Assembly (NCBI GenBank): GCA_002067965.1
Contig: MVRN01000012.1
Location: 1-39,892 of the forward strand
Reading direction: 5' to 3'
Source of the DNA: Pelotomaculum sp. PtaU1.Bin035
GTDB taxonomy: Bacteria; Bacillota; Desulfotomaculia; Desulfotomaculales; Pelotomaculaceae
DNA: 39,892 bases
Part shown: piece after piece, positions 1-39,892 of the stretch
How positions within the stretch are numbered: position 1 is the stretch's first letter
How the letters are laid out: every line of letters begins with the position of its first letter
Position numbers and translations under genes: made by a program
The notes under the pieces: model-generated
What the model was told of the DNA's origin: nothing
The model's database searches: none
What the model saw: only the letters and a program-made list of their open reading frames with translations

Positions 1-48
1 TCTTTTTATTAAATTCATTATTCAAGGTCTTTTATTTCCTTTCATATT

Positions 49-1017
49 TTATATATGCTCCCCGGTAAATTTATGACACAGCACCCGGCAGTTCTTTCCA
101 AAGATCTGCTTATACCTGCGGCATGCCTGTTCATTCGGGTTGATTACTACTATCTCACGCTCTTTATTTATTGTGTTAAGCGCCCTTTTTATCGTCGCTA
201 TTATTGAAGTATCAGCCGGAGCAAGCGAATAACCGACAAAAACCAGCCGGTCGGACAGGCTTATGGACTTTACCGCGCAATCCCAAACATTCTGCAATCT
301 GCTGATATTATAAGATTTATAAAGAGTCGGAGCAATAATTATTGCCTGAGAACTATCACTCCCGCAGTTCAGGCAGGCAATTGAATACTTGTCTTTGAAG
401 AGGAGGTGCGCAACTTTTTCATTATGTTCGGAAATTTCTCCGCAAAGGGGACAAAATGACCAGTTCAAGGAACCGTGCAGCTTGTAGAGAGGTATTTTCC
501 GGCAATGAGCCATGTGATTCAGATGGTTGCCATAGAAACCGTATTCCGGTTCATAACCGGTGGCTCGGATGGCATTGTCAAGAACAATATCGTAATTAAG
601 AGAGATGAAAGTCGGGATCTCTTCCCCTCCCCTGATTACCTCAGCCACAAAAGACTGATGCATGCCGTTATATGAAGGAAGTGACTTGTCAAGAGTCATG
701 CTGATTAATTTTACCAAAGCCGTTTTCAATTCATGCAATCGTGATCTCGGAAACCTGATTGAAAACGCCTGGTTTTGTAGCAGGGACCAGTCAACAATAT
801 TGAATATTTCTTCCAAGCCGGGAAAATCTTCAAGTTCACCGGAATGGCTTAGTACCTCCGAACCATTAAAGTGTTCAAGAAACTCCCAAACAACATCCAG
901 CTCAGTACTATAATGCTCTTCTTTAAAAAACTTAAAGGCTATTTTGAGAAAATCGTGCAGCACCGGCGCGCCCTCCGCGGCCGACGCTCCCGCTCCAAAA
1001 ACGTAAACAGTATTCAC
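49..1017 (-). CDS. SIR2-like (SIR2_2) domain protein
   Basis: The protein is about 322 residues, using a GTG start at 1017. That GTG has a TAGGAGA ribosome site six bases upstream (1024-1030), whereas the farther in-frame ATG at 1071 has none. The N-terminus is a Rossmann-type NAD-binding loop (VYVFGAGASAAEGAP). It is followed by the SIR2 signatures ISLNYD and KLHGSLNW, two CxxC pairs (CPLCG and CLNCG) that probably form a zinc ribbon, and a C-terminal VGYSLAPADTS segment. This is the stand-alone SIR2-like class. Relatives act as NAD hydrolases in antiphage defence or as deacylase-like proteins. No effector or sensor partner gene lies beside it, so a defence role is only a possibility. The gene stands alone, facing away from the sigma-54 activator. 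Family placement is fairly sure; the substrate is unknown. Confidence 0.72.
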   Translation of the reverse strand: MNTVYVFGAGASAAEGAPVLHDFLKIAFKFFKEEHYSTELDVVWEFLEHFNGSEVLSHSGELEDFPGLEEIFNIVDWSLLQNQAFSIRFPRSRLHELKTALVKLISMTLDKSLPSYNGMHQSFVAEVIRGGEEIPTFISLNYDIVLDNAIRATGYEPEYGFYGNHLNHMAHCRKIPLYKLHGSLNWSFCPLCGEISEHNEKVAHLLFKDKYSIACLNCGSDSSQAIIIAPTLYKSYNISRLQNVWDCAVKSISLSDRLVFVGYSLAPADTSIIATIKRALNTINKEREIVVINPNEQACRRYKQIFGKNCRVLCHKFTGEHI

Positions 1018-1285
1018 AAGAAATCTCCTAAATAATAAATGATATTTAATGATATATTCATTATAACCCATAATTGCCGAATTTGTGCCACGGAGTGAAA
1101 TCTCATATTCTAACTCAGTTCAATTGAATCCGTTGCAATATATTTGTTCAGGACAGTCATGAAAGAATCTCGTGAATAGCCTGGCCCGGGATTGGTGCAC
1201 TTATGTGGAGTAATATCATCATTTAACAGAAAACCATGCAGGATCTTTCACACAATTGTAGAATAAATATCTGCGAGGTGATCCC

Positions 1286-3043
1286 ATGCAAAGTAAAAAC
1301 ACTCATGCGACATATGAAGCAATTCTTGACGCTTCTAACGATGCTCTAGTTGCGGTAAACAAAACCTGCATGGTTACTTTATTCAATCAGGCGGCTGAGA
1401 AAACCACCGGCTTAAAGGCGGCCGACGTGCTGGGCAAACCGTTGGCAGACGATTTTCCGGTTCCCGCCCTGCCACAAATGCTGCAGACCGTGCTGCAAAC
1501 AGGCACTGCCGAGCTTAACCACCAATTGCAGAGCGGAGATCTCACCATTGTTGCAAGCTTTATCCCACTGAAAGACAGGCAAGGAAAAATAACCGGCGCG
1601 GCAGCAATCATGGGCGATATCACTTCATTAAGAAGCCTGGAGAGGCAGGTTGCAGAATTAAAAGAAACAAGGTCCCTGCTGGAAGCCATTCTTTACGCGA
1701 CTGAAGACGCTATAACAGTGGTCAACGAAAAAGGAAACGGTATTTTAATCAACCCCGCCTACACGAAAATTACCGGTCTCACGGAGGCGGACGTGATCAA
1801 CAAACCTGCTTCGGTAGCGGTGACCGAAGGGGAAAGCATGCACCTGAAGGTGCTGCAAACCAGGCAGCTGGTGCGCGGGGTCAGGCTTAAAATGGGGCCG
1901 ATGAAAAAAGAAGTCGTGGTAAACGTAGCTCCAATAATTATGGACGGCATACTGCGGGGAAGTGTCGGGGTAATACATGATATTACGGAAATAATGCACT
2001 TGTCGGAAGAATTGGCTAATGTCAAAAAATTAATCCGGCGCTTGCAGGCCAAATATACTTTTGACGACATTATTGGCAATAGTGAGCCGATTCAGGCGGC
2101 CATAGCCCAGGCCAGACACGCTTCCGACACTCCCGCCACCGTGCTTTTGCGGGGAGAGAGCGGCACCGGCAAAGAGTTATTCGCCCATGCCATTCACAAT
2201 GTCAGCGGCAGAAGCAAGGGACCTTTTGTCAGGGTCAACTGCGTGGCAATTGCCGAGTCATTGTTGGAAAGCGAGTTGTTCGGATACGAAGAAGGGGCTT
2301 TCACCGGGGCTATCCGGGGCGGTAAAAAGGGTTACTTTGAGGATGCAAGCGACGGCACGATTTTTCTTGATGAAATCGGTGATATGAACCTCGCTTTGCA
2401 GGCAAAAATTCTCAGAGTGCTGCAGGAAAAAGAGATCATCAGGGTGGGCGGCACCAGGCCGATACCTGTAAACGTACGGATAATCGCCGCTACCAACGCT
2501 AATCTGGAACAGAGGATCAGCGAAGGTACTTTTCGTGAAGATTTGTATTACCGGCTGAATGTTGTGCCGATTTTCGTGCCGCCGCTCAGGGTCCGCAAAG
2601 ATGATATACCCTTATTGACAACCCACCTGGTTAAAAAACTTGAACATGAGTATAAACGAAAAATCTCTAAAATATCCCCGGCTGTTTTCAAAATACTGAT
2701 GAATTACGATTGGCCGGGCAATATTAGAGAACTCGAAAATATGGTGGGAAGAACAATCATCAAAATGGATAAAAACGAAGAAATTATTTTATCGAGACAT
2801 GTTCCGGAATTCATTATCAAAAGAACGTCTATGCAGCGTTCAACAGCAGACAACCGTTTTCCCAAACCGGCAACAGAGATCCATTGGGAAGGAAGCCTCG
2901 GCAACATGCTGGATATGACCGAAAAAAATATTTTGCTGGAAACCCTGCAAAGGACTAACGGCAATAAAACAAAAGCCGCCAACCTGCTCGGTATTGCCGT
3001 CAGGAGTTTGTATTACAAAATGGAAAAACACGGGTTGGCTTAA
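1286..3043 (+). CDS. Sigma-54-dependent PAS-sensor transcriptional activator
   Basis: The protein has 585 residues. Two PAS sensor domains (roughly residues 7-115 and 128-235) precede a sigma-54 interaction AAA+ ATPase. The Walker A is GESGTGKE near residue 289, the sigma-54 contact loop is GAFTGA near 337-342, and the arginine-rich [11 protein letters not shown] segment is present. A Fis-type helix-turn-helix follows (about 545-585, ending [19 protein letters not shown]). The start has a GAGGTGAT ribosome site. Such proteins sense a small ligand or redox state through PAS and hydrolyse ATP to open promoters bound by RpoN. The sigma-54 promoter about 180 bp downstream, in front of the acetyltransferase/AcsA genes, is the obvious target. 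That link is inferred from position. The signal is not evident, because no heme or flavin motif can be assigned by eye. Confidence 0.93.
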
Positions 3044-3113
3044 ATCATCACTTCCTTAAACAAGCGCCACTCCAAATTGCTGAAAAATACTCATGCATGA
3101 CTAATTAATTTGC

Positions 3114-3145
3114 AACTGCCTGCAATTATTGCAGGCAGTTTTTTT
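3114..3145 (+). terminator. Perfect 12-bp hairpin with T tract after the activator gene
   Basis: The arms AACTGCCTGCAA (3114-3125) and TTGCAGGCAGTT (3129-3140) are perfectly complementary around a TTA loop and run into six or more T residues. This is the layout of a rho-independent terminator for the activator gene. The palindrome centre also lies about 120 bp upstream of the predicted start of the sigma-54 promoter, so it could double as an activator-binding site. Confidence 0.8.
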
Positions 3146-3221
3146 CATTTTCCTACCTCCCACTGAGATAATCATAAACACAGATCCCTTAAATACGGGG
3201 CTTTTTCTTCACTGTTATTAG

Positions 3222-3237
3222 TGGCACAGTAATTGCA
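3222..3237 (+). promoter_or_regulatory. Sigma-54 (-24/-12) promoter
   Basis: TGGCAC-AGTAA-TTGCA matches the RpoN consensus. The GG (3223-3224) and GC (3235-3236) elements are separated by the required 12 positions. Transcription should start near 3248, about 40 bp before the acetyltransferase ATG. It lies just downstream of a sigma-54 activator gene and is very probably controlled by that protein. Confidence 0.88.
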
Positions 3238-3288
3238 TTAATAACACAAGGGACATGGGGACATAAGGAACCAGGGAGGGGGACGAAC

Positions 3289-3903
3289 ATGTACAAGTTC
3301 CTTGAATTGCACAACCTTGATTCTATTTATTTCAGTAAGGTTATCGAATGTTGCAGGGAAACCTTTAACTATTCAATCAAAGAAATAAATTCTCTGATCA
3401 GCAAGCTGCAGGCCAATGAAAACGATCAGGTCAGAGCCCACATTATCTACGCTGATTGTTTAGGAGAGCTGCTCGGTTTTGCCATATTCTATTATTTCCC
3501 CAAGAACCAGGTTGGATTTATTGAGGCTTTGGTTGTGCTGGAGGGCTATCGCAACCAAGGTGTCGGCACTCAGCTATACGGTCACATGATGGATTTATTA
3601 AAGAAACATTACCCGCAATGCGCCGGCCACGTTCTTGAAATATGCCGTCAAAAAGAAAATTACCAAAAAAGAAAATCATTCTTTCTTAAACAAGGCTGCA
3701 TTCCCATTGCGCTTGATTTTTTCTCTCTGGACCCGGTGGTAAGCAAATCAGGAATCAACATCCTCTACCATCCATACCGGCTTAATCAGACATACTCACT
3801 TAAAACAATGGAAGATATTTTCCGGGAAATGGCCATAAATCTGGTGCACACAATCACCGTGCCGTTCCGTTTCCGGCCGCGGGCCAGGAAAAGACTGGGT
3901 TAA
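3289..3903 (+). CDS. GNAT-family N-acetyltransferase
   Basis: The protein has 204 residues and a strong GGGAGGGGG ribosome site. The acetyl-CoA binding motif A is visible around residues 83-102 (VVLEGYRNQGVGTQLYGHM, with the Q/RxxGxG/A core RNQGVGT). The C-terminus is short and basic (FRFRPRARKRLG). It is the first gene after the sigma-54 promoter and precedes an AcsA-type acetyl-CoA synthetase. In Bacillus subtilis the GNAT enzyme AcuA acetylates the catalytic lysine of AcsA and is encoded next to it. The same partnership is plausible here, but the sequence is not obviously AcuA-like beyond the GNAT core, so this is inference. It could instead acetylate a small amine or another protein. Confidence 0.8.
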   Translation: MYKFLELHNLDSIYFSKVIECCRETFNYSIKEINSLISKLQANENDQVRAHIIYADCLGELLGFAIFYYFPKNQVGFIEALVVLEGYRNQGVGTQLYGHMMDLLKKHYPQCAGHVLEICRQKENYQKRKSFFLKQGCIPIALDFFSLDPVVSKSGINILYHPYRLNQTYSLKTMEDIFREMAINLVHTITVPFRFRPRARKRLG

Positions 3904-3935
3904 AGTGTCCGTACCAATACTACGAAAAAAAGCTT

Positions 3936-3971
3936 AAGGCCGCCAGGAGGTGAACTTTTACGGCCTTTTTA
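3936..3971 (+). terminator. Weak hairpin between acetyltransferase and AcsA genes
   Basis: AAGGCCG (3936-3942) pairs with CGGCCTT (3961-3967) across an 18-base loop and is followed by TTT. The loop contains a ribosome-site-like AGGAGG with no convincing gene after it. It may act as a partial terminator or attenuator that lowers transcription into acsA. A 7-bp stem is weak evidence. Confidence 0.4.
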
Positions 3972-4005
3972 CAATACAACATCTTAACAATTGGAGGGGA
4001 AATAA

Positions 4006-5727
4006 ATGGATTATGAAGTACTACCGCCGTCGCCAGGCAAACACAATATGGAGAACTATGAGGAGTTTTGCAAGAATTTCTCCTGGGAAAACGTTGAAAA
4101 AGAATTCAGCTGGTATACTACCGGCAAAGTAAACATCGCCTACGAAGCCATTGACCGGTGGGTAGACGAAAAGAATAAAGGCAATGACGCTGCGATACTT
4201 TATAGTGACACTGAGAAAGAAGTAACAGTTACCTTTGCCCAACTAAAAGAGCAGACCAACAAGTTTGCCAACGTCCTGACCAAGCTGGGAATCAAAAAGG
4301 GTGACCGGGTGTTTCTTTTTATCCCCAGGAGCCCGGAGATGTTAATAGCTTTCGCCGGTATCGTAAAAACGGGCGCTATCGCCGGACCGCTCTTTGAAGC
4401 TTTCATGGAAGAAGCCGTCAAAGACCGCATGCTGGACAGCGAGGCTGTGGCCATTGTCACTACCGTCGGACAAAAAAGCAGAATTAAAAAAGATGAATTG
4501 CCCAACTTGAAGCACGTGATCGTCATTGGAGCCGATGAGAACAACTTGGAGTCTCTTGAAGTTTCTTACGAAAAGGAAATGGCTGAGGCTTCCGCAGATT
4601 TTACACCGGTTTGGCTGACCAGAGAAGACCCGATGTTCCTGCTTTACACCTCGGGCTCTACCGGGAAACCCAAGGGGGTATTGCATACCCACAATATTAT
4701 GGTCGGCCAGTACTTTACCATGAGAATCGCCCATGACGTGCAGGAAAACGATGTTTTCTGGTGCACCGCCGACCCGGGCTGGGTCACGGGTGTTTCCTAT
4801 TCAGTATGGGGACCCTGGCTGGTAGGCAAAGCTACGATCATCAGAGGCGGCCGCTTTAGTGCCGAAGACTGGTATGCCACTCTGGAAAAATACGGTGTGA
4901 CAGTATGGTACAGCGCTCCTACCGCCTTCAGAATGCTGGCGGCAGCCGGGGACGAAGTTGTTAAAAAATACAATCTGTCCAGCCTCAGGCATATCACCAG
5001 CGTGGGCGAACCCTTAAACCCGGAAGTGATCATTTGGGCCAAGAGGGTTTTCGACGTGCGTATTCACGAAACCTGGTTCATGACTGAAACCGGCGTAAAT
5101 ATGGTCTGCTGCTATGCGTGCGAACCAATCCGGGTCGGCTCGATGTGCAAACCGATTCCCGGCGTGGAAGCCGCCATTACCGATGACGAGGGGAATATCC
5201 TGCCCCCGATGCAAATGGGCAACCTGTCCTTGAAAAAAGGCTGGCCGGGCATGATGGTGGAGATTTGGAAAAACCCTGAAAAGTATAACGAGTATTTCCA
5301 AAACGATCCCTGGTATGTTTCAGGAGACCAGGCTTTTATGGACGAAGACGGTTATATCTGGTTCCAGGGCAGGAACGACGACGTGATTAAAACCGCCGGG
5401 GAAAGGGTCGGCCCCTTCGAAGTGGAAAGCAAATTGGTTGAACACCCGGCAGTGGCCGAGGCCGGCGTTATCGGCAAGCCGGATGAGGTGCGCGGTAACA
5501 TCATCAAGGCGTTTATCGCATTGGCGCCTGGTTATACCTGGAGTGATGAGCTTGATAAAGAACTCAAGCAATTCGTCAAATTAGGTCTGGCCGCTCACGC
5601 CGCGCCAAAAGAAATCGAAGTGCGGGACAAGCTGCCGAAAACCCGCAGCGGGAAAATCATGCGCCGGGTTCTAAAAGCTCAGGAAATGGGTTTACCGGTC
5701 GGAGATTTGTCCACACTGGATGACTAA
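4006..5727 (+). CDS. acsA: Acetyl-CoA synthetase, AcsA type (AMP-forming)
   Basis: The protein has 573 residues, close to the 572 of Bacillus AcsA. It would activate acetate (or a similar short acid) with ATP and CoA via an acyl-adenylate. The P-loop-like AMP-binding motif LLYTSGSTGKPKGV lies near residue 210. It is followed by a WCTADPGWVTG segment, ETWFMTETG, and the adenylation core YVSGDQAFMDEDGYIWFQGRNDD. The C-terminal catalytic lysine is in the motif KTRSGKIMRR (about Lys550), the residue type acetylated to switch off AcsA in other bacteria. The start has GGAGGGG six bases before the ATG. The gene lies about 100 bp behind the GNAT gene under the sigma-54 promoter and ends at a strong terminator. 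Acetate is the likely substrate; propionate cannot be excluded. Confidence 0.9.
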   Translation: MDYEVLPPSPGKHNMENYEEFCKNFSWENVEKEFSWYTTGKVNIAYEAIDRWVDEKNKGNDAAILYSDTEKEVTVTFAQLKEQTNKFANVLTKLGIKKGDRVFLFIPRSPEMLIAFAGIVKTGAIAGPLFEAFMEEAVKDRMLDSEAVAIVTTVGQKSRIKKDELPNLKHVIVIGADENNLESLEVSYEKEMAEASADFTPVWLTREDPMFLLYTSGSTGKPKGVLHTHNIMVGQYFTMRIAHDVQENDVFWCTADPGWVTGVSYSVWGPWLVGKATIIRGGRFSAEDWYATLEKYGVTVWYSAPTAFRMLAAAGDEVVKKYNLSSLRHITSVGEPLNPEVIIWAKRVFDVRIHETWFMTETGVNMVCCYACEPIRVGSMCKPIPGVEAAITDDEGNILPPMQMGNLSLKKGWPGMMVEIWKNPEKYNEYFQNDPWYVSGDQAFMDEDGYIWFQGRNDDVIKTAGERVGPFEVESKLVEHPAVAEAGVIGKPDEVRGNIIKAFIALAPGYTWSDELDKELKQFVKLGLAAHAAPKEIEVRDKLPKTRSGKIMRRVLKAQEMGLPVGDLSTLDD

Positions 5728-5773
5728 CAATAAAGAATCAAGCATGCGCGTAACTGCTTGATTATATGTTAAA

Positions 5774-5809
5774 CGGAGGTTCCACCGTACGGTGGCGACC
5801 TCCGCTTTT
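5774..5809 (+). terminator. Rho-independent terminator after acsA
   Basis: The arms CGGAGGT and ACCTCCG (5774-5780 and 5798-5804) enclose an inner CCACCG/CGGTGG stem and run into CTTTTCTTCTT. A second smaller hairpin (AATCAAGCA at 5736-5744 with TGCTTGATT at 5755-5763) lies just upstream without a T tract. Confidence 0.85.
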
Positions 5810-5868
5810 CTTCTTAATTGGTCATGTGCTCCAAAACTTTCTCTGCATCCGGTAAACCAATCCGTTAG

Positions 5869-6783
5869 TTAACCGTCTTTTTTCATGCTAGCAACCAGCT
5901 CTCCCAGTACTTTACCGGCCTCTTGATAAGGTACCTGGCAAGTTCCCACCGTCTTGTGGCCGCCTCCGCCGTACTTTAACATAAGCGAACCAACGTCTGT
6001 TTTGGAACTTCTGTTGATAATGCTGCGACCAACGGCAAAGACACAATTTTGTTTATTCTTTCCGTCAACGACCCAAATTGAAATGTTTTGCTCCGGATAA
6101 AGAACATAAATCAAAAACCTGTTGCCGCTGTATATCGGGGCAACACCCCGGAGATCCGTAATAATTACCTTGCCGTCTGTATTTGTATACTTTTTCAGCA
6201 TATCCTTGAACTTCCCGCTCTGTTCTTCAAACTGTTTAATTCTTTCCAGTACGTCAGGCACTTTCAGGATCTCATCTATTGACATTTTCCGGCAGTAGTC
6301 GATCATGTCGTCCATAAGCTGGTAATTGCTGATCCGGCAATCCCTGAAACGACCAAGGCCGGTGCGCGGGTCCATGATAAAAGAGAGCAGCACCCAGCCT
6401 TTTGGATTTAATATCTCATCAGCGGTAAACTGGCCGGAATCCGACTTGTCAACGGCAGACATCATTTCTTCCAAGTGCCCGAACTTCTCTTTGCCGCCGT
6501 AATAATCATATATTACTCTTGCCGCGCTGGGCGCCGGGCGGCTGTCTCCCTTGTACTTGTTTTTTAATGCCAGTCTCTCTTCCTCGCTGGAGTGATGGTC
6601 AAACCACAAGCCGCAGCCTGCATCGAAAGGCACATTGGCCAGCACATCGTTTTCCGTCACTTTGATCATGCCGTCTTGTATATCTTTTGGGTGGACGAAT
6701 GCCCTGTCGTCGATTATACCCGCATCTTTTAAAAGAACCGCGCATGCCAACCCGTCGAAATCTGAGCGAGTCAATAACCTCAC
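5869..6783 (-). CDS. DHH-family phosphoesterase
   Basis: The protein has 304 residues. The N-terminus carries the first metal-binding motif (LTRSDFDGLACAVL), then the DHH signature in LWFDHHSSEE. The C-terminus has the DHHA1 substrate-binding motif GGGGHKTVGTCQV. Members of this family cleave nanoRNAs, cyclic dinucleotide products or polyphosphate. This one is a soluble stand-alone enzyme with no membrane or PAS segments, so NrnA-like or exopolyphosphatase-like activity is the best guess and the substrate is open. The ATG has a GAGGTGA ribosome site. It is separated from the upstream DUF2953 gene by about 120 bp and may have its own promoter. Its 3' end faces the acsA terminator. Confidence 0.85.
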   Translation of the reverse strand: MRLLTRSDFDGLACAVLLKDAGIIDDRAFVHPKDIQDGMIKVTENDVLANVPFDAGCGLWFDHHSSEEERLALKNKYKGDSRPAPSAARVIYDYYGGKEKFGHLEEMMSAVDKSDSGQFTADEILNPKGWVLLSFIMDPRTGLGRFRDCRISNYQLMDDMIDYCRKMSIDEILKVPDVLERIKQFEEQSGKFKDMLKKYTNTDGKVIITDLRGVAPIYSGNRFLIYVLYPEQNISIWVVDGKNKQNCVFAVGRSIINRSSKTDVGSLMLKYGGGGHKTVGTCQVPYQEAGKVLGELVASMKKDG

Positions 6784-6905
6784 AATTATTTCACCTCGAC
6801 ATAATGTTTAATTTTAGTAAAAATTCTGCAAGAAAGAAACATTTCCTCCCAGGCAAGACAAGGATTTTCGGCGGGATAAGTATTCAGGCAAAGCATAACA
6901 CCTGA

Positions 6906-7484
6906 TTACTTGCGCTTTATTTTTAGATACTTTAAACCGGTAATAAAAATATGACCGAGCCGCACATCTAAAACGCAGTTAAATGCCATATTAAAGCAAG
7001 CTCTATCAAAACTTGGCCGAATCTCCACCACCGGCCCGGCGCCGCCGGGGGCAAGCAAACGGTTGCAGGCGGCGAATATCAACCCTTTCAACCCCCATAT
7101 CACGCCAGCCAGAAGCCCGGTCTGCGCGGGATCGCCTGTCCCAATCTCCGTGCGCCAGGTTAACCGCCGCAAACGGACTTTCTCCAGCAGATAGAAAATA
7201 ATGGCGCTGTTTATACGCAAAGGCTTAAAAAATCTGGATGCGATGCCTAACCACTTCGGCGGTGATATTGCTTTTTCCTTTTTGACTTTTATCCTGGGAA
7301 GCTCAAAGCTATAATGAACCAGCCCACGCCATGTGGAAAACTTCACGGTAAACTGATCATCCTTTCCCCGCCTGGCATAATTCACCTGCACCCGCACAAC
7401 GGTCAGGGAAAGAAAAAGCAGAAGAAGGATTAAAAACATCAAGAAAACAAGGAACACCTTGCCCACCCGACCCCACCTCTGCAT
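6906..7484 (-). CDS. DUF2953 membrane-anchored protein
   Basis: The protein is about 192 residues from the ATG at 7484. A longer TTG start at 7517, four bases after the trpS stop, is possible, but neither has a strong ribosome site. One N-terminal membrane helix (VFLVFLMFLILLLLFLSLTVV) is followed by an exported beta-rich part and a second hydrophobic stretch (GLLAGVIWGLKGLIFAACN). The C-terminal half has the DUF2953 pattern (EIRPSF...F...LDVRLGHIF). Members are found in sporulating Firmicutes, often near ytfJ; their biochemical role is unknown. It appears to be the last gene of the nucleotidyltransferase-protease-trpS transcription unit. Confidence 0.68.
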   Translation of the reverse strand: MQRWGRVGKVFLVFLMFLILLLLFLSLTVVRVQVNYARRGKDDQFTVKFSTWRGLVHYSFELPRIKVKKEKAISPPKWLGIASRFFKPLRINSAIIFYLLEKVRLRRLTWRTEIGTGDPAQTGLLAGVIWGLKGLIFAACNRLLAPGGAGPVVEIRPSFDRACFNMAFNCVLDVRLGHIFITGLKYLKIKRK

Positions 7485-7520
7485 TATTTTTCCACGACTT
7501 CCCGGGACTATGCACAATTG

Positions 7521-8525
7521 CTAATTGTGAGAGTTGTTCTTAATGCCGGACACGACCTCCCTTACTTCTTTCATGGTCTCCGCCGACTTGGCTTTGGCCT
7601 TCCGGGCGCCTTCCGCGAGAATATCATCGATATAACCCGGCCGCTTCAATATGTCCGCCCGGCGCTCCCTGACGGGAGCCATGACCTCCTCTATGCTCGC
7701 GGCGAGCATCTTCTTGCAGGCAACGCAGCCAATCTTGCCGCCGCGGCATTCTTCTTCCAACCCGGCCAGCTTGTCTGACGCGTAAATGTTGTGATATTCG
7801 TGAACAATGCAGACTTCCGGATGACCGGGGTCAGTTTTGCGGATGCGGGCGGGATCGGTAATCATGGCGTTAACCCTTTCTTTTAGCACGTCCGGCTCCG
7901 CGCCTATCACTATATCGTTATGGTAACTTTTGCTCATCTTGCGCCCGTCGATACCTGGCAGCAAAGGCACCCTGGCCACGAGGCCCTGCGGCTCGGGAAA
8001 TACCGGGCGATACAGGTAATTAAACCGGCGGGCCACTTCCCGGCACAATTCCAGGTGTGGAAGCTGATCCTCCCCTACCGGCACCGCGTCCGCCTTATAC
8101 AGGAGAATATCCGCCGCCTGGAGCAGAGGATAACCGAGAAAGCCATAGGTATTAATGTCTTTCCCTTGTTCTTTCAACTGCTGCACCTGGTCTTTGAAGG
8201 TCGGCACCCGCTCCAGCCACGACAAGGGCGTGATCATGGAAAAAATCAAGTGCAGTTCAGCGTGCTCCATTATATCCGACTGGACAAAAATCACGCTTTT
8301 TTCCGGATCCATTCCCGCCGCCAGCCAGTCCGTCACCATTTCCCTTGTATTATCACGCATAGAAGAGTTATCTTCAAATGACGTGCTGAGAGCATGCCAG
8401 TCAGCGACAAAATAATGGCAGTCATACTCTTTCTGCAGCCTGACCCAGTTTTCCAAAACATACAGGTGGCCAAGGTGGAGCTTGCCCGTTGGGCGCATGC
8501 CGCTGACAATTATTCCTTTTGACAT
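7521..8525 (-). CDS. trpS: Tryptophanyl-tRNA synthetase
   Basis: The protein has 334 residues, the normal bacterial TrpS length. It charges tRNA-Trp in the cytoplasm. The class I signatures are clear: HLGH at residues 17-20 (in GKLHLGHLYVLENW) and KMSKS in GRKMSKSYHND near residue 195. The conserved tryptophan-pocket region around GYPLLQAADILLYKADAVPVGEDQ is present. An AAGGGAG ribosome site precedes the ATG. It sits 30 bp behind the M50 protease gene and just before DUF2953 on the same strand, so it is probably cotranscribed. No T-box leader is visible directly upstream. Confidence 0.97.
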   Translation of the reverse strand: MSKGIIVSGMRPTGKLHLGHLYVLENWVRLQKEYDCHYFVADWHALSTSFEDNSSMRDNTREMVTDWLAAGMDPEKSVIFVQSDIMEHAELHLIFSMITPLSWLERVPTFKDQVQQLKEQGKDINTYGFLGYPLLQAADILLYKADAVPVGEDQLPHLELCREVARRFNYLYRPVFPEPQGLVARVPLLPGIDGRKMSKSYHNDIVIGAEPDVLKERVNAMITDPARIRKTDPGHPEVCIVHEYHNIYASDKLAGLEEECRGGKIGCVACKKMLAASIEEVMAPVRERRADILKRPGYIDDILAEGARKAKAKSAETMKEVREVVSGIKNNSHN

Positions 8526-8555
8526 TCTTCACATCTCCCTTTCCCTCTTACAATA

Positions 8556-9179
8556 TTACCTTGTGGATAACCCTCCTAGAGCAAACAACACCCTATCAAT
8601 CGGTTCGATTACAACATTGAAAACAACCCCAATCAACCCGGTAAAAACAAGTACTATCAATATTATTGTCCCGTATTGCTCAAATTGGTCCAACCAGCCC
8701 TGCCGTCCCGGCAGAATGCCGGCCAGGATCTTCGAGCCGTCCAGCGGCGGGATCGGGATTAAATTAAATACTGCCAAAACCACGTTGATATGGATCATAT
8801 ACAGCATGATTCCCCCGAAATAAGGCAAATTCAGACCGGCCAGAGCGCCGGAGGCAATTGCGGAAATAACGGCCAGCAACATGTTCGTCGCCGGGCCGGC
8901 CAGGGCCACCAGCAGCATGCCCTGTCTTGGATCAAGCTTCAAATTATATGGGTTGACGGGTACCGGTTTAGCCCAGCCGAAACCCATGAAAAACAAAAGA
9001 AGCAGACCGATTGGATCAATATGAGCCGCCGGGTTAACCGTGAGGCGCCCCATGTGACGGGCGGTCCGGTCACCTAGCCGGTCAGCCATCCAGCCATGGG
9101 CAAACTCGTGGAGAGTCAAGCCCAGGACGATGGCCGGCAGCATTAAGGCAACAGTATGCAAACTAGGCAAATTAAACAA
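8556..9179 (-). CDS. Site-2-protease-like M50 membrane metalloprotease
   Basis: The protein is about 207 residues from a TTG at 9179, which has GGAGGAG nine bases upstream. A longer TTG at 9206 would overlap the preceding gene more and place the ribosome site inside the coding region. The zinc motif HEFAH is at residues 24-28 in the first hydrophobic segment. The second motif NLIPIPPLDGSKIL provides the third ligand (Asp). Four or more membrane segments are evident. This is the short YwhC/Rip3-like class without PDZ domain, typical of Firmicutes. The start overlaps the end of the nucleotidyltransferase gene by 8 bp, indicating translational coupling. The substrate is unknown. Confidence 0.88.
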   Translation of the reverse strand: MFNLPSLHTVALMLPAIVLGLTLHEFAHGWMADRLGDRTARHMGRLTVNPAAHIDPIGLLLLFFMGFGWAKPVPVNPYNLKLDPRQGMLLVALAGPATNMLLAVISAIASGALAGLNLPYFGGIMLYMIHINVVLAVFNLIPIPPLDGSKILAGILPGRQGWLDQFEQYGTIILIVLVFTGLIGVVFNVVIEPIDRVLFALGGLSTR

Positions 9180-11814
9180 TTTCCATCTCTCCTCCGGATT
9201 CCGCAAGATACTCCTTAACGTAATTCAATTCTTCCTGCCTGGTGCGTATCGCTCCGTCCAGGCGGGCCTGCCACAGCGCTTCCATAGCCTTATTGAATTG
9301 CGGCCCGGGCTTATATCCGAGCAGCCGCAGGTCCTTGCCGTTAATGGAAAGCTTATTGCTGCATATGGCGGCAAGCACATGCTGGAAGCGTTTTCTGGCA
9401 GAGTTTTTGGTGAGATAGCACAAAATCAGCGGATAAATTTCCACAGGCAATGACTTCACCTGTCTGGCCAGTTCACTCAGAGTAATTTCAAAAGGTTCTT
9501 GCAGGTTTTTCGACAAATTGCGCCAGCCGCCCAGCGCCGCCGCCACTTTATTCGTCTGTCGTTTGCTTAAATGGTAGCGTCCGCAAACCGCTGCCGCAAC
9601 GGTCCAGTCGGAAATATGAAGCACCGCTAAAAAATAGACCATCCATATATCGCCGGGCTCCGCTACATCCCAGGAGCGCAATGTTCTCACCGACCGCGCG
9701 ATTTCCCCGAGGACCGGACGCACCCGCTGAGGCTCAACGCCCGGAAACAAAAAGCGCCATAACCGCAGCTCTATATAACGGGCCAGCACCGGGCCCGGCC
9801 TCGGTTCCAGAAAGACATGACGCAGTTCCTCCCAAATTCGTTCCGCGGACACCCTGGCCGGCATTTTATTGCTGATTGCTTCCTTCGCCAATTTGAGAGT
9901 ATGGGATTCCACATTCATATAATAGCGCTTTTCAAATCTCACCGCCCTCAGAATACGCACGGGATCTTCGATGAAGCTCAAATTGTGCAGCACCCGGATA
10001 AGACCGCGTTCCAAGTCTTCCCGGCCGCCGAAGAAGTCGACCACGTCGCCAAAGCTTTCTTTATTAAGCGAAACCGCCATTGCGTTGATGGTAAAGTCGC
10101 GGCGGTAAAGATCCTGGTGCAGTGATGACGCCTCTACCTGGGGCATGGCCGCCGGGTATTGATAAAACTCCACCCTTGACGTGGTGACATCTACCTGTTT
10201 GCCGTTTGGAAACAATATTTTCGCCGTGCCGAACTGAGGATGTTCACGCAACCGCCCCTGACGCTCCCTGCTGAGGGTTCGCGCCAGCTCAATGCCGTCC
10301 CCTTCCACCACCAGATCAATATCCAGGCATTCCATGCCCAGGAGCAGGTCGCGGACTATGCCGCCGGCGGCGTACACCCTGGCTCCCATAGCCGAGGCTG
10401 TTTCACTCGCCCACTTTAATATCTCCACGTACCCAGCCGGCAGGCTGCTGTACATCAATTCCCTTATGTTCACGGGGGACATTGCCCGGGTCCGGCCTGT
10501 TTTGACTGTCTGGTTACGGCCCGGCTCACCGCCGCCGTGCAGGGTGCGCAAAACATCCGTGCGGGTGACGATCCCTACCAGCCTTCCATTTTCGATTACC
10601 GGAAGCCTTCCAATATCATGTTCGATCATCAAATCACGCACCACCGAAGCCGGCGTTTCGGGACCGACAGACACCAGACTGGTGGTCATAAAAGCCTTAA
10701 CAGGGGCGTGTCCGAGGCCGTGATGAGCCGCTTTTTCCACATCACGGCGCGAGACTATTCCTACCAGCCGATCGTCTCTTACCACCGGCAAGCCGGTATG
10801 GCCGTAACGCAGCATGACTTTTTCCGCTTCATTTACCACTGTTTCCGGAGTAATTGTCTTCACCGGGCTGTTCATTATGGCTGCCGCTGTCACCGGCGGT
10901 TTTACTCTTGCCCGGATAGCATCCATTAGCCGGCCGGTTACTTCCTCCACACCGGCTTTTTTTATTGAGACCGAGGCCGCGGCGTTATGGCCACGCCCGC
11001 CGAGAACAGCCAGTATTTCTCTAACATTCACTTCCGGCACACTGCTCCGGGCGACTACATGAACCCGGTCATCCATCTCCACCACGGTAAAAACAGCGTC
11101 CGGCCGTTCAAAATCAGCAAGCTTATGTGTTAAGACGGCAAGACCGCCGACAAATTCATCGACATTCCCCTTGGCGATTAATAATTTTACCCCGTTGACC
11201 TGAATATGTTCCGCTGAAGAAAGCAGGTCCCTTAGCAGTACGCGCTGGTCCGCGGTAAACGGCCGGTCGAGGAAATCAGCCACAACAGCCAGATTCGCTC
11301 CATTAGTGAGCAAATAGGATACTGCGTCCACATCTCTGGCCGTTGTGCTGGAAAAAACAAGCGAACCGGTGTCCTGGTAAATACCCAGGGCTAGAATGGT
11401 CGCTTCCAGCGGGGTGACCTTCAGTCCACGCTCCCTGATCTTTTCCACCAGCAAGGTGGTGGCGGCCCCGATCATTTCCACCACCTCGACCGTGCCCGAT
11501 ATATCACCGGTTTCTCTGGGGTGGTGGTCGTATATATGTATTTCCACTCCCGGCCTCTCAAGAAGAACTGCCAGATTGGCCAGTCTTCCGGGAGATTTGG
11601 TATCCACCAAGATCACCCGTTCAACCGGATCCGGCTTAATATCCCTGGCAGATTTTATGTCAAGAGCGTCCCTGTGTAAAGCCATGAAAGCTTCCACACT
11701 CCTGGACAGATTGCCGGGAAAGACCATTACAGCGTCTGGGTAAAGCTTCCGGGCGGCAACCATTGACGCTAACGCGTCCAGGTCAGTATTTACATGGGTG
11801 GTGATTATCTCCAC
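9172..11814 (-). CDS. Fused DHH phosphoesterase-CBS-tRNA nucleotidyltransferase (CCA/A-adding type)
   Basis: The protein has 880 residues from a GTG with GGAGGGC upstream. Residues 1-310 form a DHH/DHHA1 unit (NTDLDA at 9-14, DHH at 96-98, GGRGHNAAA near 280). Residues about 315-435 hold two CBS domains (VKTITPETVVNEAEKVM... and a second ...FMTTSLVSVGPETPASVV...). Residues about 450-880 are a class II nucleotidyltransferase with the metal motif ECLDIDLVVEG, GGIVRDLLLG, the RRDFTINAMA motif and an EDPVRILRAVRFEKRY flank. It would add CCA or part of it to tRNA 3' ends, while the DHH part may trim RNA and the CBS pair may sense adenylates. This fusion is known in several Firmicutes and Aquificae-type lineages. 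It heads the minus-strand operon. A TATAAT (minus strand, 11866-11871) lies about 50 bp upstream, without a good -35. Confidence 0.9.
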   Translation of the reverse strand: MEIITTHVNTDLDALASMVAARKLYPDAVMVFPGNLSRSVEAFMALHRDALDIKSARDIKPDPVERVILVDTKSPGRLANLAVLLERPGVEIHIYDHHPRETGDISGTVEVVEMIGAATTLLVEKIRERGLKVTPLEATILALGIYQDTGSLVFSSTTARDVDAVSYLLTNGANLAVVADFLDRPFTADQRVLLRDLLSSAEHIQVNGVKLLIAKGNVDEFVGGLAVLTHKLADFERPDAVFTVVEMDDRVHVVARSSVPEVNVREILAVLGGRGHNAAASVSIKKAGVEEVTGRLMDAIRARVKPPVTAAAIMNSPVKTITPETVVNEAEKVMLRYGHTGLPVVRDDRLVGIVSRRDVEKAAHHGLGHAPVKAFMTTSLVSVGPETPASVVRDLMIEHDIGRLPVIENGRLVGIVTRTDVLRTLHGGGEPGRNQTVKTGRTRAMSPVNIRELMYSSLPAGYVEILKWASETASAMGARVYAAGGIVRDLLLGMECLDIDLVVEGDGIELARTLSRERQGRLREHPQFGTAKILFPNGKQVDVTTSRVEFYQYPAAMPQVEASSLHQDLYRRDFTINAMAVSLNKESFGDVVDFFGGREDLERGLIRVLHNLSFIEDPVRILRAVRFEKRYYMNVESHTLKLAKEAISNKMPARVSAERIWEELRHVFLEPRPGPVLARYIELRLWRFLFPGVEPQRVRPVLGEIARSVRTLRSWDVAEPGDIWMVYFLAVLHISDWTVAAAVCGRYHLSKRQTNKVAAALGGWRNLSKNLQEPFEITLSELARQVKSLPVEIYPLILCYLTKNSARKRFQHVLAAICSNKLSINGKDLRLLGYKPGPQFNKAMEALWQARLDGAIRTRQEELNYVKEYLAESGGEMEIV

Positions 11815-11961
11815 TGCTGCCCTCCGCCATAATATACTACTCCCAGGTTAAATAACATGAACAATATTATATCATACCCTCTGATTCAAAAAAAGCGCCA
11901 CGCAACTACTATATCCGCTATGTAAGAACTTATTGCAAACGATACTCTTATTATCAACTCG

Positions 11962-11990
11962 TTGTATTATTGACTGAATTATTATATAAT
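11962..11990 (+). promoter_or_regulatory. Sigma-A-type promoter for the glycosyltransferase/GH130 unit
   Basis: TTGTAT (11962-11967) and TATAAT (11985-11990) are separated by exactly 17 bp in an AT-rich stretch. The predicted 5' leader to the ATG at 12090 is about 90 bases. No riboswitch-like structure was recognised in it. Confidence 0.62.
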
Positions 11991-12089
11991 TTATATAGAT
12001 ACTAAATAAATTATAAAGAGGTAAAATTAACTGCGTTGGTCTTTATGGAACTATTGGAACATAATGATGAGAAGCGGGGTGAATAATTA

Positions 12090-14393
12090 ATGAAAAGGGA
12101 TATCAACCCATGTTTTATCAGTTCCTATGTTCCCAAAAAATGCGGAATCGCCACATTCACACAAAATCTATTTCATTCTTATCAAAACTCATTTGCCAAT
12201 AAGGGACGAGTCATTGCCGTAGACGACCAGTTGAACCGTAATTTTCCCTCTGAAGTCGATTTTGTTTTTGACAGAAACAAAGCTTCCGATTATGCCAGGG
12301 CGGCGGAACATATCAACTCTTCGGATTTGCACGTGGTCAACCTGCAGCATGAATTCGGCTTGTTCGGCGGTCCGGAAGGACGTTTGATCACCAAGCTGCT
12401 GGAGAAGTTAAAAAAACCGGTGGTAACCACCGTTCACACAGTGCTGCAAGATCCCAACCTGGGCTATTATACGTCACTCATGGAGGTCATTCAGCATTCC
12501 GACCGCCTGGTGGTAATGAGCCACAAGGCTATAGAAATTCTCCAGGAAGTATATTACGTACCTCCTGAAAAGATAGTGATGATTCCGCATGGCGTGCCGG
12601 ATCTGCCTTTTTCGGACCCGGATAATTTTAAAGCGGAGATGGGTGTTGAAGGCAGGTTTGTGCTCCTCACTTTTGGTTTGCTCAGCCCCGGCAAAGGCGT
12701 CGAAATGGTGCTGGAAGCCCTGCCCGGCGTGGTGCGGGAGCATCCCGAAGTAATATACATTATTCTTGGCAAAACCCACCCGGAAGTTGCCAGGATCCAC
12801 GGGGAAAGCTACCGGGAAAGCCTGCAGAAAATTGTTCGCGACCATTCACTGGAAAATAATGTGATGTTCATTGACAAGTTTTTTTCCAATGAAGAACTGT
12901 TCAGGTATATCAGCGGCGCAAATATCTATATAACCCCATATCTTTCACCGGAGCAAATTACCAGCGGCACCCTGGCTTACGCGGTTGGACTCGGCAAAGT
13001 TGTTGTCTCAACCCCTTATTGGTATGCCAGAGAACTGCTGGCGGACGGGCGCGGCCGCCTGGTGCCTTTCAGCAATCCTAAAGCCCTGGCCGATACCCTG
13101 AACGAGCTGCTCTCCAAAAGAGAATACCTGAATGAAATGAGCTCTTCGTCATACGCTTACGGACGTGAAATGATTTGGTCCAGGGTGTCGGAAAAGTACC
13201 ACGCCTTATTCAGAGAAGTGTGCAAGGAACATTCACTGAAAGTGATAAAAAGAGTAAGCGCGATTCGCAAAGGCAGCCTGGACAACCTGGGTAACCATAA
13301 AATACTGAATATGTTTGAGCGCATCACCGACGACACCGGCATGTTTCAATTTACCTTGCATGGAATACCGGACTTAAAGCACGGTTATTCCGCCGACGAC
13401 GCCGGCCGGGCGCTGGAAGTAATAATAAGGTGGGCTCGCGCCGTCAATCATATTGACAATAACTTCTCCGGTGAATATCGTTTGGCCCAAAAGTATCTAT
13501 CTTTTCTTCACTACGTTCAGATAGAAGACGGCAGGTTTCACAACTTTGTCAGCTATGACCGGAGGTATCTGGATGAAGTCGGCAGCGAAGACACCTTCGG
13601 CCGGGTTCTTGCGGGCTTGGGCAGCGCCATTGCCTGGAGCGGCGACCAGTCGATCACCTTGTTTGCCAGAGACATATTTGACCGGGCCATAGACCGCCTG
13701 CCGCCGGACCGGCCGCTGTCAGACTTCCCTAAAGCACTGGCTTACGCTATCTGCGGTTTATACGGTTATCTTCATAAATATCCGGAGTCGTTAAAAGCAG
13801 CAGGCTTGCTCCGGTCCGGAGCGGATTATCTGATAGAACTCTACGAAACCAACAAGAGCACGAACTGGCACTGGTTTGAGCATGCCGTCACTTATGGTAA
13901 CGCCAAAGTGCCCTATTCTTTGATGCTGGCATATAATGTTTTTAAAGATAAAAGATACCTGGATACAGCTTTGGAATCCTTGGATTTCCTCACAAACATC
14001 CAGTATGACGGTACTTGCTTTGATTTAATAGGCAACAAGGGCTGGCTGTATAAAGGAGCTAAAAGAGCTTGTTTCGATCAGCAGCCAATTGAGATTGGCT
14101 ATCTGGTGGAAGCATATTGCGAAGCTTTGCGTCTGACCCGTAAAGAAGAATACCGTACGCTGGCAACAAAAGCTTTCAATTGGTTTTTCGGCAATAACCG
14201 TCTGGGAGTGCCGGTTTATAATGCCAATTATGATTATCCTCTTGACGGTCTGCACGCCTCAGGCAGCAATAGCAACAGCGGGGCTGAATCTGTTATTAGT
14301 TTCGCCCTCGCGGTTACCGCCTTAAAAGAAACAAAAATACGCAAGGCTATCGGCAACAAGGAAAAACGGGGAATAATAAAAAATCAAAATTAG
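12090..14393 (+). CDS. GT4-family glycosyltransferase fused to a helical-barrel glycan domain
   Basis: The protein has 767 residues. Residues 1-380 are a GT-B fold glycosyltransferase. The N-terminal SSYVPKKCGIATFTQNL resembles the nucleotide-sugar transferase opening. VVTTVHTVLQ, MIPHGVPDL and the FGLLSPGKGVEMVLEALP region follow, with the C-terminal EQITSGTLAYAVGLGKVVVSTPYWYARELL acidic donor-site segment. Residues about 400-750 form a tryptophan-rich alpha-helical repeat domain (SGDQSITLFARDIFDRAI..., NWHWFEHAVTYGNAKVPYSL...) like the (alpha/alpha)6 barrels of glycan epimerases or hydrolases. No signal peptide is seen, so it should act in the cytoplasm. The GH130 gene starts 10 bp after its stop, suggesting joint work on an intracellular or cell-surface mannose-type glycan. 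Exact donor and product are unknown. Confidence 0.8.
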   Translation: MKRDINPCFISSYVPKKCGIATFTQNLFHSYQNSFANKGRVIAVDDQLNRNFPSEVDFVFDRNKASDYARAAEHINSSDLHVVNLQHEFGLFGGPEGRLITKLLEKLKKPVVTTVHTVLQDPNLGYYTSLMEVIQHSDRLVVMSHKAIEILQEVYYVPPEKIVMIPHGVPDLPFSDPDNFKAEMGVEGRFVLLTFGLLSPGKGVEMVLEALPGVVREHPEVIYIILGKTHPEVARIHGESYRESLQKIVRDHSLENNVMFIDKFFSNEELFRYISGANIYITPYLSPEQITSGTLAYAVGLGKVVVSTPYWYARELLADGRGRLVPFSNPKALADTLNELLSKREYLNEMSSSSYAYGREMIWSRVSEKYHALFREVCKEHSLKVIKRVSAIRKGSLDNLGNHKILNMFERITDDTGMFQFTLHGIPDLKHGYSADDAGRALEVIIRWARAVNHIDNNFSGEYRLAQKYLSFLHYVQIEDGRFHNFVSYDRRYLDEVGSEDTFGRVLAGLGSAIAWSGDQSITLFARDIFDRAIDRLPPDRPLSDFPKALAYAICGLYGYLHKYPESLKAAGLLRSGADYLIELYETNKSTNWHWFEHAVTYGNAKVPYSLMLAYNVFKDKRYLDTALESLDFLTNIQYDGTCFDLIGNKGWLYKGAKRACFDQQPIEIGYLVEAYCEALRLTRKEEYRTLATKAFNWFFGNNRLGVPVYNANYDYPLDGLHASGSNSNSGAESVISFALAVTALKETKIRKAIGNKEKRGIIKNQN

Positions 14394-14402
14394 ACAGGAA
14401 CG

Positions 14403-15437
14403 GTGGAGATCATCACGGCTAGACAAGAACAATTCATTAACGGCGAATTATTTCACAGGTATAGCGGCAATCCGATCGTTACAGCGGATGACTGGCCTTA
14501 TCCGGTCAACTCGGTTTTTAATCCGGGCGCCGTCAAATTGCCGAGCGGCGAAACAGTTTTACTGGCCAGGGTGGAAAGCCGGCGCGGGGTTTCTTTTTTA
14601 AACGTTATCCGCAGTGATGACGGGTTGACCGGCTGGCATATTGACCCAAATCCCGCCCTGGTTCCCGAACCGGATATTTTCCCGGAAGAAATGTGGGGAA
14701 TTGAGGACCCGAGGATAATTTACGTGCCTGAGCTGGAGCAATACGCTATTACTTACACGGCGTTTTCCACCAGCGGGCCGCTTGTATCGATGGCCATGAC
14801 AAAAGACTTTGTCACGTTCGAAAAAATCGGCAACATCACTCTCCCGCACGATAAAGACGCGTGTATTTTTCCCCGCAGAATTGGCGGAAACTGGTTATTG
14901 GTGCATCGTCCGGAAACTGCCCACGCCATCGATATCTACGCCGGCTCTCACATCTGGCTATCATATTCCAACAATCTAAAAACATGGACCTCGACTACTC
15001 CATTAATCAAAGCACGCATGGGCTCATGGTGGGATGCCAATAAGATCGGCCTTTCGACACCTCCCATAGAAACTAAAGAGGGTTGGCTGCTCTTCTATCA
15101 CGGTGTGCGCAATACAGCGGCAGGATGCATCTACCGCATCGGAGTCGCCCTATTGGACCTGGAAAATCCGAAACGGATTATCTCCCGCAGCAAGGAATGG
15201 ATCTTTGGGCCAAAGGCTTCTTATGAATTGGTTGGTGACGTTAATAACGTGGTTTTCCCGTGCGGTTACACGCTAAACGAAAAAACCGGCGAACTCCGGC
15301 TGTATTACGGGGCCGCCGACACTTCAATCGCCGTGGCGATAGGCAATATCAGCCAAATCCTGGACTGGCTCGTCAAATACGGCGAAAGGCCGGTACGCCG
15401 GATGACGGATAATATTAAAGCGGACGCACCGGAGTAA
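14403..15437 (+). CDS. GH130-family glycoside phosphorylase (beta-mannoside type)
   Basis: The protein has 344 residues with a GTG start preceded by AGGAA. The five-bladed propeller family is recognisable from NPIVTADDWPYPVNSVFNPGAV, the LLARVE motif, the catalytic-site segment MWGIEDPRI with its general acid Asp, and GSWWDANKIGLSTPPI. The later WLLFYHGVR and YRIGVALLDLENP are the usual substrate-binding stretches. Characterised GH130 enzymes phosphorolyse beta-1,4- or beta-1,2-linked mannosides, or run in reverse as synthases. It is translationally close to the fused glycosyltransferase. The pair may build and recycle a beta-mannoside, as suggested for Thermoanaerobacter GH130 enzymes. Linkage specificity cannot be read from the sequence. 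Confidence 0.88.
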   Translation: MEIITARQEQFINGELFHRYSGNPIVTADDWPYPVNSVFNPGAVKLPSGETVLLARVESRRGVSFLNVIRSDDGLTGWHIDPNPALVPEPDIFPEEMWGIEDPRIIYVPELEQYAITYTAFSTSGPLVSMAMTKDFVTFEKIGNITLPHDKDACIFPRRIGGNWLLVHRPETAHAIDIYAGSHIWLSYSNNLKTWTSTTPLIKARMGSWWDANKIGLSTPPIETKEGWLLFYHGVRNTAAGCIYRIGVALLDLENPKRIISRSKEWIFGPKASYELVGDVNNVVFPCGYTLNEKTGELRLYYGAADTSIAVAIGNISQILDWLVKYGERPVRRMTDNIKADAPE

Positions 15438-15491
15438 AATACGGCTTTGCCTCCCCTTGCCGAACGCGCGGCAAACGGCTGTAATTAAAAG

Positions 15492-15532
15492 AAAAAGCGG
15501 CCCTGGTTAAATACGGGAAGGCCGCTTTTTTT
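15492..15532. terminator. Bidirectional terminator between convergent genes
   Basis: AAAAAGCGGCC (15492-15502) pairs with GGCCGCTTTTTTT (15520-15532). The A tract on one side and the T tract on the other let it stop transcription from both the GH130 gene (+) and the TrpB gene (-). Confidence 0.85.
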
Positions 15533-15562
15533 CAAAAATAAATTATTACCATCTCTTGATAT

Positions 15563-16918
15563 TTATACTTCTGGCAACTTTTCCAAAGCTTTTTTCAGGC
15601 TTTCCTCCGGTAACGGGTAGTCTTCCAGTTTTCCAGCCAGGTATGTGTCGTAAGAGGGCAAATCCAGCAGTCCGTGGCCGCTCAAGTTAAATAGTATCGT
15701 CCTGGCTTCGCCTGCTTCCTTCGCAGCAACAGCTTCCACCACGGCATGGTGAATAGCGTGGGAAGATTCAGGAGCCGGCACGACACCTTCACATTTGGCA
15801 AAGAGAACGGCGGATTTAAATGTATCCGTTTGTCCGTAGGCAAACGCCTCGGCTATTCCGTCATGGATGCACTGGCTGACCAGCGTTGATGCGCCATGGT
15901 ACCTTAAGCCGCCCGAGTGGATTCCCGGCGGCATGAAGTCTTTGCCAAGCGTATACATCCACAAAAGCGGGGTAAACCCGGCCACGTCTCCAAAATCATA
16001 GCCATAGTGTCCGCGTGTCAGAGTGGGGCAGGCGCTCGGCTCAACGGCCACAAGCCGTACCTTGGCGCCATTGACAATCTTATCGTGGGCAAACGGGAAA
16101 GCGATGCCCGCGAAGTTGCTACCACCGCCACAGCAGGCGATGACCACGTCGGGATAAGCGTCCGCCTTGGCGAGTTGCTCCCTGGCCTCCAGGCCGATAA
16201 TGGACTGGTGCAGGCAAACGTGGTTTAAGACACTGCCCAGGGAGTAATTTGTATCGCTACGGCCGGCCGCATCTTCCACAGCCTCACTGATAGCCATCCC
16301 CAGGCTGCCCAGGGATTCGGGATCTTTCTCTAAAATCTGCCTGCCGCAATTGGTTTGATTGCTGGGGCTGGCAATGCAATTAGCGCCGAAAATCTCCATC
16401 ACGGAACGGCGGTAAGGCTTCTGCTGATAGCTAACCTTCACCATATAAACAGTACATTCCAAGCCGAAGAAGTTGCAGGCCTGGGACAGGGCAATACCCC
16501 ACTGGCCGGCCCCTGTTTCAGTGGAAAGCCGTTTGATTCCTTCCGCCTTATTGTAATAAGCCTGGGCAACGGCAGTGTTGAGCTTATGGCTGCCGGCCGG
16601 ACTTACGCCTTCGTATTTATAATAAATCTTTGCCGGCGTATCCAGAGCCTTTTCCAGCCGCCGCGCCCGGCAAAGTGGAGACGGCCGCCAGAGCCGGTAG
16701 ATTTCCCGCACCTCTTCCGGTATTTCAATCCAGCGCTCCCCACTTACTTCTTGCTTAATTAACTCCATTGGGAAAATAGGGGACAAGTCTTCCGGTCCGG
16801 CAGGCTGCTTGGTCATAGGATTCAAAGCAGGTTTTGGCAAATTAGGCATGTCCGCCTGGATGTTGTACCACTTTGTCGGCATTTCTTTTTCGCTGAGCAG
16901 AATTTTAGTTTCACTCAT
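15563..16918 (-). CDS. trpB: TrpB2-type tryptophan synthase beta chain-like PLP enzyme
   Basis: The protein has 451 residues, longer than classical TrpB (about 400) and typical of the TrpB2 group. The N-terminus ([21 protein letters not shown]) is characteristic of that group. The PLP lysine is K112 in [11 protein letters not shown], and the phosphate-binding loop is [10 protein letters not shown]. It should condense indole with serine to give tryptophan. No trpA or other trp gene is nearby, so it may salvage free indole or act on another substrate. A GAGGAG directly abuts the ATG, and the better-spaced purine tract lies farther away (AGGAG about 18 bases upstream). The start is kept because family members begin at this sequence. 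The upstream 208-bp gap holds short CTGACTCCTGA repeats. Confidence 0.92.
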
Positions 16919-17044
16919 CTCCTCTAAAGAACTCCTCTCTCCTCTGGTTTATTAAGAATCAACACATGCAAAAACTAAACCATTCAGGTGTTTAGAATTC
17001 ATTAGTCAAAATTCATCACATTTAGAGACAAATCATTTTCTCAT

Positions 17045-17072
17045 TCTGACTCCTGATTTCTGACTCCTGATT
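17045..17072. repeat. Short tandem CTGACTCCTGATT repeat
   Basis: Two adjacent copies of the word CTGACTCCTGAT(T) occur in the gap between the TrpB2 gene and the activase gene. The same word recurs in a larger cluster near 21.7 kb in the same strand sense. Confidence 0.6.
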
Positions 17073-17126
17073 AGTTACAAATATTTTAGCTCAATGTTTT
17101 TCGCCATGCAAGATTATTCGTCATTT

Positions 17127-18104
17127 TTAGCTTATCTTTTCTTTTTTGCCGACGTCTTCGCTCCATTTGCCGCAGCGGTCGCCCCAGCGGGCAATAACGC
17201 TCCCCTGCTCAGCTACTTCCACCACTTCACACATATTGGGGCATCCGGAACATTCAAAACTGCCTGTCTTAAATAACGAGTCCGCCACACTGAAGCCTTT
17301 GAACCTGCTCACACCGGTCCGCGCCACCGCTTCACGGGCCAGCAGGGCGGCGCCCACCGCTCCCATTACGTCAAAGTGCGCAGGAACTGTAACGGGTAAT
17401 TCCAGCGCTTTTTCAAAAGCTTTGGCCATCCCCACGTTGGCCGCCACGCCGCCCTGAAAAACCACCGGGGCCAGGATTTCCTTGCCCTTGCCGACATTGT
17501 TCAGATAATTGCGCACCAGCGCTTCGCACAAGCCGGCCAGGATATCCGGCAGGCCGCATCCCATTTGCTGCTTGTGAATCATATCCGACTCCGCGAAGAC
17601 AGCGCACCGCCCGGCAATCCGCACCGGCGACTCCGCCTGCAAAGCAATTTCCCCGAATTGCTCTATCGGTATATTCAGCCGCGCAGCCTGCTGGTCCAGG
17701 AAAGATCCTGTACCCGCGGCGCAAACGGTGTTCATGGCAAAGTCAGTCACCACACCGTTGCGCAATATAATGATTTTTGAATCCTGCCCGCCTATTTCCA
17801 AAATTGTCTGCACTCCCGGCACCAGCAACAATGACGCGACGGCGTGGGCGGTTATCTCGTTTTTCACCGTGTCGGCGCCGACAAGCACCCCGGTAAGATG
17901 CCTGCCGCTGCCTGTTACCCCCGCGCCCCTTACCTTCACGCCGTCAGGCAGGCGTCCGTTTAATTCTTTTAACCCTTTCTGCACCGTGGCGATTGGCTGT
18001 CCCTGTGTTCTGAGATAGATTGCTTCACGGACTATACCGCCTTCATTCAGAAAAACCAGATTAGTGCTGACAGATCCAACATCTATGCCAAGATATCCCT
18101 TCAT
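17127..18104 (-). CDS. BadF/BcrA/HgdC-type ATPase (2-hydroxyacyl-CoA dehydratase activase)
   Basis: The protein has 325 residues. The ASKHA ATPase fold is evident from GIDVGSVSTNLVFL at the N-terminus, VTGSGRHL and LEIGGQDSKIIIL. Two cysteines, in NTVCAAGTGSFLDQQAARL and AGRCAVFAESDMI, match those that bind the bridging iron-sulfur cluster in HgdC. The C-terminus adds a cysteine-rich tail (CSGCPNMC...DRCGKWS). Such activases use ATP to push one electron into a dehydratase or reductase partner. The start overlaps the stop of the next upstream gene by 4 bp (ATGA) and has GGGAGGT upstream. Together with the two genes upstream it forms a three-part set like the large fused CoA activase proteins of other clostridia. 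The substrate is unknown. Confidence 0.88.
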   Translation of the reverse strand: MKGYLGIDVGSVSTNLVFLNEGGIVREAIYLRTQGQPIATVQKGLKELNGRLPDGVKVRGAGVTGSGRHLTGVLVGADTVKNEITAHAVASLLLVPGVQTILEIGGQDSKIIILRNGVVTDFAMNTVCAAGTGSFLDQQAARLNIPIEQFGEIALQAESPVRIAGRCAVFAESDMIHKQQMGCGLPDILAGLCEALVRNYLNNVGKGKEILAPVVFQGGVAANVGMAKAFEKALELPVTVPAHFDVMGAVGAALLAREAVARTGVSRFKGFSVADSLFKTGSFECSGCPNMCEVVEVAEQGSVIARWGDRCGKWSEDVGKKEKIS

Positions 18105-19201
18105 TTACAGATAACCTCCCTGGTTTCCTTTCTCCTTGCCAGTAGATCAATAAAAGCTTCCAGCCTGGTCTGCAAGCCGGCCTCCCCCGTGTGCTCGTCC
18201 ATAATCAAAGTCAGTATCGGTATGTCGTAATCCGAACCCACGCCGGGCAGGATGCTTTGGGCCACTATTTCCGGCATGCAGGTGAAAGGGTACACCTGGA
18301 TTATCCCGTCGTATCCGGCCCGGGCATAGTTCACGGCACTGCCTACCGTCTCCTGGCCATGGCCGCCCACAAAGTGACACAGATAAGGGCTGGCTGAAGC
18401 GCAGGTCTCTTTGCTGGAACGAAGCCCCTTAACCAGCCCGAACAACAGATGGTCGTTCACCCACTCACTCAAATAGAGCGAACGGTCGACTTCGGCTCCG
18501 AGCAGTCCCAGGTGCCGTTCCAGCCGGTTGTTTGCAAAAGGCTCCAACAAAGTATAGATTTCACCGATAACAGCGATTCTGACCAGCGGTCCGCTGGGTT
18601 TACACGCCACTCCGGCCATGATCGCGCCGGCTTTTTTCCTGGCCTCTGCCATTTCACCCGGCGACGCGGCGTTGTCTATCAGTTTTAATGCCTCACTAAA
18701 AGCTCGCTCGCTGGCACCCGCCCTTGCCTCCCTGGGCCGGACCTGAAACACCTTTCTTTCCAGCTCGTCCACTGCCAGCGCTTTCTGGTAGCCAAACCGG
18801 ATAGCCTGGATCACCTGCCACCACGACCGGCGCCCGGTTATTTTCTTGATTTTAATAATTAATTCAGATATATTTTTTTCAGGCGGTTCGAGTACAATTA
18901 ACTGCATGTCACATCCGATATCCTTCAAGATGGCGTGCTCAATCTGGGCGTAATATCCGAAGCGGCACGGACCGCACCCGCCGGCCATAATAATAGTGTC
19001 GGCGCCCATTTCGCGGGCTTCGATAAAATTACCCAAATTTAATTTTAAAGGCATGCAGGCAAATTCAGGTCCGTGCTTGACCCCCAGGTTTAAAGTCCTT
19101 TTGCTGGAAGGCGGCGGCACCACCACGTCCACGTCCAGATACTGCAGCATCGCCCTTAAAGGAATATACAGGTTGCCCATATGCGGAAAAGTTGCGCGCA
19201 T
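18101..19201 (-). CDS. HgdB/DUF2229-related CoA-dehydratase-type subunit
   Basis: The protein has 366 residues with GGAGGT five bases before the ATG. Cysteine motifs in CMPLKLN, GGCGPCRFGYY and TCMPEIVAQS resemble the iron-sulfur ligand positions of 2-hydroxyacyl-CoA dehydratase subunits. The C-terminal DEHTGEAGLQTRLEAF is shared with the upstream gene, so the two are diverged paralogues. No membrane segments or signal peptide are seen. It lies between that paralogue and the activase in an overlapping unit, so the three products probably work as a complex. Which reduction or dehydration they catalyse is not known for this family. Confidence 0.78.
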   Translation of the reverse strand: MRATFPHMGNLYIPLRAMLQYLDVDVVVPPPSSKRTLNLGVKHGPEFACMPLKLNLGNFIEAREMGADTIIMAGGCGPCRFGYYAQIEHAILKDIGCDMQLIVLEPPEKNISELIIKIKKITGRRSWWQVIQAIRFGYQKALAVDELERKVFQVRPREARAGASERAFSEALKLIDNAASPGEMAEARKKAGAIMAGVACKPSGPLVRIAVIGEIYTLLEPFANNRLERHLGLLGAEVDRSLYLSEWVNDHLLFGLVKGLRSSKETCASASPYLCHFVGGHGQETVGSAVNYARAGYDGIIQVYPFTCMPEIVAQSILPGVGSDYDIPILTLIMDEHTGEAGLQTRLEAFIDLLARRKETREVICK

Positions 19202-19215
19202 TGTTTACCTCCGTT

Positions 19216-20193
19216 TCATATCCCGGCAGCTTCGGCTTTCTTCCACCGCACCATGTCTAAAAAAGCTTCCAGCCTGGTGACAATACCGGCTTCCCCGGTA
19301 TGTTCATCAAGAGTGAGATTCAAGAAAGGCGCGCGCAAGGCGCGCGCATGCCGCTCGATCAACTCGCCGGTCATGGAATCAGGCCCGCACCCAAAAGCAG
19401 CCACATGCACCAAACCGCTTATATCCGGGCGGTCAAGGTAGTGAAAAGCGGCTCCGATCATCCGCTGACCGAGACTCCAGAATAATTTTTTCGGCAACCG
19501 GGCCGCGTTGCTCCTCAAGGTTTTTTCCGGCACGTGCTCAGCGGTAAAAACAGCGGCGCCCATCTCTTTCAGCCGTCCGGTCAGATTCATGCTGATATAA
19601 GAATCATAGATGTTATACGGGTGGCCGATTACGGCCACATTTAATTCAAACGGATAATTCAGCGGTTTATCACCAACCTTGTTATCCAGGACAGCTAAGG
19701 CCTCGGCAGGCATCAGTCCGAGGTGCAGCAAGCGGTAATATTTCTGCAGGGTTTTGATTGAACTGCGATAAGCTCTAAATATCTTTAACTTATTGCCGGT
19801 AAAGAGACTGCCCACATTGTTTATCACCGTGTATAAATCCCTGTCTTTTCTGTACAGGTTGACGTCAACGCCAATCAAGTCAGGCAGGCCTTCCAGCCGG
19901 CGAATCATGTCGGGCAAGCCGAGAAACTTTGGACAGATATATTTATGGTGTTCCACACTCACCATTCTGGGCAAAAAAATATAATCAACCTTCCCGGCCA
20001 GGTCCAGCACATGGCCAAAGAACAGCTTGACCGGCAGGCAGACCTCATCCACGGCATGTTTTAGCCCCTGGGCCAATGTCACCCTGGTTGACGGCGATGA
20101 AAGCACCACTTCGGCGCCCAACTCTTCAAAGAAAGTCCGCCACATCGGGTAATAATAGTAGTATAGAAGCGCTCTGGGAATACCAACCTTCAA
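19216..20193 (-). CDS. DUF2229 acyl-CoA dehydratase activase-related protein
   Basis: The protein is about 325 residues from a TTG at 20193 that begins the family-typical N-terminus LKVGIPRALLYYYYYPMWRTFFEELGAEV. A longer frame to 20262 exists but overlaps spoVAE. AAGGAG lies about 11 bases upstream of the TTG. Cysteines in DEVCLPVKLFFGH, KYICPKFLG and AAFGCGPDSMTG align with those of its downstream paralogue. The shared C-terminal motif DEHTGEAGIVTRLEAF follows. It is the first gene of the three-part activase set and starts about 28 bp after the spoVAE stop. It is therefore likely read with the spore operon, which is an unusual association. Confidence 0.78.
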   Translation of the reverse strand: MKVGIPRALLYYYYYPMWRTFFEELGAEVVLSSPSTRVTLAQGLKHAVDEVCLPVKLFFGHVLDLAGKVDYIFLPRMVSVEHHKYICPKFLGLPDMIRRLEGLPDLIGVDVNLYRKDRDLYTVINNVGSLFTGNKLKIFRAYRSSIKTLQKYYRLLHLGLMPAEALAVLDNKVGDKPLNYPFELNVAVIGHPYNIYDSYISMNLTGRLKEMGAAVFTAEHVPEKTLRSNAARLPKKLFWSLGQRMIGAAFHYLDRPDISGLVHVAAFGCGPDSMTGELIERHARALRAPFLNLTLDEHTGEAGIVTRLEAFLDMVRWKKAEAAGI

Positions 20194-20221
20194 TTGCCTT
20201 CGCTCTCCTTTCACCTGGGCG

Positions 20222-20578
20222 CTACCCTCTCGGCCGGAAAGTAAGCGCCGCCAGGTAGCCAAAAACCACTGCCGCGGTAATACCCGCCGCCGCCGCGGTC
20301 ACTCCGCCGCTGAATACGCCCAGCAACCCGTGCTGTTTAACCCCGTTCAACGCTCCTTGGGCCAGCAGGTGGCCAAAACCGGTCAAGGGAACAGTCGCCC
20401 CCGCCCCGGCCAGATTCACTAAAGGCTGGTACAGGCCGATAGCGCTGATGATCGCGCCCGCGCTGACAAAAGTCACCAGCACATGGGCAGGCGTGAACTT
20501 ATAGCTGGTCAAATCCATCAGCAACTGTCCGATTACGCAGAGCGCGCCCCCGATCACAAAAGCCCAAAAAAATTGCAT
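20222..20578 (-). CDS. spoVAE: Stage V sporulation protein AE (SpoVAEb)
   Basis: The protein has 118 residues and several hydrophobic helices (FFWAFVIGGALCVIGQLLMDL..., a central glycine-rich VPLTGFGHLLAQGAL, and a C-terminal VFSGGVTAAAAGITAAVVFGYL). This is the small integral inner-membrane subunit of the SpoVA channel. The channel moves calcium-dipicolinate into the forespore and releases it at germination. It follows spoVAD by 12 bp. The sequence resembles SpoVAC in its first helix and VPxTGF motif, as known for these related subunits. Confidence 0.92.
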   Translation of the reverse strand: MQFFWAFVIGGALCVIGQLLMDLTSYKFTPAHVLVTFVSAGAIISAIGLYQPLVNLAGAGATVPLTGFGHLLAQGALNGVKQHGLLGVFSGGVTAAAAGITAAVVFGYLAALTFRPRG

Positions 20579-20590
20579 CTCGCAAGCCTC

Positions 20591-21604
20591 CTATCTCATT
20601 TCGATTACAACGGCATGCCCGATCCCCGGCACAGTTTCCCCTTGCTGAACACTGCACGGACTCAACAGCGCGCCGGTGCCGATGCCAAGCAGGCGTTTAT
20701 ATTTCCCCGTTTTGAGGCTTTCCATAAGATAGCCGCAGGTGACTACCGCCGAACAGCCGCAGCCGCTTCCCCCGGCGTGGACATCCTGCGCGGCGCTGTA
20801 AATTAAAATGCCGCAGTCAGTATACCGATCGGAAATATCATATCCGTCCTGCGTTACCAGCTGTTCAGCAAGCTTCTTGCCGTAAGAGCCAAGGTCGCCG
20901 GTGATGATCAGATCGTAATAATCAGGCTGCCGCGCGGTATCCTTTAAATGGCAAGTTATCGTATCCGCCGCCGCCGGCGCCATGGCGGCGCCCATATTCT
21001 GCGCATCCCCCTGCCCCAGGTCGACAACCTTGCCGATGGTGGCGTGGGTAATCACCGGCCCGCTTCCTTCCCGGGCCAGCACGGCCGCGCCCGCTCCGGT
21101 CACTGTCCATTGAGCGGTCATGGGACGCTGGTTCCCCATTTCGGTGGGATAGCGGTACTGCCTCTCGGCGGTGCTGTAATGGCTGGAAGAACCGACCAGC
21201 ACTTTTTCGGCAAAACCGCCTTCTATCAGCATGGCTCCCAGCGCCATGCCTTCATACATGGTAGAGCAGGCGCCGTACAATCCCAAGAAAGGTATGCCCA
21301 ATACTCTCGCGGTGAAATTTGCCGTGATAATTTGATTCAGCAAATCGCCGGCCAGCATATAATCAATATCTTTCACCTGCAAGCCGGCCTTTTCCAGGGC
21401 TTTTTGCATAGTCTCCAGCATCATCCGCTGCTCGGCCTTTTCCCAGGTTTTTTCGCCGTAGTAAGTATCATTAACCACCTGGTCGAATGTTTTCCCCAGC
21501 GGTCCCTCGCCTTCCAGATATCCGACAATTGACGCAGACGCGATAATGACGGGCGGTTTTTCGAAATAAACGGTTTGCATTCCATTTTTTTTAGGCGCTG
21601 CCAA
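20591..21604 (-). CDS. spoVAD: Stage V sporulation protein AD
   Basis: The protein is about 337 residues from a TTG at 21604 with GAGGTGAG upstream. The longer TTG at 21619 would bury that ribosome site. The thiolase-like fold is recognisable from the GACSTMYEGMALGAMLIEGG region around the equivalent of the active cysteine, the MTAQWTVTGAGAAVL stretch and the C-terminal GTGALLSPCSVQQGETVPGIGHAV. SpoVAD binds dipicolinic acid on the outer face of the spore inner membrane. It sits between spoVAC and spoVAE in the usual order. Confidence 0.95.
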   Translation of the reverse strand: MAAPKKNGMQTVYFEKPPVIIASASIVGYLEGEGPLGKTFDQVVNDTYYGEKTWEKAEQRMMLETMQKALEKAGLQVKDIDYMLAGDLLNQIITANFTARVLGIPFLGLYGACSTMYEGMALGAMLIEGGFAEKVLVGSSSHYSTAERQYRYPTEMGNQRPMTAQWTVTGAGAAVLAREGSGPVITHATIGKVVDLGQGDAQNMGAAMAPAAADTITCHLKDTARQPDYYDLIITGDLGSYGKKLAEQLVTQDGYDISDRYTDCGILIYSAAQDVHAGGSGCGCSAVVTCGYLMESLKTGKYKRLLGIGTGALLSPCSVQQGETVPGIGHAVVIEMR

Positions 21605-21659
21605 ATTCTCACCTCTCAAGAAATACCAATGTTACATGCTTTCATTCCGTCTCTTGATT

Positions 21660-21766
21660 CCTGGCTCCAGTCTTCTGACTCTTGGCCTCCCTGCTCCCAG
21701 GCTCCGTTTTCCAACTTTCGTCTTCCAACTCCTGACTCCTGACTTCTATCTCCTGACTCCTGACTA
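21660..21766. repeat. Cluster of degenerate CTGACTCCTGACT-type repeats
   Basis: In the spoVAC-spoVAD gap, variants of TCCTGACTCCTGACT recur in tandem (clearest at 21729-21766), with looser copies upstream (CTCCAGTCTTCTGACTCTTGG). Their words match the short pair at 17045-17072. Nothing indicates coding or a CRISPR (no unique spacers of constant length). Confidence 0.6.
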
Positions 21767-22222
21767 CCTAAAAAAATAATATAGCAGTCCTGCTATCCAG
21801 GCTGTAACTATGCCCCACACCAGCACCGGCCCGGCAATAGTGAAAAGCCGTGCCCCGACGCCGAAAACCAGCCCCTCCGCCCGGTACTCCAACGCCGGAG
21901 CCACCATTGAATTGGCGAAGCCTGTAATTGGGACAATGCCGCCGGCCCCGCCAAACCTGCTGACTTCGTCGTACAGACCTATACCGGTAAGAAACGCCGC
22001 CAGAAAGACCAACGTGGTGGAAGTTGCCGCGCCCGCCTCATTAAAGCTCAACCCCCTGGCCAGGAAAAAGCTGAGAATGAACTGACCTACCAAACAAATC
22101 AAACCGCCTACCACAAAAGCCCAAAAAACATTTCTTAGAACCCTGGGCTTCGGCGTGCTTTCTTTAACCATTTCCATGTAGCGTTGTTTTTGTTTGATTA
22201 GTGGCATTGAATTATCCGGCAT
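21764..22222 (-). CDS. spoVAC: Stage V sporulation protein AC
   Basis: The protein is about 152 residues from the ATG at 22222, which has GGGGTGA five bases upstream. A TTG at 22252 is open but lacks a site. The length matches SpoVAC of Bacillus (about 150). Four hydrophobic helices are visible, with the GIVPITGFANSM motif conserved in SpoVA channel proteins. The first helix begins RVLRNVFWAFVVGGLICLVG. It is the mechanosensitive membrane subunit of the dipicolinate channel. It starts the spoVA unit downstream of the dodecin terminator. Confidence 0.95.
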   Translation of the reverse strand: MPDNSMPLIKQKQRYMEMVKESTPKPRVLRNVFWAFVVGGLICLVGQFILSFFLARGLSFNEAGAATSTTLVFLAAFLTGIGLYDEVSRFGGAGGIVPITGFANSMVAPALEYRAEGLVFGVGARLFTIAGPVLVWGIVTAWIAGLLYYFFR

Positions 22223-22270
22223 TTTTGTCACCCCGTAATTTATATTTACCAACTCAAATCTTCCTTATAC

Positions 22271-22300
22271 AAAAAAGCTGCTGACTTTCTAGTCAGCAGC
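22271..22300 (-). terminator. Terminator after the dodecin gene
   Basis: On the minus strand, GCTGCTGACT (22291-22300 read in reverse) pairs with AGTCAGCAGC (22277-22286) around a 4-base loop. Six T residues follow (22271-22276). It separates the dodecin/sigF side from spoVAC. Confidence 0.9.
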
Positions 22301-22328
22301 CCGGAGATACTGCGATATACCCGCTGTT

Positions 22329-22523
22329 TTAGTCGGTATGGGCAATTTTCACGTTGGCTTTGTATTCCACCAACTGCCCGTTTTCCACATTGGCAGTAAA
22401 ATTGACAACTTCCACGCCTACGATGTTCTTCCCGTACCGCGAGGCCTCCGTAATGGCTGACTGCACGGCGCCCTTCCAGCTATCGGGAGATTCACCCACT
22501 ATTTCAGACACTTTGACGTGCAA
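22329..22523 (-). CDS. Dodecin-family flavin-binding protein
   Basis: The protein has 64 residues from a TTG with GGAGG eight bases upstream. The pattern VKVSEIVGESPDSWKGAVQ...A...VVNFTANVENGQLVEYKANVKI is the dodecin fold: a short helix on a three-stranded sheet, assembling into a hollow dodecamer that stores flavin or CoA. It has its own terminator and sits just downstream of sigF, so it may be a read-through or separate small unit. A role in spores is not established. Confidence 0.85.
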   Translation of the reverse strand: MHVKVSEIVGESPDSWKGAVQSAITEASRYGKNIVGVEVVNFTANVENGQLVEYKANVKIAHTD

Positions 22524-22592
22524 CCATCATCCCTCCTTTAATTTTTCAAAGCAATTGTATTATACCAGCAATACTATTTTTTATACGTTTGC

Positions 22593-23369
22593 TCAGCCAC
22601 TCTTTTCCATCAATTCTTTAAGTTTCTTTAAGGCCTGTCTTTCCAGGCGCGACACCTGCACTTGCGATAATCCCAGTTTTTGCGCGATATCCGACTGAGT
22701 TTTATCCTCAAAAAACCGCCAGGCGATAATCTGCCTGTCCCGTTCAGGAAGGTTGTTTAAAAGTTCTTTCATGGATATTCTTTCCAGCCAGGGCGTTTCT
22801 CCGTCTTCCTTGCCTTTTAGCTGGTCCAGCAGATAGATCGGATCGCCGTCATCCTGGTGCAGAGTCTCATAAATTGACGTCGGGGCTTGAGCCGCTTCAA
22901 GCGCGTTGACGACTTCTTCCCTGGACAACCCCATGTCCGCGGCTATTTCTCCCACTGACGGCTCGCGGCTCAGCTTCGCGGTGAGGATGTCCCTGACTTG
23001 CTGGATCTTGTAAGCGATTTCCTTTACCGAACGGCTGACTTTAACCGGATTGTCATCCCTTAAGAATCTTCTGATCTCACCGATAATCATCGGTACGGCA
23101 TATGTTGAAAATTTAACCTCATAACTGGGGTCAAATTTATCTATCGCTTTAATCAACCCGATGCAACCGATTTGAAAGAGGTCCTCCAGCTCGTAGCCAC
23201 GGTTCTGAAAACGCTTGACCAGGTTAAATACCAGCTTTAGGTTGCAATTGATCAGCCTGTCCCTGGCGTAACCGTCACCCGCCTTTGCCTTGCCAAGCAA
23301 CTCTTTCATTTCCTGATCTTTCAGCAACGGAAAGCGGGGCAGGTTCATTTCAACCAGCCTGCCACTCAT
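22593..23369 (-). CDS. sigF: Sporulation sigma factor SigF
   Basis: The protein has 258 residues. Sigma-70 region 2 is present (LINCNLKLVFNLVKRFQNRGYELEDLFQIGCIGLIKAIDKFDP, with FSTYAVPMIIGEIRRFLRDD). Region 3 follows, and region 4.2 has the helix-turn-helix TQSDIAQKLGLSQVQVSRLERQALKKL. A GGAGAT ribosome site precedes the ATG. The position right behind spoIIAB and spoIIAA identifies it as the forespore-specific sigma-F rather than sigma-G. It is held inactive by SpoIIAB until SpoIIAA is dephosphorylated. Confidence 0.96.
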   Translation of the reverse strand: MSGRLVEMNLPRFPLLKDQEMKELLGKAKAGDGYARDRLINCNLKLVFNLVKRFQNRGYELEDLFQIGCIGLIKAIDKFDPSYEVKFSTYAVPMIIGEIRRFLRDDNPVKVSRSVKEIAYKIQQVRDILTAKLSREPSVGEIAADMGLSREEVVNALEAAQAPTSIYETLHQDDGDPIYLLDQLKGKEDGETPWLERISMKELLNNLPERDRQIIAWRFFEDKTQSDIAQKLGLSQVQVSRLERQALKKLKELMEKSG

Positions 23370-23384
23370 TTCTTCATCTCCTGC

Positions 23385-23834
23385 CTATTGCTCCGGGCTT
23401 ATCCGAGCCACTCCGGAACCAACTCTTTTGTTCATTGTTACCACAGTACCGTGACCAGGAGTTGATTCCACCTTGAAATTATCCATAAACGAATTGATAA
23501 ATACGAAACCCAGCCCCAAACGTTCAGCGTCGGTGGAAAAAGTAGGCTGCAGAGCATCGTCGATATCTTCAATGCCCTTGCCGTCATCCTCAACCCTGAT
23601 CTCAACGGTGTCCGCCGTTAACGCGGCGTATATCCTCACCAAGCGGTCCGCGGCATTTTCATAACCGTGGATAATGGAATTCTCTACCGCTTCGGACACC
23701 GCTACCTTGATTTCTTCCAGGTCGGACAGAGTACATTCGATTTGCGAAGCAAAAGCGGCGACAGACACGCGGGCAAAAGCCACATTGGCGGGAATGCTTA
23801 GAAATTCCAATTTCATTTGATTAATCAAGCGCAA
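23385..23834 (-). CDS. spoIIAB: Anti-sigma-F factor and kinase SpoIIAB
   Basis: The protein has 149 residues from a TTG with AGGGGGT seven bases upstream. The GHKL ATPase motifs are clear: the N box EIKVAVSEAVENSIIHGY, the G1 box VEDDGKGIEDI and the G2-type LGLGFVFI. It binds sigma-F and phosphorylates SpoIIAA on serine. It lies between spoIIAA (11 bp gap) and sigF (15 bp gap), the canonical order. Confidence 0.96.
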   Translation of the reverse strand: MRLINQMKLEFLSIPANVAFARVSVAAFASQIECTLSDLEEIKVAVSEAVENSIIHGYENAADRLVRIYAALTADTVEIRVEDDGKGIEDIDDALQPTFSTDAERLGLGFVFINSFMDNFKVESTPGHGTVVTMNKRVGSGVARISPEQ

Positions 23835-23845
23835 AACAATACCCC

Positions 23846-24190
23846 CTAACCGATATTCTCCAACGCGGCGGCTTCGCCGGGGAATTCGTCCATAATCCGG
23901 AGCAAACCCGATAGTTCCAGGATCCTGCGCACTTGCGGCTGAGGCTCAACAATACAAACCCTGCCGCCTATTCTGCTAACCCGCTTATACCTTCCCAGCA
24001 GCACCCCCAAGACCGAACTATCAATAAATGACGCTCCCGCCAGATTTAGAATAATGTTTCTAACCGGTTGATTGTCAAGGGCTTCATCTAAAGTGTTCCG
24101 CAAATGATCGGCCACACCCAGGTCAAGATCCCCGCTCAGCCGGGCAATCAATGTATCTTGTATTTGCTCAAGCTCCAAGCGTACAGGCAC
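23846..24190 (-). CDS. spoIIAA: Anti-anti-sigma factor SpoIIAA
   Basis: The protein is about 114 residues from a GTG at 24190. The frame is open to 24325, but that would add an atypical 45-residue leader. With the GTG start the STAS fold aligns without gaps to Bacillus SpoIIAA, and the phosphorylated serine falls at position 58 (FIDSSVLGVLLGRYK). The residue after DSS is Val instead of the usual Gly. It binds SpoIIAB when unphosphorylated and so frees sigma-F. It is cotranscribed with spoIIAB and sigF. Confidence 0.93.
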   Translation of the reverse strand: MPVRLELEQIQDTLIARLSGDLDLGVADHLRNTLDEALDNQPVRNIILNLAGASFIDSSVLGVLLGRYKRVSRIGGRVCIVEPQPQVRRILELSGLLRIMDEFPGEAAALENIG

Positions 24191-24363
24191 CACCTTTTCT
24201 ATAAATTTACGACTTGACGCAAGCCCCCAATTAATATATGCCTTACTGCTAAATCTTACCAAATATATTTTAAAAAGGCAAGGCGTGTCAACAGATAAAA
24301 AAGGCCCGGAGTCAATCCGCGCCAAATAGATGCATATTATTTCCGCTATTTATTTTTTTTATA

Positions 24364-25569
24364 TCAGAATACGTGATCGATAACACGTTTCACCTGTTCG
24401 AACACGGTTGTTTTCAGAACATCGTCGCCAGCCACCAGATTAACCCGCTTGACCTCCTGGCCGCCTTTGGTAACAACATAAGCTCCCACTACCTGTCCCT
24501 TTTGCACGGGAGCGTCCAGGTGGTCCGCCAGTTCAACCCGTGATTCAAAGCCCTTTTCCTCTCCCTTTAGAGCCACTACGCTAACCTTTTCAGCAGTTTG
24601 AGCCTCCACCCGGTCCACTTGCCCCTTGCCTACTTTTATAGCGCCCACACTGGCGCCCTGTTCGGCAAAATTTACCGCTTTATACCTGGCGAAACCGTAA
24701 TCCAGCAGTTTTGTCGACTCCCGGAAATGACTTCCCGGCTCAGACGTGCCCAATACTACGCAGATTATCCGTAAACCGTCCCTTTCGGCCGACGAGGCCA
24801 AGCAGTACTTTGCCGCTTCCGTCCAGCCGGTTTTGCCGGCGTCCGCTCCATCGTACCACCATAAGAGCTTGTTCGTATTCCAAAGCTTGAACGCCCCGCC
24901 CCTTAATTCCGATTCTTTCATGGAAGTTATCTTCCGGAATAACGGGTACTTCAATCCTTCCTTCAATATGACAGCCATATCATAGGCGCTGGTGTAATGG
25001 TTGTCAGCAGTCAGGCCATGACAGTTGACAAAATTGGTGTTCACCAAGCCCAGCTCTTTTGCTTTGTCGTTCATGGCCTGCACAAAAGCCTCTTCACTGC
25101 CGGCTATATGCTCCGCGACAGCCACACTGCTGTCATTCGCCGACTGCAAGCCTATTGCCATGAGCATTTCCCAGAGGCTCATTTCCTCACCGGGTTCCAG
25201 ATAGACCTGCGAACCGCCCATTTCCCACGCGTTTTCACTGGTGACAACTTTATCGTCGAGCTTGAACTTGCCCTGCTCCACTGCTTCCACCGCCAGCAGC
25301 AGCGTCATTAGTTTCGTGACACTGGCCATCGGCAACTGCTTATTCAGCTCTTTTTCATAAATAATCTTATTACTCGTAGGCTCCAAAAGCACCGCCGCCA
25401 CGGCAGTCGTTTCCGGAACGGCAGGCGCGGCAGCCTCCAATTCTGTTTTTTCTACTCCAACGGCTCCGGAAGCCGCTCCCTCAATTTGACCAGCCGGCAG
25501 ACCGGCAATTAATACAAAGACCATTAAAAGTATCAGGGCTTTTTTCCGCAAGATTACCATTACCCCCAT
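24364..25569 (-). CDS. dacF: D-alanyl-D-alanine carboxypeptidase (DacF type)
   Basis: The protein is about 401 residues. The start is uncertain between ATGs at 25569 and 25560 and a TTG at 25551, and none has an ideally spaced site. A signal peptide (LILLMVFVLIAGLPAGQIEG) leads into a serine peptidase S11 domain with SVTK near residues 83-86, SAND (SxN motif) and KTGWTEAA. A C-terminal beta domain follows (about 300-400). It trims the terminal D-Ala from peptidoglycan stem peptides outside the membrane. It precedes spoIIAA in the same direction, the dacF-spoIIA arrangement known from Bacillus, where it modifies forespore peptidoglycan. A 170-bp gap separates it from spoIIAA. Confidence 0.92.
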   Translation of the reverse strand: MGVMVILRKKALILLMVFVLIAGLPAGQIEGAASGAVGVEKTELEAAAPAVPETTAVAAVLLEPTSNKIIYEKELNKQLPMASVTKLMTLLLAVEAVEQGKFKLDDKVVTSENAWEMGGSQVYLEPGEEMSLWEMLMAIGLQSANDSSVAVAEHIAGSEEAFVQAMNDKAKELGLVNTNFVNCHGLTADNHYTSAYDMAVILKEGLKYPLFRKITSMKESELRGGAFKLWNTNKLLWWYDGADAGKTGWTEAAKYCLASSAERDGLRIICVVLGTSEPGSHFRESTKLLDYGFARYKAVNFAEQGASVGAIKVGKGQVDRVEAQTAEKVSVVALKGEEKGFESRVELADHLDAPVQKGQVVGAYVVTKGGQEVKRVNLVAGDDVLKTTVFEQVKRVIDHVF

Positions 25570-25774
25570 TTCTTTCAAATTATTTTACAAATACGCTTTA
25601 TTAGCAGGTTACTTTGTATTATGATACTCCGTCTTAAAGTTATACGACTGTGATAAAGCCATTTTTTGCAGATATTAGAACTAAACTCCAGATATTAGAA
25701 ACTGAACTCACAAAATATTACTTTTACTCGAAAACGAAGTATACGGATATAAAAATTTTCAATTTAATTTTTAT

Positions 25775-25806
25775 TAAAGGTTCGCTAAAGGTTATGGGTT
25801 TATGAT
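25775..25806 (+). promoter_or_regulatory. Candidate OmpR-family operator and promoter for the Asp-box gene
   Basis: Two perfect direct repeats TAAAGGTT (25775-25782 and 25786-25793) have an 11-bp period, one helical turn, as usual for OmpR/PhoB-type regulators. TATGAT (25801-25806) lies 7 bp downstream as a -10 element. The repeats cover the -35 position, where no good hexamer exists. This is the layout of an activator-dependent promoter. An OmpR-type regulator is encoded 0.8 kb downstream. The binding itself is inferred. Confidence 0.5.
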
Positions 25807-25855
25807 GGTAAATGTAAGGCAGCTGCTTACAAAAAATTCTTGGAGGTATTACGTT

Positions 25856-26464
25856 ATGAAAAGCAAAATTTTATCAATCATGGAGGCAACAAAAAAGAAA
25901 GCGGCCGTTGCTCTTCTTTGCGGAGCGCTTATTACCACAGCAGGCGCCGGGGCGGCTTTAGCGGCAAACCCTGACACTTCCATGCTGTATAAAATTCAAG
26001 GCGGTATTGCAAGCTACTCCACGGACGATGGGAAAACCTGGAGTGAAAAAGCTCCCGACGGTGTAACGGTCAGCGAATCCGAAGACAGTAAATTTACTGT
26101 CTTTAACGGCCTCCCAACCCTTTCGCCGAAAGATGCTGAGGGGAAAAGCTTGCTGTGCAAAGTGGAAAACGGCCTTAGAAGCTTCTCCACGGACGGCGGC
26201 AAAACCTGGAGTAAAAAAGCTCCCGACGGTGTAACGGTCAGCGAATCCGAAGACGGTAAATTTACTGTTTTTAACGGCCTCCCGACTCTTTCGCCGAAAG
26301 ATGCTGAGGGGAAAAGCTTGCTGTGCAAAGTGGAAAACGGCGTTAGAAGCTTCTCCACGGACGGCGGCAAGACCTGGAGTGAAGAGGTGCCTGAAGGCGC
26401 AACAGTGACCGAAGGCGGCAAAGTCAGAATGATGAAGGTTGTTACGTCTGAAAATGCTAACTGA
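25856..26464 (+). CDS. Secreted Asp-box (BNR-like) repeat protein of unknown function
   Basis: The protein has 202 residues from the ATG at 25856, preceded by GGAGG nine bases upstream. The upstream ATG at 25802 has no site. A basic N-terminus and hydrophobic stretch (KAAVALLCGALITTAGAGAALAA) form a signal peptide cleaved near ALA-AN. The mature part is two complete 56-residue units plus a third partial one, each opening with an Asp-box (STDGGKTWS). Asp-boxes normally sit in beta-propeller hairpins, but two to three units are too few for a propeller. It may be a short beta-solenoid or surface-binding protein. A terminator separates it from a two-component system that probably controls it. I recognise no named family. 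Confidence 0.8.
   Translation: MKSKILSIMEATKKKAAVALLCGALITTAGAGAALAANPDTSMLYKIQGGIASYSTDDGKTWSEKAPDGVTVSESEDSKFTVFNGLPTLSPKDAEGKSLLCKVENGLRSFSTDGGKTWSKKAPDGVTVSESEDGKFTVFNGLPTLSPKDAEGKSLLCKVENGVRSFSTDGGKTWSEEVPEGATVTEGGKVRMMKVVTSENAN
26018..26410 (+). repeat. 168-bp tandem repeats inside the Asp-box gene
   Basis: Units begin at 26018, 26186 and 26354 with exactly 168-bp spacing. The first two copies differ by only a few bases, and the third diverges after about 55 bp. The near identity points to recent duplication or gene conversion within the gene. Confidence 0.92.
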
Positions 26465-26535
26465 TCGGTAATTTTACGGGAACTAATCAGCGCAAAACGA
26501 CGGATGCTGTCGCTTTGCATAGAATAAACGGAAAA

Positions 26536-26590
26536 GCATCCACAGCATAGGAGCCGTTATCAGTTCCTATGTTGCGGATGCATCTTATTT
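26536..26590 (+). terminator. Hairpin between the Asp-box gene and the response regulator
   Basis: GCATCC (26536-26541) pairs with GGATGC (26576-26581), continuing inward through a CATAGGA/TCCTATG stem with small mismatches. A T-rich tail follows. It probably ends the Asp-box transcript and may only reduce transcription into the regulator gene. Confidence 0.65.
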
Positions 26591-26625
26591 TTATATTTTA
26601 ATTTAATGACGAAGTAGGGATAGAA

Positions 26626-27306
26626 ATGAGGATTTTAATGGTGGAAGATGAGAAGTATATGGCTGAGGCCATCGCTCAAGTCTTAAAGAAGAATCATTAC
26701 AGCGTTGACTTGGCCTATGATGGAGAATACGGATTGGATTGCGGGAATTCCAATATTTATGATATCATCATCCTTGATATCATGCTTCCCAAAATGGACG
26801 GCATAAGCGTACTCAAAGAATTGCGTCGAAACGGCATTGAAACACCTGTTATTCTGTTGACGGCAAGAGGTGAAACCGAGGACAAGGTACGCGGCCTTGA
26901 CAGCGGCGCTGATGATTATTTGGCAAAACCATTCCACACTGACGAGCTGTTAGCTCGTTTGCGCGCATTGGGGCGCAGAAAAACAGAACTAATCAATGAC
27001 GGCAAGCTTAAATACGGAGATATTGAGCTGAATCCGCTTACCTTGCTGCTTGGCTGTGGAAACAAGGAGATTATACTGACTCTAAAAGAATCCCAATTAC
27101 TGGAATTGCTTATAAAAAGAAATAGCACTATTATTTCCAAAGAGATTATTATTGAAAAACTTTGGGGTTTTGATACCAGCGCCGAGGATAACCATGTGGA
27201 AACATATATATCCCTTTTAAGAAAGAAATTAACACACTTGGAATCTGATGTTTTCATTCGCACCATACGGGGCGCAGGATATGTCTTACAAACGTTAAAA
27301 GGATAG
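26626..27306 (+). CDS. OmpR/PhoB-family response regulator
   Basis: The protein has 226 residues. The receiver domain holds the acidic pair VEDE, the phosphorylation site Asp51 in IIILDIMLPKMDG and the lysine in LAKPF. The winged-helix DNA-binding domain (about 130-225) ends with VETYISLLRKKL and IRTIRGAGYVL. It should be phosphorylated by the kinase encoded 8 bp downstream. A paired 11-bp-spaced repeat upstream of the Asp-box gene is a likely binding site. The gene is more AT-rich than the spore genes to its left. Confidence 0.94.
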   Translation: MRILMVEDEKYMAEAIAQVLKKNHYSVDLAYDGEYGLDCGNSNIYDIIILDIMLPKMDGISVLKELRRNGIETPVILLTARGETEDKVRGLDSGADDYLAKPFHTDELLARLRALGRRKTELINDGKLKYGDIELNPLTLLLGCGNKEIILTLKESQLLELLIKRNSTIISKEIIIEKLWGFDTSAEDNHVETYISLLRKKLTHLESDVFIRTIRGAGYVLQTLKG

Positions 27307-27314
27307 GAAATAGA

Positions 27315-28667
27315 ATGTTCACAAAACTGCGCAACAAATTTCTCATACTGAATATGTCAATTACTTCGGTTGTGATGGTTGCCGCGTTTGCAATCATTTA
27401 TTTCATTACCTATAACAACATACACTCGGAGAATCTGAAAAAACTGAATTCACTGTCATCCGGCAAGCAAATAACCATACATTCGGAAGAACAAAATAAA
27501 TTGGACGCATCACCATCTGATAAGCCGATAGCAATAACAGGAGTCGGCTTGCCTGCTGATAAGGAAAAAGAAACCTTCTCCACCCTCGCAAATTTTTCTT
27601 TAGGTGATTCTCTTTCATTTAATATTGAAGTAGACGCGGATGGCAGAATTTGGGGAATCAACTCTTTTATTGCTTTGCCTGACGAAGCTTATTATAAAGC
27701 TGCCGAGACTGCCTGGAGCGACAAAAAAAACAATTCCACAATAACACTGGAAGGGAAACAATGGCAGTATACTATAACCCCAATACTCATGCATGTTATT
27801 ATCAGCGGACAACCATATACCTCCATCGAAGGCAAGTATCAGATTACATTTTTAGATGTCACGGAATCAAAAAATACGTTGCTGGCACTGCTGACCACTT
27901 TACTTTTAGTGGGCTTAATAATGCTTTTTGTTATTTTTATCATTAGCCTTTACTTTGCCAACCGGGCAATTAAACCGATAGCAGAAACATGGGAAAAACA
28001 GAAACAATTTGTTGCTGACGCATCTCACGAATTGAAAACACCGCTTACAATTATCAACGCCAACTATGATGCGCTTTTGGCAAATCAGAATGAAAGCATT
28101 AAAAGTCAAATAAAGTGGCTTGATTATATAAGAATCGGCAGTGACAGGATGGCAAAACTTATTAACGACCTTTTATCTTTAGCTAAAATAGAGGATGTAA
28201 ATTTAAAAGCACAAAAAAGGCCGTTTAATATTAGCAACGCTATTAATGATGTGATATTGTCGATGGAAGCTTTGGTGATAGAAAAAGGCATTAAGCTCCG
28301 TCATGCGATAGAGCCAGACATAATTATAAAAGGCGATCCGGAAAGAGTTAAACAAGTTGTCACGATTTTATTTGATAACGCTGTAAAATATACAAATAAT
28401 AACGGACAAATTGATATATTACTAAAAAAAGCAAAAAACAAAATTATATATTCTATAAAGAACAGTGGAAAAGGAATAGCAAAACAAGATTTGCCAAAAG
28501 TTTTTGACAGGTTCTACCGGGCCGATCCCTCCAGAACGCAGGAAACCGGCGGTTATGGTTTAGGGTTGTCAATTGCAAAGACAATTATAGACAGATTGGG
28601 CGGCAAAATAAATGTCACAAGTGTGGAAAATGAATGCACGACTTTTACTTTTACACTTGGACTGTAA
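27315..28667 (+). CDS. Membrane sensor histidine kinase
   Basis: The protein has 450 residues. There is a first membrane helix (about 10-32), an extracytoplasmic sensor domain of about 160 residues with no recognised fold, and a second helix (about 192-216, LLALLTTLLLVGLIMLFVIFI). The HisKA box has the phospho-accepting His238 in ADASHELKTPLTII, followed by the ATPase domain (VTILFDNAVKYTNNNG, FDRFYRADPSR, GGYGLGLSIAKTI). A HAMP domain is short or absent. It pairs with the response regulator 8 bp upstream. The signal may be linked to the secreted repeat protein, but that is inference. Confidence 0.94.
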   Translation: MFTKLRNKFLILNMSITSVVMVAAFAIIYFITYNNIHSENLKKLNSLSSGKQITIHSEEQNKLDASPSDKPIAITGVGLPADKEKETFSTLANFSLGDSLSFNIEVDADGRIWGINSFIALPDEAYYKAAETAWSDKKNNSTITLEGKQWQYTITPILMHVIISGQPYTSIEGKYQITFLDVTESKNTLLALLTTLLLVGLIMLFVIFIISLYFANRAIKPIAETWEKQKQFVADASHELKTPLTIINANYDALLANQNESIKSQIKWLDYIRIGSDRMAKLINDLLSLAKIEDVNLKAQKRPFNISNAINDVILSMEALVIEKGIKLRHAIEPDIIIKGDPERVKQVVTILFDNAVKYTNNNGQIDILLKKAKNKIIYSIKNSGKGIAKQDLPKVFDRFYRADPSRTQETGGYGLGLSIAKTIIDRLGGKINVTSVENECTTFTFTLGL

Positions 28668-28904
28668 TGTACGAAATAATCATCAGGCTCCCTAGCAGCC
28701 TGTCTAAATATTTAACTGATAGCAGGATTAATGGAACAAGATGTCGGAATATACAATATTATGATCAAAGGATATAAACCAATATGTGGAAGATTTAAAA
28801 TAATTAAATGTCTCTACAATTAACTAATTAAATTTTACCATTACCAGTTTTTTACAGTAAGCCGAAATATCCTGCTCAAGCAGAATACTCCTCAAAAAAA
28901 TATA
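28668..28904. other. AT-rich gap with no recognised gene
   Basis: The first part of the 436-bp gap after the kinase gene shows no convincing coding frame, hairpin with T tract, or repeat. It marks the left edge of the accessory island. Confidence 0.5.
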
Positions 28905-29040
28905 TGCTATGATAGGTATAATCGGTAGTATTTCCTAACCGGGTATGTGTTAGTTTTCTCCTAAGCTTGTCGTAGGTGTATCGTATTGGATTGTTTTACC
29001 ATCGGAGTACGGTAAACTTTTGGAGCGTCCGGTCTGGATC
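28905..29040 (-). pseudogene. Displaced RHS/YD-repeat core fragment
   Basis: On the minus strand, one frame reads YTYDKLRRKLTHTRLG followed by NTTDYTYHS, a clear YD-repeat signature. A second frame just upstream reads SKSLPYSDGKTIQY, so at least one frameshift separates them. The fragment lies directly downstream of the putative immunity gene. That is the position where displaced RHS core pieces commonly mark old toxin-tip exchanges. It has no start codon and cannot be functional by itself. Confidence 0.6.
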
Positions 29041-29103
29041 TGTCAATATAACCGTCCCCGCGACACCCGTAAAACACTACTCATTATAGGCCTGTGTTTC
29101 ATA

Positions 29104-29391
29104 TTAGAGTTGAATATTATTCCATTCCTCGTAACCTTTTTCAGTTAATTTAAACCAGTAATCTCTAATTATAAGGCTATCAGCATTGACGATATCAATT
29201 ATACTACTATTAGGAGGGTATTTTATTTTAATTACTGATTCATTTAGGAGTTCAAGTATTGTTTCTCTTAAAGCTTCATCTGTATGCGATACTCTATAGT
29301 ATTTTAAGTAATTCTTAATTTGAACTATGCTTTCTGAATCATCAACTAATGCATCAAGTATACTCTGACGCAAATTCATTTGTTTTTCCAA
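29104..29391 (-). CDS. Putative immunity protein for the RHS toxin tip
   Basis: The protein has 95 residues from a TTG with GGGAG eight bases upstream. It is acidic and helical, with a winged-helix-like C-terminus (YWFKLTEKGYEEWNNIQL). No family is recognised with confidence. It begins about 20 bp after the stop of the toxin tail (29412), the normal place for the cognate immunity gene of a polymorphic toxin. It is intact while its toxin gene is broken, consistent with retained protection. The immunity role is inferred from position only. Confidence 0.6.
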   Translation of the reverse strand: MEKQMNLRQSILDALVDDSESIVQIKNYLKYYRVSHTDEALRETILELLNESVIKIKYPPNSSIIDIVNADSLIIRDYWFKLTEKGYEEWNNIQL

Positions 29392-29411
29392 TTAATATTC
29401 TCCCTTTATTA

Positions 29412-29483
29412 CTACTGTTTTGGATAAGGGCGATAGTGTTGATCAATAATCTCACCATTACGATTTTTCAAAGTATGTTTCCA
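29412..29483 (-). pseudogene. 3' tail of the RHS toxin gene, cut off by the IS110 element
   Basis: The minus strand reads WKHT then LKNRNGEIIDQHYRPYPKQ and a TAG stop. Joined to the codon ending at 31120 across the IS, the frame runs ...TNKYTGEKV-WKHTLKN... without a gap. This completes the toxin C-terminus, so this tail and the large RHS frame to the right are one gene. Confidence 0.85.
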
Positions 29484-29499
29484 TAATTATGACCATTCC

Positions 29500-29770
29500 T
29501 TTCTGCGAAAGGCACAAAACGGAATGAAACCGTCGGCCCTCACGCGAAGTTTGTTGTACAATATCAGCGAGGATGCCGGCACACTACAGAGCACGTGGAG
29601 GGGAGTGGGCCCAGCGTTTCGCTGACCGAATAATTATGTGTGCCGGCCGCTCAGTGAAGCACAAATAAGTGGGACATTGAGCCCGTAAACTTATCTTTGT
29701 AAAGACGCTACTCGTTTTTTGTGTGAGCGGTCAGTCCCTGTCGGTATCCTCGTATTCTTTTACGAGGAGG
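29500..29770 (+). ncRNA. Candidate bridge RNA in the IS110 left end
   Basis: The non-coding left end is rich in hairpins, for example TGCCGGCACAC pairing with GTGTGCCGGC. IS110 elements encode a bridge RNA here whose two loops match the donor ends and the target. Three matches are visible. ATAATTATG (29630-29638) is complementary to the left end CATAATTAT (29482-29490). CGTTTC (29615-29620) equals the right-end sequence beside the core. AAGTTTG (29547-29553) is complementary to the right target half CAAACTT. The left target guide was not identified. The 8-mer ATAATTAT is self-complementary, which weakens that match somewhat. Confidence 0.55.
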
Positions 29771-29776
29771 TCGAAT

Positions 29777-31030
29777 ATGGCACTCAAAATCGTTTATCCA
29801 GTCTGCTGTGGCATCGACGTCCACAAGTCCTTCGTCGTAGCTTGTATCGCGGCAACCGACGACAAGGGCGTTACGACTTACCAACGGCGCCGGTTCTCTA
29901 CTTTCACCGGTGACCTCCGCCTGCTTGCCCAATGGCTTGCGGAGCACGGATGCCGGGATGTTTGTATGGAGTCTACGGGCAAATACTGGATACCCGTCTA
30001 CAACATGCTCGAATCCACCTGTAAGGTGGTTCTCGCTCATCCCAAATACGTCAAAGCCATCCGCGGCAAGAAAACCGACACCAAAGATGCCAAATGGATC
30101 GCCGATATCTTCAAGCACGATTTGGTCTCCGGCAGCTTTATCCCACCCTTTGCCATCCGGCAACTCCGCGACTTCATGCGCTACCGTGTCAAGTTGACTA
30201 GCTTCTCTGTCGGAGAGAAGAACCGCGCTCAAAATTGCCTTACCGTTTCCAATATCAAATTGGATGATGTCTTTTCTGATGTTTTTGGTAAAAGTGCTTC
30301 CGCTATTACTGAACAGTTGCTTGCGCATCCCGATGGGGACTTTGACGTTGCTCCGTTTATTCATCGTCGCTGCAAAGCATCACCGGACAAGGTCCAAGCT
30401 GCTGTTGACGGCTTGATGTGCTCCGAGCAGGCTGAAAAGCTAAAGATTATCCATTCCCACATGGATAGTCTTTAGCTCTGCAAGGCCAATCTTGAATCTG
30501 CCATCCTCTCCCTTGCCGAGCAGTTTCGTTCTCAATTTGAGCTGGTCATGACCGTACCGGGTATCCAACTGTTTTCCTCCATCGCTATTATTTCGGAAAT
30601 CGGCGTGGATATGTCCGTGTTCCCTACGGCCAAGCACCTTTGCTCTTGGGCGGGACTTACACCGCAAAACAACGAGAGTGCCGGCAAGAAAAAGACTACC
30701 CGTATCAGCCGTGCCGGAGCTTACATCAAGCCGCTTTTGGTTCAGTGCGCTCTTACCGTCTGCAATTCAGACAAGCACCCTGAAATCAAAAGTCGTTATC
30801 TTGCGCTCAAAAAGCGTCGTGGGCACAAGAAAGCCATCATTGCCATTTGCAGGATGTTGTTGACCGCGATCTACGCCATCCTCAAAAATTCCGAAGCCTA
30901 CAACCCCAATCTCTATAGAAAGGTGGTGTCCATTCCTGCTACCCGGGCTTTTACCGTTGAGCAGGCCGTCGCTTTTGTTCGACGTCACGGCTTTCTGGTC
31001 GTAGATTCCGATGGCGTTATCGCTTCTTAG
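29777..31030 (+). pseudogene. IS110 transposase with an in-frame TAG
   Basis: The frame has 417 sense codons from an ATG preceded by GAGGAGG. The N-terminal RuvC-like DEDD domain shows GIDVHKSF, CMESTGKYW and KTDTKDAKW. The C-terminal Tnp domain shows TVPGIQLFSSI, AGLTPQNNESAGKKK (catalytic-serine region) and ISRAGAYIKPLL. Codon 233 (30473-30475) is TAG, with the frame continuing perfectly on both sides. It splits the two domains into 232 and 184 residues. A CAG-to-TAG change is the simplest cause. The TAG is the last base triplet of a 13-bp inverted repeat (30440-30475). Without suppression the recombinase should be inactive. Confidence 0.85.
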
Positions 31031-31054
31031 TCCGATTATATTTTCTTTTTCAAT

Positions 31055-31083
31055 GTACCGTAATTGGATTACGGCACTTTTTT
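31055..31083 (+). terminator. Terminator after the IS110 transposase
   Basis: GTACCGTAAT (31055-31064) and ATTACGGCAC (31068-31077) pair with one mismatch around a TGG loop and are followed by six T residues. It lies within the short right end of the IS. Confidence 0.8.
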
Positions 31084-31117
31084 GCGCCCATTATCCGCTT
31101 CCGTTAGGTGTTCGTTT

Positions 31118-33557
31118 CAAACTTTTTCCCCCGTATACTTATTGGTGAATTCTTCTTCGATACTTTCACCACCTCTATTTCTTAACCCTGTTGCAGGTTC
31201 ACTGGAATATCCTGTCTCTTCCCAGTTTTCAGGGTTATTCTCTATATCTTTGAGTTTATTCCTAAATACTTCCTCTTCAGCCCAATAGCGGTCCCAAGCT
31301 TCCTTGGCTTCATTTGCAAGCTCCACAGTAGCTGCCACAGCCGCTGCGCCAACAGCTGCCGCAGCAGCAGTTGCTTCTGGAGCTGCCACTAAACCAACAC
31401 ATACGACAACTCGCCCTGAGGGATCAACATACAGCACCGGGTTATTCCCACAGTAAACATACCTATTCTGCGACAGCGGGTCGTTAAGATTCCCGTTGAA
31501 CGTATCTTGACTTAAGAACCTGCCGGTTATCGGGTCATAGTATCTTGCACGTAAGTAAATCAGACCGTTTGCATCGTAAGGCTCCCCGGCGAAACGGAAC
31601 GGGTTGTAAACACTCTCCGAAACCGAACGCGGACTACCGAAAGCATCGTATGTGTAACGGTTGAGGGGGTTGCCGTAAACATCGGTTATTACCGAAATGC
31701 TGCCTAGCCCATCCTGGTGGTAATATGCGATACCTGCGGGGTCAATCCTGCTCAGAAGCCTGCCAGCGTAGGTATAATTATTTGTATTTCCCGTATCATC
31801 CTTTTCTACGAGCAGGCGCGGTATTCCTGTGTTGATATCGTAAATATAACTATATTCGTCTGAGCCGTAGACTGAACCTGATACGCTCTGACTGAGACGG
31901 TTACCGTCGCCGTCGTAGGTGTACTGGATGGTTCGGGTTCCGTCGGAGAAGTTGATCAGCCGGTTTTCGTAGTCGTAATTATAACTGCAATTGTTGTAGG
32001 TGGCATCACTGACTGATGTCAGGTTGCCGTTAAGGTCGTAACCATAGGTATTGGCACCTGCTTGGATCAGGCGGTTGGCGTTATCATAGGTATAGGTAAC
32101 ACCGTTCGCGCTTGTTCTGTTGCCTGCCGGATCGTATGTGTAATTCACTGTCTGGTCGTCGGGATATTCTACCCTGGTTAGTTGATAAAGATCTTCATAG
32201 GTGTATTGGGTGGTGTTGCCTTGTTCGTCGGTCACGCTCAGCCTGTTACCCACGTTGTCCAGTGTATAGGCCGCCCTGGCGATGGCGCTCTGACCGTAAA
32301 CGTGCTCCAGCACTGTCAGGCGACCGCTAAGGTCGTAACCGTAGTTTACCATTATGCCATTGGGCAGATTTCCTGAAGCCTGTTGCCTGCTTCGTCGTAG
32401 GATATGCTTGCCGAATAGACCGAGTCGGATACCGATACGGGCAGGTTCAGGCTGTTATATGTGTAGCTTACCCGCAGGCCGCCGGGGTAGGTTAACGCTG
32501 TTATATTTCCGGCCTGGTCGTATTCGTAGTCTACGGAGTATACGTCTCTTGCTACCGATGTGAGCCGGTTTAAGCTGTCGTAGCTGTAGCCGGTGGTGCC
32601 TGCAGGGTCGACCATGGTTGTGCGGTTGCCGTTTGCGTCGTAAGTATAACTTATTCCGGTGTTATTCGGGTAGGTAATGTTCGTCAGGCGGTTGTTGGTG
32701 TTGTAGGTATAGTTTATTTCAGATCCGTCCGGCTTAGTCATGGATGACAGGTTACCGGCAGGGTCGTAAGTTCTATGGCTGGTGTTGCCCAGTGGGTCGG
32801 TTTCCCGCACCAGTCGGTTCAGCGCGTCGTAGGCGGCGGTAAAAGTCTGATTTTTAGCGTTGTTGACTGTTGTCATGTTGCTGTTATTGTCGTAGGTGTA
32901 GCTTGTGGTATGCCCCAGGGCATCGGTTACGGAGGCCAGTCTGTTTAACGGGTCATAGCCGAAGGTTGTGGTCCCACCGTTGGCGTCGGTGCTGTAGACG
33001 GCGTTGCCGACACTGTCATACTCGGTCGTGCTGATATGACCGAGTGGGTCGGTCACTGCAACCAGCCTGTTGTTGTCGTCATATGTGTATGTCCAACTGG
33101 CGCCGCGGGGGTCGGTGAGGCTAAGTCGATTGCCGGCCAGGTCATATGTGTAAGCGGTTGTGTGGTTTGCCGGGTCGGTTGCCGTGAGCAGCCTGGCGCA
33201 CTGGTCGTAGGTAAATGTGTCCGTGTTGCCGCGCCGGTCGGTCATGCTGGTTTTGTTGCCGAGTGGATCGTATTCTATAACTTCTGTGTTGCCAAGCGCA
33301 TCTGTTACATTGGTTATTCGATTCAAAGCGTCATAGGTATAGGTGGTGGTGTGTCCATTCCGGTCTGTTTTGGCAATCTGGTTGCCGTTGCCGTCGAGTG
33401 TGTAGGTTTCTGTGCTGCCGCTGGGATCGGTGGTTGATATTAACCGGTTGGGAAAATCGTAATTGTATGTGGTTGTGTGGTTGTTTGCATCTGTTACGGC
33501 AACCAGGTTGTTTTCGGCGTCGTAGTTATAGTTTGTCGTCCTGCCCAGGGGTTCTAT
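31118..33557 (-). pseudogene. RHS/YD-repeat polymorphic toxin gene, truncated and frameshifted
   Basis: Dozens of YD motifs (YTYDxxGNR, TSVTDALGH) run along the minus strand from 33557. The RHS core closes with RYYDPITGRFLSQD and NRYVYCGNNPVLYVDPSGR. A hydrophobic linker and a tip of about 100 residues follow (NPENWEETGY...GLRNRGGES...TNKYTGEKV). Three lesions are visible. The 5' end stops at an in-frame TGA (33558-33560) with no secretion domain before it. One C is missing from a run at 32362-32364 (restoring it gives ICPNGIMVNYGYD). The IS110 cuts the tip. Intact relatives are wall- or secretion-delivered toxins used between bacteria. The toxic activity of this tip is not recognised. Confidence 0.88.
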
Positions 33558-34019
33558 TCACATGGAACTGCTTTTTACCGTAGAAATCCTATTATGCTAC
33601 GCAAAATGGGAATGCAATAAATAAAGTGCCTAAGAAGCCCTATCCCACCACGAAATGGTTAGATACTTATTCAACGCCAGTCATCGGATTTGCTGTTACG
33701 AGCAACAATTCAAAGTCTATTTTGACATACTGGCGATAGGTTTTCAGGGTTCATCGAAATATTTTGGCCCCGCATCCATTTTTACGGCTGTGGGATTGGT
33801 GTTATTTATCTATAACAGCATAACTCATGTTTATATTTGAAAAGGCTACATTGGAAACGGTTATATTGTACCATTAAAACTGGAAGACAATGTTTATTAT
33901 GATAATAGGTTATATTAGCAGTTTCTTGGTGTCTACTCAGTCTTTCAAAAAGCATGAACCAGGAGATAATTGTTTACCTGTCTCATTGATTTCAATAAAC
34001 CAACCTTTTTCAAATCGGC
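33558..34019. other. Gap with no recognised gene
   Basis: These 460 bp separate the truncated 5' end of the RHS gene from the broken lipoprotein. Short plus-strand frames exist (up to about 60 residues) but have no ribosome site or recognisable motif. The abrupt end of YD repeats at 33557 suggests a recombination or deletion junction. Confidence 0.5.
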
Positions 34020-34494
34020 CTACTTATCAAAAAATTTAGGTCTTAACTTTTTCAATAAATCTGGCACAGCTACATCTTTATTTTCAGAACGTACATGTTT
34101 TTCCCAATAGTTATCATTTATCCGTTCCCAAAAGAAGGTTCCAACATCACCACTGTATACCCATACCCTGTCGTCTTTATCCCATAAGAAGAAAAGGGCA
34201 TCTCTTGTACGGTAAGCGTCCTCTGACGTATAGATAGCTAATGGTTCAGTAGCACCATTTGAAACATTTGTTATATAAAACCTGTTGTGTCTTACTTTCA
34301 ATGGTTTCTTCTTTAATATTCAACTGATATTTAGCTGAGGGTGATATAACAGGTTTATTCACAGTTGCTAATCCTGACAAATCGATATCACTATTAGTAT
34401 CAATCTCTTTTTCAGTGCATCCAGATAACAAGTATATTGTTGCTAATATGATTACAATTACCACGTGTAAAATCATCTTTAATTTCATTATCAA
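34020..34494 (-). pseudogene. Frameshifted lipoprotein gene
   Basis: The first frame gives MKLKMILHVVIVIILATIYLLSGC with a classic lipobox (LLSGC), then a charged linker to KEETIES. The matching second half, KVRHNRFYITNVSNGATEPL...DLLKKLRPKFFDK, lies in the other frame and overlaps near 34290-34306. One lost or gained base therefore split a lipoprotein of about 155 residues. Its product would have been anchored outside the membrane. It begins 10 bp after the broken gene upstream and could have been its partner or immunity protein. No family was recognised. Confidence 0.7.
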
Positions 34495-34503
34495 ACCTAC
34501 TTT

Positions 34504-34992
34504 CTATCGCCTATTATTTTCATCATTATATGGATTCATTTGGCTATTTGACAACCAACCTGATGTATATACCCCATCGCTACTCAATGTAGAGGTATCT
34601 GTCCAATAAATCCTTATAACGTAATCCGTTGGTGATGCAAAAGGTATTTTTTCTGCAAATTCACTCTTTGCTACATCAGTGCTGTATTGAAAATTGGGGT
34701 CTATTTCATCATTCCACTGGTAAGCAAAATTAATAGTTGAATTACCATATTCATCCTTTGAATATTTCCACTAATTCCAAATCCGCCGACATCATCAGAT
34801 GTTCCATGTAAGTATTGATAACCAATTATTTGCTCTCCATTTTCAATTTCCTGTTAATGCTACCGCATAATGACCAAAAACAGCTGGTATAAGTTGTCCA
34901 TGTTTTGACGGATAAAGTGACCAAAAATGAAAAAGTCCGTTAGTCCGCCTGTCATCTTTTTTGAATAATATTTGAGGGAGCCGGCCACCATT
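34504..34992 (-). pseudogene. Degraded gene, possible toxin tip or secreted protein
   Basis: Three frames on the minus strand join into one protein of about 160 residues. They read GGRLPQILFKKDDRRTNG...GQLIPAVFGHYAVALTGN; then ENGEQIIGYQYLHGTSDDVGG; then KDEYGNSTINFAYQWNDE...TSGWLSNSQMNPYND and a TAG at 34504. Frameshifts fall near 34845 and 34762, and an in-frame TGA blocks the 5' side at 34993-34995. The segment GHYAVALTGN resembles the histidine region of papain-like peptidases, but this is weak. It may be a tip domain cut from a larger RHS or wall protein. It directly precedes the broken lipoprotein. Confidence 0.6.
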
Positions 34993-35020
34993 TCAGTAAA
35001 CCGGCTTTGTGTCAACAAGA

Positions 35021-35275
35021 TTAGCTTTGTGATCTAAGACTTAGAAGATCTCCCCTGGCTTCATACAGCTTCTCCTTGAAAACTAGGCTGAACCAGGCGG
35101 TTCTGTTTTTGGTAGGCGGATACCGGCAGAATTTATCATAGACTTTACAAACGGCTTCGATCATCTCCTCCCGGCTAAATCCAAGATTCTCAGCTATTTG
35201 AGTTGCGAGTGGCAGCAGATCGAAGAAGTTTGTCCGAATAAAGTAATCCTCAAGGCTTAACTTTCGAGGGTTCAT
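35021..35275 (-). CDS. Small protein coupled to the transposon ATPase
   Basis: The protein has 84 residues and overlaps the ATPase stop by 4 bp (ATGA), so it is translationally coupled. The sequence (SLEDYFIRTNFFDLLPLATQIAENLGFSREEMIEAV...) is helical and soluble. I recognise no family. It looks like the third gene of the transposase-ATPase unit and may be an accessory or targeting protein. Confidence 0.65.
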   Translation of the reverse strand: MNPRKLSLEDYFIRTNFFDLLPLATQIAENLGFSREEMIEAVCKVYDKFCRYPPTKNRTAWFSLVFKEKLYEARGDLLSLRSQS

Positions 35276-36072
35276 GAGAGTTCCCCCTCAATGACCCGTT
35301 TCACCATCCGGTCATCGATGATGCGGTGACCATTCTGTGCGCCATACATCAGCGCATGCGTACATACTTTATTGATCAGTCTGGCTGTTCCGCTGGAAAA
35401 ACGGTAGATATTATCAATGGCTTGATCTGAAAAAATATCCTGGGTGGCTCCGGCATAAGCCAAATGCTGTTTAATATAGGCTCCTACTTCAGAGCGGTCA
35501 TAGTAATTCAGTTTGCACTGAAGATCAATTCGCTGCCGGATTGCAGCGTAAGATTGCAACTGCAAACGGTCCCAGAGCTCTGTTTGTCCTACCAAAATAA
35601 GGGCCATCGGACTTTGGGCATCCATATTCATGTTTAAGAGAAACCGGACTTCCTCCAGCATTTCTTTATCCAGAAGATGAGCTTCATCAACAACCACTAC
35701 CGGCTGCTGATGGTGGACCACCTGCATGAGTTCAACTTCCCGGTGCAGCTGCCGTTTGGCATCGCCCCGGTAGAACTTTGCTTCATGCCCCAGTTGTTCT
35801 AATAACCCCTTGTAAAAATGACGCGGTGTAAGCCTGGAGTCGGAGATATACAGCACTTTAAATTTAGCGGGGTTCAAGATTTCAGCATAACAGCGGATTG
35901 TTGTCGTTTTACCTGTTCCGCAGTCCCCGGTAATAACCGCAAACCATCTGCGTTCGGCTGCATATTGAAGCCTGCCAAGAGTTTCCTCTAATACAGCCGA
36001 TCTATATAATTCTTGGGTAGGAATATCCCTGGAAAAGGGAACTCGGCTTAAGTTGTAAAAGGTTTCAAACAT
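35272..36072 (-). CDS. ExeA/TniB-type AAA+ ATPase of a transposon
   Basis: The protein is about 266 residues from the ATG at 36072 with AAAGGAGG nine bases upstream. The ATG at 36081 is too close to that site. Walker A is GDCGTGKTTT near residue 48, and Walker B is PVVVVDEAHLL. A sensor-like VGQTELWDRL and arginine finger region RQRI follow. Such ATPases partner with Mu/Tn7/Tn5053-type DDE transposases and choose or license the target. It overlaps the end of the transposase fragment by 8 bp. It is intact although its transposase is truncated. Confidence 0.88.
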   Translation of the reverse strand: MFETFYNLSRVPFSRDIPTQELYRSAVLEETLGRLQYAAERRWFAVITGDCGTGKTTTIRCYAEILNPAKFKVLYISDSRLTPRHFYKGLLEQLGHEAKFYRGDAKRQLHREVELMQVVHHQQPVVVVDEAHLLDKEMLEEVRFLLNMNMDAQSPMALILVGQTELWDRLQLQSYAAIRQRIDLQCKLNYYDRSEVGAYIKQHLAYAGATQDIFSDQAIDNIYRFSSGTARLINKVCTHALMYGAQNGHRIIDDRMVKRVIEGELS

Positions 36073-36658
36073 GATTGCCATCCTCCTTTCCTACACTACG
36101 GAAGGAGATAGCTGAATTTTGACGGTTTTGCCTTTCTTTATTCTTGGATGTGGCTGCACTTAGCAGTCTGGAGGAACCTGCGGGCCTAATTTCCAAATGT
36201 TCCGGTAATCCCGGACGTTTTCCGACACGCGCACCGATGACCAGTTCTTGAACTTGCCAAGGGGTATAGCCCTCATATTCGAGCGTAAGCTCGGAGATAT
36301 CTGCCGGATCATAGACGACATCCACTGTGCAGCCGATGAAATTAAGACCAACTTCATATTTTTTACTCATAAAGTTAATACAACCGGACTTATCCACTTT
36401 TCGTGTTTCACAGTGTAAAAAAGCATTTGCCAAAACATCGGGTTCAATAAAGCGCAGGGGATGGCTGTCACTCTTAAAGGCTGCTTCCGGGCTTAAGTTG
36501 TTTTTTAAAGCAGTATGCGGTTTATTCTGGTAGCATTCACTAAGCCAGATATTAAATAACTCATTGAGTCGATCCAATGTTTTCGGTTTTTCCAAAGCAC
36601 ATTCTCTTAAGAAAGAATCCACAGTCTGGTTAAACTTTTCAACTTTGCCGGTCTTACG
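36065..36658 (-). pseudogene. 3' fragment of a DDE (rve/Mu-C) transposase
   Basis: About 197 codons remain. The surviving part starts within the catalytic core (RKTGKVEKFNQTVDSFLREC) and continues through NKPHTALKNNLSPEAAF and a Mu-type C-terminal beta barrel (KYEVGLNFIGCTVDVVYDP). The frame hits TGA just upstream of 36658, where the recombinase element's repeats begin, so the N-terminal two-thirds with the first catalytic acids is missing. The rest may lie beyond the recombinase element outside the window. Confidence 0.85.
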
Positions 36659-36662
36659 TCAA

Positions 36663-36762
36663 TCTTTACGTAATAAGGGTTATGTTAAGACTTTCGTTAT
36701 GTAAAGAAATGTGATTCCAAACGTGGAGATGCTCTGTTTTAGTGTTATATTTCTTTACATAA
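36663..36762. repeat. Left-end repeat array of the RIT element
   Basis: TTATGTAAAGAAAT (36697-36710) and ATTTCTTTACATAA (36749-36762) form a perfect 14-bp inverted repeat with a 38-bp centre. A third related copy, TCTTTACGTAA, lies at 36663-36673 at the junction with the transposase fragment. These are likely recombinase binding sites. Confidence 0.75.
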
Positions 36763-36813
36763 TAATCAGGAAATGTTACTCATGAATCAAACATTACAAG
36801 GAGGGTTTGATTT

Positions 36814-38064
36814 ATGGTAACTGACTTTAAAACATTGATTTCTTTATGCGAAGACGAGTTGAACAGTCGGGAGTATGCTGCTATACACCACGGTAGAATC
36901 AAAGCGGAATGGGAAAATCTTACCAATTGGATGAAATTGCACAATTACACGGATTTTTCTGAATCCATTGGGTTCCAGTATTGTGATGAAACTCTGGGAA
37001 CCCATATATTTATTGATAGGCTTACGCACAGTGAGCAGATACGGCTCCGTGCAGTCCGTATGCTGACTTCTTACCAGAAAGACGGCGATTTTGAATTCCG
37101 TACTCCGCGGATTGAAAGGATTTTTTATGGCAATACAGGCAATGAAATGTGCCTGTACCTGTCCTACCTCCGCAATGTACAGCATCTTTCGGAGAACACA
37201 ATCAGGAACAAGGAACAGTATCTATACGAATTCTTCTGTTATCTGGAAAAACATTTCCTGAAGCTGGATAATCTTAGTATTGAAGTTATGGAGGATTTTT
37301 TTAGCTCGTTGGATTATTCACTCGCCTCTAGGCATAACTGCAGCTCAACGCTGCGCATTTATTTTCGGTATGCGTATGATAATGGCATTACCGGAAAAGA
37401 CAGTTCGGTATTCGTATTGGAAGATAATTACAACCGCCATTGTAAGATTCCCACGACATACGATGAAGATGAAATTCGCAGGATTATCGCGTCGGTGGAA
37501 CGCTCATCCGCCACAGGGAAACGGGATTACCTGATTTTGCTACTCGCCGCTGAATACGGATGGCGATCCAGTGACATTGTGAACTTTCGGTTTAGTCAGA
37601 TAGACTGGGACAAAAATGTTATCCGTTTCAGTCAACATAAAACCGATATACCAGTAGAGTATCCGCTGCTTTCTTCAGTTGGTAACGCCATTATTGACTA
37701 TCTGAAGCATGGGCGTCCTATAACCGACTCAGAAGAAATCATCGTATCGGCAGAATCAGCAAAAAAGGGCCGGCCGCTTTCATCCCCGACCGTGCATTCC
37801 ATTGTGACGAAATACATGCATAAGGCAGATATCAAGAACTGGAAATACAAGAAACACGGCCCACATTCCCTTCGACACAGCCTGGCAACGAACATGTTGA
37901 AAAAGAATGTTTCCATGCCCATCATCAGTACCGTCCTTGGACATCAGAATACCGAGACCACCAAGGTGTATCTGAAAGTTGATACGGAAAAGCTGCGGCA
38001 ATGCCCGCTTTCTATGCCAGAGATGTACTCAAAGCATTACAAGGCAGGGAGGTGCGGAGCATGA
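36814..38064 (+). CDS. ritA: Tyrosine recombinase A of the RIT trio
   Basis: The protein has 416 residues with GGAGG nine bases before the ATG. An N-terminal SAM-like DNA-binding region (LSYLRNVQHLSENTIRNKEQYLYEFFCYLE) precedes the catalytic domain. That domain has the full residue set: Arg in YGWRSSDIVNF, Lys in QHKTD, HSLRH, LGHQNTETTKVY with the nucleophilic Tyr. It should cut and rejoin DNA at the element ends together with the next two gene products. Its stop overlaps the next ATG (38061-38064). Confidence 0.9.
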   Translation: MVTDFKTLISLCEDELNSREYAAIHHGRIKAEWENLTNWMKLHNYTDFSESIGFQYCDETLGTHIFIDRLTHSEQIRLRAVRMLTSYQKDGDFEFRTPRIERIFYGNTGNEMCLYLSYLRNVQHLSENTIRNKEQYLYEFFCYLEKHFLKLDNLSIEVMEDFFSSLDYSLASRHNCSSTLRIYFRYAYDNGITGKDSSVFVLEDNYNRHCKIPTTYDEDEIRRIIASVERSSATGKRDYLILLLAAEYGWRSSDIVNFRFSQIDWDKNVIRFSQHKTDIPVEYPLLSSVGNAIIDYLKHGRPITDSEEIIVSAESAKKGRPLSSPTVHSIVTKYMHKADIKNWKYKKHGPHSLRHSLATNMLKKNVSMPIISTVLGHQNTETTKVYLKVDTEKLRQCPLSMPEMYSKHYKAGRCGA

Positions 38065-39026
38065 GAAAACCCGAATTCAAATCCGTTTTTTCAGAGGAGA
38101 TGAATCAATATCTGGACTACATGGTAGCATCAGGACATAAGGAAGCAAGTTATCGCAACCATCTACGGCAGTTTGACTGGTTTTGTGTTGAACACGGGAT
38201 ACTTCAGCCGGTCTTTACTTGTCAGCATGCAGCGGAATGGATACAGAGGAAACAGAATGAGGCAAGCACCACGCATTATTCCCGGATCAATGGAATCAAA
38301 CAATTTCTGCTATATCTCAACCGCAGGGGTTATAGTGTCTTTGTGACGAGAGATATCAGTTTCAGACAGACGGATTTCCAACCGCACATATATAGTAAAG
38401 ATGAAATAACAAGATATTTTCATGCGGTTGATACATATGAATCATCCCGTAATCGCAAGGATGCCATCCAGTTTCCAATTCTTTTCCGGCTTCTGTACTG
38501 TAGTGGGACGAGAATTAATGAGACACTTGGCATCAGGAAACAGGACGTGGATCTTGGTAACGGCATAATCAGACTGTTTGAAACAAAGAACAATTGCGAG
38601 CGCTATATCGTCTTAAGCGACGAGCTTGCCGACTTGATGCGGCAATATGCAGAAAAATGCTTTTATCTTTTAGATGACGAGGAATACATATTCACAACAT
38701 CCAATGGAGGCCGATTGGGCGGCGATGTTATTTACAACTGCCATAGGTTGTTCCTTCAGAAGGCCGGAATTCCATATCTCGGGGGAGGCAAAGGGCCAAG
38801 ACTGCACGACTGGCGTCACACTTTTTCTGTACATTCCTTCAAACAGATGATTGATGCTGGGCTAGACATGTACGTGGCACTCCCCATCCTGTCCACATAT
38901 CTTGGACACAAGACGATCTATGCCACGGAACGGTATGTCAGGTTGACAATGAGCCTGTACCCGTATATCGAAGAACGTTTCAAAGATAAGATGGACAAGG
39001 TATTCGGGGAGGCTGGGAAATCATGA
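38061..39026 (+). CDS. ritB: Tyrosine recombinase B of the RIT trio
   Basis: The protein has 321 residues from the ATG at 38061, overlapping the stop of the first recombinase. The frame extends back to 38001, but the coupled ATGA start is preferred. Catalytic residues are complete: Arg in YCSGTRINETLGI, Lys in ETKNNCERY, LHDWRH, LGHKTIYATERY. The N-terminal arm-type domain is MNQYLDYMVASGHKEASYRNHLRQF. Its stop overlaps the third gene by 4 bp (39023-39026). Confidence 0.9.
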   Translation: MRKPEFKSVFSEEMNQYLDYMVASGHKEASYRNHLRQFDWFCVEHGILQPVFTCQHAAEWIQRKQNEASTTHYSRINGIKQFLLYLNRRGYSVFVTRDISFRQTDFQPHIYSKDEITRYFHAVDTYESSRNRKDAIQFPILFRLLYCSGTRINETLGIRKQDVDLGNGIIRLFETKNNCERYIVLSDELADLMRQYAEKCFYLLDDEEYIFTTSNGGRLGGDVIYNCHRLFLQKAGIPYLGGGKGPRLHDWRHTFSVHSFKQMIDAGLDMYVALPILSTYLGHKTIYATERYVRLTMSLYPYIEERFKDKMDKVFGEAGKS

Positions 39027-39892
39027 AGACGACTGACTTTGCATTGTATTTGAACAGATATTTCACCGTTTATCTACCCAATGAGAGCGGCAGTACGCCA
39101 ATGACCATTGATTCATACAGATACGCATTCATACTCTACTTGACATACATGCAGGAAGAACTCCTTATATCCGCAGACAGGATACAGATATCTGACCTGA
39201 CCCATAAGAACGTTTTGCTGTTCCTGGAATGGCTTCAGGAGCAGCGGCAGAACGGTATAGCGACAAGAAACCAACGGCAGGCCGCCATCAACAGCTTTGT
39301 AAGGTTTCTTATGTACGAATTTCCAGAGCATTTGGATGAATATCAGCGCATCCTTGGGATTCCTATAAAAAAAGCCCCGCAGAAAGAAATATCCTATATG
39401 AAAACAGATGGGGTAAAGTTGCTCATGGTTCAGGTGGATGTTGAATCTTCTGGCGGTCTGCGCGATTATGTCATGTTGTCCCTTCTTTATACGACTGGTT
39501 TGCGTGTCAGTGAACTCATAAACATCCGGGTAAAAGACCTGTCCCTTCATGTACCGTACACGCTCCTAATCCATGGAAAAGGGCAGAAAAGCCGTTATGT
39601 CCCCCTTATGAGGAATATCATTCCCTTCATACAGAAATACCTGGCTCAAGAGGGATATGACAGGCAGGAAAAGCTGGACGAATGGCTGTTTAAAAATCAT
39701 ATGAATACTCAGTTCACCAGACAGGGTATCAACTATCTCGTCAGTAAATATGCGAAACGTGCTCGGGAAATCAATCCGGAGATAATCCCAAAGGATTTCA
39801 GTCCCCACAAAATGAGACATTATGGTGAGAGATATAAAATGGTGAGTGACGGCAGCAAACCAGCCAAACCAGCAAGTTGTTTATCGATTCAC
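39023..39892 (+). pseudogene. ritC: Tyrosine recombinase C of the RIT trio, disrupted and running off the window
   Basis: The frame is open to the window edge (290 codons). Residues 1-266 are a normal recombinase: TIDSYRYAFILYLTYM, TTGLRVSELINI with the Arg, HGKGQKSRYVPL with the Lys, FSPHKMRH with the HxxR pair. After that (about 39820) the sequence becomes YGERYKMVSDGSKPAKPA, unlike any recombinase, so the second histidine and catalytic tyrosine are absent. An inserted sequence probably begins here. Neither other frame resumes the family sequence within the 70 bp left. Confidence 0.7.

Follow-up and report, generated by a model that had tools for sequence, protein, structure and literature searches.

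An exported Asp-box repeat protein and a two-component system form a putative autoregulated cassette in Bacillota

To our knowledge, few accessory proteins have been described for the sensor kinases of Gram-positive bacteria. Regulators of the PhoB/OmpR type activate transcription from direct repeats 11 bp apart, located in place of the -35 element. The closest described system is SaePQRS of Staphylococcus aureus, in which an exported accessory gene comes first, followed by the genes for an OmpR-type regulator and a kinase, the promoter upstream of the accessory gene is autoactivated, and the accessory protein modulates the kinase; SaePQ serves as the model for negative feedback on a kinase (PMC8774646, PMC12327003). 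Proteins with Asp-box (BNR) beta-propellers, e.g. bacterial sialidases, carry the motif S-x-D-x-G-x-T-W at blade-like spacing, and the motif reportedly has a structural role, with ligand binding being very unlikely (PMC2716378).

The window analysed here is a contig of 39,892 nucleotides assigned to Pelotomaculum sp. PtaU1.Bin035. It contains three adjacent genes in the same order as SaePQRS, encoding an exported Asp-box repeat protein (REP), a response regulator (RR) and a histidine kinase (HK) (Table 1). The likeness may extend to an autoactivated promoter, as judged from a conserved operator, and by analogy a modulation of the kinase by REP can be proposed. There are also clear differences. 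SaeP is a lipoprotein with a membrane partner, SaeQ, unlike REP; the outer loop of SaeS has 9 aa, against about 150 residues in the outer domain of HK; and SaeR controls many genes, whereas RR apparently controls mainly its own locus.

Table 1. Features of the REP-RR-HK locus (positions in the window)
Feature	Position	Strand	Basis
Operator TTAAAGGTTCGCTAAAGGT, two half-sites 11 bp apart, in -35 place	25774..25792	+	Gap-free alignment of 15 promoters
-10 hexamer TATGAT, 8 nt past operator	25801..25806	+	Same register in 15/15 loci
Dyad GTAAGGCAGCTGCTTAC, at or near predicted transcript start	25814..25830	+	Recurs with symmetric changes at same place
REP, exported Asp-box repeat protein, 202 aa	25856..26464	+	ORF, RBS, Pfam BNR, relatives beside orthologous two-component systems
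REP signal peptide or signal anchor	25856..25963	+	Profile matches to M56 proteins; topology by eye
Asp-box 1, STDDGKTW	26018..26041	+	REP residue 55
Asp-box 2, STDGGKTW	26186..26209	+	REP residue 111
Asp-box 3, STDGGKTW	26354..26377	+	REP residue 167
Terminator-like hairpin between REP and RR, then T-rich stretch	26536..26581	+	Strong hairpin in this gap, 9/9 loci
RR, OmpR/PhoB-type response regulator	26626..27306	+	PF00072 and PF00486
HK, sensor histidine kinase	27315..28667	+	PF00512 (HisKA) and PF02518 (HATPase_c)
HK extracytoplasmic sensor domain, predicted mixed alpha/beta (PAS- or Cache-like)	27414..27850	+	AlphaFold pLDDT 76

RR and HK belong to the OmpR-type two-component systems, with a receiver and a winged-helix DNA-binding domain in RR, and HisKA and HATPase_c domains in HK, all of which pass the Pfam cut-offs. 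The sensor domain of HK, which covers residues 34-180, has no Pfam match, and its PAS/Cache-like matches in the PDB are weak, none of them at E<=0.001. The gap between the REP and RR genes holds a strong hairpin in all nine loci examined, although the one in the window is not called in a strict terminator scan. Because this terminator-like hairpin comes after REP, it is rather probable that REP is made in excess over RR and HK.

The REP gene starts with an ATG at position 25856, preceded by the ribosome-binding site GGAGG at position 25842, and ends at position 26464. A longer open reading frame listed from position 25802 was rejected, since its beginning falls inside the -10 hexamer. The first 36 or so residues resemble, by eye, a Sec signal peptide or signal anchor, with a charged N-region, a hydrophobic core and the sequence ALA-AN. 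The three Asp-boxes follow each other at a period of exactly 56 residues. A preliminary description of this DNA had noted an exported protein of near-identical 56-residue Asp-box units beside an OmpR/kinase pair; export, period and neighbourhood hold, but the units are similar rather than near-identical, as units 1 and 2 share 88% of their DNA and about 80% of their protein sequence and unit 3 is degenerate past its Asp-box. The Pfam BNR/Asp-box match exceeds its cut-off, and no whole-protein family fits REP. The suggestion that REP is a secreted ligand-binding protein is speculative, and for the Asp-box itself a structural role is reported (PMC2716378).

One way to read these repeats is that REP forms an Asp-box beta-propeller, as a single chain or a homo-oligomer, with an enzymatic or glycan-binding role. 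The unit of 56 residues has the size of a blade, and besides the Pfam match there are weak PDB profile matches, which fall on the Asp-box parts of sialidases. The preliminary description had held that there are too few units for a propeller. This objection is not decisive, because WD40 fragments with one to six blades can assemble as homo-oligomers that close into rings (PMC6805158), so that a propeller can be considered in spite of the few units. Against it, the AlphaFold model of REP shows isolated hairpins where the Asp-boxes lie and hardly any other structure (pLDDT 50, too uncertain for the model to be used as a fold-search query), no catalytic region is found beyond the repeats, and the relatives of REP have 1 to 5 Asp-boxes. 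On balance we regard a propeller as very improbable. REP and its relatives differ from the sialidase-type proteins in their low unit number and in having neither an enzyme domain nor a predicted propeller.

The promoter of REP has perfect TAAAGGTT repeats (25775-25782 and 25786-25793) at a spacing of 11 bp just upstream of TATGAT and has no -35 hexamer, exactly as previously described. When the 19-mer operator was placed by best match alone in the promoters of 15 loci, leaving the -10 out of the fit, the promoters aligned without gaps, with 12 to 19 of the 19 positions matching, and the 8-nt spacer and the -10 shared the same columns in every one of them. Even the weakest operator (12/19, in genome G219) has its repeats 11 bp apart. 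A chance origin of the repeats was rejected, since the operator recurs at 14 other loci with equal spacing and a reversed control pattern is never found. The arrangement resembles direct-repeat activation of the PhoB/OmpR type, in which an OmpR-family regulator likewise uses two half-sites 11 bp apart that replace the -35, but the half-site sequence is different, and strict patterns reveal no regulon beyond the locus. In a scan of 12 genomes with the strict pattern AAGGT-N6-AAGGT-N5-9-TATNAT, the cassette locus was the sole match in eight genomes, the other four had none, and the reversed pattern gave no matches at all. A second scan with a 17-mer, allowing up to 2 mismatches, recovered the REP promoter and, beside it, a small number of weak sites that are about as frequent as in the control, so that the cassette usually provides the one strong match per genome. 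A wider regulon was rejected at the level of these patterns, the secondary sites with 1-2 mismatches being few and near the control count; those inspected closely (in G056, G001 and G011/G016) fall within coding genes. As both scans find little else above control, the strict motif appears nearly private to the cassette, and the two-component system appears to control almost nothing beyond its own operon and REP, although weaker RR sites may occur elsewhere.

From about the predicted transcript start, the leader contains a dyad of 17 nt, GTAAG-N-(6-bp palindrome)-CTTAC. Its centre varies symmetrically between loci (CAGCTG, CGGCCG, TGGCCA), the variants retain partial pairing, and exact GTAAGGCAGCTGCTTAC is found once per genome in the genomes that have it; it is absent from the Seinonella promoter. 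Folded as RNA, the dyad gives a predicted hairpin that is not robust for all leaders, so it may equally well be a second DNA operator or a leader stem. No Rfam element was matched within the window.

Relatives of the cassette were sought by scanning genome contigs and whole genomes. REP adjoins an orthologous RR/HK pair in 15 loci of Clostridia and Bacilli, comprising Desulfotomaculaceae and relatives, Anaerosolibacter, a Clostridiaceae MAG, Paenibacillaceae, Seinonella and others. These are the window locus (also G001), L001 (Anaerosolibacter), L002 (Gordonibacillus), L003 (Clostridiaceae MAG), L004 and L005 (Paenibacillus), L006 (Seinonella), L011/G018 (Pelotomaculum), the loci in G056, G103, G219, G568, G516 and G590, and L183, on a contig of a viral collection. 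Identity to the window proteins is 61-88% for RR and 29-58% for REP. An exported accessory gene is thus linked to the two-component system across species, as in two-component systems with auxiliary proteins. The order of genes differs in Paenibacillus L004, where REP lies downstream of the two-component system, yet has its own operator. By eye, no further genes are common to the surroundings of the cassettes.

Conversely, when strong HK orthologs were defined by a profile of the outer domain (E<1e-60), seven were found in the sampled genomes and REP adjoins six of these. For the seventh, in G315, no REP is present in the roughly 0.9 kb from the contig start to RR, but TTAAAGGTTTGTTAAAGGT and TATTAT directly precede the RR gene, and this promoter is one of the 15 that were aligned. 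As this system keeps the operator without REP, the site belongs to the two-component system, which presumably works there without REP. No strong ortholog was therefore found that lacks both the repeat gene and the operator. With 15 linked loci and the operator kept in 15/15 promoters, the earlier proposal that the adjacent two-component system controls REP is very probably correct, and this control is likely to be a dedicated one. More distant kinases (E>=1e-42) have neighbours of the VTC, DUF4956 or CotH-like kind in most of the loci read, and no REP; such related two-component systems were set aside as a separate group. Loci L124-L135 and L139-L141 represent this separate conserved neighbourhood, with RR/HK genes mostly next to VTC-like, DUF4956-like and CotH-like genes (by eye).

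The distribution of the cassette is patchy: matches were found in 6 of 150 relatives, in 2 of 10 genomes belonging to the G056 family, and in 11 of 104 belonging to the G497 family, some of the latter being just Asp-box or M56 matches. The RR of another Pelotomaculum from the same family is more distant from the window RR than is that of Anaerosolibacter, which suggests that the cassette has spread by transfer. Among viral contigs, L183 is the one real cassette, and its contig has transposases; the sole match of the operator pattern in these contigs was judged to be due to chance because it lies inside a phage gene. In plasmids there were only weak Asp-box matches, in Enterococcus. Two loci are irregular. 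In L180 (4631-4939) a relic open reading frame joins the first part of REP directly to the beginning of HK, which is what a deletion inside a REP-RR-HK arrangement would produce. In L138 (6717-7501; G103) REP is split into two open reading frames and the RR match is split too, by decay or an assembly error.

Two observations point to a link between REP and the kinase. Firstly, the HK outer domain of L183 contains VRMEDVTKYSTDGGQTWG, an Asp-box (STDGGQTW) in a REP-like context, near the position of the loop between the two long strands in the predicted structure of the window HK, while none of 35 distinct other HKs scanned has an Asp-box. As the RR of L183 is truncated, this cassette may be decaying and its kinase Asp-box a decaying accident. 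Secondly, REP distances follow sensor-domain distances beyond those of RR (partial r=0.41, permutation p=0.017, 11 loci with complete HKs; partial r = 0.58 for all 13 loci), in tests that cover 9-13 loci and whose permutations leave shared ancestry in place. This tracking resides in the repeat part of REP (r=0.48, p=0.006, 11 loci with complete HK) and not in its N-terminus (r=0.02), and is weaker with the kinase core (r=0.32, p=0.08). The correlation of sensor domain and kinase core given RR is about equally strong (r=0.48), so general joint or fast evolution may account for some of the signal. The co-divergence of REP and sensor is suggestive, and REP may contact HK, with either direction of effect; the chance of this seems to us slightly below even. 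The range of 1 to 5 Asp-boxes fits only loosely with a precise co-sensor.

The recurrence of the cassette in distantly related Bacillota, with its control site nearly constant, suggests that the switch has the exported protein as a third functional component. Together with the data above, this leads us to propose, at about an even chance, that REP, RR and HK form an autoregulated three-component cassette in which REP is the main product and a probable modulator of the kinase. The outer domain of HK would read an envelope or extracellular condition, and phosphorylated RR would bind the two TAAAGGT half-sites, 11 bp apart at the -35 place, to activate the promoter in the manner of PhoB-like class II activation. 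The hairpin past REP would ensure an excess of this protein, with read-through supplying RR and HK and so closing a feedback loop. REP would then be exported as the main product of the switch, and would probably act on the outer domain of HK, most likely in a feedback role like that of SaeP/SaeQ towards SaeS.

A simpler scheme, which we consider unlikely but worth attention, has REP as output alone, i.e. a surface protein with a protective or adhesive role that its dedicated two-component system switches on when needed and that has no effect on the kinase. Local resistance systems similarly have essentially one strong target, the hairpin past REP favours REP production, and a varying repeat number fits a surface repeat protein; the Asp-box inside the L183 sensor and the co-divergence with the sensor, however, suggest contact. 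Contact could also mean that REP, whole or cut into units, is itself the ligand sensed by HK in an autocrine or density-dependent positive loop. Autoregulation with its own locus as almost sole target, multi-copy units that are similar within a gene, the co-diverging repeat part and a possible tethered copy in one sensor agree with such a loop, but neither a dedicated protease nor an exporter is encoded alongside, the conserved part is a structural motif rather than a variable signal, and a pheromone circuit lacking another target would be of little use, which makes this improbable. The proposed three-component cassette is compact, patchily distributed in Bacillota and seems to have nearly one target promoter, so that the effect of an exported helper on its kinase could be tested with a single reporter. 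Among the papers searched, we found none in which an Asp-box protein is connected to a histidine kinase in such a way.

A further similarity concerns receptors of the M56 (BlaR1) type. Residues 1-40 of REP match, by profile, the last transmembrane segment of M56 proteins in G454, G413, G484, G007 and G518, each of which is encoded next to a BlaI-like gene. In the G454 protein, SSDGGKTW directly follows this segment. The combination of a last transmembrane segment and an outer domain may be shared, with the match of residues 1-40 seen in sequence and the topology read by eye. REP differs in having no M56 metalloprotease domain, which the matching proteins possess, and in having a histidine kinase as partner instead of a repressor. 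The likeness may reflect common descent, or a membrane segment that arose by convergence. REP could be a freed receptor ectodomain, in which an Asp-box outer module, together with its membrane segment, is common to BlaR1-type protease receptors and the HK system and signals by docking on the outer domain of the kinase, a piece having become part of the kinase in L183; we hold this to be doubtful. The M56 match would also suggest that sensory outer modules can pass between protease receptors and kinases. In G413, two free small Asp-box proteins (L159, 1456-3087), encoded close to the M56 gene, resemble the outer part of the M56 protein of that genome.

Over about 35 kb, the window contig (1-39892) matches contig C15 of G001 with 100% identity. 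Contig C33 of G000 has its own version (72-83%) of the same sporulation block, in which the similarity stops just short of the cassette. The placement of the window contig in G000 is therefore probably a binning error, its true source being G001 or a very close relative. Past the cassette (28668-39892) lies a variable region with, by eye, an IS110-like transposase in two pieces, YD/RHS-type repeat open reading frames, a transposon-type ATPase and three open reading frames resembling tyrosine recombinases.
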